DNA of 64,000 nt from Ignavibacteriales bacterium (GTDB lineage: Bacteria; Bacteroidota; Ignavibacteria; Ignavibacteriales; Ignavibacteriaceae), in contig CP054182.1 of assembly GCA_015709675.1 (NCBI GenBank), positions 2,397,448 through 2,461,447 of the forward strand, given 5' to 3'. Shown here piece by piece: positions 1 to 64,000 of this stretch; the first letter of the stretch is position 1; every line of letters starts with the position of its first letter. The notes below the pieces were generated by a model. It was not told the origin of the DNA, searched no databases, and was given only the letters and a program-made list of their open reading frames with translations. Position numbers and translations under genes: made by a program.

Positions 1-2
1 AG

Positions 3-1460
3 AATGGTAAAACCATTATTATCGGGGAAAATAAAGGAACCATTATCGGAACCAATACAACCAAGAGTGATGATGCTGAATTGCTTCCGGCAACTTCATT
101 AAAATCTCCAGCGCAGAATACTACTGTCTTTAAGTCTGATATTAAAAATGAAATCAACTTTAGCTGGGACGCTGTTCCGGGGGCACAGAGATACTGGCTT
201 GAGATCGCAAATGAAAATTCAAGTTTCACTGATCTGATATTTAGTCAGGATAACATCGGAATTAACGAGTTCAGGATATATGATGTAAAGAATGACGGAG
301 TATATTATTGGCGAATAACTCCGATTGATAAAGACGGATTTCCAGGCCAGAGAAGCATACCCCGCGTTTTTAAGGTAATAACGGATAATTCTGCTCCCTA
401 TTTGTCAGTATTTTCACCTCTGCCCGGTGAAATTCTGAAAACAGACAAGATTACGATTTCAGGAGAAACAGAGAATTTTGTTGAACTTACTATTAACGAC
501 GAGAAAACCAGCGTTGACTCTTCAGGCAAGTTTTCTAAGTCCTTTGTACTTAAGCCAGGTCCGAACAATGTTGTTTTTTCTCTTAAAGATCTTGCCGCAA
601 ATACTGACACTGTTATCAGAACGTTTTACTATGCTCCTCCGAAAAAACCACGGCTATATTTAAATAATGATATTTCAGAATCTGACAAATCAGAATTTCT
701 TACCAATCTTCTTGAGTTTCCGCTCTCCGGACGGACCGATTCATTATCTCAGATTTTGGTATTTGACGCAGAAGGCAATATTACCTGCAGAACTATGTCA
801 GATTCAATCACAGGTAATTTTGGTGTAATTGTTCCCTTAAAACCTGGCAATAATACCTTTACGTTACTGATTTCGACTCACCTTCGTGATACTTTGAAAT
901 ATCCTTTTTCAGTATTTTCAGATATTATTCCCCCCGTTATCAGTTATTTGGATGAAATCCCCAGTATCTCGCTCAGTGAAGAGCTCAGTCTTAATGTAAA
1001 AGTTGATGATGCTGAGGTTATATATCTCAATGGCAGCAGCAGAAAAATATCATCCCGGACTTTTACCGAGAAAATTACGCTTGCTAACGGCTATAATTAC
1101 ATAAATCTGACTGCCTTTGATAAAGCCGGCAACAGATCCACCCTTGAGAAGATAGTCTTGTTTGATAATGCTTTACCGGAAAAGGTTACCTTAAATTTTC
1201 TGCCTCAGAATGCGGCACCCGATCTCTTCTTCCAGGTAAATGTATCCGTTGACCGGGTTTCGCATGAAACAAGAAGAACTGCATTATATGAATACGCAAT
1301 CGGGGATCGTACCTACTCAGGTATTTTGCGTTTCTCTGAAGTTACTAAGAAATTCACCGATTCATTTTTTATTCCATATGATTATTCAGGAAAAATTCGT
1401 ATCACAAAGATTACGTTTCAGAATTCATCAGGTCTGACTAAAGATTTTACCTTTAACTAA
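3..1460 (+). CDS. FecR/Ig-like secreted protein, 3' part (5' end outside window)
   Basis: The reading frame is open from the left edge (position 3) to the stop at 1458-1460, so this is a gene truncated by the window and not a short gene starting at the TTG at 81. The visible 486 residues contain an Fn3/Ig-like segment with the aromatic pattern RYWLEIA...VYYWRITPIDKDGFPG, followed by several beta-sandwich repeats that look like bacterial Ig domains. The same order and motifs occur in the C-terminal half of the complete paralogue at 8445-10751, which begins with LysM and FecR domains. The missing N-terminus is therefore inferred to carry these too. The stop lies two bases before the downstream PKD gene, implying co-transcription. 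Likely periplasmic or surface-associated; function unknown. Confidence 0.8.
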   Translation, partial: NGKTIIIGENKGTIIGTNTTKSDDAELLPATSLKSPAQNTTVFKSDIKNEINFSWDAVPGAQRYWLEIANENSSFTDLIFSQDNIGINEFRIYDVKNDGVYYWRITPIDKDGFPGQRSIPRVFKVITDNSAPYLSVFSPLPGEILKTDKITISGETENFVELTINDEKTSVDSSGKFSKSFVLKPGPNNVVFSLKDLAANTDTVIRTFYYAPPKKPRLYLNNDISESDKSEFLTNLLEFPLSGRTDSLSQILVFDAEGNITCRTMSDSITGNFGVIVPLKPGNNTFTLLISTHLRDTLKYPFSVFSDIIPPVISYLDEIPSISLSEELSLNVKVDDAEVIYLNGSSRKISSRTFTEKITLANGYNYINLTAFDKAGNRSTLEKIVLFDNALPEKVTLNFLPQNAAPDLFFQVNVSVDRVSHETRRTALYEYAIGDRTYSGILRFSEVTKKFTDSFFIPYDYSGKIRITKITFQNSSGLTKDFTFN

Positions 1461-1462
1461 CA

Positions 1463-4400
1463 ATGAGAGAGCATAATTTGATTTTTTCATTCCGGTCTCA
1501 TGCTGTCACTCTTTCGTTCTTTTTTCTCTTTTTAACGGGCATAACTCTCTCCCAGGAAAATATTTTTCTGGTAACCTACGGACCTAATGCTCCTACCCGT
1601 GAAGGTGATGATGATTTTAAGCAGATACTGTTTCTTAAAATTCCCTCATCGCTTAAAGACAGCGTTTATCTGCGGATTTTTGATGCCGATATTGGCGGGG
1701 GGCTGGATTCTCCTTTTGATAAGTTTGATACACAGACCAGATTTGCTTTATATGGAGGTGCCGGAGTTTATTCAGACAGGACAATCAGAGAGCAATCCAC
1801 TTCTCCCGTTTCTCTGAATAACGGAGTGCTTATTCAGGAGAGTATATACGGATCTGATCCGTTTCTGGATAATAAATGGTTTAATTTTGCTTATTTTTCA
1901 CCTTCCCGTGGCGAACTGATTGACGGCTACTACTACTTTAAACTGGTTGTTGAAGGTATTTCAGGGAATGATGGTAATCTGTTTGATGTTGCCCTCAGTC
2001 TGCAGGATAAAAGGAATATTGCGCCTGAAGGATCTGATCTTCTGACATTCACGCCCACACTGCGCCTTCCCGGCAAAGGAATATTCGCCGAAATGAAATT
2101 CCTGGTGCCCGTTTATACTGATGAACTTATTATCAAAAACTTCGATCTGGCAGGCGGTAAAGTTGCTGTTGAAACACCTTTCCGTTCAAATCTGACTATA
2201 GTATCGTCAGGACAGGACCAGTGGGCTGAAAGTAATATGACTTTTGATCAGAGGGAAAAGGGGAAATACAGCGCACTGAAATTTGAAGGCGGAGGCGAAA
2301 TTCCTAATGATGCAACTTTTCATATTGTTACCAAGGATAATGAGCCGGTACCTTTTATCCTGCCATTTGCTGTGCGCAAACCTAACAGACGTCCGATACC
2401 CGTTGAATTGATTAAAACACTATCCGACTGTTATACCGTGGTCTTTGATGGCTCGAAGTCAACTGATCCGGATGGTGAATCTTTATCGTTCTTTTGGGAT
2501 TTCGGCGATGGGAAAACCGGACAGGGTACACGAATCGCGCATACATATGAGAAATTCGGAACGTATCAGGCTGAACTGATTGTATCTGATGCATCCGGTC
2601 AGGTGGGGAACAGTTCAATAAAGAATTTTACGGTTGTTCTTAACGTGCCTCCGGATGCTGAAGCTGGTAAGGATCGTATCATTGCTCCTAATGAGGTCAT
2701 TCAGTTATCTGCCTCAGATTCAAAAGATGCCGATGGTCAGATAGTCCGTTATTTGTGGGAGTTCAGTGACGGTACTAAAGCCGAGGGTATGAATATCAGC
2801 AAGAGCTTCGTTAAGCCGGGTATATATGATGTTTTTCTGCGAATTGAAGATAATTCAGATTCCCCTTGTAATTTTGATACCGATCAGTTAAAAATCTGGG
2901 TAAATGCTCAGCCGGTTGTTGATGTCGGCAGTGATATTATTGCCGCGGTCAATCAGGAAATAACTCTGAACGGCAACAAAAGCACCGACTCTGATGGTGA
3001 GATAGCCCAATATACCTGGGATTTTGGTGACGGAAATAAAGGCAGCGGGCTGATTGTTAATCATAAATATGATAAGCCTGGTAAATATACTGTAACTCTG
3101 GTTGTGACGGATAATACCGAAGTTACTAATAATTCTGCTTCTGATAAACTTGTCGTTACAGTTAACGATCAGCCGGTTGCTGCAGCAGGACCTGATATAA
3201 CCGTTGCGGCAGGAGAAGTAACGCAGTTTGACGGAGGTAAATCTGTTGACCGTGATGGTAAACTGATTGATTTTAACTGGACGTTCGGCGACGGGAATAA
3301 AGCAAACGGGCAGAAAGTGACCCACACCTATAAAGCACCGGGTAAATATCCTGTTATCCTTACGGTACGTGATAATTCTACATCAATTTCTGATTTGCAT
3401 ACAGATACACTGCTGGTAACGGTGAACTATCCCCCGGTATCAAAAGCCGGCCCCGATCAATACGTAACCAAAAGCCTCGTAAAACTTGATGGTACTGGTT
3501 CATCTGATGAGGATGGTACCATTACAGCATACTTGTGGAATTTTGGTGATAACACTACTTCATCCGAAGCTGCTCCGGAGAAAGTATATATAAAACCAGG
3601 TACGTATAAAGTTACACTGAAGGTAACTGATGATACAAAAGTTTCAAGTAATTCAACAACAGATGAACTTACCATAACCATAAATGCAAAACCTGTGGCT
3701 GATGCCGGCCCTGATAAAATTTCAGCACCAGGTGAATCTGTGAGTTTTGACGGAGGAGGATCAAAGGACTCCGATGGTTCAGTCGTACGCTATCTCTGGA
3801 ATTTCGGTGATGGTAAATCAGCTGAGGGTAAAACTGTAACGCACGTTTTTGAGAAGAGCGGTACCTATCTGGTTTCGTTAAAAGTTTTTGACAATTCCGG
3901 GCATGAAGAAGCGTTCGATATGGACGAAGCGGTTATCACGGTGAATGCCCCTCCTGTGGTTATACCAGGACCGGATATCATTGCCGCGCCTCTGGATGTT
4001 ATAACCTTTGATGCTGGCCGTTCATTCGACAGGGATGGTAAAATTCAATCTTATGAGTGGAGTTTTTCTGATACATCAGCTGTGTTTAAGGGGGCAATTG
4101 TAAAAAGAAGTTTCACTAAACCCGGTACATATAAAGCTGCACTCTCAGTTGTTGATGACGGAAAAGCGAACAATTCACGTCAGGAATCTTCACTGCGTGT
4201 TGTCATCAATTCAGAACCGATTTCAAAAGCCGGAACTGATCTGGTTACCTGTGATAATACCGTTCGCTTTGATGGTTCCGGTTCATCAGATCCTGATGGC
4301 AACCCATTACTCTATATCTGGGATTTTGGTGATGGTTCTCCTGCGGATACAGGTCTGATAGCATACCATACCTATCGGAAGCCGGGGACCTATCCTGTTA

Positions 4401-6319
4401 TACTCACTGTTGATGATGGACTGAAACTGAAAAATTCTGTTCATTCCTCCGCGATGACAGTAGAAATAAATCAGGCACCCGTTGCTGAAGCCGGGCCTGA
4501 TAAAGTTGTCTGTTCCGGTGAGATTGTTTTATTCGACGGCTCCGGCTCCTATGACCCGGATGGCGGTCTGCTTAAATACTTCTGGGATTTTGGCGATGGC
4601 ACCACTGCTGAAGGTCAGAACCCGACGAAAATCTATAAAGATGCCGGAACCTATCAGATTACTCTCTCAGTGAAGGATGATTCAAATCTTCCGTGCAATA
4701 CTGATATTGACCAGATGATTGTTACTGTTGCTGAAGCTCCGACGGCAGATGCAGGCACAGATCAGACTGTTTGCGCTAATACGATTGTCAACTTTGATGG
4801 TTCTAATTCAAAAGACTTTGATGGCGTGATTAATAATTTTGAATGGGATTTTGGTGATGGAACCACTGGAGGAGGAGCAAAACCTACTCATGTATATACT
4901 AAACCAGGTGTTTACCGTGTTCTGCTTACCGTTACCGGTGATAATGTCGGTGAATGCGACAATATGGGCAGAGATGAACTTATTGTGACAGTGCTGGCAG
5001 CTCCGGTTGCAAAAATGAAATTTGAAAAAATTGCAGCACTTAACGCTGCGGTTATTTTTGACGGATCACAGTCAACTACCGCGACCGGGAAAATCATTGA
5101 ATATATTTGGGATTTCGGAGACGGAACAACCGCTTCAGGTATTAATGTTAGGAAGAGCTATAATAAATATGGCAAATTCTTTGTAAAACTTACCGTGAAA
5201 ACTGATGCGAATTCAGGATGCGAATCAACCAGCGTGATTGATTATATTATAGTGAATAATCCTCCGGTGGCAGATGCAGGTGACCCCGTGCTGGCAGGAG
5301 TGAATGATATTGTGGTCTTCAACGGAAGCCGATCAAATGACGCTGATGGTTCCGTGGTCTTTCATCACTGGAATTTTGCCGATGGTGATACTGCAACTGG
5401 CCTGCAGGTCAGACATCAGTTCAGAACCGGGGGTACTTATATCGTAAAATTGACGGTTAAGGATAATACGAGTTTATCAAATAATACCAGCCAGGATACC
5501 CTTCTTGTGGTTATTAACGAAGCACCTGTCCCGGTTATTGATATACCAGAATGGGGAGGAGTAAATAAGGAACTACTTTTCAAGGCTGACCGTTCGTTTG
5601 ATAAAGATGGTTCGATTTCCTCATATCTGTGGAATTTTGGAAACGGAAATACAGGAAACGGTGCATCAGTAACACCAGTCTATACTAAACCCGGTTCTTA
5701 TGAAGTTACTTTAACAGTAAAGGATAACCGTGATTTGTCAAACAGTTCTAAAACTGTATCACGAATCATTCGCATTAATCATCCTCCGTTTAGTTATGCC
5801 GGTCCTGATATGGTTGTTTGTCCTGATGAAAAAATCACATTCGACGGAAGCGGTTCGTTCGATCAGGATGGCACAATTCAGAAATATGTCTGGGATTTTG
5901 GTAACGGCAGCACTGCTGAGGGAGAGAAAGTACAGTATGCTTTTAATAAAAGCGGTACATATACTGTAAAATTAACTGTTCATGATAATTCGGGGTTACC
6001 TGAAGGCAGGGTTACCGATGAATTAATTGTTCATGTTAATGCATCACCAATAGCTGACGCGGGTGAGTATACAACAGTCTATACCGGGGGTGCTCACGAT
6101 GCGGTAATGTTCGACGGACGAAAATCCAAGGATCCTGATGGCGGAACACTTCAGTACCATTGGGATTTCGGAGACGGAAACTCGGCCGTTGGGGCAGTTG
6201 TAAGCCACTATTTTAGTAAACCTGGCCAGTTTAAGGTGAAACTAACCGTAAAAGACGGAAGCGGCAAGGTTTGCGGTGAATCCAGCGATGAAAGACTATT
6301 GAATGTCATTAAACGTTAA
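1463..6319 (+). CDS. Giant secreted protein with 15 PKD repeats
   Basis: The 1618-residue product starts with a hydrophobic signal segment (about residues 8-30, ending LTLSQE-like). A non-repetitive N-terminal domain of roughly 280 residues follows, with acidic motifs such as EGDDDF and RIFDADIGGG. From about residue 315 to the end there are 15 PKD domains of about 85 residues, each with the core pattern FDGS.S.D.DG...Y.WDFGDG and a closing GTY.V.LTV.D. No C-terminal type IX sorting domain or membrane anchor is visible; the protein ends right after the last PKD unit. PKD arrays are generally extracellular spacer, adhesion or glycan-contact modules. The upstream FecR-type gene ends two bases before the start and a histidine kinase follows 38 bases downstream. 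A full paralogue lies at 10748-15598. The binding partner is unknown. Confidence 0.88.
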   Translation: MREHNLIFSFRSHAVTLSFFFLFLTGITLSQENIFLVTYGPNAPTREGDDDFKQILFLKIPSSLKDSVYLRIFDADIGGGLDSPFDKFDTQTRFALYGGAGVYSDRTIREQSTSPVSLNNGVLIQESIYGSDPFLDNKWFNFAYFSPSRGELIDGYYYFKLVVEGISGNDGNLFDVALSLQDKRNIAPEGSDLLTFTPTLRLPGKGIFAEMKFLVPVYTDELIIKNFDLAGGKVAVETPFRSNLTIVSSGQDQWAESNMTFDQREKGKYSALKFEGGGEIPNDATFHIVTKDNEPVPFILPFAVRKPNRRPIPVELIKTLSDCYTVVFDGSKSTDPDGESLSFFWDFGDGKTGQGTRIAHTYEKFGTYQAELIVSDASGQVGNSSIKNFTVVLNVPPDAEAGKDRIIAPNEVIQLSASDSKDADGQIVRYLWEFSDGTKAEGMNISKSFVKPGIYDVFLRIEDNSDSPCNFDTDQLKIWVNAQPVVDVGSDIIAAVNQEITLNGNKSTDSDGEIAQYTWDFGDGNKGSGLIVNHKYDKPGKYTVTLVVTDNTEVTNNSASDKLVVTVNDQPVAAAGPDITVAAGEVTQFDGGKSVDRDGKLIDFNWTFGDGNKANGQKVTHTYKAPGKYPVILTVRDNSTSISDLHTDTLLVTVNYPPVSKAGPDQYVTKSLVKLDGTGSSDEDGTITAYLWNFGDNTTSSEAAPEKVYIKPGTYKVTLKVTDDTKVSSNSTTDELTITINAKPVADAGPDKISAPGESVSFDGGGSKDSDGSVVRYLWNFGDGKSAEGKTVTHVFEKSGTYLVSLKVFDNSGHEEAFDMDEAVITVNAPPVVIPGPDIIAAPLDVITFDAGRSFDRDGKIQSYEWSFSDTSAVFKGAIVKRSFTKPGTYKAALSVVDDGKANNSRQESSLRVVINSEPISKAGTDLVTCDNTVRFDGSGSSDPDGNPLLYIWDFGDGSPADTGLIAYHTYRKPGTYPVILTVDDGLKLKNSVHSSAMTVEINQAPVAEAGPDKVVCSGEIVLFDGSGSYDPDGGLLKYFWDFGDGTTAEGQNPTKIYKDAGTYQITLSVKDDSNLPCNTDIDQMIVTVAEAPTADAGTDQTVCANTIVNFDGSNSKDFDGVINNFEWDFGDGTTGGGAKPTHVYTKPGVYRVLLTVTGDNVGECDNMGRDELIVTVLAAPVAKMKFEKIAALNAAVIFDGSQSTTATGKIIEYIWDFGDGTTASGINVRKSYNKYGKFFVKLTVKTDANSGCESTSVIDYIIVNNPPVADAGDPVLAGVNDIVVFNGSRSNDADGSVVFHHWNFADGDTATGLQVRHQFRTGGTYIVKLTVKDNTSLSNNTSQDTLLVVINEAPVPVIDIPEWGGVNKELLFKADRSFDKDGSISSYLWNFGNGNTGNGASVTPVYTKPGSYEVTLTVKDNRDLSNSSKTVSRIIRINHPPFSYAGPDMVVCPDEKITFDGSGSFDQDGTIQKYVWDFGNGSTAEGEKVQYAFNKSGTYTVKLTVHDNSGLPEGRVTDELIVHVNASPIADAGEYTTVYTGGAHDAVMFDGRKSKDPDGGTLQYHWDFGDGNSAVGAVVSHYFSKPGQFKVKLTVKDGSGKVCGESSDERLLNVIKR

Positions 6320-6357
6320 AACAAAGTTTATTTAAGGTAAAAGAAGGCAGTACTACC

Positions 6358-8400
6358 ATGAATCTTTCCTGGCAGAAGAAGTTATTTATTTTCGCTATTC
6401 TTACTTCCATTATTCCTCTGTTCATTTCAGGTTATGTCATGATTTCCATGACTGATGAAGAACTTAAGAGCAGTACGAATAATGAACTGATATCTACTAC
6501 AGGTGCGGTAGCAGGAGAGCTAAATAATCTGCTGCTGAATACCTGGCTGGCTCCGCTTGAAATCGTAAAATCCGGTCTGGAAAATCCTTCCTTAGGTCCT
6601 GCAGAAAAAGAGGCATTACTTAATTCGATTGTTAAGAATGTGGAAGGATTTGTTTATACCGGAGTCTATTTTGAGATGAGTCCCGGTGATTTCCAGAATG
6701 CACTCTCCGCATTTAAGCCGTCCTCAAATACTGCCATTTCGGTAAATACTCCGGAATACAGAGGAGCGATTGGCGGAGTCCCTGAAGATATCGTCAAAAT
6801 GCTTGAGAAGAAATCTGAGAGCGGAATGGCATATATTCTCAGTGATCCGCGTTACAATCAGAATATACAGACATGGCTGATGGAGTGTATCGTTGATATT
6901 AAAATAAGCGGTGCACCGAGAGGTATTCTTATTGCCAGAATTAATCTGAACGATTTTTTTGCCAGACTGCGTAATAACCCATTTAACAAAACAGGGAAAC
7001 TGTATATCATCAACGGGGAGGGTGAAAATATAGCATCTGAGGGAAAAGAAAACCTGTCTCAGTTAAAAATTGTTCAGGATATTAAAACCCTGATTGCGCA
7101 AAAACTCAGATCCAACGGTGTTACAAGTTATGAAACGCCGGACGGGCAGGTTAAAGTTGCCAGTTTTTCTTTCCCTGAAAACCTTGACTGGGTGGTATTC
7201 GCGGAAAAGGATGAGGATGTTGCATACGCTACAGTTGATAAAATGACCTTCACGCTGTGGGTACTGGTTGCTCTTGGTCTTTTTGTTGGTATCGGAGGAG
7301 CACTCGTTTCAGGAGGCGTTATCAGTCAGCCAATCAGAAAACTTCGCAATATTGCGGAGACAATATCATCAGGTAATTTTGATGTTGAGGTTGAGTATAA
7401 GGCAAATGATGCAATTGGAACTCTGGGTAATACGCTGGTTTCGATGGCACACTCACTTAAAGAAAGCTTTAAGAAGATAGCCCTCCAGAATAAGGAACTT
7501 GAAGAATACAGTAAAACACTTGAAATTAAAGTCGAAGAGAGAACGATTGAGTTAAAAGATAAAAACACTGAACTCGAAAAAACTCTTATACAGTTAAAAG
7601 AAACGCAGGCACAACTTGTAATGCAGCAGAAACTTGCATCACTTGGTGCACTGACCGCCGGTATCGCTCATGAAATTAAAAACCCGCTGAACTTTGTTAA
7701 TAACTTTGCAAAACTCACAACAGGCCTGGTGGATGAACTTCATGAAGAAATTGACCGGGTAAAAACCGATCCCGCTAAAATTGATGCAGGATATCTTGAA
7801 GAAATCTTTGGTGATATTAAAACTAATGTCACCAAGATAGGTGAACATGGTGCGCGTGCAGATAATATCGTAAAAGGAATGCTTGAGCACTCCAGAGGAG
7901 ATACAGGTGAATTCCAGATGACTGATCTGAACGGGCTTCTTGCCGAGTCGCTTGATAACGGTTATAATGCAGTTAAAAATAACCGCTCTGGTTTCTTATG
8001 TGAATTAAAGAAGACTTTTGATTCTTCCATTGAGAAGATAAATATCAATCCTCAGACTTTCAGCCGGGTAATGGTTAATATTTTTGAAAATGCATTTTAT
8101 GCAATGTTCAAAAAAGGTGAGGCGAAAGGATCAGGTTATAAACCCGAACTTGAACTGATTACAAAAAAATCAGGTGAGGAGGTTGAAATCAGGATTAAGG
8201 ATAATGGTACCGGTATTCCTCAGAGTGTAATTGATAAAGTGTTTGAACCATTTTTCACTACAAAGCCGACTGGTGAAGGCACCGGACTTGGACTGTCTCT
8301 CAGTTATGATATTATAACACAGATTCATAAAGGCAAGTTGTCAGTTGCTTCAGTTGAAGGCGAATCTACAGAATTTATTATTACGATTCCTGTTTCTTAA
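6358..8400 (+). CDS. Transmembrane sensor histidine kinase (Cache-HAMP-HisKA-HATPase)
   Basis: The 680-residue protein has TM1 at about residues 8-28, a periplasmic sensor of about 270 residues that resembles a double Cache domain, and TM2 at about 298-322. A HAMP linker (QPIRKLRNIAETISSGNFD) and a coiled coil (about 377-425) follow. The H-box carries the phosphoacceptor His438 in AGIAHEIKNPLNF. The N-box (NIFENAFYAMF, about 575), G1 (DNGTGIP), F (FEPFFTTKP) and G2 (GEGTGLGLSLS) boxes are all intact, so it should be an active kinase. There is no receiver domain and no response regulator gene next to it, so it is an orphan kinase here. It sits between two paralogous FecR-PKD gene pairs, which suggests that it senses or controls that envelope system; this is inference. 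Confidence 0.93.
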   Translation: MNLSWQKKLFIFAILTSIIPLFISGYVMISMTDEELKSSTNNELISTTGAVAGELNNLLLNTWLAPLEIVKSGLENPSLGPAEKEALLNSIVKNVEGFVYTGVYFEMSPGDFQNALSAFKPSSNTAISVNTPEYRGAIGGVPEDIVKMLEKKSESGMAYILSDPRYNQNIQTWLMECIVDIKISGAPRGILIARINLNDFFARLRNNPFNKTGKLYIINGEGENIASEGKENLSQLKIVQDIKTLIAQKLRSNGVTSYETPDGQVKVASFSFPENLDWVVFAEKDEDVAYATVDKMTFTLWVLVALGLFVGIGGALVSGGVISQPIRKLRNIAETISSGNFDVEVEYKANDAIGTLGNTLVSMAHSLKESFKKIALQNKELEEYSKTLEIKVEERTIELKDKNTELEKTLIQLKETQAQLVMQQKLASLGALTAGIAHEIKNPLNFVNNFAKLTTGLVDELHEEIDRVKTDPAKIDAGYLEEIFGDIKTNVTKIGEHGARADNIVKGMLEHSRGDTGEFQMTDLNGLLAESLDNGYNAVKNNRSGFLCELKKTFDSSIEKININPQTFSRVMVNIFENAFYAMFKKGEAKGSGYKPELELITKKSGEEVEIRIKDNGTGIPQSVIDKVFEPFFTTKPTGEGTGLGLSLSYDIITQIHKGKLSVASVEGESTEFIITIPVS

Positions 8401-8444
8401 AAGAAACCGGGAAACGACTTTTTTTTAATGATGTCAGACATACA

Positions 8445-10751
8445 ATGATTAAACAAATATTTTTTGTGTTAATGATTTTTCATGGGGTGCTTCTTTTCGG
8501 ACAGTCCGAAATTAAAGTTGTGGTGAAATCAGGGGAGACCGTGCGAGATATAGCGCGGGAACATCTTAAAGATCCGGATCTTTGGGAAGAGATTCTCAGA
8601 AGCAACAATCTGAAATCTCCGGAGCAGGTGAAACCGGGAATGACTCTGGTGATTCCGGTTGAATCCATCCTGAAAGCGAAAAATCAGATTTCTAAAGCGC
8701 TTAAAGCAATCAATGACGCAACCGAAGCCGGAGCAAAAACATTTGCTGCACAAAGCATTAATACGGCTATTGAACTCTATAATGAGGCTCTGGCTGAGCG
8801 AAAAGCCGGTAACTGGAAAAAGAGTTTCGATAAAGCAGTGCTTGCTGAGAAGCAGGCCGGAGAGGCTAAAAAACTTGCTGAATCAAAAAGCAAAACAACA
8901 TCAGACGCGACCGTTGCCAGCGGAAAAGGAAAGATTGAATCCAAGAAACCCGCAGATCCGTTGTGGAAAGATGCCCCTGTGCGCTCAAAACTTTTTGAGA
9001 ATGACCGTCTGAGAACTCTTTCAAATTCATTTGCCGAGATTCTCTTTCAGGATAACAGTAAGATAAAACTGAGCGAAAACTCACAGCTGGTGATACAGAA
9101 AGCAAGAGTTGATCTGCTTCAGAATAAATCTGAGTCTGAAGTGAAACTCGAAAAAGGAAATGCATTTGCATTCCTTTCCGGTAAATCACCTAAAAAAGAT
9201 TTCAAGGTATCAGTTCCGGGTGCGGAAACTGAGGTAAATTCCAAGGCATTTTTTCTGAAAAAAGAAGAGAAATCAACAAAGATTGCCAACTATGATGGTG
9301 AGATCGCACTGAAAGGCAAGGGTAAATCAGTTGTTGTTAAAGAAAATCAGGGTTCTACGGTTAGTGATAATGGTAGTGTCTCGGATCCAAAGAACCTGCT
9401 TCCGTCACCAGGTATAAAATTCCCGGAGAATAATGCCAAGTATCTTGCTGATACAATCTCGTTTGCATGGAATCCCGTAACCGGTGCAAGAAGATACTGG
9501 TTTCAGTTAGCAACTGATAAGGATTTTAATAATCCTGTTTTTACATCTAAAACTCTGACGGTTACTTCCTATAAACTGACGCTTGAGCCGGGTGTCTATT
9601 ATTGGCAGGTGTCCGCAGAGGATGCCGATGGTTTTCCAGGGCCATATACTAAACCCTCAGTATTGTTTGTTGAATCGAAGACAACCTATGCTTACTTAAC
9701 CATCCAAAGTCCGCAGAATGAAACAGTTACCGATAAAGATGAAATTCTTGTTACCGGAGCTACCGATCTTGCGAATACTATCGAAATCAACAGTAATAAA
9801 GTTGATGTTGACCCGAATACCGGTTCATTCTCATTACCTGTAAAACTTACAAAAGGTAATAATTCAATAGTTGTTAAGGCAGTTAATCCTAATGGCGGAG
9901 AAAATTCCGTTACACTCAGAATCAAGTATGAAGTTGATTCAGTTATAGCTCTGCAATTTGATCCGTCTTTACTTAAAGATATGAGTGGCAGTTATATCAT
10001 CCCTTCTTCTGAATTCGTATTGCGCGGAACAACAAACGCCTCTGCTCAGGTTCTGCTCAGATCAACGGTTCAGAATTACCACCTGAAGACCTTTAGTAAT
10101 GAAAACGGGGAATTCACATTCACTCTTCAAAAGTTTACCAGGGCAGATTCGTTTTATACTACTATAGTTAGCCGTTCCGGCCACAGATCTGTATTTGCCG
10201 ACCGGTTTGTTCTTGATGATGTGCAGCCGGTTATTACGTTAAGCAGCGAGCCTCCTCAATTTACCAATAAAAAAATGCTTGAAATAACAGGCTCCTGCAA
10301 TAATGTCAGAACTATTGAAGTTGCTTCTGGTGAGGCAGTTATTAATGGCGAAACATTTTCGTACCGTACCGAACTCAGGCCGGGTCAGAATCAGATTGAC
10401 CTGACTGCTGTTGCTCCAAATGGCAGAACCATGGTTATCAGACGGAATATATATCTTGATCTTGAAGCACCTGTTCTGGGTGCTTATAACATGACTCCGC
10501 TAAAAGTGCCTGCAGACCGTTATATTACCGTTACCATAGCTGCTACTGATATTTCAGGCTTAAAGCGGACAGCCAAACTTATCTATTCCGCCGGAGAGGA
10601 TGTATTTTCAGAGACACTGCTGTATAATGATGCGGCAGGAATGTATCAGGGCAGATTTCTGGTCCGGGCAAAAACTAATACGGATTTAATTCTCAGGTCT
10701 GTTCTTCTGGAGGACTATTTTGGCAATTTCAAAGAGTACAAACTGAAATGA
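8445..10751 (+). CDS. LysM-FecR-Ig-like secreted protein
   Basis: The 768-residue protein has a signal peptide (about 1-20). A LysM domain at about 23-72 (SGETVRDIAREHL...W..I...N, then PGMTLVIP) should bind peptidoglycan. An Ala/Lys-rich helical stretch (about 75-150) is followed by a FecR domain at about 178-310 (DRLRT..NSFAEILFQDNSKIKLSENS). The C-terminal half is made of Fn3/bacterial Ig-like sandwiches, including the YWF...VYYWQVSAEDADGFPG segment shared with the truncated gene at the left edge. It lacks the membrane-spanning anti-sigma arrangement of true FecR regulators, so FecR is probably used here as an envelope structural module. Its stop codon overlaps the start of the following PKD gene (ATGA), so the pair is translationally coupled. 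Function unknown. Confidence 0.85.
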   Translation: MIKQIFFVLMIFHGVLLFGQSEIKVVVKSGETVRDIAREHLKDPDLWEEILRSNNLKSPEQVKPGMTLVIPVESILKAKNQISKALKAINDATEAGAKTFAAQSINTAIELYNEALAERKAGNWKKSFDKAVLAEKQAGEAKKLAESKSKTTSDATVASGKGKIESKKPADPLWKDAPVRSKLFENDRLRTLSNSFAEILFQDNSKIKLSENSQLVIQKARVDLLQNKSESEVKLEKGNAFAFLSGKSPKKDFKVSVPGAETEVNSKAFFLKKEEKSTKIANYDGEIALKGKGKSVVVKENQGSTVSDNGSVSDPKNLLPSPGIKFPENNAKYLADTISFAWNPVTGARRYWFQLATDKDFNNPVFTSKTLTVTSYKLTLEPGVYYWQVSAEDADGFPGPYTKPSVLFVESKTTYAYLTIQSPQNETVTDKDEILVTGATDLANTIEINSNKVDVDPNTGSFSLPVKLTKGNNSIVVKAVNPNGGENSVTLRIKYEVDSVIALQFDPSLLKDMSGSYIIPSSEFVLRGTTNASAQVLLRSTVQNYHLKTFSNENGEFTFTLQKFTRADSFYTTIVSRSGHRSVFADRFVLDDVQPVITLSSEPPQFTNKKMLEITGSCNNVRTIEVASGEAVINGETFSYRTELRPGQNQIDLTAVAPNGRTMVIRRNIYLDLEAPVLGAYNMTPLKVPADRYITVTIAATDISGLKRTAKLIYSAGEDVFSETLLYNDAAGMYQGRFLVRAKTNTDLILRSVLLEDYFGNFKEYKLK

Positions 10752-13700
10752 CAATGATTTTATTTAAAAAACTATTTCTCGCAATCTTTTTATTTGTAGT
10801 TTTCTGCTCACCGGAGATATTTACGCAGGAAAGCATTAAATATATTACTTATGGAACCGGAACCCAGACTAAAGAAGGTGATGATGATTATCGTGAAGTA
10901 TTTATTATTCGCGTTCCGGAAAATTATCGTAACAAACTGTATCTTCGCGTATTTGATATTGATTGCGGCGGTATGAATGATTTTCAGGGAACCGCTCCCT
11001 GGAATACAAAAACTCTTTTTACCTTCTCAGGAGGAAGCCAGACTGAACCGCTCGAAGGATTATTTACTGCTGAAGCGGATGAAAATGCAATGCGATCCGG
11101 AAGGATACTAAAATCCGAAGCATTTGGAGAATCTGGCATTGCCGATAATGACTGGATGACGTTTGCTTCATTTTTGCCTTCTGACGGTTTTCTTATTAAT
11201 GGATACTACTACTTCCGTTTTACAGGAGAAGGCAGAGAGGGAACTAACGGAAACGTCTTTGATATATATGTTAGTACTTCAGAACTGCTGAATACACCTG
11301 CTGAGAGGGTAGAGGTTCTTAATTATTCACCCACCATCCGTCTATTGAAAAAAGACGGAAGTGCAGCGTTACGATTCAGAATTCCGGAGGGAGTCAGATC
11401 GTTAGAGATAAAGGATTTTGATGCTGCTGGTGCTGATCTGAGACTAAGAACTGCATTACGGCAGGATATTGCTCTTAAATCATCTGGTGACGGTGTATGG
11501 GCATCAAACACTGTTAGTCTGGTTAAAGAGGAAGATGGAAGAGGAGCTTCGGTTGTTTTTGGACAGGGCGGGGAGTCACCAAATGATGCAACATTTAAGG
11601 TCATTGCTGAGGATGGACAGGAACTCCCTTTTCTTTGTCCGATCTATCCTGCTGAAATGAACTCCGTTCCGAAACTGGCTTATACGTTTGATTATGTTGC
11701 AGACTGCTATTCAGTTGTTTTTGATGCTTCTCAGACAACCGATGCTGAAAATAACAAACTTTCCTTCAAGTGGAGTTTTGGTGATGGTAATTTCGGAGAA
11801 GGGAACAGGGTAGTTCATAAATATGCCGGACAGCAGATTTATGATGCATACGTTGTTGTAAGTGATAACTCTAAATCTGATTTTAACAGCAGTATTACAT
11901 TCTTTAAAGTTAAAGTTAATAAACCGCCGGTTGCAATTTTTCAGGAATCAGTTGTTCTCGCCCCTGGTGAAGAGTTCATCTTTGACGGCAGTTCATCATA
12001 TGATGAAGATGATGGTCTGAAAAATTACCTTTGGGATTTTGGTGATGCATCAAAGCGGGAAGGTAAATCAGTTAAATATGCATACCAGAGAACCGGAAGA
12101 TTCAGCGCAAGATTGTCAGTTACTGATAACTCAACAAGTCCTTGCAACACTGCCTCAACTGATTTTTCAGTATGGGTGAATGTAAAACCAGTTGCTTACG
12201 CAGGTGAGGATCAGAGTGCTGCGCCGGGTGAAAAGGTTCGTTTTGACGGAAGCCGCAGCAGGGATGATGATGGCCAGATTTCAAAGTATTCCTGGAATTT
12301 TGGTGATGGCAGTTCTGCTGAGGGAGTGAATGTGTCACACTCTTATACAAATCCCGGCACCTATACCGTTACTTTAACAGTCACTGACAATGCAGGTGCA
12401 AAAAACAGTACTGAGAGTGACCAGATGGTTGTGATTGTTAACAGTACTCCGGTTTCGAAAGCAGGTCCGGATAAAATTGCTGCAGAAAATGAAACTCTTC
12501 TTTTTGACGGCTCCCAGTCAACTGATTCAGACGGATTTATTACTGAATATCATTGGGATTTTGGAGACGGAAATAAAGCAAAAGGTGTAAAAGCCGCTCA
12601 TTCATATCCTAAAGCCGGGAGGTATCAGGTTACTCTCACTGTTATTGATAATTCCGGAACCTCCTCAAATACATCTTCCAGTACTCTTACGGTTATCGTA
12701 AACTCCAGACCAGTCGCTGTTGCCGGCAATGATGAAGTTATCACCCGTAGTGAGTTTCAGTTTGACGGAACCTCATCAAGTGATCCGGATGGCAAGGTTC
12801 TCAAATATTATTGGGAGTTTGGAGACGGCAAAACCAGTACTGAAGCAGCACCAAAGCATTTTTATGAAAAACCGGGTGTATATAAGGTTCGTCTTACAGT
12901 TACTGATGATACAAAAACAATAAATAATTCCTCGGTATCAGAGTTTGAACTTGTAGTAAATGCTAAACCGGTTGCGGATGCCGGTCCTGATCTGTTAGGT
13001 GCACCAGGACAGGTGCTTCGTTTTGACGGTTCCCGTTCTTTCGATTCTGATGGAGCGATAGCAGATTACAAATGGGATTTCGGTGATGGTAATTCAGCCT
13101 CCGGAGCAATTGTTCAGCATTCATTCGCTTCTCCGGGTATTTACTATGCCCGTCTCACGGTAAAAGATAATACCCAGCAGACCAATGCAATTGATTTTGA
13201 CGAAGTTAAAATCATCATTAACGAAAGACCGGTTGCAAATGCTGGCAGAGATATAGTTACCGCACCAGGTCTTAACGTAATCTTTGATGGACTCGGTTCT
13301 TTTGATAAGGACGGAAAAATTGATTCATACATATGGAGTTTTTCAGATGAAACAGATATCTCTGCTGGTTCAACTGTAACCAGATCTTTTAGTGCATCGG
13401 GTATTTATACCGCTGTGCTTGAGGTTAAAGATAATTCGGCCGCTATAAACAATAATGCTTTTGATACTGTTGTTATCAGAGTTAACTCTGCGCCTACGGC
13501 ACGGGCAGGGAGCAATATATTTACCTGTGAATCAAAGCTTATCTTTGACGGCAGCGCTTCAACGGATCCTGATGGTGACCCTCTGATTTTTACGTGGAAT
13601 TTTGGAGACGGCACCAAAATTGAGACAGGAGCAAGGGTAATCCATGAATATACAAAGGGCGGAACTTATCCGGTAATTCTGACCGTTGATGACGGTTTAG

Positions 13701-15598
13701 GTCTTCCAAATTCTGTTTCAACTTCTTCCATTACAGTAAAAATTAACGAACCTCCGGTAGCTTTTGCGGGTGAAGATATCACCGTCTGTGCAGGTGAAGT
13801 AGTGAGGTTCAATGGTGCGGGATCAAGTGATCCTGAAGGAGGATTTCTACGCTATACATGGGATTTTGGTGACGGTACGGGTGCAGATGGAATTAACCCG
13901 ACCAAAATATATAAAATTGGCGGCAGTTACCTTGTCCGTCTGAAAGTTGAAGATGACTCAGGGTTGCCATGTAATACAACATACGTAACCAAATCGGTAA
14001 CCGTAATTGAGTCTCCGGTCGCGTTTGCAGGTGATGATCAGATTGTCTGCCTGAATTCTGTTGTACGCTTCGACGGCTCAAAGTCAAAGGATAATGACGG
14101 AGTAGTTAATAATTATCTGTGGGATTTTGGTGACGGGTCTACCGGCGGCGGACCTAATCCGACACATATATATACAAAATCCGGTACCTATAACGTCAGA
14201 TTAACTATAACAGGTGATTTGATCGGCCAGTGCGATAATACTCACACTGATGAACTGATCGTCCAGGTATTTGATGCTCCGATTGCTGATTTTTCACTTC
14301 CTCTCATCTACCCGAGAGATCAGGAGCTTATCTTAACAACTGAAGGAACGAACACCTTTAATGATCAGATTACCGGAGTGAAGTGGGATTTCGGTGACGG
14401 GACGGTCTCAACTGAGAACGTAGGGCGCCATATCTATAAAAAAGAAGGCAAATATACGGTAACCCTGACAATTTTTACGAACTCAACCACTGAGTGTAAA
14501 TCTGCGACTGCTCAAAAAATTATCGTCATCAATGCACCTCCTTCAGCAGATGCAGGCAATGATGTCTATTCAGGTATCGGGCAGGAAATCCTTTTTGACG
14601 CAGGCCGCTCGGTTGATGCCGATGGTTCTATTGTCTCCTATGACTGGGATTTTGGTGACGGCAACAAAGCACGCGGCGTAAACGCACGTCATAAATATTC
14701 GCAGGGTGGTACCTATACAGTAACACTTACCGTACGCGATAACACCAGTCTTTCCAATAATACAGCAGTTGCGGCAATAAAAGCGTATATTAATTTTACT
14801 CCGGAACCGGTAATCATCAGCAGGGACTTTGTTTGTGCCGGAGAAATTGTGAGTCTCAGTGCAATTTCGTCAAAAGATGCTGATAATGATAAACTGACTT
14901 ATGAGTGGGAATTAGGTGATGGTTTTACTACCAATAAAACTGAATTTACACACAGCTATCTTTTGCCGGGTACATATACAATTACGCTGGTAGCAAATGA
15001 TGGCAAAAAGTTTGCAAACAGTCAGAATAAAACTATAAAACAGATAGTGGTAAATAACAAACCTGTTGCAGAAGCGGGGAGAGATATCGTTGTCTGCCCT
15101 GGTGAAAAAGTTATTCTCGATGGTTCAGGGTCCTATGATCCTGACAGAGATAAATTAACTTTTCAATGGTTTTCAGGCACGACCCTGATAGCGGAAGGAA
15201 TAAAAGCAGAAACTGTATTCAATACACCTGGAATTGAGAAAGTTACTCTCAAAGTAACCGATGACAAAGGTACCATTTGCTCGGAGGCCTCGGATGAAAT
15301 GATCGTGACGGTTAACAGCAGTCCTGCTGCAGTTCCTTCATTCAGAAGCATTGAGGTATTTACCGGCGGTGCACATGATCAGGTTTTATTTGATGCTTCA
15401 GCCAGCAGTGATGCTGATGGGGATGTTCTAAATTATAATTGGGACTTTGGAGGCGGAATCAGACTTTCTGGTTCTAAAGTGTATCATTACTTTGATAGAC
15501 CAGGAACGTACAAAGTACTGCTCACGGTAAGTGATGGAAAAGGAACTACCTGCAGTTCATCAATGGAAGAAATTACGGTAACGGTTAAAATCCGTTAA
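10748..15598 (+). CDS. Giant secreted protein with 15 PKD repeats (paralogue)
   Basis: The 1616-residue protein is a full-length paralogue of the product of 1463-6319. It has a signal segment (about 5-27), an N-terminal domain of about 290 residues with matching motifs (EGDDDYREVF, RVFDIDCGG), then 15 PKD units. The units correspond position by position with the first protein: unit 7 has SFSD in place of FGDG, unit 8 has DPDG.PL, unit 10 ends with ITGD..GQCDN, and unit 15 begins with a GGAHD segment. Units 11, 13 and 14 are degenerate. The ATG at 10748 overlaps the preceding stop; a second ATG at 10754 is also possible. It ends without an anchor or sorting signal and is followed by a strong terminator. 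Probably exported; ligand unknown. Confidence 0.88.
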   Translation: MTMILFKKLFLAIFLFVVFCSPEIFTQESIKYITYGTGTQTKEGDDDYREVFIIRVPENYRNKLYLRVFDIDCGGMNDFQGTAPWNTKTLFTFSGGSQTEPLEGLFTAEADENAMRSGRILKSEAFGESGIADNDWMTFASFLPSDGFLINGYYYFRFTGEGREGTNGNVFDIYVSTSELLNTPAERVEVLNYSPTIRLLKKDGSAALRFRIPEGVRSLEIKDFDAAGADLRLRTALRQDIALKSSGDGVWASNTVSLVKEEDGRGASVVFGQGGESPNDATFKVIAEDGQELPFLCPIYPAEMNSVPKLAYTFDYVADCYSVVFDASQTTDAENNKLSFKWSFGDGNFGEGNRVVHKYAGQQIYDAYVVVSDNSKSDFNSSITFFKVKVNKPPVAIFQESVVLAPGEEFIFDGSSSYDEDDGLKNYLWDFGDASKREGKSVKYAYQRTGRFSARLSVTDNSTSPCNTASTDFSVWVNVKPVAYAGEDQSAAPGEKVRFDGSRSRDDDGQISKYSWNFGDGSSAEGVNVSHSYTNPGTYTVTLTVTDNAGAKNSTESDQMVVIVNSTPVSKAGPDKIAAENETLLFDGSQSTDSDGFITEYHWDFGDGNKAKGVKAAHSYPKAGRYQVTLTVIDNSGTSSNTSSSTLTVIVNSRPVAVAGNDEVITRSEFQFDGTSSSDPDGKVLKYYWEFGDGKTSTEAAPKHFYEKPGVYKVRLTVTDDTKTINNSSVSEFELVVNAKPVADAGPDLLGAPGQVLRFDGSRSFDSDGAIADYKWDFGDGNSASGAIVQHSFASPGIYYARLTVKDNTQQTNAIDFDEVKIIINERPVANAGRDIVTAPGLNVIFDGLGSFDKDGKIDSYIWSFSDETDISAGSTVTRSFSASGIYTAVLEVKDNSAAINNNAFDTVVIRVNSAPTARAGSNIFTCESKLIFDGSASTDPDGDPLIFTWNFGDGTKIETGARVIHEYTKGGTYPVILTVDDGLGLPNSVSTSSITVKINEPPVAFAGEDITVCAGEVVRFNGAGSSDPEGGFLRYTWDFGDGTGADGINPTKIYKIGGSYLVRLKVEDDSGLPCNTTYVTKSVTVIESPVAFAGDDQIVCLNSVVRFDGSKSKDNDGVVNNYLWDFGDGSTGGGPNPTHIYTKSGTYNVRLTITGDLIGQCDNTHTDELIVQVFDAPIADFSLPLIYPRDQELILTTEGTNTFNDQITGVKWDFGDGTVSTENVGRHIYKKEGKYTVTLTIFTNSTTECKSATAQKIIVINAPPSADAGNDVYSGIGQEILFDAGRSVDADGSIVSYDWDFGDGNKARGVNARHKYSQGGTYTVTLTVRDNTSLSNNTAVAAIKAYINFTPEPVIISRDFVCAGEIVSLSAISSKDADNDKLTYEWELGDGFTTNKTEFTHSYLLPGTYTITLVANDGKKFANSQNKTIKQIVVNNKPVAEAGRDIVVCPGEKVILDGSGSYDPDRDKLTFQWFSGTTLIAEGIKAETVFNTPGIEKVTLKVTDDKGTICSEASDEMIVTVNSSPAAVPSFRSIEVFTGGAHDQVLFDASASSDADGDVLNYNWDFGGGIRLSGSKVYHYFDRPGTYKVLLTVSDGKGTTCSSSMEEITVTVKIR

Positions 15599-15606
15599 TG
15601 GAATGA

Positions 15607-15640
15607 AAAAAGGGGTTCCTGATTTCAGGAACCCTTTTTA
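15607..15640. terminator. Bidirectional intrinsic terminator
   Basis: A perfect 10-bp stem GGGTTCCTGA/TCAGGAACCC (15613-15622 with 15625-15634) has a two-base apex, so the real loop will open by a pair or two. It is flanked by an A tract on the left and a T tract on the right. It sits between the convergent PKD gene (+) and CBS gene (-) and can end transcription from both sides. Confidence 0.9.
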
Positions 15641-15646
15641 GTTTTA

Positions 15647-16075
15647 TCAGCCTGCTATATATCGTTCCAGTTCAGAGATAGTATCCTGTTTGTCTTCTAT
15701 GACGGCTTTTACTGCATCTCCAATTGAAATGATGCCCTGCAAAACACCATCAGTCACCACAGGAAGATGTCTGATGTGTTTATTAATCATCAGAGACATA
15801 CATTCCTCAGCATTAGTTTTATCATCAACAATAAGAACTCTGGTTGTCATGATTTCCCTGACAGTAGTCTCACGGGAGGATTTGCCGGTAAGTATTACTT
15901 TACGGGCATAATCCCTCTCACTCAGAATACCGGCAAGCTGACCGTTTTCCAGTACAAGCAGTGCACCGACATTCTTCTCTGCCATTTGTACGAGTGCTTC
16001 ATAGACGGTATCGTCTGGGGAAAGTGAGTAAATACTACTGCCTTTCTTAGCAAGGATCTCACGAACTATTTTCAT
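15647..16075 (-). CDS. CBS-pair domain protein
   Basis: The 142-residue protein consists almost entirely of two CBS domains (about residues 8-60 and 73-132), with the typical segments VGALLVLENGQLAGILSERD and HLPVVTDGVLQGIISIGD. Stand-alone CBS pairs usually bind adenine nucleotides or S-adenosylmethionine and act as energy or ligand sensors. No effector domain is present. It lies 27 bases downstream of htpG on the same strand and is probably co-transcribed with it, which would place it in a stress-related unit. The specific ligand and target cannot be read from the sequence. Confidence 0.9.
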   Translation of the reverse strand: MKIVREILAKKGSSIYSLSPDDTVYEALVQMAEKNVGALLVLENGQLAGILSERDYARKVILTGKSSRETTVREIMTTRVLIVDDKTNAEECMSLMINKHIRHLPVVTDGVLQGIISIGDAVKAVIEDKQDTISELERYIAG

Positions 16076-16102
16076 TATTGCCTCTTTTTGTTAACGGGAA
16101 CG

Positions 16103-18019
16103 TTATTTGGAATCTTTGCCTTTCAGATACCAGCCGGCTGCATCGGTCATCAGATCGAACGACTTTTCAACAAGCTGATATGATTCATTGAGCTCGCCTT
16201 CATAAAGCATTGATATCAGATACAGCTGGTCAAAGTATCTCTGAAGCAGTGCATCAGATTTATCAAGCTTATAAATAGCAATCATTTCTCTGATGAGTTT
16301 GTGATCTTTATTAACTTCAAGTACCTTCGGAGGAACGGGGATATCCTGACCGCTCATTCTCATCATCTTCAGCATCGCCGAAGACATTCCCTCATCCTCA
16401 CTTGCGAGCACCACAGGGCTTTCTTTCAGTCTTTTTGAGAGAATTACCTTCTTTACCTTATCACCCAGGCTGTCCTTCCATTTTTCGAGGATGCTGTCTA
16501 GGTGCTTCTTATCTTCTCTAGAGAGTTCTTCAACAGAAGGTTTTTCTTCAGGGTTAATATCGTCAAATTTATTCAGAGAATCAAAATCCGCCGAGTTTGC
16601 CGCCTTGAAAGTAAAATCCTTGTATTTAAACATACTGGAAATCACATACTCGTCAATCGGGTCATAAACAAACAAGACCGGTATGCCCTTCGATCTGAAA
16701 GTATCCAGAAAAGGGTTCTTGAGGAGTGCAGCACGGCTTGTGGCAGTGATGAAAAAGATTTCCTTCTGGTTGTTTACCATCCGGGATTCATATTCCTCAA
16801 GTGAGGTCAGGTCCTCTTCTTTATCGGAGTAACTGGCATTAAAGCGCAGAAGCTGAGCAAATTTTTCCCTGTTCATGAAGTCCTGGTAACCCAGCTTAAA
16901 GATCTTGCCATGTTCTTTCCAGAATTTAGCGAAATCCTCAGGCCGGTCTTTTGCCATTTTGATGAGGTGGTTAAGAATCTGAGAGGTAATGCTTGTTGAG
17001 ATTCTGCTGAAATTGGCATTTTCCTGAAGAGTCTCACGGGAGATGTTGAGAGGAATATCCTCTGAATCAACCACGCCTTTAATAAATCCAAGGTATTCCG
17101 GTATCAGATCTTTATTCTTATGCTGAATCAGAACTTTGCGTACGTACAGATCCAGCCCCATATCTTCCTTCATCATACCGAAGAAATCGAGGCTCTTTTC
17201 AGGTATGAAAAGCAGGGCATTAAACTGCAGAGGTGCATCTACTGAAACATGTATTACATCAAGGGGAGGATTTGAATCATATGTCAGGAATTTGTAGAAC
17301 TCCTGATAGTCTTCCTTTTTGATGGAAGATTTGCTCTGAAGCCAAAGTGCGGGGAGGGTATTAATTTTCTCTTTTTCCACAAAAACAGGGAAATTGATAA
17401 AATTGGAGTGGTTTTTAATGACACTTTTTACTGTATCTACCTCTGAATACTGTTTAGTGTCCTCCTTCAGCCAGATTTCAATTCTGGTACCTCGTTCGAT
17501 TTTTTCATCAGACTCTCCTACGGTAAATTCTCCGAGCCCGTCTGACTCCCAGGCTACCGCTTCCGCACCGGGAGTAACGCTGCGGGTGGTAATCTGGACT
17601 TTTGATGCTGCCATAAATACTGAATAAAACCCGACACCGAAACGGCCGATCAGATTTCCGGTGTCCCCCTTGCTCTCTTTTAGCTGGTTGATAAATTCAG
17701 CAGTGCCAGATTTGGCAATAGTTCCGATGTTATTGATCAGTTCTTCCCGGGTCATACCGATACCGGTATCCTCGATTGTCAGCTTGTTTTTGTCTTTATC
17801 GCAGGAAATCCTGATTTCAAGCGGGAGGTTCTTCCCGTTCATTTCCTCATTAGTCAGGGTATGGATCCGGACCTTATCAAGCGCATCATTTGCATTCGAA
17901 ATAAGTTCCCGTATGAAAATCTCCCGTGATGAGTAAAGTGAGTGGACAAGAATATCTAATAACTGCCGGACTTCGGCTTTAAATTCGAATTTTTCAGCAT
18001 GTATTGGTTCATGAGACAT
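16103..18019 (-). CDS. htpG: Molecular chaperone HtpG (bacterial Hsp90)
   Basis: The 638-residue protein is close to the usual HtpG length. The N-terminal GHKL ATPase shows ELISNANDALDKVR (with the ATP/Mg-binding Asn), IEDTGIGMTREELINNIGTIAKSGT and GRFGVGFYSVFM; the middle and C-terminal dimerisation regions follow. It is an ATP-dependent cytosolic chaperone for folding and remodelling of client proteins. The start is the ATG followed by SHEPIHAEKFEFKAEVRQLL, the normal HtpG beginning. A promoter candidate TTG-N20-TATCTTTG lies 35-65 bases upstream, and a GGAG-type site (TTAGGAGAAAT) precedes the start. No CIRCE-type repeat was seen upstream. Confidence 0.98.
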   Translation of the reverse strand: MSHEPIHAEKFEFKAEVRQLLDILVHSLYSSREIFIRELISNANDALDKVRIHTLTNEEMNGKNLPLEIRISCDKDKNKLTIEDTGIGMTREELINNIGTIAKSGTAEFINQLKESKGDTGNLIGRFGVGFYSVFMAASKVQITTRSVTPGAEAVAWESDGLGEFTVGESDEKIERGTRIEIWLKEDTKQYSEVDTVKSVIKNHSNFINFPVFVEKEKINTLPALWLQSKSSIKKEDYQEFYKFLTYDSNPPLDVIHVSVDAPLQFNALLFIPEKSLDFFGMMKEDMGLDLYVRKVLIQHKNKDLIPEYLGFIKGVVDSEDIPLNISRETLQENANFSRISTSITSQILNHLIKMAKDRPEDFAKFWKEHGKIFKLGYQDFMNREKFAQLLRFNASYSDKEEDLTSLEEYESRMVNNQKEIFFITATSRAALLKNPFLDTFRSKGIPVLFVYDPIDEYVISSMFKYKDFTFKAANSADFDSLNKFDDINPEEKPSVEELSREDKKHLDSILEKWKDSLGDKVKKVILSKRLKESPVVLASEDEGMSSAMLKMMRMSGQDIPVPPKVLEVNKDHKLIREMIAIYKLDKSDALLQRYFDQLYLISMLYEGELNESYQLVEKSFDLMTDAAGWYLKGKDSK

Positions 18020-18053
18020 ACATATTTCTCCTAAATTTTATAAATAATGGTGG

Positions 18054-18084
18054 CAAAGATAAATTTTATGCAGTTCAATTTCAA
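18054..18084 (-). promoter_or_regulatory. Candidate htpG promoter (TTG-N20-TATCTTTG)
   Basis: On the minus strand, TTG (complement of 18082-18084) is followed by 20 bases and then TATCTTTG (complement of 18054-18061). This is an exact match to the Bacteroidota -33/-7 pattern TTG-N19-21-TAnnTTTG. It would start transcription about 25-30 bases before the htpG start codon. Confidence 0.6.
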
Positions 18085-18145
18085 GGAATTGATTATGTCA
18101 GAAGGAATCGGAGGGTTTTAGCGGCTTTAGCGGTAATCCTATGGG

Positions 18146-18185
18146 CAGATCAGGAGGAGGGGATACACCCTTCCTCCGAGATCTG
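18146..18185 (-). terminator. Stem-loop at the 3' end of the DUF5916 gene
   Basis: CAGATC (18146-18151) pairs with GATCTG (18180-18185), and GGAGGA (18153-18158) pairs with TCCTCC (18172-18177), separated by a small bulge. The element starts four bases past the stop of the minus-strand DUF5916 gene. On that strand it has no clear U tract, so it may be a 3'-stabilising hairpin or a weak terminator. Confidence 0.45.
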
Positions 18186-18188
18186 GTT

Positions 18189-20411
18189 TTAATGGTTTGA
18201 AAACAGGTACTGAAATTTGAGAAAATACTGCCGGTTGTTTTGTTTAAGATTGTAGGGTGCTGCATACTCCCGCATCGTGTGGGTTGAGCCGATATAAAAT
18301 ATGGTGAAAGGGTTCAATTTGTACGAAAACAGAGGAAATACCGAAACTTCTCCCGAGAAAGAATTGTAATCAGTGATTAACCTGAGGAACATCTGACGGG
18401 AAAACTGGTATGTGCTGATATTTCGGAGGATATACCCGTCATATAGAAGTTCATCGTTTTTCTGAGATCTGAGACCGGCCCTTTCGAATTCAATATCCGA
18501 CTGTAATTGTTCAGTCGGTTTGAAGCTCGCTCCGAAAGCAAACTGATGCCCTTTACCAACCTCCGGAGAATCGCCCCGGTAAATAATTTTTCCGAATTCA
18601 GTACTAAGATACATACTCAGCCAGCTAAGGGGAGTAGTGTTCAAATTAATAAACCAACGGTTCACTTTCCTCAGATCAGTCTGACCGAAAAACTCTTCAT
18701 TCAGTGGTAAAAAACCAACAAAAAGTCCTGAATTACCCGCGAAACCAATATTTCCGCCCAGCATCAGCCAGCGTTCCTTGCGGATATTATCATAATTGAA
18801 ATCAAGGCCTCCCCGGAAGAAAAATGAAATCCGGGTGATAAATGAACTGTCATAATTTTCGGTATAGCCGTTCTCAAGCTGGATATCACGGCTGTTATTA
18901 CGGTTAAGAAAACCCAACGGTGAGATGAAAGCGGGAGAATGGTCACGATAAACTAAATCCAAATAATGATTTCTTGCCTGTCTCTCCAGCCGGACTATGG
19001 CTCCGAACCCCCCATATTCTTCACCATTTAATGAAGCATCCTTGTTCATTGAACCAAATTTTCTGTCTTCATTAAAGAGTAAGGTATCATTAATTTCCTT
19101 ATTTAACGAAGCAGCTACCTGACCGGTAAAATAAAAATTCGTAAGAAACAGATAGCTCCAGTCGATTCCGGCATAATAGGCAGCCCCTGAATTAAAATTT
19201 CTTAAAGCTACCAACCCGCCAAAATAATCATTCTTCTGACCATTGAGACGCGCTCTCAGAATATTGCCGTATGAGGCGAGTCCGGTGTTAATAAAATCAC
19301 TTCTTTCCTCTCCCGGAATGATCAATGGAGAATTTCGGTCGTAAGATGAGAGAAGTGCATAAGAAACATTTCCTGCTTTTCCGGTAACCTTTGCAGCCAG
19401 TAAAGGATCATTAATCATTCGGGAATAAAATGAAGAGATTGGGGAACGGTAAATCTCACTTCCCTCAAAAAAGAAGGGGCGTTTTTCCTGATAGAACAGT
19501 GAAAAGGTACTGTTTACACTGATTTGCTGAGCATCTGACTCCACCTGGCTGAAATCAGGGTTTACTACTGCTTCAATGGTAAGAGAAGGGCTTGGGACTA
19601 TCTTAAATCCGCTTCCTAACCGCCCTTTAAGCGGTCCATTATCAAAGGCGGAGGCAGGATCGTCGCTGTCCAGCAGATTACCGGACTGATATCCTGTCAC
19701 AAAGGGAAGAATTTCATATCCAACCGGAACACTAATCTCGGAAATACCCTTCAGTTCAGCACTTTGGCAGGTGAAACAGGGGTCATTTCTGTCAATTTTA
19801 TTTGATGAAAAGATGTAACGGTCAGCGCGGGGGAAATTACGGATGAACATAATCTTCCAGGTGTGCTGATCCTTATTCTGAAAACGCAACGATTTGAAAG
19901 GTATTGCCATTTCAATGGTATAGCCTTGCTCGTGCATCAGGGCTGAGGATTGCCAGATGAGATCATAGGTATCATCCTCATTATTCCCGGTTCGCAGAAT
20001 ATCACCCTGAACGCCGTGCGGATTTACGAATAGCTCGTATGCGCTCTGGCCATCGCCGTAGGTATCTAAAATCAGCCCAACAAAGTCATCCCTGTAAATA
20101 CGATCACGATCGGTCAGATTTGACCTGATTTGTGATGGCGCCGGGTCAAGGCAATAGAAACTTACATAGAGGTACTCATTGCTGAATAGAATTCTGACTA
20201 TGGTTTCCGCTCTTGCCGGAGTGTTATCCCCGGGTTGAATCTCAAAGGGGATTCCGGTTTGAGCTGCGGCATCCCATGCGGGCTCCAGCACGCCGTCTAT
20301 AACGATCGGAGTATTTACCCTGGCCGCCGTAAGAGTCTCAAGTGAAGAAGCACCACCGGCATAATCAGCCCGGGGGATTAATAAAATAAGTAAAAGTAGT
20401 AAAAAACTCAT
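18189..20411 (-). CDS. CBM9-like/DUF5916 outer-membrane beta-barrel protein
   Basis: The 740-residue protein has a hydrophobic signal (about 1-18). A CBM9-like domain follows at about 28-215, beginning VNTPIVIDGVLEPAWDAA and containing VRILFSNEYLYVSFYC and GYTIEMAIPFKSLRF. The rest (about 220-740) is rich in alternating aromatic/hydrophobic strands and matches the DUF5916 type, with the landmark VVNPDFSQVESDAQQISVN and FYQEKRPFFFEGSEIY. DUF5916 proteins are widespread in Bacteroidota and are predicted outer-membrane barrels. The family is of unknown function; carbohydrate contact by the CBM9-like part is only an analogy. It is a single-gene unit, divergent from the B12-binding protein gene. 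Confidence 0.85.
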   Translation of the reverse strand: MSFLLLLLILLIPRADYAGGASSLETLTAARVNTPIVIDGVLEPAWDAAAQTGIPFEIQPGDNTPARAETIVRILFSNEYLYVSFYCLDPAPSQIRSNLTDRDRIYRDDFVGLILDTYGDGQSAYELFVNPHGVQGDILRTGNNEDDTYDLIWQSSALMHEQGYTIEMAIPFKSLRFQNKDQHTWKIMFIRNFPRADRYIFSSNKIDRNDPCFTCQSAELKGISEISVPVGYEILPFVTGYQSGNLLDSDDPASAFDNGPLKGRLGSGFKIVPSPSLTIEAVVNPDFSQVESDAQQISVNSTFSLFYQEKRPFFFEGSEIYRSPISSFYSRMINDPLLAAKVTGKAGNVSYALLSSYDRNSPLIIPGEERSDFINTGLASYGNILRARLNGQKNDYFGGLVALRNFNSGAAYYAGIDWSYLFLTNFYFTGQVAASLNKEINDTLLFNEDRKFGSMNKDASLNGEEYGGFGAIVRLERQARNHYLDLVYRDHSPAFISPLGFLNRNNSRDIQLENGYTENYDSSFITRISFFFRGGLDFNYDNIRKERWLMLGGNIGFAGNSGLFVGFLPLNEEFFGQTDLRKVNRWFINLNTTPLSWLSMYLSTEFGKIIYRGDSPEVGKGHQFAFGASFKPTEQLQSDIEFERAGLRSQKNDELLYDGYILRNISTYQFSRQMFLRLITDYNSFSGEVSVFPLFSYKLNPFTIFYIGSTHTMREYAAPYNLKQNNRQYFLKFQYLFSNH

Positions 20412-20508
20412 ATCCTGCGAAAATTAATGACACAAGTTACCATAAACAAGGTTAGAGGATGAAAATTTATGATAAATGGAACTAATCAGGGGTAAAGTAA
20501 GGTTTTAC

Positions 20509-20539
20509 TTGAATGAAATTCTGCGAAAAACTATCTTGC
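20509..20539 (+). promoter_or_regulatory. Candidate promoter of the B12-binding protein gene
   Basis: TTG (20509-20511), 20 bases, then TATCTTGC (20532-20539). This is near the Bacteroidota pattern with a one-base shift in the TTTG part, and the spacing is identical to the other candidates in this window. No cobalamin riboswitch-like structure is visible in the short leader (about 20-25 bases). Confidence 0.45.
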
Positions 20540-20565
20540 AAATCGTTTAACAACTGTTATTACCG

Positions 20566-21216
20566 ATGATCAAACAAATAACCTATCTTACTTTTCTTGA
20601 TGCCCTTCTGGCGGGAGATAAATTACTTTGCCAGTCAATTGTCAAGAATCTCGTTGACAATAAAATTCCTGTAGAGACAATCTATTTTGACCTTTTTCAA
20701 AAAGTTATGTATCGTATAGGAACCATGTGGGAAAAAAACCAGATTTCCATCCCCGTTGAGCATCATGCAACCCAGATCATTGATGAACTGATATCAGTTA
20801 CGCTGAATGCCAGTCAGAAGGAAGAAGGGAATGGCAAGAGATGCATTATTTCCTGTGTTGATAAAGAGTACCATCTGCTCGGTGCAAAAATGGTGTCGTA
20901 CATCTTTGAACTTAATGGCTGGGATACCATATTTTTGGGTGCAAGCACCCCCCCTAAAACCCTGGTGAACTATGTTATGGAGAAAGATCCGCATGTTGTC
21001 GGTCTTTCAAATAATTTCCACCTCAATTTTCTTCGCCTATTAGAGACCATCGAACTTATCAAGCAGGCAAGACCCAATCAGCAGATTTATCTCGGCGGGC
21101 AGGCAATAGGTCAGGTAGCCGATAAGCTTCCAAAGGAACATGAAGGAGTAAAAATCTTCCATTCAATTATGGATTTAAACAAGCATCTGAAGGAAATCTC
21201 GCTCCAGACTGCCTGA
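20566..21216 (+). CDS. Stand-alone CarH-type B12-binding protein (possible light sensor)
   Basis: The 216-residue protein has a four-helix cap domain (about 1-88) and a Rossmann-type B12-binding domain (about 90-205). Trp55, nine residues, then Glu65-His66 reproduces the W-x9-EH signature that in CarH/LitR photoreceptors places Trp over adenosylcobalamin. Glu101-Tyr-His103-Leu-Leu-Gly matches the E-x-H-x-x-G form of the cobalt-ligating motif, so His103 is the likely lower axial ligand. The usual MerR-type DNA-binding domain is absent; the protein begins directly with the cap. It may act on a partner protein, as AerR-type antirepressors do, or be an unrelated B12 sensor. An Mla-like operon starts 100 bases downstream. 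Light sensing is inference from the motifs. Confidence 0.85.
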   Translation: MIKQITYLTFLDALLAGDKLLCQSIVKNLVDNKIPVETIYFDLFQKVMYRIGTMWEKNQISIPVEHHATQIIDELISVTLNASQKEEGNGKRCIISCVDKEYHLLGAKMVSYIFELNGWDTIFLGASTPPKTLVNYVMEKDPHVVGLSNNFHLNFLRLLETIELIKQARPNQQIYLGGQAIGQVADKLPKEHEGVKIFHSIMDLNKHLKEISLQTA

Positions 21217-21315
21217 TAAAGAAATCAGGGGGGAACTGTTTTTTATGTTCCCTAAAGTTTGTACTTTTCCCCGTAAATTTTCATCATTCTTCAATAGCGG
21301 CTAATTTCAGGAAAA

Positions 21316-22098
21316 ATGACGGGTTTCATGGTTTCTTATTTTAAGCGAAAGGGGGATGGTCTTTTTGAGACGTTCAGATATATATTTGAAGTCTTTTCGG
21401 ACCTGGTTACCTTCCGAAAACAGACCCAGATTTCAGCAATCGTTTTCTTCCGGCAGATTCTATTCACGGGGTTTGATGCGCTAAGTATAATCGTCCTGAT
21501 CGCCGCGGCAATAGGGGGCATTATGGTAATTGAGGGGAATTCAGTTCTCCCCGGTTTTACTCAAAGCAAAATCTTTTATAATATTCTTATAAGTATAGTT
21601 TTCCGGGAGCTTAGCTGCCTGCTCACAGCGTTCATTATCGTTGCCCGCTCTGGAACTGCTATTTCTACAGAACTGGGGAATATGACTATTAATCATGAAA
21701 TTGAGGCATTGCTTTCCTTCGGGGTTTCACCCATTACGTATCTTGTAGTCCCGCGTGTTTTGGGAGTTGTGGCCGCCATGGTGATTCTCTCCATATATTT
21801 CAACGTTGCTGCCGTATTAAGCTGCTGGGCACTGAGCAGTATGTTTGTGCCGGTATCGCTCGATGATTTTCTTATGTACGTTTTTGCTGAATTAAGCATT
21901 ACTGATCTTATTTCAGGTGTTGTCAAATCAGTTGTATTCGGATTGGTCATTTCCTTAATTTCTACGTATCAGGGCTTGCAGGTTAAAATTGCCACAACCG
22001 AGGTGCCGCAAAGAACTATCAAAGCTGTGGTTCTTTCTCTAACCTGGATAATCATCCTTGATGTTTTGTTAACCATTCTGTTCTTCTTTACGGTCTGA
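21316..22098 (+). CDS. MlaE-family ABC transporter permease
   Basis: The 260-residue integral membrane protein has five or six hydrophobic segments and the MlaE signature region ARSGTAISTELGNM followed by EIEALLSFGVSP. MlaE permeases work with an MlaF-type ATPase and MCE proteins in phospholipid or hydrophobic-substrate transport between inner and outer membranes. The next gene starts two bases after the stop and encodes the ATPase-like partner, then come MCE and lipoprotein genes, forming the usual Mla-like order. The start at 21316 leaves a short N-terminal cytosolic amphipathic segment, normal for the family. Substrate unknown. Confidence 0.92.
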   Translation: MTGFMVSYFKRKGDGLFETFRYIFEVFSDLVTFRKQTQISAIVFFRQILFTGFDALSIIVLIAAAIGGIMVIEGNSVLPGFTQSKIFYNILISIVFRELSCLLTAFIIVARSGTAISTELGNMTINHEIEALLSFGVSPITYLVVPRVLGVVAAMVILSIYFNVAAVLSCWALSSMFVPVSLDDFLMYVFAELSITDLISGVVKSVVFGLVISLISTYQGLQVKIATTEVPQRTIKAVVLSLTWIIILDVLLTILFFFTV

Positions 22099-22099
22099 G

Positions 22100-22858
22100 A
22101 TGAGTCTGGTATCACTTGAAAGTGTTCATTATATTTCGGACCGGTATGAAGTAAAAGATCTGAGTATGCAGTTTGAAAAGGGGAAACTGTATGGATTTCT
22201 CGCTCCTCCTGATGAACCGGTGAATGAATTACTAAAGCTTATTTCAGGAATTGTGCAGCCGGATGAAGGAGCGGTGCGGTTTAACAATACTGACATGAAT
22301 TTAGGAACGCTTTATAATCTGAGGGAGATCAGGAAAAAGATTTCTTATATATTTGAAAGGGGATCACTGCTTGCTAATCTGTCAATTCTGGAAAATCTGC
22401 TTCTCCCGTATGATTACCACTATCCTGACGTTAGCAGAGAAGAAAAAATGGAAAATATCAGGAACTACTTCAGTTATTTTCTTCTTCCGGAATCTATTCT
22501 GGAGGAGCGCCCTGCGGTACAAAGGCAGCAGACATCAAAACTGGTCATCATCATCAGAGCACTTTTGACTTCCCCTGAATTTCTGGTGTTGGATATGCCT
22601 TTCACCGATCTTGAATTAAAAAGCAAGAAGCGCCTGCTTCGAAAACTGGCTGAATTGAAAAAGGGAGGAAACATCACCCAGTTATACTATTCAAATAGTG
22701 ATATTCTGTATGATGAATGTGATCTTTGTTACGTTTTTGAAAACGGCAAAATTATTGAAACAGGTGCGTGGGATGAACTGATTTTGTCAGATAACCCTCA
22801 GACACAAAAAATTATTAAAGACTATTTTGAGATAGAACTCGATGAAGCTGAGATATAA
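22100..22858 (+). CDS. Degenerate MlaF-type ABC ATPase subunit (predicted inactive)
   Basis: The 252-residue protein aligns end to end with ABC ATPases of the MlaF type by position and secondary-structure pattern, but the catalytic motifs are gone. The Walker A segment reads APPDEPVNELLKLISG, with no GK[ST]. The Q-loop Gln is Glu (YIFERGSLL). The signature region reads ERPAVQRQQTSK instead of LSGGMQ. Walker B reads FLVLDMPF, with Met in place of the catalytic Glu. The switch His is absent (LYYSNSD). The frame is intact and the codon use is like that of its neighbours, so it is not a decaying pseudogene. It overlaps the MCE gene start by 17 bases. It may be a structural pseudo-ATPase, or need another ATPase encoded elsewhere. 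Confidence 0.85.
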   Translation: MSLVSLESVHYISDRYEVKDLSMQFEKGKLYGFLAPPDEPVNELLKLISGIVQPDEGAVRFNNTDMNLGTLYNLREIRKKISYIFERGSLLANLSILENLLLPYDYHYPDVSREEKMENIRNYFSYFLLPESILEERPAVQRQQTSKLVIIIRALLTSPEFLVLDMPFTDLELKSKKRLLRKLAELKKGGNITQLYYSNSDILYDECDLCYVFENGKIIETGAWDELILSDNPQTQKIIKDYFEIELDEAEI

Positions 22859-23906
22859 ATACCCGCAAAGAACGGTAAAGATTTTTATCAGTGTGGCTTT
22901 GCTCATGCTGCTTTCAGGCTTGATGTTTATTATTATTCAGACCAAACTCTTTGAAACTAAAGTTGTTTTCAAAGCAAAGTTTGCAGACGCGAACGGTCTC
23001 TCCTCTACATCTCCGGTGAACTTTAAGGGATTCAAAATTGGCAATATCCGTAATTTTGAGCTCTCAAAGGATAATTATGTAATTGCGGAGTTCGAGGTTT
23101 TTGCTGAATACGCAGATAAGATCGTAGTAAATTCAGCTCTATATAAAGGAGTTAATCCTGTTACCAATACCTCTTTGATTGAATTTCTTCAGGGGGATGA
23201 AACCAGCATTCCGCTCTCACCCGGGAGCCTGATACCGGCTATTGACGTTCCTGAAGGCAGAATGCTCCTTGCTGAAAACAAAGTGACCAAATCAGGTGAT
23301 CTGATTACCTCACTCCTCCTGAATTTGCAGGAATTTACGGATGCACTGAACTCCGATAACAATCCTGATAAGGGAGCAATTTTCCGGGCGATTGTGAATC
23401 TTGCTGATGCATCAGAAGACCTGAAGGTGATAGCGGGGGAGATGAATTCATTTACCGCGGCACTTAAAAAGGATGGTAATACCGGAGACGGTGCAATTTT
23501 CCGCGCCATAAATAATGTCGCTGATCTTACTCAGGAAGTAAAAGAGATAAGTGATGTTCTGAAAAGTTCAGTTTATAAGATTGATACATTGCTTGCCCAA
23601 TACCAGAATCCTGACGGACTTGCGCAAAGAATGATTGACCCGACCGGAGAGCAGATATTCAAACCGGTTTCACAAAGTCTGAATGAGGTTAATAAACTGC
23701 TGCCAGAAGTTGAACATTTCCTCAAATTTATGAATTCCCAGACGGCAGATATTACGTATATGCTTGAAGACCTGAAAACAGTTCTGAAACAGGTACAGGT
23801 TACCTTCGAAACGGTGAATAATAGTCCGCTGATTAATCAGCCCGGGGAGGATTATATAAGAAACTTTAATTCATCTCACATCCGTTCAAAGAGTCTGCCA
23901 AAATGA
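22842..23906 (+). CDS. MCE/MlaD-family substrate-binding protein
   Basis: The 354-residue protein has an N-terminal TM helix (about 13-33) and an MCE domain at about 38-120, with FADANGLSSTSPVNFKGFKIGNI, the characteristic VxxxGxxVGxV-like region. A long helical C-terminal part (about 150-345) follows, rich in heptads (NLQEFTDALNS, INNVADLTQEVKEISDVL). MCE proteins form hexameric rings or tubes that carry lipids across the periplasm; the helical tail is typical of longer members. It overlaps the upstream ATPase-like gene and its stop overlaps the start of the lipoprotein gene, so the four genes form one tightly coupled unit. Confidence 0.92.
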   Translation: MKLRYKYPQRTVKIFISVALLMLLSGLMFIIIQTKLFETKVVFKAKFADANGLSSTSPVNFKGFKIGNIRNFELSKDNYVIAEFEVFAEYADKIVVNSALYKGVNPVTNTSLIEFLQGDETSIPLSPGSLIPAIDVPEGRMLLAENKVTKSGDLITSLLLNLQEFTDALNSDNNPDKGAIFRAIVNLADASEDLKVIAGEMNSFTAALKKDGNTGDGAIFRAINNVADLTQEVKEISDVLKSSVYKIDTLLAQYQNPDGLAQRMIDPTGEQIFKPVSQSLNEVNKLLPEVEHFLKFMNSQTADITYMLEDLKTVLKQVQVTFETVNNSPLINQPGEDYIRNFNSSHIRSKSLPK

Positions 23907-24874
23907 AAAAGCAATATTTATACCTGACGCTTTTTATTGTTTTTCTGTTCGCCGGATGTGGTGGCAGTAATGTATCCGATTTGCGTAGTCTGCAAAACAT
24001 TAAACGGGGGAATGAATATATCGGAGTTGCAGACCGGCAATTCAATGAGAATAATCTGGAAAGCGCGCTGAGGAATTTCGAAAATGCGCTTAAGGAGTTC
24101 AGTCTTATTGACTACTCTGACGGAAAAGCACGTGCCCTTAAAGGATCAGCAAGGGTTTATATTGCGCTTGGCAAACGTGATGAAGCTTCAATTCTCCTGA
24201 GCCGTCTTCAGGCAATGAAAAGTATTCTTTCCGGTGAATTGAAGTTTATGGTAACACTGGCCTTCACCGAGTATTACCGGGCATTCGGCATTTCTGATTC
24301 GCTGACCATGGTAACAGCTGAATGGAATAATTTCACTGATCCCGCTGAAAAAATGCAGCTTCTTGCGTATCATCTCATTGTAACTTCAGAGAAAGCAAGT
24401 GTTCAGAGCAGTGATCTGAATACTGCAAAAAAGCTTTTTAGCAGTTATTATGTTGAGGACCCGCTAGATCTTGAGATTGATATTCAGGCAATGTCACTGA
24501 TTGCTTATGCGGCAGCGTTTGCAGAGTTTAACATGGGGAATCTGGATGAATCGGAAAAATACTTTCAGTATTCACTTCAGTATGATAAAGCTGCAGGCAA
24601 CTATATGCAGATTGCTGACAACCTGTATTATCTGGGGATTATTGCTGAAAGACAAATGAAGTATGGAAATTCGGCAGACTACTTTAACAGAGCTTATGAA
24701 ATTTATCTTCTTCTGAATGAAAAGGAAAAGGCTGGATTAAGCAATGCTCATTATCTTTTACAGAAGTACAGGATTAGTTCAGAAAAATCTTTACTGAAAT
24801 CCGAACTTGAGAGAATAGCTGATTCTACACAGGATAAAGAACTGCAGAATAAAATAAAAGCTATTCTGAAATAA
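23903..24874 (+). CDS. TPR-containing lipoprotein of the Mla-like operon
   Basis: The 323-residue protein carries a lipoprotein signal (FLFAGC, lipid-modified Cys19). The mature part is almost all helical, with TPR-like repeats such as AEFNMGNLDESEKYFQYSLQ and LYYLGIIAERQMKYGNSADY. It starts inside the stop codon of the MCE gene (ATGA overlap). Its operon position corresponds to the lipoprotein or outer-membrane partner often found with MCE systems, so a role in the periplasmic or outer-membrane end of the transport path is likely, but the exact family was not recognised. Confidence 0.75.
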   Translation: MKKQYLYLTLFIVFLFAGCGGSNVSDLRSLQNIKRGNEYIGVADRQFNENNLESALRNFENALKEFSLIDYSDGKARALKGSARVYIALGKRDEASILLSRLQAMKSILSGELKFMVTLAFTEYYRAFGISDSLTMVTAEWNNFTDPAEKMQLLAYHLIVTSEKASVQSSDLNTAKKLFSSYYVEDPLDLEIDIQAMSLIAYAAAFAEFNMGNLDESEKYFQYSLQYDKAAGNYMQIADNLYYLGIIAERQMKYGNSADYFNRAYEIYLLLNEKEKAGLSNAHYLLQKYRISSEKSLLKSELERIADSTQDKELQNKIKAILK

Positions 24875-24894
24875 TATACCCTATGCCGGTTCCT

Positions 24895-27246
24895 CTATGC
24901 AGGAATCTGCTTGGTATAGTGCTTCACTTTTTCGATGAATTCCTGGCTGTCTATTGGCTTTGCTATATAGTCGCTTGCACCTGCTTCAAGACATTTTTCT
25001 CTGTCTCCCTTCATTGCAAAAGCAGTCAGAGCAATAATCGGAGTATCTTTATACTCGGGAAGCTGCCTGATTCTTTCCGTTGCTTCAAATCCATTCATTA
25101 CCGGCATCTGCATATCCATCAGGATCAGGTCAAATATCTGTGTTTTTGCAAGTTCAAGGGCCTCGGCACCGTTCTCAACAACTGAAATGGAATTAAAATT
25201 ATTCTTTTTTAGAAGACGAGTTACTATGATCTGAGAATGTTTGTAATCTTCCACAAGAAGGATTTTCGGTTCAGTGGCAGGCTGTGCAGCTAATGCCTCC
25301 GGAGGTGTCGGCTCATCGTACCGGTTAATCATATTGTTGATCGTATCGGCAAGATCCTCAATTTTTGTTGAGCGTTTTGAAAGCAGATCAGCAAATAATC
25401 CGTCAATCTTCTTCAGGTCTTCAGCAAAATTCTCTTTGCCGGTATATATAACGATGGGGAGGTTGGCAAAGCGGGGATTTGATTTTATCAGCTTTATCAG
25501 CTCGAAACCATTAACCTCGGGCATATCCAGATCAACGATAGCCAGATCAAGATGCATATTCTTAATCCGGTCCATAACCTTCGCGGAGTAGGGTTCTGCG
25601 ATTGCGTTATATCCGACTGATTCAATAGCACCCTTGATTAAGTTAAGTGTGGGCAGGTCATCATCAACACATAAGATATTTGAATCCCGCTTGAGTTTAT
25701 AGCTGGTGAGCACCTCAACCAGGTCTTTATATTTAATCGGTTTTACAAAATACTCAACCGCACCCATCAAGAATGCTTTCTGCTGTTCTGCCTCAACCGA
25801 GCATACAATTACGGGAACATTCTTCGTGTTTTCTGATTCTCTGATCTTTTTCAGAAGTTCAAGCCCGTTTACATCGGGGAGCACAATATCCATGATAACA
25901 GCAAGGAATTTTTCATGCTTTATCATCTGAAGCGCTTTTTCTCCCGAGTTAACAATAGTCGGGTCATATCCCCATTTGTTAAGGTAGTTGCTCAGCAGTT
26001 TTGATGTTGCATAATCATCTTCAATAACCAGCACTTTGCTTTTCCCGACAGGTTTTGGAAGTGCACTTAATTTTTCTTCAAGGGAAGAACCGGCTGGTTC
26101 CATCAGAACTGAAAACTGAAGTACAAGTCCTTTGGAGGAGGTTGTCCCGATATCAAGTTGTCCGCCAAGAAGATCAATAAGCTTTTTTGCAAGGATAATG
26201 CTGAGTGCTGAGACAGGTCCCGTTTTGGTTATATTGTTTTCAAGGAAAAACAGCGGACGGGTGAAATTCACAGTTGAATGTACCGGAACGATATCACCGG
26301 TATTCAGTATTCTGAAATTAAGCCGGTTCCTGCCTTCGGAACTGATCGAAATGAGAATCTTGCCTTTAATGGTAAGAGTTTTAAACAGGTTTATAAACGT
26401 CTGCAGAACTGATTTAAGTTTCTGGGCATCGGCTTTTCCGGAATTTATGGACAGATTCTCCGTGGTAATCTCGAGTGATATATCGCGGGAATCCGATTTA
26501 TCCGCCAGGGGCTGTTTGAGTTCTTCCAGGAGTGAATCTATCTGGAATGTTGACGTATTATTGAGCAGCAGGCCCGACTCGATTTTGGATATATCAACAA
26601 TCTCATTAAGCAGATAGGATAATTTCTGGGCGCTTTCCTTTATATTAATGATATACTCGTTTTGCGATGGGGTAAGCTTTTCTTCACCCAGGAGGGAAAG
26701 GAATCCGATAATGCTGTTAACAGGAGTCCTGATTTCGCTTGATAAATTACTGATTACGCGATTCAAATCCTCATCATGATCATTGCCGCTTACGGTGAAA
26801 TAATATAAAACCTCTTCCGAAAGAAGTTTGATGCTGTCAAGTTTTTCTTTTTCAGCTTTCTGATAAGGGGATTTCTGAGAAAGTTTAAGAAGGTACCTCT
26901 GGTGGTCCGGAGCGGCGATCTGAAGAGTGATGTCGCTGCTATTTCCTTCACTGATTTTTATTTCACAAACGTGATCGGGGGTATAATCTGTCTGTTCACC
27001 GAAATTTTTAGCGCTTTTACATGAAGTACAGTTATAACTGTTGGCATGTGCAAATTTCTTAGTTGCGTTCCGTGACTTTCCGCTGAGTATAAAGGTATCA
27101 AATTTCAGGGAAAAGAGAATAGCGGAACTATACCCGAATTCCTCACAAATGAAATCGCAGTAGTGATCAGGAAAATCAGCCGGAGTGCTTCTCAGGTTCT
27201 TTAATAATTTTCCTATAATGCCTGCAGCCTGGAAATTTCCGCTCAT
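24895..27246 (-). CDS. Histidine-kinase-like protein with three receiver domains, phosphoacceptor His lost
   Basis: The chosen start gives 783 residues; an ATG at 27333 would add 29 AT-rich residues. The N-terminal region (about 1-150) is a possible GAF-like sensor with Cys30, Cys34, Cys73, Cys76 (CTSC) and Cys94. The dimerisation helix reads NLSSEIRTPVN: the usual SHEIRTP His is Ser170. The HATPase-like region (about 230-390) lacks clear G1 (ILNTGDIVP) and G2 glycines. Three receivers follow (about 402-519, 520-636, 660-776), each with acidic pocket and phosphoacceptor Asp (MDIVLPD, VDLDMPE, MDMQMPV). It therefore looks like a phospho-scaffold or pseudokinase driven by other kinases. No transmembrane segment is visible, so it is probably cytosolic. 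It is convergent with the Mla-like operon. Confidence 0.85.
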   Translation of the reverse strand: MSGNFQAAGIIGKLLKNLRSTPADFPDHYCDFICEEFGYSSAILFSLKFDTFILSGKSRNATKKFAHANSYNCTSCKSAKNFGEQTDYTPDHVCEIKISEGNSSDITLQIAAPDHQRYLLKLSQKSPYQKAEKEKLDSIKLLSEEVLYYFTVSGNDHDEDLNRVISNLSSEIRTPVNSIIGFLSLLGEEKLTPSQNEYIINIKESAQKLSYLLNEIVDISKIESGLLLNNTSTFQIDSLLEELKQPLADKSDSRDISLEITTENLSINSGKADAQKLKSVLQTFINLFKTLTIKGKILISISSEGRNRLNFRILNTGDIVPVHSTVNFTRPLFFLENNITKTGPVSALSIILAKKLIDLLGGQLDIGTTSSKGLVLQFSVLMEPAGSSLEEKLSALPKPVGKSKVLVIEDDYATSKLLSNYLNKWGYDPTIVNSGEKALQMIKHEKFLAVIMDIVLPDVNGLELLKKIRESENTKNVPVIVCSVEAEQQKAFLMGAVEYFVKPIKYKDLVEVLTSYKLKRDSNILCVDDDLPTLNLIKGAIESVGYNAIAEPYSAKVMDRIKNMHLDLAIVDLDMPEVNGFELIKLIKSNPRFANLPIVIYTGKENFAEDLKKIDGLFADLLSKRSTKIEDLADTINNMINRYDEPTPPEALAAQPATEPKILLVEDYKHSQIIVTRLLKKNNFNSISVVENGAEALELAKTQIFDLILMDMQMPVMNGFEATERIRQLPEYKDTPIIALTAFAMKGDREKCLEAGASDYIAKPIDSQEFIEKVKHYTKQIPA

Positions 27247-27563
27247 CCTGTAAACCAAGTCCAATAAATAAAAGTCATTTAAACTCAAATATATTAAATA
27301 TCCGGTACTCTTTAAATAATGAATATAAATCATATGCTAATAATAATAGCAGGTTTTAGCCGGCAGGGGGAGGGGAGGCTGTGTGACTTCCCGCTGAATC
27401 AATAAGGGCGTTGGTTTGAGACCGGATTTCTGCCGTACAATGGTGTCAAACCTCACCCGGAGGAATGGGTCTTCCGGGTATGCCCGGCCGGGTAAAATCT
27501 GAAAATTTTGCTTGGATTATTAGGGGATGATTACTATTTTGCCATAACTTAATTAAACAGGTA
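27247..27563. other. Hairpin-rich intergenic region
   Basis: This 317-bp divergent gap holds several nested inverted repeats and is locally GC-rich compared with its surroundings. GGTTTGA (27413-27419) pairs with TCAAACC (27446-27452); ACCCGGA (27455-27461) pairs with TCCGGGT (27473-27479); CCCGGCCGGG (27483-27492) is a perfect palindrome. There is no plausible ORF. On the minus strand these would lie in the leader of the three-receiver protein; on the plus strand they lie upstream of the promoter candidate at 27512. No known RNA family was recognised. Confidence 0.45.
27512..27542 (+). promoter_or_regulatory. Candidate promoter for the small secreted protein gene
   Basis: TTG (27512-27514), 20 bases, then TATTTTGC (27535-27542), 21 bases before the ATG at 27564. 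Spacing and -7 shape match the candidate upstream of the B12-binding protein gene. Confidence 0.4.
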
Positions 27564-27953
27564 ATGAAAAAAGCGTTTCTCCTTGGGTTTTTGCTTAGTG
27601 CTACCCTGATTTCAGGTGCATTTATCGAGTTTTTTCAGGCAAAAAGTGAAAATAGTGCCGTAAAACTCGAGTGGAAGACTAATACCGAGTCCTCCCTGAA
27701 AGAGTTCGTGGTTGAACGCAAAACCGTGAATGGCAATTTTATTGTCATCGGTAAAGTTGCTGCCCGTGGGGATAATTCATACTACACCTTCATTGATGAG
27801 GCAGCGTTCAAGTCAAATGATTATGTTTTCGTTTACCGGTTAAAATTGGTTGATACTGACTCGCAGCACTCTTATTCAAAGGAGATTTCTGTCTCTCATT
27901 CCTTGTCCGATGTTAAACGAACCTGGGGCAGTATAAAGGCGATGTTCAGGTAA
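27564..27953 (+). CDS. Small secreted Fn3-like protein
   Basis: The 129-residue protein has a signal peptide (MKKAFLLGFLLSATLISGAF). The mature part looks like a single fibronectin-III/Ig-like sandwich: VKLEWKTNTESSLKEFVVERK...YTFIDEAA...FVYRLKLVDTDSQHSYSKEISV. This resembles the Fn3-type module that precedes sorting tails in many Bacteroidota secreted proteins, here standing alone and ending in a short basic tail (TWGSIKAMFR) without a recognised sorting domain. Function unknown; probably exported. The gene has its own promoter candidate and is followed 31 bases later by maf. Confidence 0.7.
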   Translation: MKKAFLLGFLLSATLISGAFIEFFQAKSENSAVKLEWKTNTESSLKEFVVERKTVNGNFIVIGKVAARGDNSYYTFIDEAAFKSNDYVFVYRLKLVDTDSQHSYSKEISVSHSLSDVKRTWGSIKAMFR

Positions 27954-27984
27954 TCGGGAAAATTCGTGATTCTCAGGTTCCCAT

Positions 27985-28569
27985 TTGCCCCCTCTCAGCC
28001 ATAAGTTTTACCTCGCTTCAAATTCCCCCAGAAGATTAGAACTCCTTCAGCTCATTTCCATTCATCCTATTGTCATCAGTCCTGATTTTGATGAGATTTT
28101 TTCAGGTGATGTACCTCCCTCTGAATTAGCCATTAGACTTGCATCCGGAAAACTAAATAGCGTCAAGGAAAAAGTTCCTGAAGGACTAGTACTTTCCGCG
28201 GATACCCTGGTGATCTTTGAGAATCAGATTTTAGGCAAACCGGCTAATCATAATGAAGCGGAAGAGATGCTTCGTCTCCTCAGCGGGAACTGGCATTCCG
28301 TAATCACAGGGTTTTCCCTCCTGAATAAGGGAAACGGTAGAATAATTAACCGAGCTTCCCACACCCGTGTCCATTTCCGTCATCTTGCTGAATATGAGAT
28401 TGCTGAATACATTGAATCCGGCAGTCCGTTTGACAAAGCGGGGGGATATGGAATTCAGGACTCTTTCGGGGCGATTTTCGTTGATGAAATTGCCGGTGAT
28501 TTTTATAATGTGGTAGGTCTCCCGCTGGCTGAGGTCTATAAGGCGATAAAGGAGATTACCGTTGATTGA
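27985..28569 (+). CDS. maf: Maf-family nucleotide pyrophosphatase
   Basis: The 194-residue protein has the Maf hallmarks: LASNSPRRLELL at the start, SADTLV with the catalytic Asp, GKP, and YGIQDSFGAIFVDEIAGDFYNVVGLPL near the end. Maf proteins hydrolyse non-canonical or regular nucleoside triphosphates (dTTP/UTP type) to monophosphates plus pyrophosphate in the cytosol. The only start after the last in-frame stop (TGA at 27967) is TTG at 27985, so a TTG start is assigned. Its stop overlaps the TTG start of the next gene. Confidence 0.93.
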   Translation: MPPLSHKFYLASNSPRRLELLQLISIHPIVISPDFDEIFSGDVPPSELAIRLASGKLNSVKEKVPEGLVLSADTLVIFENQILGKPANHNEAEEMLRLLSGNWHSVITGFSLLNKGNGRIINRASHTRVHFRHLAEYEIAEYIESGSPFDKAGGYGIQDSFGAIFVDEIAGDFYNVVGLPLAEVYKAIKEITVD

Positions 28570-29506
28570 AAAGACCAAAAAAAGAATTCTAATCTCTCTG
28601 GTACTTGCCGGTATCATCTATCTGGGTTTTACGATTTACGGAGATTTCGACCGCCTGACGGATGCATTTTCTGTCTTCCCCTGGTATATATATCCGCTTC
28701 TTCTGCTTCTTTCCTCAATAAATTATATTTTCCGGTTTATTAAGTGGGATTATTACCTGAGGATTGTCGGAGTTACTATTTCAAAAGGGGATTCATTCGG
28801 AATTTTTATGTCTGGTCTGATCATGAGCATCACTCCAGGTAAGTTTGGTGAGGTACTGAAGGCCTACCTGGTCAAGCAGGTAGACGGAACCCCGATCAGC
28901 AAAACCACCCCGATAATTTTTGTTGAGCGAATTACCGATTTTCTGAGCCTGATACTGATCACGCTTTTGGGAGCGTTTCTCTTTGATTACGGCCGGGGGA
29001 TTATAAGTGCTGTCGGGCTCTTTTTCGTGATTGTAATTGTGTTGATCTCACACAGAGGATGGGCAGTTTCCGTGCTCAATCAGCTTCATAAAATCCGTTT
29101 TATCCAGAAACTATCTGACCCGATCCAGAATGCCTATGAAAGCTCTTATCAGCTGCTCAGGCCGGGTCCGCTCTTTTATATGACTGCGGTCAGTCTGTTT
29201 TCCTGGATATTTGAATGCTTGGGTTATTATATAATTCTGATTAATTTTAACTTAGATATTTCAATTATTTGGGCTTCATTTGCCTATGGATTCGCAACAA
29301 TTGTCGGAGCGATAACTATGATGCCCGGGGGTTTAGGAGTAACAGAAGGCTCTCTCACATTCCTTGCAATGGGAGTTGGTGCAAGCAGGGAAGTGGCAGT
29401 GGCAGCAACATTTATAATCAGAGCAGTCACACTCTGGTTTGCAGTGCTGGTTGGCGTGATTGCAGTGTCAGTTTACCAGCGAAAGATTGGAAATGAAATT
29501 GATTAA
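28562..29506 (+). CDS. Flippase-like integral membrane protein (lysylphosphatidylglycerol synthase TM family/UPF0104)
   Basis: The 314-residue polytopic protein has about eight hydrophobic segments. Family landmarks are FGIFMSGLIMSITPGKFGEVLKAYLVK, the FVERITDFLSL segment and MMPGGLGVTEGSLTFL near the C-terminus. These match the MprF-like transmembrane domain family without the aminoacyl-transferase half. Members are thought to move lipids or lipid-linked substrates across the inner membrane. The TTG start at 28562 overlaps the maf stop by eight bases, so the two are translationally coupled. Substrate unknown. Confidence 0.85.
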   Translation: MIEKTKKRILISLVLAGIIYLGFTIYGDFDRLTDAFSVFPWYIYPLLLLLSSINYIFRFIKWDYYLRIVGVTISKGDSFGIFMSGLIMSITPGKFGEVLKAYLVKQVDGTPISKTTPIIFVERITDFLSLILITLLGAFLFDYGRGIISAVGLFFVIVIVLISHRGWAVSVLNQLHKIRFIQKLSDPIQNAYESSYQLLRPGPLFYMTAVSLFSWIFECLGYYIILINFNLDISIIWASFAYGFATIVGAITMMPGGLGVTEGSLTFLAMGVGASREVAVAATFIIRAVTLWFAVLVGVIAVSVYQRKIGNEID

Positions 29507-29547
29507 TTATTTTACTTATTATATTACCGAAATAGCGGAGTAAACAC

Positions 29548-30795
29548 ATGTCCTATAAGCATATCAAAATACCCTCACAAGGCAATCCTATAACTTTCAG
29601 CAACGGAAAAATTAACGTCCCTGACAAACCTATCGTAATGTTCATTGAAGGAGACGGAACCGGTGCCGATATCTGGGGTGCCTCAAAAGCAGTTTTTGAC
29701 GCTGCCGTTCAGAAAGCCTATGGCGGCAAAAAAGAAGTAGCTTGGATGGAGATTTACGCAGGTGAAAAATCACTAAGTGTCTATGGTGAAAACCAGTGGC
29801 TTCCGGATGAAACTATTGATGCCATAAAAGAATACAAAGTTGCCATCAAAGGACCTCTCACCACTCCAGTTGGCGGCGGTATCAGAAGTCTTAATGTCTC
29901 ATTGCGCCAGATTCTGGACCTTTATGCTTGCGTCAGACCAGTAAAATACTACACAGGCGTTCCCAGTCCGATGAAGCACCCCGAACTGCTTGATATCGTG
30001 ATTTTCCGTGAAAACACTGAAGATGTTTATGCAGGTATCGAATTTAAGGACGGCACACCTGAGGCTAATGACATAATTGACTATATTAATACCAAATTCA
30101 AGAAGAACATCCGTCCCAATTCAGGAATCGGAATAAAGCCAATGAGTGAGTTCGGCTCGGCACGATTGGTAAAAAAGGCAATAGAATACGCAATTACCAA
30201 TAATAAGAAAAGCGTAACCCTGGTTCACAAGGGAAATATCATGAAATTTACCGAAGGATCCTTCAAAGAGTGGGGTTATAAGGTAGCAGCGCAGGAATTT
30301 GGTGATAAAACCATAACGGAAGATGAAGTCTTTAAGAACCATAATGGCATAGTTCCTGATGGTAAAATCATGATAAAAGACAGAATCGCTGACAGTATGT
30401 TCCAGCAGCTCCTTCTCAGACCTGCTGAATATGATGTTCTGGCAACCCCAAATCTGAACGGTGATTACCTGAGTGATGCTGCGGCTGCTCAGGTTGGTGG
30501 TCTTGGAATTGCCCCTGGTGCAAACATCAGCTATGAAGTGGCAATTTTTGAGGCAACTCACGGTACTGCACCAAAATATGCAGGACTCAACAAAATAAAC
30601 CCTGGTTCAGTAATTCTCTCAGGTGTCATGATGTTTGAGTTTATGGGCTGGAATGAAGTTTCCAGAAGCATTGAAAGTGCCATTCAGAAGACTATTGCGT
30701 CTAAAACCGTAACCTACGACTTTGCCCGCCTGATGGAGGGTGCAACTGAGGTAGGTACAAGAGAATTTGCTCAGGCAATAATTAAAAACTTATAA
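29548..30795 (+). CDS. icd: NADP-dependent isocitrate dehydrogenase
   Basis: The 415-residue length is typical of the bacterial homodimeric enzyme. It shows the isocitrate-binding [19 protein letters not shown] segment, [14 protein letters not shown], the [17 protein letters not shown] region with the catalytic Lys, [26 protein letters not shown] for Mg binding and the coenzyme loop [14 protein letters not shown]. The Lys-Tyr pair in this loop (HGTAPKYAG) is typical of NADP use. It oxidises isocitrate to 2-oxoglutarate in the TCA cycle. A GGAG site lies about ten bases before the ATG. YtxH and DUF948-like genes follow closely, an unusual but probably co-transcribed grouping. Confidence 0.97.
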
Positions 30796-30809
30796 AAGCG
30801 GAGTCTATC

Positions 30810-31193
30810 ATGTCCAAAGAAAGTAATCTTAGTAAAGGTCTGCTTATCGGATTTCTCACCGGTGCGGTAGTCGGCGGAGCGGTTGCTCTGCTCTATGCAC
30901 CTAAAAGCGGCAAAGAGCTCAGAAATGACCTTTCCGGGAAAGCCGATGATTTACTCGATGAAGCAGAAAAAATGTTTAATGAGGGCAAAACCAGAAGTGA
31001 AAAGCTAGTTACCGATGCAAAGGTTAAAGCTGACGAATTGCTGGTCGAAGCTAAAAAAGTTCTCGATGACGCCCGTGTAAAAGCATCTGAAGTTTATGCT
31101 CAAGGCAAAGAGAAAATCTCTGCTGAAAGCGGCAGAATAAAAGATGCTGTGAAAGCAGGCGTTGACAATTATAAAGAAAACAGGAACTCCTGA
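30810..31193 (+). CDS. YtxH-domain protein
   Basis: The 127-residue protein has one N-terminal glycine-rich TM helix (LIGFLTGAVVGGAVALLYAP) followed by the YtxH landmark PKSGKELRNDL and a long charged amphipathic helix rich in Lys, Glu and Ala. YtxH proteins are small envelope or stress-associated membrane proteins without a known enzymatic role. It lies 14 bases after icd and eight bases before the DUF948-like gene; YtxH and DUF948 genes are commonly paired. Confidence 0.85.
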   Translation: MSKESNLSKGLLIGFLTGAVVGGAVALLYAPKSGKELRNDLSGKADDLLDEAEKMFNEGKTRSEKLVTDAKVKADELLVEAKKVLDDARVKASEVYAQGKEKISAESGRIKDAVKAGVDNYKENRNS

Positions 31194-31201
31194 TCAGCGT
31201 T

Positions 31202-31582
31202 ATGGAATCATTCATCTCGCTGGCTCAGATTCTGCTTCTTCTTTCGGCATCCGCACTGTGTATAGCGTTGATCGTATATATGGGAAGGATTACCAGAAAA
31301 ATCGAAGAGATGCAGGCTGACATCAAAAAAATATCCGAGCAAGTGAGTCCCTTGGTGGACTCACTTCAGCTCATAAGCCGTTCAGTAGCTGAACTCACCG
31401 ATAAACTGAATAAACAGGTGAGTGAGGTTGAATGGATTGTTTCTGAGGTTAAAGATAAAATTCAAAGCGTTAAAACTTTCACATCAGCCCTCAGAACAGG
31501 AATTGATGACAGAGTGAAATCACTTGTCAGCACTCTTGGATTCGTAAGAGACAAGATGCAGCACCTGTTTAAGAAATCATAA
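31202..31582 (+). CDS. DUF948-like membrane-anchored coiled-coil protein
   Basis: The 126-residue protein has an N-terminal TM helix (about 5-28) and then continuous heptad helix (EEMQADIKKISEQVSPLVDS, VAELTDKLNKQVSEVEWI). This is the DUF948 layout, which resembles an MCP-like helical hairpin without signalling tip. Function unknown. It is adjacent to YtxH, which supports the DUF948 assignment. Confidence 0.7.
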   Translation: MESFISLAQILLLLSASALCIALIVYMGRITRKIEEMQADIKKISEQVSPLVDSLQLISRSVAELTDKLNKQVSEVEWIVSEVKDKIQSVKTFTSALRTGIDDRVKSLVSTLGFVRDKMQHLFKKS

Positions 31583-31619
31583 CTTTACATCATCATCCAA
31601 TGAAATAAGGAGACCCACT

Positions 31620-33713
31620 GTGAAGGAATACCTTCCCGAATCCATGCGAAATCTTTGTTTCATCGGTCATGGCAGCAGCGGAAAGACCTCTCTCGCTGAA
31701 GTCTGCTTATATACCGCCGGTGAAACAACAAGAATCGGAACCATTGCTGAGGGCAATACACAATCCGATTATACTTCTAACGAAATAGAAAAACAATTCT
31801 CCATCTCCCTTTCTCTTCTTCACTTTGACTGGAAAAACTGCAAAATTAACTGGATTGACACTCCCGGTTATACTGATTTTATAGGCGAAGTAAAATGCGC
31901 CATGAAAGTAGCTGATACGGCTGTAATGGTGCTCAAAGCATTCGAAGGAGTTGAAGTTGGTTCGGAAATAACCGGCCACTTTGTAAATGAGTTTAAAATG
32001 CCGTCCGCAATTGTCATCAATAAATGCGATAACGAAAAGGCACGGTTTGATGAAGTGGTTGCCATGGCAAAAGAGCGCCTCACAAACGGTGCAATGGTCG
32101 TTACGTTCCCGGCAAATCCGGGTCCGGCTTTTGATACCGTAATTGATGTAATCAGTATGAAGGCGTATACCTACGGTGCTGCAGGTACTAAAAAAGTTAC
32201 AGTTGGTGAAATACCTGGTGATCTTAAAGCGCGTGCTGAAGAATACCGCACACTTCTGATTGAAAAAGTTGCTGAGCTTAATGAAGAGTTCATGAATGAG
32301 TATTTTGAAACAGGAAATCTCAGCGACGAAGATCTTAAAACCGGCATGACAGAATCAATCTTAAAGAGAAGTTTAACACCGGTATTTGCCACAAGTGCTA
32401 CAACCACGGCAGGAGTAAATAATTTCCTCGATTTTATTGAAGCGTATTTTCCGAATCCTCTTCAGATGCCGCCGGTTACAGGTAAACTGAAGGATAAGGA
32501 TGAGCTTATTGTTGTGAAACCTGATCCTAAGGCTGAACCGGTAATCTTTGTATTTAAGACACTTGCTGAACAGCATGTTGGTGAACTTTCACTCTTCAGA
32601 GTATTTTCAGGAGAAGTTCACCCCGGTATGGATATGGTGAATGAAGCAAACGGAAAAATTGAACGGCTCAATCAGCTCTCAATCCTCAACGGAAGAAACC
32701 GAAGGGATGTACAGTCCCTGGTTGCCGGTGATATGGGTGCTGTTGTTAAATTGAAGGATACACATACCAATAATACACTGGCATCTAAAAATCTTCCCGT
32801 TATTCTTGATGAAATTGTGTTCCCGGAGCCTATTATCCGCGGCGCAATTCAGCCCAAAGCCAAGGGTGATGAAGATAAGATTGCAACCGGTCTTCATACG
32901 CTAAGTGAGGAGGATCCATCATTCAGTGTTAAATATGATCCTGAGATAGCTCAGACCATTATCAGCGGTCAGGGTGAACTTCAGCTTGCGTTGGCTGTTA
33001 AACGGCTTAAAGAAAGATATAAAGTTGAAGTTGATCTGATTGAACCAAGAATTCCTTACCGCGAAGCAATTAAGGGTAAATGCCTTTCTGCTGAATATAA
33101 ACATAAAAAGCAGTCAGGCGGCAGAGGACAGTATGGTCACGTATTCCTTAAACTTGAGCCGCTCCCGAGAGGTACCGGATTCCAGTTTGAAGATGCTATC
33201 GTTGGCGGTGTTGTTCCTGGCCGTTTTGTTCCCGCTGTTGAAAAAGGAATTCAGGATAGTCTGGTTAAAGGAGTGCTTGCGGGATATCCGATTGTGGATG
33301 TTAAGTGCACACTATTTGACGGATCGTACCATGATGTTGATTCAGATGAAATGTCTTTTAAGATTGCATCTTCGATGTGTTTCAAGAAAGCTTTTATGGA
33401 ATCAAAACCGGTTCTGCTTGAACCTATATATGATGTTGAAGTAACCGTGCCCGAAGAATTCATGGGCGACGTAATGGGTGATATGTCAAGCCGCAGAGGA
33501 AAAATCCTCGGAATGGATGCTGACGGTCACTTTCAGAAAATCAAATCTCAGGTTCCACTTTCAGAACTGTATAAGTACTCCTCAGCGCTGCGCAGTCTTA
33601 CTCAGGGACGGGGCAGTCATACGCGGAAATTCTCACATTATGAGGAAGTTCCGAAGGAAGTTGAGAATCAGATTGTAGAGGAATATAAAAAGTCACGTGC
33701 CGAAGGCGCCTGA
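31620..33713 (+). CDS. Elongation factor G-like GTPase (EF-G2 type)
   Basis: The 697-residue protein has the full EF-G domain layout. The GTPase shows G1 GHGSSGKTS, G3 DTPGYTDF and G4 NKCD; domain IV has GGRGQYGHVFLKLEP and the C-terminal part GDVMGDMSSRRGKILGM. The switch I region reads EKQFSISLSLLHF instead of the canonical RGITI motif of translational EF-G, as in the EF-G-like (FusA2) group. It is therefore probably a specialised ribosome-associated GTPase and not the main translocase. The GTG start is supported by AAGGAGA six bases upstream. A strong terminator follows. Confidence 0.92.
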   Translation: MKEYLPESMRNLCFIGHGSSGKTSLAEVCLYTAGETTRIGTIAEGNTQSDYTSNEIEKQFSISLSLLHFDWKNCKINWIDTPGYTDFIGEVKCAMKVADTAVMVLKAFEGVEVGSEITGHFVNEFKMPSAIVINKCDNEKARFDEVVAMAKERLTNGAMVVTFPANPGPAFDTVIDVISMKAYTYGAAGTKKVTVGEIPGDLKARAEEYRTLLIEKVAELNEEFMNEYFETGNLSDEDLKTGMTESILKRSLTPVFATSATTTAGVNNFLDFIEAYFPNPLQMPPVTGKLKDKDELIVVKPDPKAEPVIFVFKTLAEQHVGELSLFRVFSGEVHPGMDMVNEANGKIERLNQLSILNGRNRRDVQSLVAGDMGAVVKLKDTHTNNTLASKNLPVILDEIVFPEPIIRGAIQPKAKGDEDKIATGLHTLSEEDPSFSVKYDPEIAQTIISGQGELQLALAVKRLKERYKVEVDLIEPRIPYREAIKGKCLSAEYKHKKQSGGRGQYGHVFLKLEPLPRGTGFQFEDAIVGGVVPGRFVPAVEKGIQDSLVKGVLAGYPIVDVKCTLFDGSYHDVDSDEMSFKIASSMCFKKAFMESKPVLLEPIYDVEVTVPEEFMGDVMGDMSSRRGKILGMDADGHFQKIKSQVPLSELYKYSSALRSLTQGRGSHTRKFSHYEEVPKEVENQIVEEYKKSRAEGA

Positions 33714-33730
33714 TTATCAGCATTAACATT

Positions 33731-33770
33731 AAGCCGGAGAATAATTAACATTATTCTCCGGCTTTTATTT
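33731..33770 (+). terminator. Intrinsic terminator after the EF-G-like gene
   Basis: A 14-bp perfect stem AAGCCGGAGAATAA/TTATTCTCCGGCTT (33731-33744 with 33751-33764) has a six-base loop and is followed by a T-rich tract. Confidence 0.92.
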
Positions 33771-33781
33771 TACGGAAAGTT

Positions 33782-34282
33782 ATGGAAAAACTCTGGTCAC
33801 CCTGGCGTTCACAATATATAGAGTCATTTAAGGAAAAAAAGACTCCCTCCGGCTGTATTTTTTGCAGTGCAAAGGATGAAGATACGGCTGCCGATGATTC
33901 ACTGGTAGTGGTAAAGAGCAAGCTCACCTTTACTGTTATGAATCTCTATCCCTATAATAACGGGCATCTGATGGTTGTTCCTTACAGGCATATATCTGAA
34001 TTTGATCTTCTTACCGCAGAAGAGAGAATTGAGATAATGAGTGAAGTTGAACGTGCAATAAAGGCTTTAAAACTAACTATCAGGCCTGAAGGATTTAATC
34101 TGGGAGCAAATCTTGGCAAAGCAGCAGGAGCGGGGATTGACAGCCACCTGCATTTTCACATCGTTCCAAGATGGAACGGGGATACGAATTTTATGCCTGT
34201 TTTAGGCGAGACAAAAGTATTATCACAGGATTTATTAAAGGGGAGAAATGAGCTGAGGGAAGCTTATACGAAAATCAGCTGA
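33782..34282 (+). CDS. HIT-family nucleotide hydrolase/phosphorylase
   Basis: The 166-residue protein has the histidine triad SHLHFHIVPRW (His122, His124, His126) and an N-terminal zinc-type CIFC pair (Cys25, Cys28) near PWRSQYI, typical of the AP4A-phosphorylase-like branch of HIT proteins. It is expected to cleave dinucleoside polyphosphates or related nucleotides in the cytosol. It follows the terminator of the EF-G-like gene and overlaps the convergent MarR gene by eight bases at its 3' end. Confidence 0.93.
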   Translation: MEKLWSPWRSQYIESFKEKKTPSGCIFCSAKDEDTAADDSLVVVKSKLTFTVMNLYPYNNGHLMVVPYRHISEFDLLTAEERIEIMSEVERAIKALKLTIRPEGFNLGANLGKAAGAGIDSHLHFHIVPRWNGDTNFMPVLGETKVLSQDLLKGRNELREAYTKIS

Positions 34283-34772
34283 CAGTATTTTGATTTTTAC
34301 CTTCTGCAAGCCAGGTATCTATCCGGGAAAATAAAAGTACCATAGCGTGAAGGACTCCTGCCCTTTCATGGGGCGAAAGAGTGCTTAGTACTTCACGGTG
34401 CAGATCCAGATACTGGTGATGTATATATTTTAGAAAGTCATCCCCGTCGAGTGTAAGACTTAAACGCATATTTCTCCTGTCATTAGGTTCTTCATGTCTT
34501 TCAACAAAACCTTTTTGAACAAGACTATTAATAATCCGAGTGCAGCGGCTGGGGCTGAGACACATTCTCTCAGCCACAACCTTGCTGTTTATACTCTGAC
34601 TGACATGGATTAACCGGAGGCACCGGAATTCTGCCTGCGTCAGGTGAAATTGCCTGACGCGCATCTCTTCTTTTCTGTGGCAACTGTCCAGAATTTTATA
34701 AGTAAGTTCAGCGAGCTGCTCAGCAGATTCCGATGATTTAGTATCCGGTTTGACTTCCATAAATACCAGCAC
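34275..34772 (-). CDS. MarR-family transcriptional regulator
   Basis: The 165-residue winged-helix protein has LTQAEFRCLRLI, the recognition-helix region SKVVAERMCLSPSRCTRIINSLVQKGFVER and the wing EEPNDRRNMRLSLTLDGDDFL, all standard for MarR. The GTG at 34772 or the ATG at 34760 could start it; neither has a clear Shine-Dalgarno site. It is the last gene of the minus-strand cytochrome cluster, only ten bases behind the 7-haem lipoprotein gene, so it probably regulates that cluster; the ligand is unknown. Confidence 0.9.
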   Translation of the reverse strand: MLVFMEVKPDTKSSESAEQLAELTYKILDSCHRKEEMRVRQFHLTQAEFRCLRLIHVSQSINSKVVAERMCLSPSRCTRIINSLVQKGFVERHEEPNDRRNMRLSLTLDGDDFLKYIHHQYLDLHREVLSTLSPHERAGVLHAMVLLFSRIDTWLAEGKNQNTVS

Positions 34773-34782
34773 TTACTTTTTC

Positions 34783-35697
34783 TTAGTAGTCAACTTCCGT
34801 TCCGTAAACATTCAGTTTGCCATTGATGTGCTTCTGCTTATCGATGATTGTGTAGGTTGTTCCGCTTACTGAAACAACATCACCGTGACAGAAACTGCAG
34901 TTCTGAACGTTTGGATGATTGCCGCCGTTGGCAGTTGTTTTTGGCAGGGGATTTCCTGTTGCAACATCACCATGACAGCTTCCGCATTTTGCACCATCTG
35001 CTCCTGCACTCCATACAGCAATATTGTCAGGATTACCGTTTTTAAATGAACCATGGCAGTAGGAATCAGCACATCCTTTTTTGTTTGTTCCGGGTACTGT
35101 CACAAATCTGGGATTTGGCACATTAGTCGGAAGTGAGGAGGCATAATACTGATGTCCGCTGACATTGGTGCTGATGCTTGATTTTGCACTATACACAATT
35201 TCAGCACCAGGAGTATTATCAAGATGCCCAGCTGCACCTGCGGTTGCAGGTACGGTGTGACAATCACCGCAAACCAATGCCGGTCCGTTGCCAAGTCCCT
35301 GCATGTGCAGGGCATGAGCGCCGACCGTTTCAGAAGAATCGCGATCCATCAGATCCTGTGGAGGATATATTACTGCCGGATTGCTGAAGTCTCCGTGACA
35401 GGTGTTGCAGGCAAGTGGACCTGCCGGTTGTGTGTGACAGGTATAGCAGCTTGAAGCACTTCCTGCACCAGTGAAAGAAGTACCATGACACGATTTACAT
35501 TCATTCATGTCCCAGTTCTTTGCTTTTATCAGCTTGCCATGAAAGTTCGCTGAGGATGGGGTTACAATTCCTTCAGGGTGGACGCTGACTGCCGGTGGAG
35601 TAGCAATATTATCGTTCAATTCACTGGAGCATCCTGCTAAGAATGCAGCAGAGAAAAGAACAACTGACATATAAACTAAAATTACTTTCTTATTCAT
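34783..35697 (-). CDS. Seven-haem c-type cytochrome lipoprotein (CX4CH/CXXCH type)
   Basis: The 304-residue protein has a lipoprotein signal with Cys23 (FLAGC). Six CXXCH motifs (CKSCH, CYTCH, CNTCH, CGDCH, CGSCH, CSFCH) and one CX4CH motif (CADSYCH) predict seven covalently attached haems. The CX4CH followed by CXXCH arrangement is known from Geobacter-type multihaem cytochromes. Lipid attachment with many haems points to an outer-membrane or surface location. It lies eight bases downstream of the 14-haem cytochrome gene. Together with the barrel gene it fits a porin-cytochrome electron conduit; direction of electron flow is not known. Confidence 0.88.
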   Translation of the reverse strand: MNKKVILVYMSVVLFSAAFLAGCSSELNDNIATPPAVSVHPEGIVTPSSANFHGKLIKAKNWDMNECKSCHGTSFTGAGSASSCYTCHTQPAGPLACNTCHGDFSNPAVIYPPQDLMDRDSSETVGAHALHMQGLGNGPALVCGDCHTVPATAGAAGHLDNTPGAEIVYSAKSSISTNVSGHQYYASSLPTNVPNPRFVTVPGTNKKGCADSYCHGSFKNGNPDNIAVWSAGADGAKCGSCHGDVATGNPLPKTTANGGNHPNVQNCSFCHGDVVSVSGTTYTIIDKQKHINGKLNVYGTEVDY

Positions 35698-35704
35698 AAT
35701 TCAC

Positions 35705-36916
35705 CTATTTAGCTCCGTGACAATAACCGCAGAAACCTATACCAGCTATTCCCGAAGGTCTGGCATTAGCATCTGTGTGACAAGTATAGCAGATAGAAGA
35801 AGCATCATCATGCCAGTCTCCATTCACGGAAGAAAGGAATCCTTTGATATGCGTCTTGGAGTTTGTGCCTTTTATTCCGTCAGGATCAGAATGGCAGAGT
35901 ATACATGCCGGGTCTGCTCCCTGAGTATCATGACAGGATGCACAGTTTTCTATATCACGCTTTGCGAGAGTGGCATGGGTTCCGCCGCCACTGCCAACAC
36001 CCAGCATGATAAATCCTGCTTTGCCGTGAGAGGCTGGAATTACACCGGCCAGAGCGAAGTCCTGCCCGTCACCTGCGTGACATTCACCGCAGAAGGTTTC
36101 AACCTGATGACATGACTGGCAGTCAGCAGATTTATTCTTTGCATCAAGACCATGAGTAAAGCGGTAATTCAGCTCATGTGCTTTCTGAATTTTCTGCAGT
36201 TTGCGCGGTGAGAATAGTGCCTGACCTCCATATGGAGTATAAAAACTGCCTGAAGTATTGTTAACATCAAGGGCGGTTGTGGAGCTATGACACTCATCGC
36301 ATGAATTGTTGTCATGGCACATCATACAGTCCGCAGTTGGTGATCCAGCCATGAATTTATGTGACCTGCTGAAATTTGCAGTGAGATGCGTCTCTGGAGT
36401 CAGGTCAGCTGTATTCAGGTGGCAGGTTTCGCATGCGTTAGAAGCCAGCTTTGTCTCAGCGTGACAGGTATTGCATGTTGCCATTCCGGGATTGTAGTTT
36501 GAGAAATTTGTCAACTGTTCGTTTTCACCAATACCAGCATGGCAAAGCTGGCAGTCAGTGCCTTCTTCAATATGCTGTACGTGGCTGAATATCAGTTCAG
36601 ACGGTTTTCTTTCAGTAAATGCCTGATAGTCATCAGTTGCGTGACACGTGCCGCAGGCATCACTGTCATTCACATCATGGCATTCAGCGCATTTATCTTT
36701 ATCAGGGAGCAGTCTGCCTTTCAGGTCGGCTGCAGTTGTAGCCGGGACATGGCAATCCTGACAGGAAGATAAATCCTGATGAAGCTTATGTGAGAATTTA
36801 ATATGGTTTTCTTTTTCTGTTTCAGCTATTGCATTCTGATTAAAGAATGATGAACCTGCAAGAAGAAAGAGAAAACATGCTGATACAAAAGAGGAGTAAA
36901 CTATTTTGATGTTCAT
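35705..36916 (-). CDS. Fourteen-haem c-type cytochrome
   Basis: The 403-residue protein has a Sec signal peptide (about 1-31, ending NAIAET) and 14 CXXCH motifs, from CQDCH near residue 52 to CGYCH at the C-terminus. That is about one haem per 27 mature residues, a density typical of nanowire-like or periplasm-spanning cytochromes. Extra free histidines (such as SHKLHQD and SHVQHIEE) can serve as distal ligands for bis-His haems. No lipobox is present. The gene lies between the outer-membrane barrel gene and the haem lipoprotein gene with gaps of one and seven bases, so all three products are probably made together as one electron-transfer complex. Confidence 0.9.
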   Translation of the reverse strand: MNIKIVYSSFVSACFLFLLAGSSFFNQNAIAETEKENHIKFSHKLHQDLSSCQDCHVPATTAADLKGRLLPDKDKCAECHDVNDSDACGTCHATDDYQAFTERKPSELIFSHVQHIEEGTDCQLCHAGIGENEQLTNFSNYNPGMATCNTCHAETKLASNACETCHLNTADLTPETHLTANFSRSHKFMAGSPTADCMMCHDNNSCDECHSSTTALDVNNTSGSFYTPYGGQALFSPRKLQKIQKAHELNYRFTHGLDAKNKSADCQSCHQVETFCGECHAGDGQDFALAGVIPASHGKAGFIMLGVGSGGGTHATLAKRDIENCASCHDTQGADPACILCHSDPDGIKGTNSKTHIKGFLSSVNGDWHDDASSICYTCHTDANARPSGIAGIGFCGYCHGAK

Positions 36917-36917
36917 G

Positions 36918-38192
36918 TTACAATACTCCCAGATTTGTATTAAACCAATAATTCGCCTTTATGAGAAGACGGAGATCATTGCTGTAAATTTTATTATTCA
37001 TATACTGCATCTGAAGATCAAACGACAGGGATTTCAGCGGTCTTACATTAACACCACCGAGAAGAGTTGTTAAATTATTTGTCTCAGCATCGGCACTGAG
37101 TTTATAATCAGTATAAGCCAATCCTAAAGACGGGGTGACCATTCCTTCAAAGAATGTTTTCGCTACATACAGTGAAACTGACTGCATCTCACCTGCATAA
37201 CCGCCGTTTCCTCTGTAGGAGAGTGATCCGTAATCAGTAGTAAGACTGAATCCGTATCTGTGAGAATTGTCATCTTTGTAATTAATATATGCGAAATTGG
37301 CTACTAATCTGAAACCGGGGATGAATTTGTATCCTAACCCAACTTCACCTTCAAACGTATTTCCATAATCGAACACAGAGAAGATAGAGTTATAGGTAAC
37401 TGTCGGTTCACGATAGAGCAGATACGCCTCTGCGTCCAGAGCGTCAGTTAACTCGAAATCTGACTGGACTTCGAGTTTGGAGAGTTTGGAAATGTTCAGG
37501 TCATACTCAGTTTTAAGTCCGGCAAACATATTTTCAGGACTGTAATCAGCATCCAGGAAAATATATCTGAACTGATTAGAATTCTGCTTAATGAGCAGGG
37601 TTATCGGGTTAAACTGATCGTCAAGACGTGTTACCGAATAATCAGGCCTTTTCAGATTCTTTGCTGAATAACCGGCTTTCACACCGAGTAATCCTCCGTA
37701 ATTATAAGAGAGGGAGGCTGCGGTTACAGAGTTATCAGAAAAATTCTCTGCAATCTTCATCTTCTGATAGGAAGGAAGGACACCGCCATAATGAAAGTTG
37801 GCTTCAAAATCTGAATAGGTACCCTTTAGCGAGATACCATCGTAGAGACCGGTAGCCGGTCCATTGAATATTGAATGCCTTCCAAGCTTAAACGAAAGGA
37901 CATCCCACAATTTTCTTCCTTCCAGATGGAAAGTGTAAAGCCGTAAACGGTCTACACCAAGGGAGGATTTGCTGAATGATTCGTAGCTGAGGGAGGTACG
38001 TAAGGAGAATTTTTGCTGATTGATGTTCAGGTAAAGACTTTGTGCACCGTGAATGACAGATTGAGAACTGCCGACGGAATCAAATCTCTCGAAGCCATAG
38101 GCTCCGAGAGATATTCTTCCGTTTATATTTTGTCCATTTAAAGAATGGACGGTACAGCAAAGCAGGAAGAGAGTTAAGATTCTGCTTTTCAT
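36918..38192 (-). CDS. Outer-membrane beta-barrel of the cytochrome cluster
   Basis: The 424-residue protein has a signal peptide (about 1-20, ending SLNGQN). The rest is a run of amphipathic beta-strands with many Tyr/Phe/Leu alternations (LGAYGFERF, LSYESFSKS, VKAGYSAKN, FSLTTDYGSLSYRG), as in outer-membrane porins. It ends with a strand-like NYWFNTNLGVL. No cysteines or haem motifs are present in the barrel. Its place in the operon, between a four-haem and a 14-haem cytochrome gene, suggests that it is the porin sheath of a porin-cytochrome conduit. Sequence similarity to a particular known porin family could not be judged here. Confidence 0.75.
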   Translation of the reverse strand: MKSRILTLFLLCCTVHSLNGQNINGRISLGAYGFERFDSVGSSQSVIHGAQSLYLNINQQKFSLRTSLSYESFSKSSLGVDRLRLYTFHLEGRKLWDVLSFKLGRHSIFNGPATGLYDGISLKGTYSDFEANFHYGGVLPSYQKMKIAENFSDNSVTAASLSYNYGGLLGVKAGYSAKNLKRPDYSVTRLDDQFNPITLLIKQNSNQFRYIFLDADYSPENMFAGLKTEYDLNISKLSKLEVQSDFELTDALDAEAYLLYREPTVTYNSIFSVFDYGNTFEGEVGLGYKFIPGFRLVANFAYINYKDDNSHRYGFSLTTDYGSLSYRGNGGYAGEMQSVSLYVAKTFFEGMVTPSLGLAYTDYKLSADAETNNLTTLLGGVNVRPLKSLSFDLQMQYMNNKIYSNDLRLLIKANYWFNTNLGVL

Positions 38193-38206
38193 ACTGTTGC
38201 TTTATG

Positions 38207-38758
38207 TTATTTCTGCTGTGGAACCGGATGTTTAATTAATTCCCAGGCCTCTTTCATATCTCTTGCGACATAAGTCGGGCTTTCGGAATTATGGCATGTT
38301 ACGCAATATTTTTCAAGATCTTCATAGATTACCAGACCATTTTCGATTGAGAGCTGTCTGTCTTTCATGACTTTCATATCCTTGTAACCTGAACCAGGAC
38401 CGTGGCAGGTTTCGCACTGAACGCCCTCTTCAATTTTAAACTTTTTGCCAAGTTTTGCCGGTTCAACATTATAACCGGAAGCATGGCATTTCAGGCAGTT
38501 TTCGGTTTTTGCCGCCGGAGTTTCAAATCCGAGATCTTTTGCTATTTTATCAGCTTCAGGGGTAAGGAGGGTGTTGTATGCATTGGCATGTTTGCTGTTT
38601 TTCCATATTTCGAGCTGTTTGCCCTGCTTTTCTGTTTTATGACAGGGAGCGCAGGCGTCTACGCCGATATACGTAAATTCTTGTTTATCCTGCGCGAAAA
38701 CATCTCCGGCCGAATAAAGAAAAAAAACAGCGATCAGTGAAAAAAATAACGTTTTCAT
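38207..38758 (-). CDS. Four-haem cytochrome c554-like protein
   Basis: The start at 38758 gives 183 residues with a signal peptide (MKTLFFSLIAVFFLYSAGDVFA) and is preceded by GAGGAAAA; an ATG 17 codons earlier lacks this. Four CXXCH motifs are present: CAPCH, CLKCH, CETCH and CVTCH, with the cytochrome c554-like segments WKNSKHANAYNTL and VQCETCHGPGSGY. It is probably a soluble periplasmic carrier that passes electrons between the inner membrane and the outer-membrane complex. It is the first gene of the cytochrome operon. Confidence 0.9.
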   Translation of the reverse strand: MKTLFFSLIAVFFLYSAGDVFAQDKQEFTYIGVDACAPCHKTEKQGKQLEIWKNSKHANAYNTLLTPEADKIAKDLGFETPAAKTENCLKCHASGYNVEPAKLGKKFKIEEGVQCETCHGPGSGYKDMKVMKDRQLSIENGLVIYEDLEKYCVTCHNSESPTYVARDMKEAWELIKHPVPQQK

Positions 38759-38999
38759 GTTTTTTCCTCGGTTAATGATTTCTTTTGGGTAAATGACTTC
38801 AAATTTCATTCCAAAGATGCCCCATTCTTACCGTGATTTTATTCCGTTTCCTGCATTTTTAGGGCATTTTTTGGTGTACTTAGTGCTGGAAATTGTTAAA
38901 ATGAAGAAAATAAGAAGTATTCTTTTTATTGGGAATCCCTTTTCCGTCAGGGAATTTTACCGCTTATTTAATTTATTCAGTAGTCTGGCAGGATATACA

Positions 39000-39007
39000 T
39001 AATTTTG
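39000..39007 (+). promoter_or_regulatory. Possible -7 element upstream of the ABC-2 exporter
   Basis: TAATTTTG is an exact TAnnTTTG match 25 bases before the TTG start of the ABC gene. No TTG is found at the 20-base distance seen elsewhere, so this is a weak call. Confidence 0.25.
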
Positions 39008-39031
39008 TGGCAAAAAATCTGAGGAACTTTC

Positions 39032-39958
39032 TTGAATTCACTTGAAACAGTAAACCTTGTAAAACAATTTGGCAAAATCCGGGCTGTGGATGATGTCTCT
39101 TTTTCGGTTCCGGATAACCGGATTTTTGGGTTAATTGGCCGAAATGGTGCCGGTAAAACCACAACAATCAGAATGATCATGAATATCATTGCCCCTGACA
39201 GTGGAGAGGTTTTTTATAAAGGAGAAAAAATCGGAGAAAAATTCCGGTCTCTGGTCGGGTACCTGCCCGAGGAGCGGGGACTTTACAAAAAAATGAAGGT
39301 ATTTGACATAATCAGCTTTTTCGCTGATGTGAAAGGGAAATCGCCTGCCCAGGTGAAAGGGAGAGCGGAATATTATCTGAAAAAATTTGAACTTTTTGAC
39401 CGCAGGTTTAGTAAGGTGGATGAACTTTCGAAAGGAAACCAGCAAAAAGTTCAGTTTATTAGTACGATCATCCACGATCCTGATTTTATCATTTTAGATG
39501 AGCCGTTTTCAGGCCTTGATCCCGTTAATACAGAATTGTTAAAAGAGATCATTCTTGAGTTAAAATCGGAAGGAAAAATCATTATACTCTCGACCCATCT
39601 CATGGATTTTGCCGAGAAACTGTGTGATGACATTGTGCTTATAAATCATGGTAAAGTAGTTCTTTCAGGTACATTGCAGGACCTTAAAAGCCGGTTTGCA
39701 GGGGATGTGGCACTTCTTGAAACAAACGATGACGTGCAATTTCTGACAGAATCTGAGTTTGTTGAGAGGGTTGGCAGAAACGGAAATCAGTATTCAGTAA
39801 GACTGAAGAACCGCGAATATGCTCATAACCTGTTGGCCGAACTGTTGAACCGCGAAATCCAGATACAGCGGTATGCAGTAAATGATATCAGTCTTCATGA
39901 AATATTTATTCAGGTTGCGGGCAATGAGAACGGAAAATCAAACGGAGGTGGAAAATGA
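39032..39958 (+). CDS. ABC-2 type exporter ATP-binding protein (NatA-like)
   Basis: The 308-residue ATPase has all motifs intact: Walker A GRNGAGKTTT, signature LSKGNQQKVQF, Walker B FIILDEPFSGLDP and switch His in ILSTHLMDFAEKLC. A C-terminal extension of about 90 residues follows, as in NatA/CcmA-type exporters. It provides the power for the permease encoded by the overlapping next gene. The TTG start is supported by GAGGA (39021-39025) six bases upstream. Substrate unknown; sodium or drug export are typical for the family. Confidence 0.92.
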   Translation: MNSLETVNLVKQFGKIRAVDDVSFSVPDNRIFGLIGRNGAGKTTTIRMIMNIIAPDSGEVFYKGEKIGEKFRSLVGYLPEERGLYKKMKVFDIISFFADVKGKSPAQVKGRAEYYLKKFELFDRRFSKVDELSKGNQQKVQFISTIIHDPDFIILDEPFSGLDPVNTELLKEIILELKSEGKIIILSTHLMDFAEKLCDDIVLINHGKVVLSGTLQDLKSRFAGDVALLETNDDVQFLTESEFVERVGRNGNQYSVRLKNREYAHNLLAELLNREIQIQRYAVNDISLHEIFIQVAGNENGKSNGGGK

Positions 39959-41217
39959 AAGGTATGAAAGCAATATTGCGCAGGGAACTGCGGGAAAAGC
40001 TCTTGTCAAAGAGTTTCATTACCATGACTCTCCTTATACCGCTTTTTATATTCGGCATTATGGCGCTTCAAACCTATATCATGACGTATGAAGATGATAA
40101 AAATGTTGTGCTCATTCTTGCCTCCGAATCTGATCAGCTCCTGCAGGAACTAAAAAAGGAATTTTCAGAACAGGAATATGTAAAAAACGGTTTTTATCTT
40201 CTCAGGTATGAACATCTGAACGGTATCACCAAGGATGAATCTCTCGAAAAGTTTAAAAAAGATATAACAAAAGAGGTAGTAACAGGGTATTTTTACCTGC
40301 CTGAGAAAGCACTTAGTGATAAATCAATAACGTATTACTCATTGAATCCTAATAACAGAACGATTTTTTCGAAAGTACGGGATCAGATAAATAAGGTGCT
40401 GATGGATATGTACTTCAGGGATAAGCAGCTTTCGGAAGAGGAATTATTCTTTGCTAAGAAATGGGTTGATATTAAAGGCATGAGGGTTGGACTTGATGAA
40501 AGCATCGAGGAGGAAAGCTACGGAAATTCAGTTGTTGCATTCCTTTTTTCGTTCCTTTTATATATGAGCCTGCTCATGAGCGGTACGATCATGATGAAAT
40601 CAGTGCTTGAAGAAAAAAGCAACCGTATAGTTGAAGTACTTCTTTCATCAATCAGACCGATAGACATGATGGGAGGGAAAATTCTGGGTACAGCTATCAC
40701 AGGTGTAATCCAGATGACGGTATGGCTTTCGCCGCTGATGATTTTGCTCGGTACAAACTGGTTCACCCTGCCCGAAAATTTTGAGCTGCAGCTTGACGGT
40801 ATGATGGTCGTCTATTTCCTTTTCAACTTTTTCATAGCATTGGTAACTTTTCTGGCATTATTTGCGGCAGTGGGCGCCATGTTTGATAATGATCAGGATG
40901 CCCAGAACGGGATGTGGCCGGTAATGATGCTAATTATGATTCCCTTTTTTATAGCTCTGGGAATGCAGGGGAATCCTGGCAATGAACTGGCGCGAATTGC
41001 ATCAATGCTTCCGTTTGCCTCATTTATCGTAATGCCGGCCAGAGCCAGCGTAATTGACGTACCTGCATGGCAGTTCATACTTTCCAATGTTGTAGGTCTG
41101 GGTACTTTGCTGCTGATGTTCCCTCTGTCTGCCAAAATCTACCGCACAGGTATCTTAATGACAGGTAAGAAACCAACCTGGGGAGAAATTGTCAAATGGC
41201 TCAAATATAAAAATTAA
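39955..41217 (+). CDS. ABC-2 type exporter permease (NatB-like)
   Basis: The 420-residue protein has one N-terminal TM helix, a large extracytoplasmic domain (about 45-180) and a block of about five TM helices (about 185-405). The segment MMKSVLEEKSNRIVEVLLSSIRPIDMMGGKILG is the ABC-2 permease landmark that precedes the last helices. It overlaps the ATPase gene by four bases (ATGA). The pair forms a two-component exporter of unknown substrate. A strong terminator follows directly. Confidence 0.92.
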   Translation: MKGMKAILRRELREKLLSKSFITMTLLIPLFIFGIMALQTYIMTYEDDKNVVLILASESDQLLQELKKEFSEQEYVKNGFYLLRYEHLNGITKDESLEKFKKDITKEVVTGYFYLPEKALSDKSITYYSLNPNNRTIFSKVRDQINKVLMDMYFRDKQLSEEELFFAKKWVDIKGMRVGLDESIEEESYGNSVVAFLFSFLLYMSLLMSGTIMMKSVLEEKSNRIVEVLLSSIRPIDMMGGKILGTAITGVIQMTVWLSPLMILLGTNWFTLPENFELQLDGMMVVYFLFNFFIALVTFLALFAAVGAMFDNDQDAQNGMWPVMMLIMIPFFIALGMQGNPGNELARIASMLPFASFIVMPARASVIDVPAWQFILSNVVGLGTLLLMFPLSAKIYRTGILMTGKKPTWGEIVKWLKYKN

Positions 41218-41220
41218 TTG

Positions 41221-41248
41221 AAAAAAGCCCGGTTCGCCGGGCTTTTTT
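41221..41248 (+). terminator. Intrinsic terminator with UUCG loop
   Basis: A 12-bp perfect stem AAAAAAGCCCGG/CCGGGCTTTTTT encloses the stable tetraloop TTCG (41233-41236), four bases after the exporter stop, with a T run. Confidence 0.95.
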
Positions 41249-41353
41249 ATTATCGGATTTTCTGCTGTCATCCCTCCGATTTTAATCCGGAATTACAGGA
41301 TTTCTTAGTAAATTTTACGGTGATTCCTTTTTAAAATTAACTTTTTACCTAAT

Positions 41354-41806
41354 ATGATAGCAGATACGATTACAAATTCACAAATATATTATCCTATACA
41401 CTTTGGTTTCAGCACAGTGTTCGAATTCCTTAACAGCAATGATGTCTCCTGCCTTGAAGAGGGGAGATACGAACTGGATGGGGAAGATGTTTATCTGATT
41501 GTCTCTTTTTATAAAACAAGAGATTTAAAGCCTGACGGCTGGGAGGCCCACCGAAAATATATTGACATTCAGCTTCTTCTTGAAGGAGAAGAGAATATAT
41601 ACTATAGACCCGTTTCATCGCTTGAAGTGGCTGCGGAATATGATTATGAGAAAGATTATATAAAGCTTAAAGGGGAGGGGAGTGTTCTGCCTCTCACACC
41701 AGGAAATTTTATGATTTTTTTCCCTGGTGACGGCCATCAGCCGGGCATTAAAACCGGCAGCGATGCAATGCATGTAAAGAAATTTGTATTTAAGGTGAAG
41801 GTTTAA
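41354..41806 (+). CDS. YhcH/YjgK/YiaL family protein
   Basis: The 150-residue single-domain protein has the family motifs GWEAHRKYIDIQLLLEGEE, YDYEKDYI and FFPGDGHQPGI, with the His/Glu/Asp residues that form a metal site in the cupin-like fold. Members occur in sialic-acid and amino-sugar loci, and one has been linked to sialic acid anomerisation. A NanE-type gene lies 15 kb away in this window, so a sugar role is plausible. It is followed 13 bases later by a metallopeptidase gene. Confidence 0.88.
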   Translation: MIADTITNSQIYYPIHFGFSTVFEFLNSNDVSCLEEGRYELDGEDVYLIVSFYKTRDLKPDGWEAHRKYIDIQLLLEGEENIYYRPVSSLEVAAEYDYEKDYIKLKGEGSVLPLTPGNFMIFFPGDGHQPGIKTGSDAMHVKKFVFKVKV

Positions 41807-41819
41807 CAGGTTCACAGCA

Positions 41820-43478
41820 TTGGTTAAAAATCACGTCACCCCCTGCGAGAAATCAGGACTCAAAAAAACTGCAAGTTATAATGAGACGATTACTTATTAT
41901 AAAAATCTGTGTAAACACAATCCCTCTCTCACACTTTCATATTTCGGAAAATCTGAAAGCGGAGTCAGGCTTCCGGTAGTGACACTGACGGATAGCAGTG
42001 TAAACGAAAAATTTGTGGTACTGATCCAGAATTGTATTCATCCTGGTGAGCCTGAGGGGAATGATGCAACCATGATGCTTGTAAGAGAATTGCTTGCTTC
42101 CGAAAACAGTTCAGAATTGCTCCGCCGCTTAAAAATCGTTATTATCCCGATTCTGAATGTGGACGGGCATAAAAGGACTGGCAAATATAACCGTATTAAT
42201 CAAAAGGGACCTCTTTTTCAGGGATGGCGCACAAACGCCAGGAATCTTAATCTGAACAGGGATTATCTTAAGGCTGATTCTGAAGAGATTAAATCGTTCT
42301 TAAAATTGATTACACAGCTCAAGCCGGATATTTTTGTTGATAATCATACAACAAACGGGCTTGATTATCAGTATCACATTACCTATTCCATCGAAAAGGA
42401 ACCAGTCTTATCTGAGGTATTATCCGGGTTTGCTCATCAGTCGTTTCTGCCATATATTCAGCAGCGATTAACAGCAGCGGGATTTAAGCATACTCATTAT
42501 ATCGAACTTGCCGGACGGGAACTTGAAGATGGCCTTCAGCGGATAGCCGGTATGCCCCGCTTTTCAACGGGATATATGGCAATTAGAAACAGGATTGGCT
42601 TGCTGGTTGAAACTCATTCACTGAAACCGTTTGATAACCGGGTTGCATCTACTCTCGAAATTAACAGAGCTGTTATTGATTTCATTTCGGAAAACAGCCA
42701 TGTGATAAAAAAACTGAATACACTGTCCGAACAGAAGGAAGAAGAAAAGTTAATCAATAAAAAAGAGGAATTTGCTGTTGATTGGATACCTTCAGAACAG
42801 AGTGTTGCAGAGTCTTTTGCATCAGTTATGCATACTTCCGCACTGAGTGATATTACAGGATCGGAAGTGAAAAGATATACCGCTCAGCCGGCTGAAGTTA
42901 TGGTTCCTGTATATAAGGAAGAAAAAATAATAAGCGAAATACGGCTGCCTGAGTATTATCTGATTCCTGCTGCTTTCCGCGAGATTCATTTTCTTCTGAA
43001 ACTCCACGGATTTGTGGCAAAAAAAATGCCGCTGAAAAACAGGGTGATTACAAGATTCAGAATTACTTCTTATGCATTCGAAACCAAGCCGTATGAGGGC
43101 AGATTCCGCCTGTCCGATTTTACCTGTTTACCTGAAGAGAAGCAGTGGTATGAACAGGGAGAATATCTTGCATACAGTACGAAACAGAATAATCCGCGAA
43201 TTCTTGGTTTTCTTCTTGATCCCCGTTCGCCGGACTCTCTTTTTCAGTGGGGATTCTTCAACGGTATTTTCGAAAGAAAAGAATACGCGGAGGATTTTGT
43301 TTTTGAACCCATTGCCAAAAAAATGCTCAAACAGAATCCGCTTTTGAGGGAAGAATTCCTCCAGCTTCTGGAGATTGAAGAATTTAGAAATAATCCTTCT
43401 GAACGGCTTGATTTTTTTTACAAGAATTCCCCATATTTTGATAAAAGAGAGGGGATTTATCCGGTTTTCTTTTTATAA
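41820..43478 (+). CDS. M14-family zinc metallocarboxypeptidase
   Basis: The 552-residue protein has an M14 core in its first half: the zinc motif IHPGEPEGND (His74, Glu77), substrate-binding RNLNLNRDY, a second His in DNHTTNGLDYQYH and the catalytic Glu in GLLVETHSLK. The second half (about 300-552) is a long extension without clear motifs. No signal peptide is visible, so it may be cytosolic, although a missed upstream start cannot be excluded. It starts at TTG 41820, just after the YhcH gene. M14 enzymes remove C-terminal amino acids from peptides; substrate unknown. Confidence 0.85.
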   Translation: MVKNHVTPCEKSGLKKTASYNETITYYKNLCKHNPSLTLSYFGKSESGVRLPVVTLTDSSVNEKFVVLIQNCIHPGEPEGNDATMMLVRELLASENSSELLRRLKIVIIPILNVDGHKRTGKYNRINQKGPLFQGWRTNARNLNLNRDYLKADSEEIKSFLKLITQLKPDIFVDNHTTNGLDYQYHITYSIEKEPVLSEVLSGFAHQSFLPYIQQRLTAAGFKHTHYIELAGRELEDGLQRIAGMPRFSTGYMAIRNRIGLLVETHSLKPFDNRVASTLEINRAVIDFISENSHVIKKLNTLSEQKEEEKLINKKEEFAVDWIPSEQSVAESFASVMHTSALSDITGSEVKRYTAQPAEVMVPVYKEEKIISEIRLPEYYLIPAAFREIHFLLKLHGFVAKKMPLKNRVITRFRITSYAFETKPYEGRFRLSDFTCLPEEKQWYEQGEYLAYSTKQNNPRILGFLLDPRSPDSLFQWGFFNGIFERKEYAEDFVFEPIAKKMLKQNPLLREEFLQLLEIEEFRNNPSERLDFFYKNSPYFDKREGIYPVFFL

Positions 43479-43596
43479 AAAAAGTCGGCAAATTTAGTCA
43501 AGTTTTCGAATATTTGTAAATCTATTAGTGAAAGACTGAATAAAATTAGGATATAGCAATTCAGGACTGCAAATTATTTAGCTGTTGAATGGGAAG

Positions 43597-43628
43597 TTTG
43601 TTTTTAATTCGGTGGCTGTGTAGTTTTG
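43597..43628 (+). promoter_or_regulatory. Promoter candidate for the tyrosine degradation genes
   Basis: TTTG (43597-43600), 20 bases, then TAGTTTTG (43621-43628). This is an exact Bacteroidota-type -33/-7 pair, 37 bases before the chosen hppD start. Confidence 0.6.
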
Positions 43629-43664
43629 CACAATCATTATTCAAAATCTTACCGGAGTTATTTC

Positions 43665-44780
43665 ATGTCACAGGAGTTAGGTGTCAGAGGATACCATTAT
43701 ATTGAGTTCTACGTCGGATCCGCCAAAATGTGGGCTTTCTGGCTGGCAAAGACTTTTTCATTCAAGATCGTAGGCTACTCGGGAGCAGAAACCGGAAATA
43801 AGGAGAAGGTTTCTTACTATCTGGAGAAAAACTCCATGAAGTTCGTAATCTCATCATTTCTCAAACCTACCAATTATGATATCGCGTATTTTGTTCAGCG
43901 GCATGGAGACGGTGTAAAAAGATGGTCTCTTGAAGTTGATGATGTTAAAAAGGCATATGAGACAGCCATCGCAAACGGAGGTATTCCATCACGCACTCCT
44001 AAGAAATATGAGAATGAGCAGGGTTATGTTGAAGAAGCTGCTATCAGACTTTATGATGATGCGGAAATCTGTTTCTTTAACGGGGACAATTATAAAGGAA
44101 TCTTCCGTCCGGGATTTATTGCTCCTATCCAGAAAATTAACATTGAAACAGAAGACACCGGACTGCTGAAGGTTGATCACGTTGTGGGAAATGTACGTGA
44201 AAACGAAATGGATCTCTGGGTAAATTATATGAATAAAGCGCTCAATCTTGAAACCTTCCTTGAATTTGGTCCCGGAGATATATCCACAAAATATTCTGCT
44301 CTTCTTTCGAAGGTTGTACGTTCAAGAGATAAAAAAATCCGCAATCCCATCAATGAGCCGTATGAGGGCGTTAAGAAATCTCAGATTGAAGAATATATTG
44401 ATGAATATACCGGTTCTGGTATTCAGCATATTGCTATTACAACCGATGATATTATCAAAACAATTTCTACGATGAGAAAAAATGGTGTGGAGTTTCTTTC
44501 TACTCCTCCTGATACCTATTATCAGATGATTCGTGAAAGAGGTATCCAGATTGACGAAGATATTGATAGACTGAAGGAACTCGGAATTCTGATTGATATC
44601 GAAGGTCAGGGATATCTGCTTCAGTTGTTTACAAAACCGATCGGGGACCGCCCGACATTTTTCTTTGAGATCATTCAGAGATGTAAAGGAAGTGAAGGAT
44701 TCGGACAAGGTAACTTCCAGGCACTTTTTGAATCAATTGAGCGAGATCAGATTTTACGCGGCAATTTTGATAAAGAATAA
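43665..44780 (+). CDS. hppD: 4-hydroxyphenylpyruvate dioxygenase
   Basis: The 371-residue enzyme has two glyoxalase-like halves. The iron ligands are His172 (VDHVVGNV), His255 (GIQHIAITT) and Glu335 (FFEIIQR); GQGNFQALFESIE closes the active site at the C-terminus. It converts 4-hydroxyphenylpyruvate to homogentisate with O2 in the cytosol. The ATG at 43665 is preferred over one 13 codons earlier because it has CGGAG upstream and begins at the conserved ELGVRGYHYIEFYVG segment. A terminator-like hairpin separates it from hmgA. Confidence 0.97.
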   Translation: MSQELGVRGYHYIEFYVGSAKMWAFWLAKTFSFKIVGYSGAETGNKEKVSYYLEKNSMKFVISSFLKPTNYDIAYFVQRHGDGVKRWSLEVDDVKKAYETAIANGGIPSRTPKKYENEQGYVEEAAIRLYDDAEICFFNGDNYKGIFRPGFIAPIQKINIETEDTGLLKVDHVVGNVRENEMDLWVNYMNKALNLETFLEFGPGDISTKYSALLSKVVRSRDKKIRNPINEPYEGVKKSQIEEYIDEYTGSGIQHIAITTDDIIKTISTMRKNGVEFLSTPPDTYYQMIRERGIQIDEDIDRLKELGILIDIEGQGYLLQLFTKPIGDRPTFFFEIIQRCKGSEGFGQGNFQALFESIERDQILRGNFDKE

Positions 44781-44795
44781 TTAGTGAAATACCGG

Positions 44796-44828
44796 CAGGC
44801 GGCTTGTTGCCGCCTGTATTATTTTTTT
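44796..44828 (+). terminator. Intrinsic terminator or attenuator between hppD and hmgA
   Basis: CAGGCGGC (44796-44803) pairs with GCCGCCTG (44809-44816) around a five-base loop and is followed by TATTATTTTTTT. This lies inside an otherwise functional pathway cluster, so it may only partly reduce downstream transcription. Confidence 0.75.
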
Positions 44829-44858
44829 GAACATTTAAGATAGAAGAGGACTGAGACG

Positions 44859-46022
44859 ATGCCATATTACGTGAGATTAGGTAAGGTTCCCCCGAAGCGC
44901 CATATCACCTTTTATAAGGAAGACGGTAAATCCCTTTATCGTGAAGAATTGTTCGGTACAAAGGGTTTTTCTGGTATTTATTCAAATAAATACCATTTAT
45001 ATATGCCTCCGCAGGTTGAAGAAATAAAAGAAATATTCCCCGATAAATCACCTGACTGGAATGATGCTCCATTGCAGTATTATCATTTCAAAACAGGCAA
45101 GAAACACACAGGAGGTAATTATATCACTTCCAGACAGGAATATCTCCGCAATAACAATTGTGTTATCTCTACCGCAAAGGTAACTGAGGATACAGATTTG
45201 TTCTTTAGAAACAGCCACATGCACGAGATGATATTTGTCCATCACGGAAGCGGTCATTTCCTTTCAGAGTATGGTGATCTGCCCTTCACTCAATGGGATT
45301 ATATCATTGTTCCCAAGGGAACAACGTATCAGATGAAGTTTGACAGCCTGTCAGATGTGCGTCTGCTTATAACGGAATCATCAACTCCTTATGATATACC
45401 CCGCCATTTCAGAAATGAATACGGCCAGTTGACAGAAGAAGCGCCCTATTATGAACGGGATTTCAAACCTCCGGTATCGCTTGAACCGGTTGACCAGATC
45501 GGGTCGTTTAACCTGATTCTTAAACTGCGCGGCAGATATTTTGAATATACTGTTCCTCATCATCCGTTTGATGTTGTCGGGTGGGATGGATTCCTTTATC
45601 CCTACACCTTTAATATAAAAGAGTATGCCCCTAAGGTAGGTAAAATACACTTGCCTCCTCCGGTACATCTGGTATTTACTACGGAGCATTTTGTGGTCTG
45701 TAACTTTGTACCGCGGTTGTTTGATTTCCATCCGCAGGCTATTCCTGCCCCGTATTTCCACAGCAATGTTGACAGTGACGAAGTACTGTATTATGTGCAT
45801 GGAGACTTCATGAGCCGTTCAGGCGTTGAAGAAGGCTCTGTTACGCTTCATCCGATGGGAATTCCCCATGGTCCTCAGCCCGGAAGAACGGAAGCTTCTA
45901 TTGGCAAGAAAGAAGCAGAAGAGTATGCCGTCATGATTGATACCTTTGAGCCCCTTAATCTGACGTTGAATGTTAAGGCGACAAAGGTTGCTGATTACGA
46001 ACATTCCTGGCTGGAGCACTGA
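44859..46022 (+). CDS. hmgA: Homogentisate 1,2-dioxygenase
   Basis: The 387-residue cupin-fold enzyme has the homogentisate dioxygenase landmarks HEMIFVHHGSGHFLSEYG, PFDVVGWDGFLYPYTFNI, PAPYFHSNVDSDEVLYYVHG and LHPMGIPHGPQPGR, which supply the His/Glu iron ligands. It opens the homogentisate ring to maleylacetoacetate using O2. An AGAGGA site lies upstream of the ATG. Its stop codon overlaps the start of the aminotransferase gene (TGATG). It is shorter than the eukaryotic enzyme, as is usual for this bacterial type. Confidence 0.97.
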   Translation: MPYYVRLGKVPPKRHITFYKEDGKSLYREELFGTKGFSGIYSNKYHLYMPPQVEEIKEIFPDKSPDWNDAPLQYYHFKTGKKHTGGNYITSRQEYLRNNNCVISTAKVTEDTDLFFRNSHMHEMIFVHHGSGHFLSEYGDLPFTQWDYIIVPKGTTYQMKFDSLSDVRLLITESSTPYDIPRHFRNEYGQLTEEAPYYERDFKPPVSLEPVDQIGSFNLILKLRGRYFEYTVPHHPFDVVGWDGFLYPYTFNIKEYAPKVGKIHLPPPVHLVFTTEHFVVCNFVPRLFDFHPQAIPAPYFHSNVDSDEVLYYVHGDFMSRSGVEEGSVTLHPMGIPHGPQPGRTEASIGKKEAEEYAVMIDTFEPLNLTLNVKATKVADYEHSWLEH

Positions 46023-47137
46023 TGGTTTTCGTTCCGGAATTCATCAGGAATCTGAGCCCCTACAAAGCAGGCAAACCCATTGATGAACTTGCGCGTGAGA
46101 AGGGACTCACGCGCATTGTTAAACTTGCGTCAAATGAAAACCCGCTTGGCCCTTCTCCCAAAGCGCTTGATGCTATGAAGACAGTCACAGGCGAACTTCA
46201 CAGATATACTGATCCTTCCTGTTACCGGCTTACTCATGCAGTATCTGCGAAATATAATCAGCCGGCAGACAGGGTATTCGCTGCGGCTGGCTCTGATGCC
46301 ATTCTACAATATATCATAAGCACATTTTCTGAACCTGGTGATGAAGTCTTGACTTCGGAAGGAACTTTTATTGGCTGGTTTGTAAACGTGAATAAATATG
46401 ACAGAAAATCAGTTACCGTTCCCCAGAGGGAGTACAGGTATGATCTGAAGACGATGGCTGATGCAATTACCAGTCAGACAAAAATTATATATCTGGCCAA
46501 TCCGAATAATCCGACTGGTACGATTTTTACGAAAAACGAGTTCGAGTATTTTCTTGCAAAAGTACCGGATGATATACTCATCATCTATGATGAGGCCTAT
46601 ACTGTCTATTCTGAGCATAACCCTGAATATCCGCGAGGACTGGATTATAAACTGAATAATCTGATTGTGCTCAGGACATTTTCTAAAGCTTATGGACTTG
46701 CGGGGCTGAGGATTGGAATCGCTTTTGGTCATCCCTCGGTTATTCGCGAACTGTATAAAGTTAAACTTCCGTTTGAACCTAATCTGCTGGCGCAGGAAGC
46801 AGCAATTGCGTCCTTAGGTGATGACGAGTTTATTCAAAAAACTGTTGAGCTGAACCGCCGTTCCCTCCGGATTCTTGAAGAAACTGCCGATCAGCTTGGA
46901 ATAAACAGAACTGAATCCGCAGCTAATTTTTTCATGCTTCTTTTTGATGATACCGAAACGGCTTTTGAATTTCATGAAGAATGCCTGGCCAGCGGACTCA
47001 TCCTCAGACCACTTGGCTCATTCGGTTTCCCAAATGCAGTCAGGATAAATTCCGGAACGGATGAAGAAACTGCTTTTGCGGCGGATGTACTTAAAAGGGT
47101 TTATAAGAAAGTGATTGCTGATAAAATCAGCGTTTAA
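46022..47137 (+). CDS. HisC-type PLP aminotransferase, probably aromatic
   Basis: The 371-residue class I/II aminotransferase resembles histidinol-phosphate aminotransferase: KLASNENPLGPSPKAL, YLANPNNPTGT, the PLP-lysine motif RTFSKAYGLAGLRIG and SGLILRPLGSFGFPNAVRI. HisC-type enzymes often accept aromatic amino acids. Translational overlap with hmgA and the following fumarylacetoacetase gene make tyrosine transamination to 4-hydroxyphenylpyruvate the likely role, rather than histidine synthesis; no his genes are nearby. This role is inferred from context. Confidence 0.85.
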   Translation: MVFVPEFIRNLSPYKAGKPIDELAREKGLTRIVKLASNENPLGPSPKALDAMKTVTGELHRYTDPSCYRLTHAVSAKYNQPADRVFAAAGSDAILQYIISTFSEPGDEVLTSEGTFIGWFVNVNKYDRKSVTVPQREYRYDLKTMADAITSQTKIIYLANPNNPTGTIFTKNEFEYFLAKVPDDILIIYDEAYTVYSEHNPEYPRGLDYKLNNLIVLRTFSKAYGLAGLRIGIAFGHPSVIRELYKVKLPFEPNLLAQEAAIASLGDDEFIQKTVELNRRSLRILEETADQLGINRTESAANFFMLLFDDTETAFEFHEECLASGLILRPLGSFGFPNAVRINSGTDEETAFAADVLKRVYKKVIADKISV

Positions 47138-47175
47138 TGCAGTCTGTTATCAGCATCAAATAATATGGAGTTGAA

Positions 47176-48198
47176 ATGAAATTTGTATCTTTTGAATCAG
47201 GTGACAGCTATCTGACCGGGCTTTATATAGATGGTTATATCTATCCGGTTCAGGCAATGGCTACATCACTTGAAATTGTCTGTCCGGCAAAGATGGAAGA
47301 TCTCCTTCTGGAGTGGGATCGTTCACTTGAGGTTGCCAGCCATATAACTGAAGCAGTAAAGAGCGGCAAGATTAACAGCCATCTCAAGATTGAGGACGTA
47401 AAACTGTTATCTCCTGTTCCCAGGCCCACTTCCTGCAGGGATGGGTATGCTTTCAGACAGCATGTGATGACAGCCCGGCGAAACAGGGGAGTAGAGATGA
47501 TTCCGGAATTTGATGAGTATCCCGTTTTTTATTTTACCAATCATCTAGCTGTATTTGGCCCCGGGGAAATCGTGCTAGAAGAAGATCATTTCAAATCACT
47601 TGATTTCGAACTGGAATGTGCAATTGTCATCGGAAAAGAAGGTAAAAATATCACTTCATCGGAAGCTGATAATTATATAGCCGGATTTATGGTCATGAAT
47701 GATCTTTCTGCCCGTGTTCTGCAGATGGAAGAAATGAAACTTAATCTGGGACCTGCAAAGGGTAAGGATTTCGCCACAACGTTTGGACCGTTTATGGTAA
47801 CTCCTGATGAACTTGCCGATGCGGCATCCAAAGGTGAATATGGAAATGTATATTCACTGAGTATGAAAGCGTTCCATAATGGAAAACAAATTTCGGAGGG
47901 CAATGTTAATCAGATGAACTGGACTTTTGCGGAACTGATTGAACGGGCCTCTTATGGCGTAATGCTGCATCCCGGAGATGTGATCGGCTCTGGTACCGTA
48001 GGAACCGGTTGTTATCTTGAACTTAACGGTACAGCCGCGCTTGAAGCCAGGAAAAAAGGAGAGAGTTATACACCGGTCTGGATTAAAGAGGGAGATTCAA
48101 TATCTCTGGAAATTGAAAGACTCGGAGTACTTACTAATACTTTTAAGAATGCTGGTACCGGATATTCTATTCTGAAAAAGAAAAAGAAGGTAAATTAG
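47176..48198 (+). CDS. Fumarylacetoacetate hydrolase
   Basis: The 340-residue FAH-fold protein has RDGYAFRQHVMTARRNRG with the catalytic His, ELECAIVIGKEGKNI, NDLSARVLQMEE, GPAKGKDFATTFGPFMVTPDEL and GDVIGSGTVGTG. The metal-binding Glu/Asp residues are in these blocks. It cleaves fumarylacetoacetate to fumarate and acetoacetate, the last step of tyrosine degradation. The long C-terminal half is the catalytic beta-roll. It lies 38 bases after the aminotransferase gene. Maleylacetoacetate isomerase, needed one step earlier, was not seen in the window. Confidence 0.92.
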   Translation: MKFVSFESGDSYLTGLYIDGYIYPVQAMATSLEIVCPAKMEDLLLEWDRSLEVASHITEAVKSGKINSHLKIEDVKLLSPVPRPTSCRDGYAFRQHVMTARRNRGVEMIPEFDEYPVFYFTNHLAVFGPGEIVLEEDHFKSLDFELECAIVIGKEGKNITSSEADNYIAGFMVMNDLSARVLQMEEMKLNLGPAKGKDFATTFGPFMVTPDELADAASKGEYGNVYSLSMKAFHNGKQISEGNVNQMNWTFAELIERASYGVMLHPGDVIGSGTVGTGCYLELNGTAALEARKKGESYTPVWIKEGDSISLEIERLGVLTNTFKNAGTGYSILKKKKKVN

Positions 48199-48231
48199 GA
48201 TACAAGATTTCTTAAATTCAGAAACTGACAA

Positions 48232-49155
48232 ATGTATCCGACATCAAAAATAATCATGGTTCGTCCGGCAAATTTTGGTTTTAACCCTGAGACTGCCGGC
48301 TCTAATGCTTTTCAGAAAAATAATACAGGACTTGCGGAACAGTCCGGAAGTTTAGCACAGGCAGAATTTGATGCTGCAATAGCAAAACTGCGCAGTGCCG
48401 GAGTGGATATTCATGTTTTTGAAGATACCGCGATTCCGGTTAAACCGGATGCAGTATTTCCTAATAACTGGATCAGTCTGCATGAAAACGGGACGATAAT
48501 TCTTTACCCGATGCTTTCTGAGAAACGTCGTCTTGAGAGAAGAGAAGATATCGTAAAAGAGCTTACTGCAAATTATGCTGTCCTGCAGGTTTATGATTTT
48601 TCGGCTTCAGAATCAGAGGGAAAGTTTTTAGAAGGGACGGGAAGTATTGTATTTGATCATCTCCATAAGTTTGCCTATGCCGCTCTTTCTCCCCGGACGC
48701 ATCTTGACCTATTCCAAAACCTGTGCTCTGTAATCGGATACAAACCTGTCGCGTTTCATGCAGCTGATCATAATGGAAATGAGATATATCATACCAATGT
48801 TCTGATGTGTATCGGTTCAGGATTTGCCGTGATTTGTACTGACTCATTAACCGATAAAAGCGAAAGGGATAATGTCATACGGCTGCTTCAGGAAACAGAC
48901 CATGAAGTGGTAGCAATCAGCTTTGAACAGATGAATTCATTTGCTGGGAATATGATTTTGCTAAAAAACAATGCCGGGGAGCAATTGCTGGTTATGTCGG
49001 AATCTGCTTATAACTCACTTTTTGAAGAGCAGAAGACTATACTTTCTAAATATGCACGGCTGCTGCCGTTAAGCATACCAACGATAGAAACGCTTGGAGG
49101 GGGAAGTGCACGCTGCATGATCGCCGAGAATTTTTTACCGGAAAAAGTCCGCTAA
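48232..49155 (+). CDS. ctlX: CtlX-type amidinohydrolase/deiminase
   Basis: The 307-residue protein has a guanidine-modifying-enzyme fold with PDAVFPNNWISLHENG, LEGTGSIVFDH, EIYHTNVLMCIGS and the C-terminal GGGSARCMIAENF carrying the nucleophile Cys295. This matches the citrulline-utilising hydrolase CtlX group of the arginine deiminase superfamily. It would act on arginine- or citrulline-like substrates in the cytosol. It follows the tyrosine genes by 33 bases, so all may belong to one amino-acid catabolic unit. It ends one base from the convergent next gene. Confidence 0.88.
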   Translation: MYPTSKIIMVRPANFGFNPETAGSNAFQKNNTGLAEQSGSLAQAEFDAAIAKLRSAGVDIHVFEDTAIPVKPDAVFPNNWISLHENGTIILYPMLSEKRRLERREDIVKELTANYAVLQVYDFSASESEGKFLEGTGSIVFDHLHKFAYAALSPRTHLDLFQNLCSVIGYKPVAFHAADHNGNEIYHTNVLMCIGSGFAVICTDSLTDKSERDNVIRLLQETDHEVVAISFEQMNSFAGNMILLKNNAGEQLLVMSESAYNSLFEEQKTILSKYARLLPLSIPTIETLGGGSARCMIAENFLPEKVR

Positions 49156-49156
49156 A

Positions 49157-50377
49157 TTACTTCAGGATTTTTTGAATCACATCCGCGGAGACATCATCAT
49201 CAATCTCTGCAACGATAAAATAACCATCGGTAATTAAATTTTCAGTTATCAGCTTCATAAACTTTTGCTGATCACTGTAAACCAGTGCTCCTGTATCTTC
49301 AGACCATTCTTCTCTCATACAGAGACATCCCAAAGTCGGGGTATAGGGAAAGTAAACTTCATTTTTATAATAATTAATATCGGTTGCGGTACCGTGAGCA
49401 ATAATTTCATTCCTGCCTGCTTTCCCTGCGATAAATGCTTCGAGAAACGCATTCTTTACGCGCAATTTTTCAGGCAGTATTGAAAGATACCGGTCACTTT
49501 CCATAACTGTTACTTTTTCTGATGATGTTCTGAAATATACTTCCGGTGCAACCTCGAAGGGAAGGGCAAGCTGTAAATTTGGAGTGTTACCGATGAATAC
49601 ATTTTCGGAAGTATCAATTCCGAGAATGGTAAATATTCCCTGGGGTGTATTTCCGTTTGTTAAAAATCCTGGCATGTTTGAAAGAGCCCGGGCCATTTGG
49701 GGAATGAGGGTTGTCTTTCCTGAACTATCACGCAGAAATCCAGTGCCATTTTTCTTAATTAAAACAAATCCGGGTTTGTTTCTGTTTTTGTATTGCAAGG
49801 AGAATATGATGTTTTGCTGGTATGAATGATTCAGCAGAATACTTACATCAGTTTGTGAGAGCGGGCTTTCTTTTTTCAGATATAAAAGCAGGCCTTGAAT
49901 AATCGGATGATCTTCAGAATCGGTCCGGTTGATATAGTTTTCTGTTATTTCCAGCATTTCTCCCAGATGAACCCCGTTTTTTGAAAGATACACTGCCATC
50001 ATGGAAAATATTTTTGGGTGCGATACCTTATGAATTTTTTTGCTCAGTAATTCTGTAAATTCTGAAGGATATACGGTGAATGCACATTCAAGAGCACTGC
50101 GGAGTTCCGCCTCAGGAAGTATTTTTTCTGAGAACAAAGTAGTCAGAGTACTGTGTAAATCATCACTTTTTCTCAATAATAATCCTGCCCCCCAGAAAGC
50201 TTCATCCAGATCTTTTGATTCTCCTGATTCTAGAAATTGCGTTAATGCACTATCAATCTTGTTCTCAAGTGAAGCTTTATACTCCAGACGGCTTTGTCTT
50301 AAAGTAAAATTATTTTGAGGCAGTAAAGAGGTAAAAAATATGAGAATCAGAAACGGAATGATTATTCTTGCAGTCAT
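49157..50377 (-). CDS. Secreted L,D-transpeptidase-like (YkuD-fold) protein
   Basis: The 406-residue protein has a signal segment (about 1-20) and a helical N-terminal half without recognised domain. The C-terminal third shows the YkuD-type pattern: NGNTPQGIFTILG, then NEIIAHGTATD (conserved His) and YTPTLGCLCMREEW with Cys351 as predicted nucleophile. L,D-transpeptidases cross-link or attach proteins to peptidoglycan in the periplasm. The motif departs from the usual S-x-GC-[IV]-R, so activity is likely but not certain. It overlaps the aldose epimerase gene by four bases. Confidence 0.72.
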   Translation of the reverse strand: MTARIIIPFLILIFFTSLLPQNNFTLRQSRLEYKASLENKIDSALTQFLESGESKDLDEAFWGAGLLLRKSDDLHSTLTTLFSEKILPEAELRSALECAFTVYPSEFTELLSKKIHKVSHPKIFSMMAVYLSKNGVHLGEMLEITENYINRTDSEDHPIIQGLLLYLKKESPLSQTDVSILLNHSYQQNIIFSLQYKNRNKPGFVLIKKNGTGFLRDSSGKTTLIPQMARALSNMPGFLTNGNTPQGIFTILGIDTSENVFIGNTPNLQLALPFEVAPEVYFRTSSEKVTVMESDRYLSILPEKLRVKNAFLEAFIAGKAGRNEIIAHGTATDINYYKNEVYFPYTPTLGCLCMREEWSEDTGALVYSDQQKFMKLITENLITDGYFIVAEIDDDVSADVIQKILK

Positions 50378-51363
50378 AACGATCCCCGGATAATTCCGAA
50401 TTCAAAAGAACGTTTTTCCCCGGGCAGCAATACAATCTGATCTTTAAGTTCATCTCTGTTGAATGCGTCGGTAATAAATTCTACCGGTTCCAGTGCAATT
50501 GATTTTCTCTTCTCGCCCCTGAGACTCTCTGGAGTATATGCATAAAAAACCCCTCTTTCCTGAAAAATTCTGAATGCAGTTTTATTTATCGTATCTGTGA
50601 GCACAGACTCAATTAAACCGTTTTGGCCCGGTTTAAGATTCGTGTAGCAGGCGTTGACCACTGAGTCTCCAATCATTCTTACGGGAGCCGGATCGGCAAA
50701 ATACAAAATATCATCTGAGGAAATCTTCTTGATATGGTTACTCTGAAGCGGAACAAGCTGTTGATCAGTAACCACTACTTCTTCCGAGGGAATATACAGC
50801 CGGAATGAGTTTATTAACTGCCCGCCTGAATAAAAATAAGGATGCCAGCCGCAGCCGAAGGGGAGAGGATCAGTGCCAAGATTTGTTCCTTCGATTGAAA
50901 GACCAAGTTTTTTATTTCTGAAGCGATAAGTGACTGCAATACCAGTATGAAAGGGATAAGCAGAAAACATTTCAGGAGAAATTTGAGTATGGTATTTTAT
51001 GATAACTTCTTCCTCAGTCTGTCCTATTTCTTCAACCTTAAAAATCATTTTTCTCACCATACCATGACTTTTCCCGGACTGATCATTCAGATGATAACTT
51101 CTGCCGTTAAATGAATAAGTGCCTTCTCTCATTCTGTTCGAGAATGGCGCCATTATCCAGTTAACAGCGGCTTCTCCCTTGATGAGCTGTTCAGGAGAAT
51201 GATATGGAACAAGTATATCTGCTCCTCCCTGATTAGTAATATATGTGTACGAAGTTACGGTTGCACCGTAATTGCACACAGTTAAACTATCACCGCTGAT
51301 CAGCGAGGTTATTTTTACGCTTTCAAAATCACCGAAAGGTAAAGTTTCAATCTTAAAGTTCAT
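50374..51363 (-). CDS. Aldose 1-epimerase family protein
   Basis: The 329-residue beta-sandwich protein has NRMREGTYSFNGRSYHLNDQ, the catalytic His in FGCGWHPYFYSGG and the catalytic Glu region SIALEPVEFITDAFN, as in the GalM family. It interconverts alpha and beta anomers of free sugars. No signal peptide is seen. It overlaps the upstream AAC(3)-fold gene and the downstream transpeptidase-like gene, forming a three-gene unit. Substrate sugar unknown. Confidence 0.9.
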   Translation of the reverse strand: MNFKIETLPFGDFESVKITSLISGDSLTVCNYGATVTSYTYITNQGGADILVPYHSPEQLIKGEAAVNWIMAPFSNRMREGTYSFNGRSYHLNDQSGKSHGMVRKMIFKVEEIGQTEEEVIIKYHTQISPEMFSAYPFHTGIAVTYRFRNKKLGLSIEGTNLGTDPLPFGCGWHPYFYSGGQLINSFRLYIPSEEVVVTDQQLVPLQSNHIKKISSDDILYFADPAPVRMIGDSVVNACYTNLKPGQNGLIESVLTDTINKTAFRIFQERGVFYAYTPESLRGEKRKSIALEPVEFITDAFNRDELKDQIVLLPGEKRSFEFGIIRGSL

Positions 51364-52171
51364 GAAGTTTTTCGAGTTCTTTCAGTTTGGCTCTTCTGTG
51401 GGTACAGGCTTTGCACTCCTGATCAATGCAAAGGAGTGAACGGTAATGGTCCTTCATAAAGGAGGTTGAGAAAAAGAGAAGTCCGCGTACGTTTATCAGC
51501 TTAAATAACATTCCATTATAATCATGAGGCAGAAAATAGCCGTCGTCTTCAAGCGAGAGTTCAAGATTGGTAAATGATTTGCTGCATCCTGGAACTTCGT
51601 TAAGTTTCTGTTCGCCCCATACTGATACCCCGACCGGTTCAATTCCTACATGTCCCCAGGGAAATATATTAACATATCCAAGGTTAAAGTACACTTCAAG
51701 AAAATGGATAAAACTCAGTGAAGCAAAATCAGTACCAAGCATTAGTATATGGGAATCCTTATTGCCCAGCAGATAGGACATTGGTGAACCCCATCCGAGC
51801 GGACTTTGCGGAGATATATCATGTCTTATCAGCTGGTTGAATGAACCCCAAATGCAAAAGGAATGCGTGGGAGAATACGTCCTGTGGACATTTTCCATTT
51901 TACGGAATGTTTCTGAGAGTATTCCGGTTTTGGGAACTGAATGATCCGGGTTATATACTTCAGAATTTTTATTACCTTTAAAGGAATAGGTGAATGCCGG
52001 TACGATAAGAGAACCATGAGGGGTCAGATATTCTGTGAGAAGCCGGAGGAAAAGCTCAGGGGAGTCACAATCAGTTGCCTGGCGGATACTGCTGAAAGAT
52101 CCGTGTAGCACCACATGAAAACCCGGTTGTATTCCTGACTGTTTCAGGAAGCGAATAACATTTGACTCCAA
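51353..52171 (-). CDS. AAC(3)-family (FrbF/YokD-fold) N-acetyltransferase
   Basis: The 272-residue protein has the antibiotic-acetyltransferase fold landmarks: VVLHGSFSSI, GSLIVPAFTYSFKGN, TGILSETFRKM, RTYSPTHSFCIWG and LMLGTDFASLSFIHFLE. Members transfer acetyl groups from acetyl-CoA to amino groups of amino sugars or aminoglycosides. A C-terminal Cys-rich tail (CIDQECKACTHRR) is unusual and could bind a metal. The gene sits in a sugar and cell-wall unit, so an endogenous amino-sugar substrate is more likely than antibiotic resistance; this is inference. It overlaps the epimerase gene by 11 bases. Confidence 0.83.
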   Translation of the reverse strand: MESNVIRFLKQSGIQPGFHVVLHGSFSSIRQATDCDSPELFLRLLTEYLTPHGSLIVPAFTYSFKGNKNSEVYNPDHSVPKTGILSETFRKMENVHRTYSPTHSFCIWGSFNQLIRHDISPQSPLGWGSPMSYLLGNKDSHILMLGTDFASLSFIHFLEVYFNLGYVNIFPWGHVGIEPVGVSVWGEQKLNEVPGCSKSFTNLELSLEDDGYFLPHDYNGMLFKLINVRGLLFFSTSFMKDHYRSLLCIDQECKACTHRRAKLKELEKLHEL

Positions 52172-52253
52172 GGTTCGCCATCCGGATTGTTATTAAATCT
52201 CGTTCTTACAGGGAAATTAACAAATTACGTATGTGAAAGTCAATAAAAAAAGA

Positions 52254-52286
52254 AAAATCCGGCCCCGGTTTTCAGAGCCGGATTTT
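52254..52286 (-). terminator. Intrinsic terminator of the GH94 operon
   Basis: AAAATCCGGC (52254-52263) pairs with GCCGGATTTT (52277-52286) around a 13-base loop. On the minus strand it is followed by a long U-rich tract, 14 bases after the GH94 stop. Confidence 0.9.
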
Positions 52287-52299
52287 ATTCGAATTGTAA

Positions 52300-54711
52300 T
52301 CAGAAAACAATTTCTACGTTAATGACATCCTCTTCATAGGTATCCGGGTTAATGAAAAGATCTTCAACAGTAATTCCATTGATTTTCTTAACCGGGGATT
52401 CATTTTTGTCCGTCCGTTTGCAGTTCAGTTTAATGGTTTTTCCTCTGAACTTGCGTGTGGCTTTAAACCCGTTCCAGGATTGAGGTATTGACGGGTCAAT
52501 CAGTATGCCGTCAAGCGAAGTCTTAAATCCGGCAATCTGATCCATGCCATTCCGCAGCATCCAGACAGCGGTGCCTGTTAGCCAGGAATGGGATGCCTGC
52601 CCTTCGGTAGGATGGTCAGGACTGGTTACATACTCTGCAAAAACATAGGGTTCAATCTCATACCGGTCAATCCGCTTCGAGGAATTTACCGGCAGCATTT
52701 TTTTATAGACCGAGTACGCTTTTTCAGTATCTCCGTTCAGGAAAGAAGCAAGCACAAACCAGGAAGAAGCATGGTTAAAGATTGCTCCGTTTTCCTTTTT
52801 ACCTGGAACGCAGCGGCTTATGAGCCCTACATCTTCTTCCACGATGGTATAAGAAGGCCAGCAAATCTGAATACCGTTATCTCTTTCCATCAGTTTAGCT
52901 GTGGATTCAAGGGCTTTGGTTCCCCGATCTTTTGGAGCCAGACCTGAGATAACCGACCAGGTTTGGGAATTAATGAAAATCTTTCCCTGCTCGGCTTTCT
53001 TTGTACCCAGCGGTTCACCATTATCCTTAAAGGCACGAATGTACCACTCTCCATCCCAGGCGACAGCATTAATTACCTTGCCAAGGTGATCATACGTTGA
53101 ATGCCAGCGGGCATGGGTTTCAATATCACCTTTTCTTTTCAGGAGTTCGAAGGATTTTTTGATTATGTACGCGAGGAAGAAGCCGCCCCAGATGGTTTCT
53201 CCCTTTCCTTTCGGGCCAACCTTATCCAGGGTATCATTCCAGTCCCCGTTCATGATTTTAGGGATGCCTCTTTCGGTGGTAGCGGAAATTGCAAAATCCA
53301 CAGCACGCTTCAGATGCTCATAAACATTAGCGCTGCCGCCATCGTAGAATGTAACATCTTCATCAAGAATGGACGTATCACCGGTTTCATTCAGGTATTC
53401 AATTAACCCGAATGGCACCCAGAGGGGAGTATCAGAGTGATTTGTTCGTTCGCCCCAGTCAGTGAGTTTGAAAAAATTATGCAGCGTTGAGCCGTCCGAG
53501 AATTGAAAGCGTAGCGCGTTCAGTAATCTCGCTCTTACTCTTTCTGGATCTGCAAGCACAACTCCCAGTATATCCTGAAACTGATCCCGCATACCGGTTC
53601 CGAATAACAGCCCGCCGTGGTAATATCCGGAGTTTCTTGCCATATCAAACGTCACTGCTGCCTGATACTGATTCCAGACGTTCAGCATCACGTTTACGTC
53701 ATCATCGGGGGACTGAATAGAAAAGTGGGAGAGATAATTATCCCACCACTTTTTCAGCTCTTCGAATCTCTTCTTACAGCGGGATATATTGCGGATATCT
53801 TTCCAGTCCAAGCCCTCAAAAGGATTATCTTCCTTTTCCTTGTCATTAACCAGCATGATGATAGCAAATTCTTTCTCTTCTCCCGGAGCAAGAACAAGTT
53901 CAGATTGAAGTGCGGCAACCGGATCACCTGCGGTAATTTCGGTGTTACCCATCTTTCCGGTTTCAACTGCAACCGGATTTGCTTCCGATCTCCAGCGGCC
54001 GATAAATGCATCCAGTGAAGAATCAAAACCGCTTACGGGCAGTGTGCTTGTAAAAAGAAGCCAGTGTTTCCAGTCCAGATTGGGTTGTTCGACTGACACT
54101 TTTTTGTTCAGCACCCAGTATCTGCGGGTTGCGGTGAGTGCATTGTGTTTTTTATCGTAGTGGATATCCGTAAAATGTTTGTCATTTGGCTGATTTATAA
54201 TGTCGTTGAGCGCATTACCCATCATGAGTTCGGTAAATGCATAAATACCCAGGTTTTTAGTGGTTTTGCCGTTATTGACAAGCTTTACCTTCCATATTTC
54301 CCCATTAAGATCTCTGGGTACAAAATAGGTCAGTGTTCCCTTTATATTTTCAAATTCTGTTTCTACTGAGGTATATCCAAGCCCGTGCCGGCACTCATAG
54401 GATTTATACTTCACGTCAAGAGTGGGAGCCCAGCTAAGTGACCAGTATTTTTTTGAATCATTATCACGTACCATTACGTACCGGCCAGGACGATCCCAGG
54501 GCAGGCAGTTATAACGCATTCTTGTAAGCCGGTTATCGCGCGGGGTATCAACAAAGCTGAAACCACCTCCGGTATGGCTGATCAGACCTGCGTATTTTGG
54601 GTTCCACATATAATTAAACCAGGGACGGGGAGTGCGGGGATCCGTTATAATATATTCCCTGTAGTCCTCGGAAAATCTTCCGTATTTATTCTCAAAAAGA
54701 TTCTTCTTCAT
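52300..54711 (-). CDS. GH94-family glycoside phosphorylase (cellobiose-phosphorylase-like)
   Basis: The 803-residue protein has an N-terminal beta-sandwich (RPWFNYMWNPKYAGLISHTGGGFSFVD), a linker and an alpha/alpha barrel. The catalytic-acid region IMNGDWNDTLD carries the conserved DWND motif, and GLLFGTGMRDQFQDIL, TVEGQASHSWLTGTAVWM-like segments and the phosphate-site region near it are present. GH94 enzymes phosphorolyse beta-linked disaccharides such as cellobiose or chitobiose to sugar-1-phosphate plus sugar. No signal peptide is seen, so it acts on imported sugar. It lies 12 bases after the phosphohexomutase gene, which would process its product. The exact disaccharide is not clear. Confidence 0.93.
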   Translation of the reverse strand: MKKNLFENKYGRFSEDYREYIITDPRTPRPWFNYMWNPKYAGLISHTGGGFSFVDTPRDNRLTRMRYNCLPWDRPGRYVMVRDNDSKKYWSLSWAPTLDVKYKSYECRHGLGYTSVETEFENIKGTLTYFVPRDLNGEIWKVKLVNNGKTTKNLGIYAFTELMMGNALNDIINQPNDKHFTDIHYDKKHNALTATRRYWVLNKKVSVEQPNLDWKHWLLFTSTLPVSGFDSSLDAFIGRWRSEANPVAVETGKMGNTEITAGDPVAALQSELVLAPGEEKEFAIIMLVNDKEKEDNPFEGLDWKDIRNISRCKKRFEELKKWWDNYLSHFSIQSPDDDVNVMLNVWNQYQAAVTFDMARNSGYYHGGLLFGTGMRDQFQDILGVVLADPERVRARLLNALRFQFSDGSTLHNFFKLTDWGERTNHSDTPLWVPFGLIEYLNETGDTSILDEDVTFYDGGSANVYEHLKRAVDFAISATTERGIPKIMNGDWNDTLDKVGPKGKGETIWGGFFLAYIIKKSFELLKRKGDIETHARWHSTYDHLGKVINAVAWDGEWYIRAFKDNGEPLGTKKAEQGKIFINSQTWSVISGLAPKDRGTKALESTAKLMERDNGIQICWPSYTIVEEDVGLISRCVPGKKENGAIFNHASSWFVLASFLNGDTEKAYSVYKKMLPVNSSKRIDRYEIEPYVFAEYVTSPDHPTEGQASHSWLTGTAVWMLRNGMDQIAGFKTSLDGILIDPSIPQSWNGFKATRKFRGKTIKLNCKRTDKNESPVKKINGITVEDLFINPDTYEEDVINVEIVF

Positions 54712-54723
54712 TTCTCTATAAGT

Positions 54724-56157
54724 TTAATGTATAAATATCAGTTTTTGTGCCTGGAGCAAGATGTCGGCAACTTCTTTTTTGCTGTTGCCCTCAGCATATA
54801 ATCTCACCATCGGTTCGGTCTCAGAACTTCTTAAAAGCAGCCATCTGGAATCTCCTTCAAGCTGAAGTTTTAATCCATTTATTACATTTCTGCTGCTTAA
54901 AAACTCCTGTAATCCGGTTACTTTATACCCTGCAATGCTTTCTGGAGGAGCTTTTGCAAGTGCCGGAAGCAGCGCTACTCTGTTATCGCTTGTATAATGC
55001 GCGTCAATTCTGTCGTAGAAAATTTCACCGTATTCTTTTCTTTTTGCGGCTACGAGTTCAGAAAGCTTTTTGTATCCGGAAGCAGCAAGCATCTCAACAA
55101 ATAGCAGACCTGAGAGGAGTCCGTCTCTGTCTGGAATGTGAAATGAATACCCAAACCCTCCGCTTTCTTCAGCGGCAAAAAGAACATTATCTTTGAGCAT
55201 TTCTTCACAGAGGTATTTGAAACCGACCTGCACATTGATGATTTTCCTTTTATCACTGGCAAATATATTCAGTTTATCGGTCACTGATGATGTTTTTGCA
55301 ATGTGCCCGGAAAGCTTTTTTGTATTAACCAGATAATCAGCGAGCAGGAGAATCGTCTCTTGTGCACTGAGCCATTCACCTGTTTCCAGCATTACACCAA
55401 GACGGTCTGCATCACCATCGGTAGCAAGACCTAAAGAATAATCTCCTTTTTGTAACTCGTCAGCCAGCGGCTTAAGATTTTGCGGAAGAGGTTCAGCAAG
55501 CCGTCCGGCAAAATCAGTTTCAGGAAGTTTGAAAATGGTTTTGGCTGCAATTCCATGATTATCGAGTGCTGTCTCTATAACCTGCTGACCTGCTCCGGCC
55601 ATGGAATCAATCAATGGATAGACACCTGACTCCTTAATCAGATCAAAATCAATAATCCTCTCGAGGTTCGCGTAATAAATGTTACGCAGATCTGACTGCG
55701 TTATATAATCTTCACTGACCTGCACCAGATCAGCATTTATATATGATTCAACTTTGTGAGTCTGTTCTGTAAGAAACGGTCCTCCATAAGAGGACTTAAA
55801 TTTAATACCGTTATATTCAGGCGGATTATGGCTTGCCGTTATCATCACTCCGGCATTCAGCCTTTTGTTTTTAACGAAATAGGATACTACGGGAGTAGGT
55901 CCGGTTTTTTCAGAAAGATATGCCTTGATATTATTTCCCGAGAGAACTCTGGCAAAGAGTGTTGCAAATTCTTTTGACTGGCTTCTTCCATCATATCCGA
56001 TTGCAACACTCAGATTGTCCTTATCCTTATTGGACTTAATCAGGTAGATTGAAAATGCCTGGGCAACTCTGGCAATATTTGCCGGGTTTACTTCTTTGTC
56101 GAGCAGACCCCGCCAACCGTCAGTTCCGAAATTTATTTCAGATTTTTTCTTATTCAT
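54724..56157 (-). CDS. Phosphohexomutase (phosphoglucomutase/phosphomannomutase family)
   Basis: The 477-residue enzyme has the four-domain phosphohexomutase layout: FGTDGWRG, the phosphoserine loop TASHNPPEYNGIKFK, the metal loop ATDGDADRLG, the sugar-specificity loop AAEESGGFGY and the C-terminal phosphate loop RSSETEPMVRLYAEG. It should interconvert hexose 1- and 6-phosphates. It overlaps the nanE-like gene upstream and precedes the GH94 gene, so it probably converts the phosphorylase product into a glycolytic intermediate. Sugar preference (Glc, Man or GlcNAc) is not determined. Confidence 0.95.
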   Translation of the reverse strand: MNKKKSEINFGTDGWRGLLDKEVNPANIARVAQAFSIYLIKSNKDKDNLSVAIGYDGRSQSKEFATLFARVLSGNNIKAYLSEKTGPTPVVSYFVKNKRLNAGVMITASHNPPEYNGIKFKSSYGGPFLTEQTHKVESYINADLVQVSEDYITQSDLRNIYYANLERIIDFDLIKESGVYPLIDSMAGAGQQVIETALDNHGIAAKTIFKLPETDFAGRLAEPLPQNLKPLADELQKGDYSLGLATDGDADRLGVMLETGEWLSAQETILLLADYLVNTKKLSGHIAKTSSVTDKLNIFASDKRKIINVQVGFKYLCEEMLKDNVLFAAEESGGFGYSFHIPDRDGLLSGLLFVEMLAASGYKKLSELVAAKRKEYGEIFYDRIDAHYTSDNRVALLPALAKAPPESIAGYKVTGLQEFLSSRNVINGLKLQLEGDSRWLLLRSSETEPMVRLYAEGNSKKEVADILLQAQKLIFIH

Positions 56158-56864
56158 GAGCTTCTTTTATCGTACTCTTTTTTAATACTTTCTGCATACC
56201 AGGAGGTAACCATTCTAGGCCGTGTAATGGCGGTACCTGCAACCACAGCGAATGCACCGAGAGCAATCATTCTTCCGGCATCGGAAGGGGTATTAATTCT
56301 TCCTTCTGCAATGACTGGAATAGCAACTTTTCTCACCAGTTCTTCAAGCAGATCAAAATCCGGGCCTGATAGTTTTTTCCCTGAAGTTTCAGGGGTATAT
56401 CCTGACAGCGTTGTCGAGATACAATCCGCCCCGGCATCAGCACAGGCAATACCTTCTTCAATTGTCGCAATATCTGCCATTACAGGGAGGGGATAACGCT
56501 TTTTAAGCTCATGTATAAACTCCGGGCCGGTTAATCCCTCCCGCTGTCTGAATGTTCCGTCTACCGCGGCCATATGAATTCCGGTTTTCATGATCTCTTC
56601 AAACTCCCTGAAAGAACCAGTAATTCTCACGTATCCGTCCTCAAACTTGCTTTTTGTAAGTCCAATAACCGGAACGCTTACACTTTTCACGATCATTTCT
56701 GTCTTATCAATATCCCTTGACCTGATGCCAACCGCACCCCCCATGACTGCTGCTTTAGCAAAGAGAGTTACCCCTTCAGGAGAGTTAAACGGATCATCTC
56801 CCTCTGACTGGCAGGAGACAATCAGACCACCCTTCAGAGCAGATAATATTTCTTTTGTTTCCAT
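56154..56864 (-). CDS. nanE: N-acetylmannosamine-6-phosphate 2-epimerase
   Basis: The 236-residue TIM-barrel protein has the NanE landmarks: GGLIVSCQSEGDDPFNSPE, VPVIGLTKSKF with the catalytic Lys, MADIATIEEGIACADAGADCISTTLSGYT and VIAEGRINTPSDAGRMIALGAFAVVAGTAITRP. It converts ManNAc-6-P to GlcNAc-6-P in sialic-acid or amino-sugar catabolism. It overlaps the hydantoinase-like gene and the mutase gene, so it is fixed in this operon. NanA and NanK are not present in the window. Confidence 0.92.
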   Translation of the reverse strand: METKEILSALKGGLIVSCQSEGDDPFNSPEGVTLFAKAAVMGGAVGIRSRDIDKTEMIVKSVSVPVIGLTKSKFEDGYVRITGSFREFEEIMKTGIHMAAVDGTFRQREGLTGPEFIHELKKRYPLPVMADIATIEEGIACADAGADCISTTLSGYTPETSGKKLSGPDFDLLEELVRKVAIPVIAEGRINTPSDAGRMIALGAFAVVAGTAITRPRMVTSWYAESIKKEYDKRSS

Positions 56865-59020
56865 TATTTTTTAGCAGCTGAAATTATTACAACATTCTGA
56901 TCAGGAGGAGTATTTTTCAGTTCAAGTTCAGCAACGGAGATAAGCTGTGACTCGACCATTAATCCTGTCAGATCAAGTACTTTTCTTGAATAGAGAACAA
57001 ATATATCAGGGAGCAGGGCACCTGCATCTCCAAAAGTTGTGTATTCAGAAATAATCTTTGCCAGTTCAGCTTTTACGTTCTGACAGGGGAGCATGATAAC
57101 TTTAGCATCAGATAACTGCAGTTTAATTGTTCCTTCAACGTCTAGAACTCTGATGCCCGATTTGCTCTTTGATGTGAGTCCAAAAAAGGATTTTGCCGTG
57201 CTCCGTGAAGTAAAAACCCGGAAGAACTCGGTTTGCCCTTCAATTCTTATAGTCGCAGGATCACACTTCATGCTTTGTGATGCAATCTTACTTAACTCAT
57301 TATCTTCAAGGTACTTAGCTCCAAGTTCCTTGGTTCTCATCTCGCTTGAACCCGTTGCGGTTGCAATCACTTTTTTGTTTTGATTATCAATCTCGATTGT
57401 GACTTCAACTGAATCCGGTGATGCTCCCATATTCAGCACCGAATCAACTGCCAGCTGCCGTAAATTCATTATATCCCCTTCGGTTGGGTTGATGATATTC
57501 TTTTCCACCGAATCTCTTATAATTCCCAGTGCAGCACCAATCGCGGAAATTACTTCGCAGTTCTCAGCTATTTTGTGCTCCACATTCATATGGTTGGCTG
57601 TAAAAGGAACGATTGCAGATGCTCCGCCGCCGCCGCCAATGAAGCGGAGCATATCACTGTCCAACTTATATTCACGCGATAATTGTTCAATTACCGGTTT
57701 TATTTTCTTTGCGGAGATTGTGAGAATATCCTTAGCAAGCTCTTCTGCTGGCTTTTTATAGATTGCCGAGAGAGATGCAAAAGCATTTTTGATACTGGTC
57801 ATGTTTGCAAAACCATGTCCGGCATCTTTAACCAGTCCGAGGAAATAAGATGCCCCGGTCGGAGTTATGGTAAATTTTTTGTTTGATATCGCTGGGTCCA
57901 CTATTGCCAGGTAATCTGAAGGATCTCCGTCAACTGGTTTCACTTTTTCAATTGTGATGTTAGTGAAATCAGAATCGTTTGAATAAGAAACATAATGAAG
58001 TTTCGCAATATGTGCAGATCTCGGGCCGACATCGGTAATATGTTTCCCATCCGTTCTTGGAACCGAGCCCCCTGCAATTCCAAGAGTACGCACATCAAGT
58101 GTACGAAGAAAGAGACGGTTTTTTCCTATCTGAGCACTCTTAACCTGAGGTTTACCATTTTTAATGACGGAGATATCTGTTGAAGTACCTCCGACTTCCA
58201 GAAAAATGCCGTCGGATATTTTTACATACATCAGGGCTGCAGCAACACCTGCAGCAGGACCCGAGAGCATCGTTAAAATCGGGCGGCGCCTCATTTCATT
58301 GATATCCATGATACCACCGTCAGACCTCATTACCATTAGCGGGGCTGATATCCCGCTCTCTCTTACTGCTTTTTCCGTCAGATTGGCTGTCTCAAGCATT
58401 TTTGGCATCATACTGGCGTTAATTACCGCCGTGCGGGTTCTCACCCGTAATCCATATAATCTGGAAATTCTGCTTGCGGGCGTGCAGAGTATTCCCATTT
58501 GTTCGGAGGTCCGGGTAACGTATTCTTCGATGCCGGGGTCATCCACACCGAATGCTTCTGATGCAACTAGTACTTTTACTCCGTCTGCGAGCAGCTCTTT
58601 TATTAAACCGGGGACAGCGCTTTTCCATTCAGGGTCAGAAGTGTCAAGGTACCGGTATGAAGTATGTAAATATTTTGAAGGTGACAGTTCTATGTTGCCC
58701 ACATTGCTTTGCTTTTTTGAAAGTTTTCCTTCAAAACCTTTTCCGAGTCCGATGATTCCTACTTTGGCAACATCACCCTCAAGAAGAGCATTTGTTGCCT
58801 GCGTGGTTGAGTGTGCAATCAGTTTAACTTCTTCCGGATGAATATGAGCTTCGTTTATCAGCTGCATCATTGAATCAACTACGCCTCTGGCAACGCCTTC
58901 CTCTGAAGTATGGGTTGTAGGAACGCAGGCCTTTCCGACTATTGAAAAGTCAGAGATATCAACTGCAACTGCATGGGTAAACGTACCCCCGACATCAATT
59001 CCGATTTTAATTTTTCTCAT
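56864..59020 (-). CDS. Hydantoinase/oxoprolinase-family ATPase (HyuA-like)
   Basis: The 718-residue protein has an actin-like ATPase core: [16 protein letters not shown] at the start, [43 protein letters not shown] and [17 protein letters not shown]. This corresponds to the hydantoinase A/oxoprolinase family, which uses ATP to open cyclic amide or lactam rings, or to activate small molecules. A HyuB partner gene is absent, unlike the usual arrangement. The gene sits between a transporter gene and nanE, an unusual pairing that suggests an amide- or lactam-containing sugar derivative as substrate; that is inference. Confidence 0.88.
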
Positions 59021-59073
59021 ATACAGCCATCAAAATAGTTATCCAATGATTCATACTTATAACTCCGCCATTA

Positions 59074-60549
59074 TCAGGGATAATAAATGAAGGCTGACAC
59101 GGCTAATCCGAGGACTGCAATAATCCATGTGTAAGCGATGGTATTCCATAAAATTTTCTGAACCTCAACCCTCATCTCATTTGCCAACCAGACATTTTGT
59201 GTATTGGTCGGATCACTGATACCCTGAATCTGTCCCACAGAAAGCAGCAGTCCCATAATTGCACCGGGAACCATCCCTGATGCAAGAAGAATAGCGGCAA
59301 TGCCATAACCCATTCCCCAAACATTCAGAGGACCCCTGTAGAGTGCCAGGGGAGCTGCCAGACCAAAGGTAATGATGTAGGACAGTTGTCCTGTTGGTAT
59401 AATGGAGGAAATTACCGGCCGCAAAAGTGTAAGCACCGGCCAGCCATCGGGATAAAATGCTGCTGCTGCATTACCTGATGGGCCCATTACTGCATTTAGA
59501 AGCATTCCGATTCCGAGCATGAGAGCAACCGCAGGCATAACCACTGAACCACCTTCAAGAATTGATCTCACGAGGATATTAAGACTGTTTTTCTGGTACG
59601 TCGTCAGGAAGCCATAAATTAGCCCGGTAATAAATGCAGCGATAAAATTCATGTCAAAAAAGAGAATCAGCAGCAGCGGGACTACCGGAATAAGGTATGC
59701 TCCCCAGAAAATTCCTTTATGCTCTTTTTTTGAAATCAGGCGGTATATAGTTATCCCGAAGATGGCAATCAGACCAATCAGAATGAAATACTTAATTGAG
59801 AGCCCGGCTGACTTTGCAACCGATGAAATCTGTTCGAATGTCTCTTCACCAAGCATTCCTTTAACAGGAAAATAGAGCAGAGCAAGGAGAACAAGCGCCC
59901 CAAGTGAGATGCCAATCTTTTTAAAGTTGATATCGTGTCCGTCACGATACAGCTGAATGGTAAGATACACTGCTGCAACTAAAAAAGATATGGCAAACAT
60001 AATAAGAGCGAAAAACCTGACTTCATCAGGGGTAAGTTTCAAAACCTCAATATAAACTGCCCAGTTGCCAACATTTAATATTCCCCCTATGCTTAAACCC
60101 AGCAGAAACACACCCACAGTAGTAATAGGGGACAGACCGACTGAAATCAGAATAGGCAGCACAACCGTCGAGACCATGATGATAGCCCCCAGCCCGCCAA
60201 GTGTGGTGAAGAGAAGAATAATGAAGACCATCATCACCATTGCAATTGTCCAGGGTTTGTCTCCCGCGAGTTCGGCCCCTAATTTTATAAAATTTTCTGC
60301 AACTCCGGTTTTCTGAAGCATTATACTGAGCATGCTTCCGAAAATTGCAATGGTGTAAGCTTCCGCAAGCCGGGTTGATCCCTGCCCCAGGACAAACGTT
60401 AAAACATGTTCAGGACTGACACCAGAAATCAGAGGAATAAAAAAAGCCATTAACGGCAGAGCCAGCAGAGCAGGTATCTTTCGGAAAAACATGAGCCCTG
60501 ACATTATCAGGAATACGATCAGGACCCCGGCTAATTGTAACAATTCCAT
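59074..60549 (-). CDS. Polytopic membrane transporter (ion transporter/GntP-like)
   Basis: The 491-residue protein has about 12 hydrophobic segments. Two related glycine-rich regions, FTTLGGLGAIIMVSTVVLPILISVGLSP and the region around IIPTGQLSYIITFGLAAPLALYRGP, match the discontinuous-helix layout of the ion transporter superfamily (citrate/gluconate type). It is the first gene of the operon that contains the hydantoinase-like, nanE, mutase and GH94 genes, and so probably imports their substrate across the inner membrane. Exact family and substrate are uncertain. Confidence 0.8.
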   Translation of the reverse strand: MELLQLAGVLIVFLIMSGLMFFRKIPALLALPLMAFFIPLISGVSPEHVLTFVLGQGSTRLAEAYTIAIFGSMLSIMLQKTGVAENFIKLGAELAGDKPWTIAMVMMVFIILLFTTLGGLGAIIMVSTVVLPILISVGLSPITTVGVFLLGLSIGGILNVGNWAVYIEVLKLTPDEVRFFALIMFAISFLVAAVYLTIQLYRDGHDINFKKIGISLGALVLLALLYFPVKGMLGEETFEQISSVAKSAGLSIKYFILIGLIAIFGITIYRLISKKEHKGIFWGAYLIPVVPLLLILFFDMNFIAAFITGLIYGFLTTYQKNSLNILVRSILEGGSVVMPAVALMLGIGMLLNAVMGPSGNAAAAFYPDGWPVLTLLRPVISSIIPTGQLSYIITFGLAAPLALYRGPLNVWGMGYGIAAILLASGMVPGAIMGLLLSVGQIQGISDPTNTQNVWLANEMRVEVQKILWNTIAYTWIIAVLGLAVSAFIYYP

Positions 60550-60635
60550 TGATTCTGTCTTTACCTATTTAATTAATTCTCAAGTTAATAATAAAACAAG
60601 GATTGGTTAAATTTCAAGAAGTATTTTAAATAATT

Positions 60636-61664
60636 ATGCTTCATTACTTAAAAAAATCCCTAAAAGACTATAATTCTTTTCAACTCGATGTCACTGCCGA
60701 TGAACTGATAATTCTTTCTGAGGTGAATGAGGTAATTTCCGAGGTGAAAAGACTGACCGCAGACAATAGGAATTTCGTCATTCTTGGCGGGGGAAGTAAT
60801 GTTCTTTTCAGCGCGGATTATAACGGAACAGTTCTCATCAACAGGCTTAAGGGCGTTAGTGCAATTTCAGAACTTGATGGTGACTTCCTTATTAACGTAT
60901 CTTCCGGGGAAGACTGGGATGCCTTTGTCCAAACCGCGGTTGAAAACGGCTGGTACGGCCTTGAAAATTTATCGCTGATTCCGGGTACCGTAGGTGCTTC
61001 ACCGATCCAGAACATCGGTGCTTACGGGCAGGAAGCGGGTAATTTTATTCATTCGGTAACATATCTCGATCTTTTATCCAAAGAGATTATTACACTTAAT
61101 AATGAATCCTGCCGATTTGGCTACCGTAACAGCATCTTCAAACAAGAACTAAAAGGCCCGTTTTTCATTATAAGTGTCACTTTCAGGCTGCAAAAAAGGT
61201 TTACTCCGGTATTAAGCTATGCCGATCTTGCCAACCGTTTCAAAGGAAAAGAAACTTCTGACATTTCTGCGCAAGAAGTCAGAAATTCGGTGATCGAAAT
61301 CAGAAGAAGCAAGCTTCCGGACCCGAAAGAAATAGGCAATGCAGGTAGTTTCTTTAAAAACCCAGAGATAAGATTATCAGAATTCAATGTGTTAAAGGAG
61401 AAATTTCCTCAAATCCCGGGATTTATTAAGGGAGATTGGGTTAAAGTGCCGGCAGGATGGCTAATCCAGGAAACAGGCTGGAGAGGCAAACGATATAAAA
61501 ACGCCGGTACTTATCAAAACCAGGCATTAGTCCTAATAAATTATGGGTCAGCAACCCCTGAAGAGCTCATAGAATTGAAGAATTTGATAAAAAAAGATGT
61601 ATTAGACAAATTTTCGCTGGAACTCGAAGAGGAAGTCAATATAATCGGACCGGATTTCGGTTAA
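60636..61664 (+). CDS. murB: UDP-N-acetylenolpyruvoylglucosamine reductase
   Basis: The 342-residue FAD enzyme has the MurB landmarks: FVILGGGSNVLFS for FAD binding, YGLENLSLIPGTVGASPIQNIGAYGQE, FGYRNSIFK and GNAGSFFKNPEI with the catalytic Ser. The length and the YRNSIFK region fit the type I enzyme. It reduces UDP-GlcNAc-enolpyruvate to UDP-MurNAc in peptidoglycan precursor synthesis, in the cytosol. It is divergent from the transporter operon and stands apart from any mur cluster. Confidence 0.97.
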   Translation: MLHYLKKSLKDYNSFQLDVTADELIILSEVNEVISEVKRLTADNRNFVILGGGSNVLFSADYNGTVLINRLKGVSAISELDGDFLINVSSGEDWDAFVQTAVENGWYGLENLSLIPGTVGASPIQNIGAYGQEAGNFIHSVTYLDLLSKEIITLNNESCRFGYRNSIFKQELKGPFFIISVTFRLQKRFTPVLSYADLANRFKGKETSDISAQEVRNSVIEIRRSKLPDPKEIGNAGSFFKNPEIRLSEFNVLKEKFPQIPGFIKGDWVKVPAGWLIQETGWRGKRYKNAGTYQNQALVLINYGSATPEELIELKNLIKKDVLDKFSLELEEEVNIIGPDFG

Positions 61665-61705
61665 ATGGCAGTTACTCTGCCAGACGGCTGTCATTATGAA
61701 CATTC

Positions 61706-61736
61706 TTGAAATAATAGTTATTTCTGTATAATTTAA
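61706..61736 (+). promoter_or_regulatory. Candidate promoter of phenylalanine hydroxylase
   Basis: TTG (61706-61708), 20 bases, then TAATTTAA (61729-61736). The spacing equals the other candidates; the -7 part departs from TAnnTTTG in its last two bases. A TTGAAA-N15-TATAAT reading of the same stretch is also possible but the spacing is short. Confidence 0.35.
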
Positions 61737-61763
61737 GCTATTAAATATTATTAAAGGTTAACT

Positions 61764-62576
61764 ATGTCATCAGAGAAAAAAGAGGTTCTAACTGCCTACG
61801 AAAAAGCCTCGGCAGACGGTGTTGATCCGCGGTGTATTCCTCAGAAACTGAGCGGGGATGTTCCTGTTGGTTCTGAAATTGTGTACCCCAATTATCCTGC
61901 CGGAGATCATGAAACCTGGAGTATCCTTTTCAAACGTCAGATGGGGCTGCTAGAGGGGAGAGTCTGCCGTGAGTATATTGAAGGTACCAGAATGATGGGA
62001 TTTGCACCCGATAAGATTCCATTCCTTGGTGAACTCAGCGGTGTCCTTTCCGAGGCAACAAACTGGAAAGTTGCGCGTGTACCGGGACTGATTCATGAAG
62101 AAAATTTCTTTGAACTTCTCCGGCACAGGATTTTCCCGTCAACGGATTATATCCGCGGTAAGGAAGAACTGGATTATACTCCCGCCCCTGATCTTTTTCA
62201 TGATATATTCGGGCACATGCCATTACTCACCAATCCTAATTTTGCGAACTTTTATCAGAAATTCGGAGAGGCAGCGCTAAAAGCAGAGGGTGAACAGCAT
62301 ATCTGGCTCGAACGGTTTCACTGGTTCACCGCTGAATTCGGACTGATAAACACCAGCGAGGGGAGAAGGATATACGGAGCCGGAATCGTTTCATCACTTA
62401 ATGAAGTGCAGCATGCATTATCAGCTGAAGTGGAAGTTAAACCGTTTGATCCTGAAGCAATCGTTAATCAGGAATATGAAGTATGGCATCTTCAGCCGGT
62501 TCTCTTTGCTATTGAATCGTTTGAGCAGCTCGAGGAGGGCTTTGCACGTTGGACAAAGTCCCAGGGACTGTTTTAG
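61764..62576 (+). CDS. phhA: Phenylalanine 4-monooxygenase
   Basis: The 270-residue protein is a catalytic-domain-only aromatic amino acid hydroxylase of the bacterial monomeric size. The iron ligands are His146 and His151 (PDLFHDIFGHMPLL) and Glu191 (FHWFTAEFGLI). It hydroxylates phenylalanine to tyrosine with O2 and a tetrahydropterin cofactor in the cytosol. Tyrosine then enters the hppD-hmgA-FAH genes located about 14-18 kb upstream. A gene for the pterin-4a-carbinolamine dehydratase partner (phhB) was not found in the window. AAAGG precedes the ATG. Confidence 0.97.
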   Translation: MSSEKKEVLTAYEKASADGVDPRCIPQKLSGDVPVGSEIVYPNYPAGDHETWSILFKRQMGLLEGRVCREYIEGTRMMGFAPDKIPFLGELSGVLSEATNWKVARVPGLIHEENFFELLRHRIFPSTDYIRGKEELDYTPAPDLFHDIFGHMPLLTNPNFANFYQKFGEAALKAEGEQHIWLERFHWFTAEFGLINTSEGRRIYGAGIVSSLNEVQHALSAEVEVKPFDPEAIVNQEYEVWHLQPVLFAIESFEQLEEGFARWTKSQGLF

Positions 62577-62582
62577 TTATTT

Positions 62583-62640
62583 CGCCCCGGAAAGGAAAGA
62601 CTCGGGAATTATCCATGATAAGGAACTAAACGCCGGGGCA
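62583..62640 (+). other. Stem-loop element between phhA and peroxiredoxin genes
   Basis: GCCCCGG (62584-62590) pairs with CCGGGGC (62633-62639), enclosing a smaller hairpin TTATC-CAT-GATAA (62609-62621). No U tract follows, so it is not a standard terminator, and no known regulatory RNA family was recognised. Confidence 0.35.
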
Positions 62641-62670
62641 TGGGGTTAGTAAAAAGAAAAAAGGAAAAAA

Positions 62671-63150
62671 ATGAGTTTATCCGTAGGATCACCTGCACCC
62701 GATTTTAGTCTTCACTGCCACAAAGGAGGCAAGGTTACTCTTTCAGAACTGAAAGGTCAGAATGTTGTGCTTTTGTTTTTCCCTTTTGCAAATACAGGCG
62801 TCTGCACAAAAGAGATGTGTACCTTCAGAGATGGAATGTCTGTATATAATGACCTTAATGCAAAAGTGATTGGTATAAGTGTTGACAGTCCTTTCTCCTT
62901 AGCTCTCTGGGCTGAGAAGAATGGTCTTCAGTTTGACCTGCTTTCCGATTTTAACAAAACAACTATTAAAGATTACGATTCAGTGTTTGATGTTTTTGGC
63001 GCGGGCAAGTGGGACTTCGCCGGAGTATCAAAGCGCTCAGCGTTTGTTGTTGATAAAGATGGAATAATCAGATATATGGAAATTCTCCCTTCACCCGGAG
63101 ATGAACCGAATTATGATGCGATTAAAAAAACAGTAGAATCACTTTCCTGA
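62671..63150 (+). CDS. Peroxiredoxin (AhpC/TSA family, AhpE-like)
   Basis: The 159-residue thioredoxin-fold protein has the peroxidatic motif FPFANTGVCTKEMCTF with Cys45; Cys50 could serve as a nearby resolving residue. Conserved Arg in the C-terminal SKRSAFVVDKDGIIRY supports it. It reduces peroxides in the cytosol using thiol donors. It is followed one base later by a rhodanese gene and then by a second peroxiredoxin, forming a small redox-protection operon. Confidence 0.93.
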   Translation: MSLSVGSPAPDFSLHCHKGGKVTLSELKGQNVVLLFFPFANTGVCTKEMCTFRDGMSVYNDLNAKVIGISVDSPFSLALWAEKNGLQFDLLSDFNKTTIKDYDSVFDVFGAGKWDFAGVSKRSAFVVDKDGIIRYMEILPSPGDEPNYDAIKKTVESLS

Positions 63151-63151
63151 A

Positions 63152-63472
63152 ATGTTCCTCAGAATTGAGCCTTCTGCCGCGGCAGAAGCATTAAAAAATG
63201 AAAACAATGTCATGCTCCTTGACGTGAGAGAGCAATGGGAGTATGACATTGTTCATATAAAAGAATCAGTCCTGATCCCTCTCCGCACACTGCCTACCCG
63301 GCTCGATGAACTCAGAGTATATAACAAAATATTTGTATTGTGCCATCATGGATTCCGCAGTATTTCAGCATGTGAATATCTTTTAAGCGAAGGTATAAAA
63401 ACAGTTTACAATGTTGACGGAGGAATAGACCGGTGGGCTGATGAAGCAGATACAACTCTCGAAAAATATTAA
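63152..63472 (+). CDS. Single-domain rhodanese
   Basis: The 106-residue rhodanese-like protein has VMLLDVREQWEYDIVHI and the active-site loop LCHHGFRS with Cys64. It would transfer sulfur between thiol carriers, or work as a persulfide carrier. The position between two peroxiredoxin genes suggests a role in thiol or sulfur redox homeostasis. No signal peptide is present, so cytosolic. Confidence 0.93.
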   Translation: MFLRIEPSAAAEALKNENNVMLLDVREQWEYDIVHIKESVLIPLRTLPTRLDELRVYNKIFVLCHHGFRSISACEYLLSEGIKTVYNVDGGIDRWADEADTTLEKY

Positions 63473-63484
63473 AAGGATTATGTC

Positions 63485-63940
63485 ATGTTAGAACCCGGCA
63501 AAAAAGCACCCGCATTTACTTTAAAAAACCAGGATGGAAAATCAGTTTCGCTGAAAGATTTTACCGGCAAACAGGTTATCCTTTATTTTTATCCCAAGGA
63601 TATGACAAGCGGTTGTACTCAGGAGGCTTGTGATTTCAGAGACCGTTTTGACCATGTAAAAACCGCGAAAGCTGTTATACTGGGAGTTAGTCCTGATTCA
63701 GTGGCGATGCATAAGAAATTTGCCGAAAAATACGAACTTCCGTTTGATCTTCTCAGTGATGAATCAAAAGAAATGCTTATGAAATACGGTGTATGGAAAG
63801 AAAAGAGCATGTACGGCAAAAAATATATGGGAGTAGAACGGACAACGGTTATCATTGACAAAGAAGGAAAGATAAAACAGATTTTCCCAAAGGTTAAAGT
63901 TAATGGTCACGCTGACGAAGTCCTGAAAGCATTGAAATAG
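63485..63940 (+). CDS. bcp: Thioredoxin-dependent peroxiredoxin (BCP/PrxQ)
   Basis: The 151-residue protein has the BCP/PrxQ pattern: LEPGKKAPAFTLKNQDGKSVSL, FYPKDMTSGCTQEACDF with peroxidatic Cys44 and resolving Cys49 five residues later, and GVERTTVIIDKEGKI. It reduces hydroperoxides with thioredoxin in the cytosol. It lies 12 bases after the rhodanese gene in the same unit. Confidence 0.95.
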   Translation: MLEPGKKAPAFTLKNQDGKSVSLKDFTGKQVILYFYPKDMTSGCTQEACDFRDRFDHVKTAKAVILGVSPDSVAMHKKFAEKYELPFDLLSDESKEMLMKYGVWKEKSMYGKKYMGVERTTVIIDKEGKIKQIFPKVKVNGHADEVLKALK

Positions 63941-64000
63941 CCGATGGTTTATATAACGAGAAGAGAAACCTTCGCTGCATCCCATAGACTGTATAATCCG

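Follow-up and report, generated by a model that had tools for sequence, protein, structure and literature searches.

A motif-less MlaF-like pseudo-ATPase in an MCE/Mla-type operon of an Ignavibacteriales bacterium

The window analysed here, a stretch of 64,000 nucleotides from the single-contig genome (4.21 Mb) of an Ignavibacteriales bacterium, contains an operon in which the MlaF position of a putative MCE-type lipid transporter appears to be filled by a pseudo-ATPase (pMlaF). We consider it slightly more probable than not, at roughly 0.55, that this subunit has been kept for docking and that the MCE transporter no longer hydrolyses ATP through it. The same may apply to a widespread MCE clade (Ignavibacteria/Bacteroidota and Cloacimonadota, with Spirochaetes half-way), in which the motor would repeatedly have become a dead docking subunit of an ATP-independent lipid bridge between two membranes; we put this broader proposal at a little under even odds.

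The operon and its MlaF-like subunit

Four head-to-tail genes occupy positions 21316–24874 of the window (+ strand). The first (21316–22098) encodes an MlaE-type permease (Pfam MlaE, E = 5.7e-56, 212 of 212 positions) that belongs to a distinct subfamily, as judged from the subfamily alignment and the coupling helix. It is followed by pMlaF (22100–22858), a long MCE protein (22842–23906; Pfam MlaD, E = 1.9e-8, 34.9 bits against a cut-off of 25.1), whose gene start overlaps the end of the pMlaF gene by 17 bases, and a TPR lipoprotein (23903–24874) with the lipobox ...FAGC, which was assigned from its Pfam TPR match, the N-termini and the gene order in relatives, where it is the usual fourth gene. 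An MlaE-family permease adjoining an MCE-domain gene identifies the operon as an MCE/Mla-type transporter by sequence, with lipid transport itself putative. An earlier note, made from the DNA alone, had described the pMlaF frame and the neighbouring MlaE, MCE and lipoprotein genes as intact, in agreement with the open frame of 252 residues between intact MlaE and MCE genes and with the Pfam matches to MlaE, MlaD and TPR.

The surroundings of the operon contain two further genes of interest. A B12-binding protein of 216 residues (20566–21216, + strand; Pfam B12-binding and gene order) is encoded on the same strand and ends 100 bases upstream of MlaE; we are unsure whether it is a member of the operon. 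It contains W-x9-EH and ExH motifs, which we take to be those of CarH-type light-sensing cobalamin modules, has no HTH domain, and its motifs are kept in relatives. About a dozen Ignavibacteria loci have this gene immediately before the operon; most Cloacimonadota and Spirochaete loci do not. Convergent with the operon is the gene for a hybrid histidine kinase that carries several receiver domains (24895–27333, − strand), and a similar large gene occupies this position in the same-genus genome L025.

The ABC_tran match of pMlaF (E = 9.8e-12) assigns it to the ABC domains, and its motifs were read by alignment to an intact MlaF of its own genome. The Walker A motif is lost, with APPDEPVN (residues 35–42, 22202–22225) replacing GKSGTGKS of the GxxGxGK[ST] consensus. 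The Q-loop glutamine is replaced by Glu86, which lies in a conserved segment (residues 83–103, 22346–22408) that is identical in a same-genus relative. An invariant Arg137-Pro138 pair precedes the lost signature, where AVQRQQTSK (residues 139–147) stands for SELSGGMRK (22508–22540, including the Arg-Pro pair). In Walker B (LMMYDEP to FLVLDMP), Asp165 is retained and the catalytic glutamate has become Met166 (22592–22597), while the switch THD reads SNS, with Asn199 in place of the histidine (22694–22696). The alignment therefore bears out the reported loss of Walker A, the Q-loop glutamine, LSGGQ, the Walker B glutamate and the switch histidine, and leaves the Walker B aspartate as the sole catalytic-motif residue. 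A pMlaF homodimer would lack both Walker A and signature, so that not even one canonical site could be formed. Against the curated MlaF equivalog NF008809, with pMlaF as the one protein scored, the result was 54.8 bits (cut-off 441), which is a weak test.

The predicted structure of pMlaF has a mean pLDDT of 94.9; its 58-sequence alignment was drawn solely from the window and its related loci. Foldseek ranks E. coli MlaF (6xgz) first, with a TM score of 0.85 and 18% identity. A second structural aligner gave a Z score of 29.1 against the 6xgz chain, tied with other ABC ATPases. Thus, pMlaF is predicted with high confidence to keep the MlaF/ABC nucleotide-binding-domain fold, with the catalytic residues gone. 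Since the fold resembles MlaF and the ATPase motifs are missing, the protein should be termed an MlaF-like pseudo-ATPase rather than an MlaF ATPase. The MCE protein was modelled as a transmembrane helix, one MCE domain, long helices (of low confidence) and a disordered tail, with no barrel.

Age, spread and selection of the motif loss

A profile of the MlaE subfamily was scanned against 84,980 species genomes, giving 152 relatives; the best 80 were retained for analysis. These come from Ignavibacteria and other Bacteroidota/Chlorobiota, Cloacimonadota and Spirochaetes. The order MlaE, MlaF-like protein, MCE protein and TPR lipoprotein is found in most of them and occurs in all three phylum groups, with noisy gene calls in some high-GC loci. 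Among these best 80, Walker A is kept in 31 of 32 spirochaete proteins and all six scored features in 10 of the 32. The non-spirochaete proteins have lost the signature without exception (47/47), Walker A in 41 cases and the catalytic glutamate in 36, so members with fully intact motifs are confined, within this set, to the distant Spirochaetes. Many of the Cloacimonadota MlaF-like proteins are short (203–220 residues). A maximum-likelihood tree of MlaE, built without motif columns, requires 6 state changes for Walker A, 2 for the signature, 8 for the glutamate and 7 for the histidine; these counts are undirected, and support is weak at several deep forks. ABC ATPases carry the catalytic motifs as an ancestral trait, and the changes are therefore naturally read as losses. 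The decay is old, graded from intact to dead, and repeated across phyla.

One spirochaete clade (L102, L110, L117, L120, L126, L142, L145, L148 and L149) combines Walker A and a near-normal signature with loss of both the catalytic glutamate (DD or DN) and the switch histidine. Proteins of this pattern would bind ATP and hardly hydrolyse it.

Closer to the window, the operon's MlaE is present in 16 genomes of the family, the window genome included. Among named relatives, an Ignavibacteriaceae MAG is the nearest (L070; MlaE identity of 92%). In the same-genus genome, pMlaF is 78% identical and dead at the same sites; the other members of the family likewise lack most or all of the motifs. Comparison of the window pMlaF with its nearest relative gave a dN/dS of ∼0.05, which is a bound only as dS is saturated, and selection was consequently estimated for a pair from the most degenerate, motif-less group (L037/L038; dS 0.375, unsaturated). 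The ratio for pMlaF in this pair is 0.047, which indicates strongly purifying selection, with values of 0.004 for MlaE, 0.018 for the MCE protein and 0.067 for the TPR lipoprotein. The loss of motifs in pMlaF is, judging from these comparisons, an old and selected feature, under strongly purifying selection in relatives. The earlier note had suggested that related strains with intact motifs would betray a recent lesion; fully intact relatives were found only in the distant Spirochaetes. A pseudogene or sequencing artefact is ruled out for practical purposes by the open frame in a one-contig genome, the recurrence of the loss in independent genomes and phyla, and the purifying selection on pMlaF.

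What remains conserved in the dead proteins was assessed with columns that are conserved in spirochaetes, comparing catalytic columns with the others. In Ignavibacteria/Bacteroidota, entropy rises by 2.09 bits at catalytic columns versus 0.62 bits elsewhere (permutation p ∼5e-5), and in Cloacimonadota by 1.97 versus 0.98 bits (p ∼3e-4); both p values are rough, since the rows are related. Structural Gly/Pro positions and the Arg-Pro pair before the former signature are kept in the dead clades, and the segment after the Q-loop is invariant (G-x4-NL-x3-EN-x3-P). By analogy with other ABC transporters, this segment would lie near the coupling helix of the permease. That helix is itself highly conserved in the subfamily as ELGNM-x3-x-E (ELGNM-x3-E-I in the window); the comparison MlaEs (n = 4, two of them from the host genome) carry EQIDA there (ELGxM-x3-EQIDA).

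Possible modes of action

The earlier note named two options for a system with such a loss of motifs: lipid transport that proceeds without hydrolysis of ATP, or transport powered by a borrowed ATPase. The age of the dead subunit and the selection on it favour the first option, although such transport is putative; the second is disfavoured, given selection on the operon's own subunit and an MlaE that is devoid of the EQ motif. A second MlaF had been proposed as a point to check, and the host genome in fact encodes two intact MlaFs elsewhere, together with a total of three MlaE and three MCE proteins. Of the two canonical sets, one forms an MlaE-MlaF-MCE operon (L043). The other appears to be dispersed over the genome, with an orphan MlaE at C1:3745923, an orphan intact MlaF at C1:692477 and an orphan MCE protein at C1:2704547.

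A borrowed motor would mean that one of the intact MlaFs (C1:1500407 or C1:692477) docks on MlaE and drives it, leaving pMlaF as a competitor, placeholder or regulator. Both the availability of these two proteins and the presence of MlaF relatives besides the dead subunit in all 20 Cloacimonadota genomes tested speak for this arrangement, for which the MceG shared among mycobacterial Mce systems offers a precedent (PMC10517005). With three MlaEs and two intact MlaFs, however, each of the other permeases can have its own ATPase, which would account for both MlaFs. MlaE likewise exceeds MlaF matches, counted irrespective of their individual motifs, by one in 16 of the 20 Cloacimonadota genomes. 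Moreover, the coupling helix lacks the EQIDA present in the genome's two other permeases. In a system of the MceG type, no ABC subunit is encoded in the operon and a shared active ATPase drives the permease; the present operon retains an ABC-fold subunit of its own, which is subject to purifying selection, and intact MlaFs are encoded elsewhere. A composite ATP site combines Walker A of one subunit with the signature of the other. A heterodimer of pMlaF and an intact MlaF was rejected as an active pair because, according to the motif table, each composite site would be one half short, and the mixed dimer cannot rebuild a canonical site. Taken together, a borrowed motor seems unlikely. A hidden ATPase partner within the locus was also considered and rejected: the upstream ABC genes in L101 and L135 look, from their sequences and neighbours, like importer ATPases of the phosphate type (PstB-like, beside Pst- and PhoU-like genes), with the phosphonate type also seen.

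Two other roles for pMlaF were considered. As a regulator, it would stand outside the working transporter, holding MlaE closed or sensing another ligand, and transport would occur only when it leaves or changes shape. Competition between mycobacterial Mce1N and the ATPase for the permease (PMC10517005) sets a precedent for regulation at that surface; yet Mce1N is not an ABC domain, and the operon position and conservation pattern of pMlaF are those of a usual ABC subunit, making this role improbable, more so than a borrowed motor. Less credible still is a cryptic ATPase that binds and uses nucleotide through non-canonical residues. Most dead members keep the Walker B aspartate (Asp165) and many spirochaete relatives have Walker A and the signature without the glutamate, but within the dead clades variation at the catalytic columns is free (2–3 bits for Walker A) and no replacement motif is conserved, so that we give this possibility very little weight.

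For the preferred reading, a docked pseudo-ATPase, we infer the following arrangement. Two copies of pMlaF would bind the MlaE dimer at its coupling helices in a structural or gating role. Lipids may then follow their own gradient through MlaE and the MCE assembly, and perhaps also the TPR lipoprotein, bridging the envelope; alternatively, the drive could come from something other than ATP hydrolysis at pMlaF. Transfer from MlaD to MlaC is spontaneous, and the opposite step likely needs ATP (PMC7790496). In E. coli, neither MlaF K47A nor E170Q complements (PMC7367683), so a passive Mla system would depart from the model system. On the basis of these two studies, the most plausible mode of a motorless system would be gradient-driven lipid flow via MlaE and a long MCE conduit.

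Known systems and implications

The operon resembles MlaFEDB of E. coli, A. baumannii and P. aeruginosa in combining an MlaE permease, an MlaF-fold subunit (6xgz being the best match) and an MCE protein. It differs in that MlaF is an active ATPase in those systems (PMC7367683), whereas this operon encodes a motif-less subunit, a long MCE protein and, after it, a TPR lipoprotein. The three-component core and long MCE protein are shared with the minimal MlaEFD with a long MlaD of Veillonella and most diderms, as described in a survey (PMC10665443). The survey also reports MlaD of the FCB group as long and without a barrel, in agreement with the MCE model here, whose helices are of low confidence. 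MlaF was identified by synteny in that survey; here, MlaF is dead and a TPR lipoprotein is part of the operon. Mycobacterial Mce1 and Mce4, which share MceG, are likewise MCE transporters that can rely on an ATPase from outside the operon (PMC10517005), but MceG is active and the Mce operons have no ABC subunit, while a dead one is present here. Exporters with a degenerate site (CFTR, TAP and TM287/288) also show a conserved loss of catalytic residues in an ABC domain. In contrast to pMlaF, the only ABC subunit of its operon and one without an intact site, these exporters keep one canonical site, and the degenerate site still binds ATP (PMC7756269). We found no description of a motif-less MlaF in the literature searched, a body that excludes most subscription journals and all bioRxiv preprints.

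The finding bears on the ATP requirement of MCE/Mla systems and on the direction of lipid flow to which such a requirement would apply. It represents a natural removal of the ATPase with the rest of the system kept, and provides intact, half-decayed and dead versions for direct comparison. Assignment of an MlaF by synteny or by an ABC-domain match is no evidence of an energised transporter.
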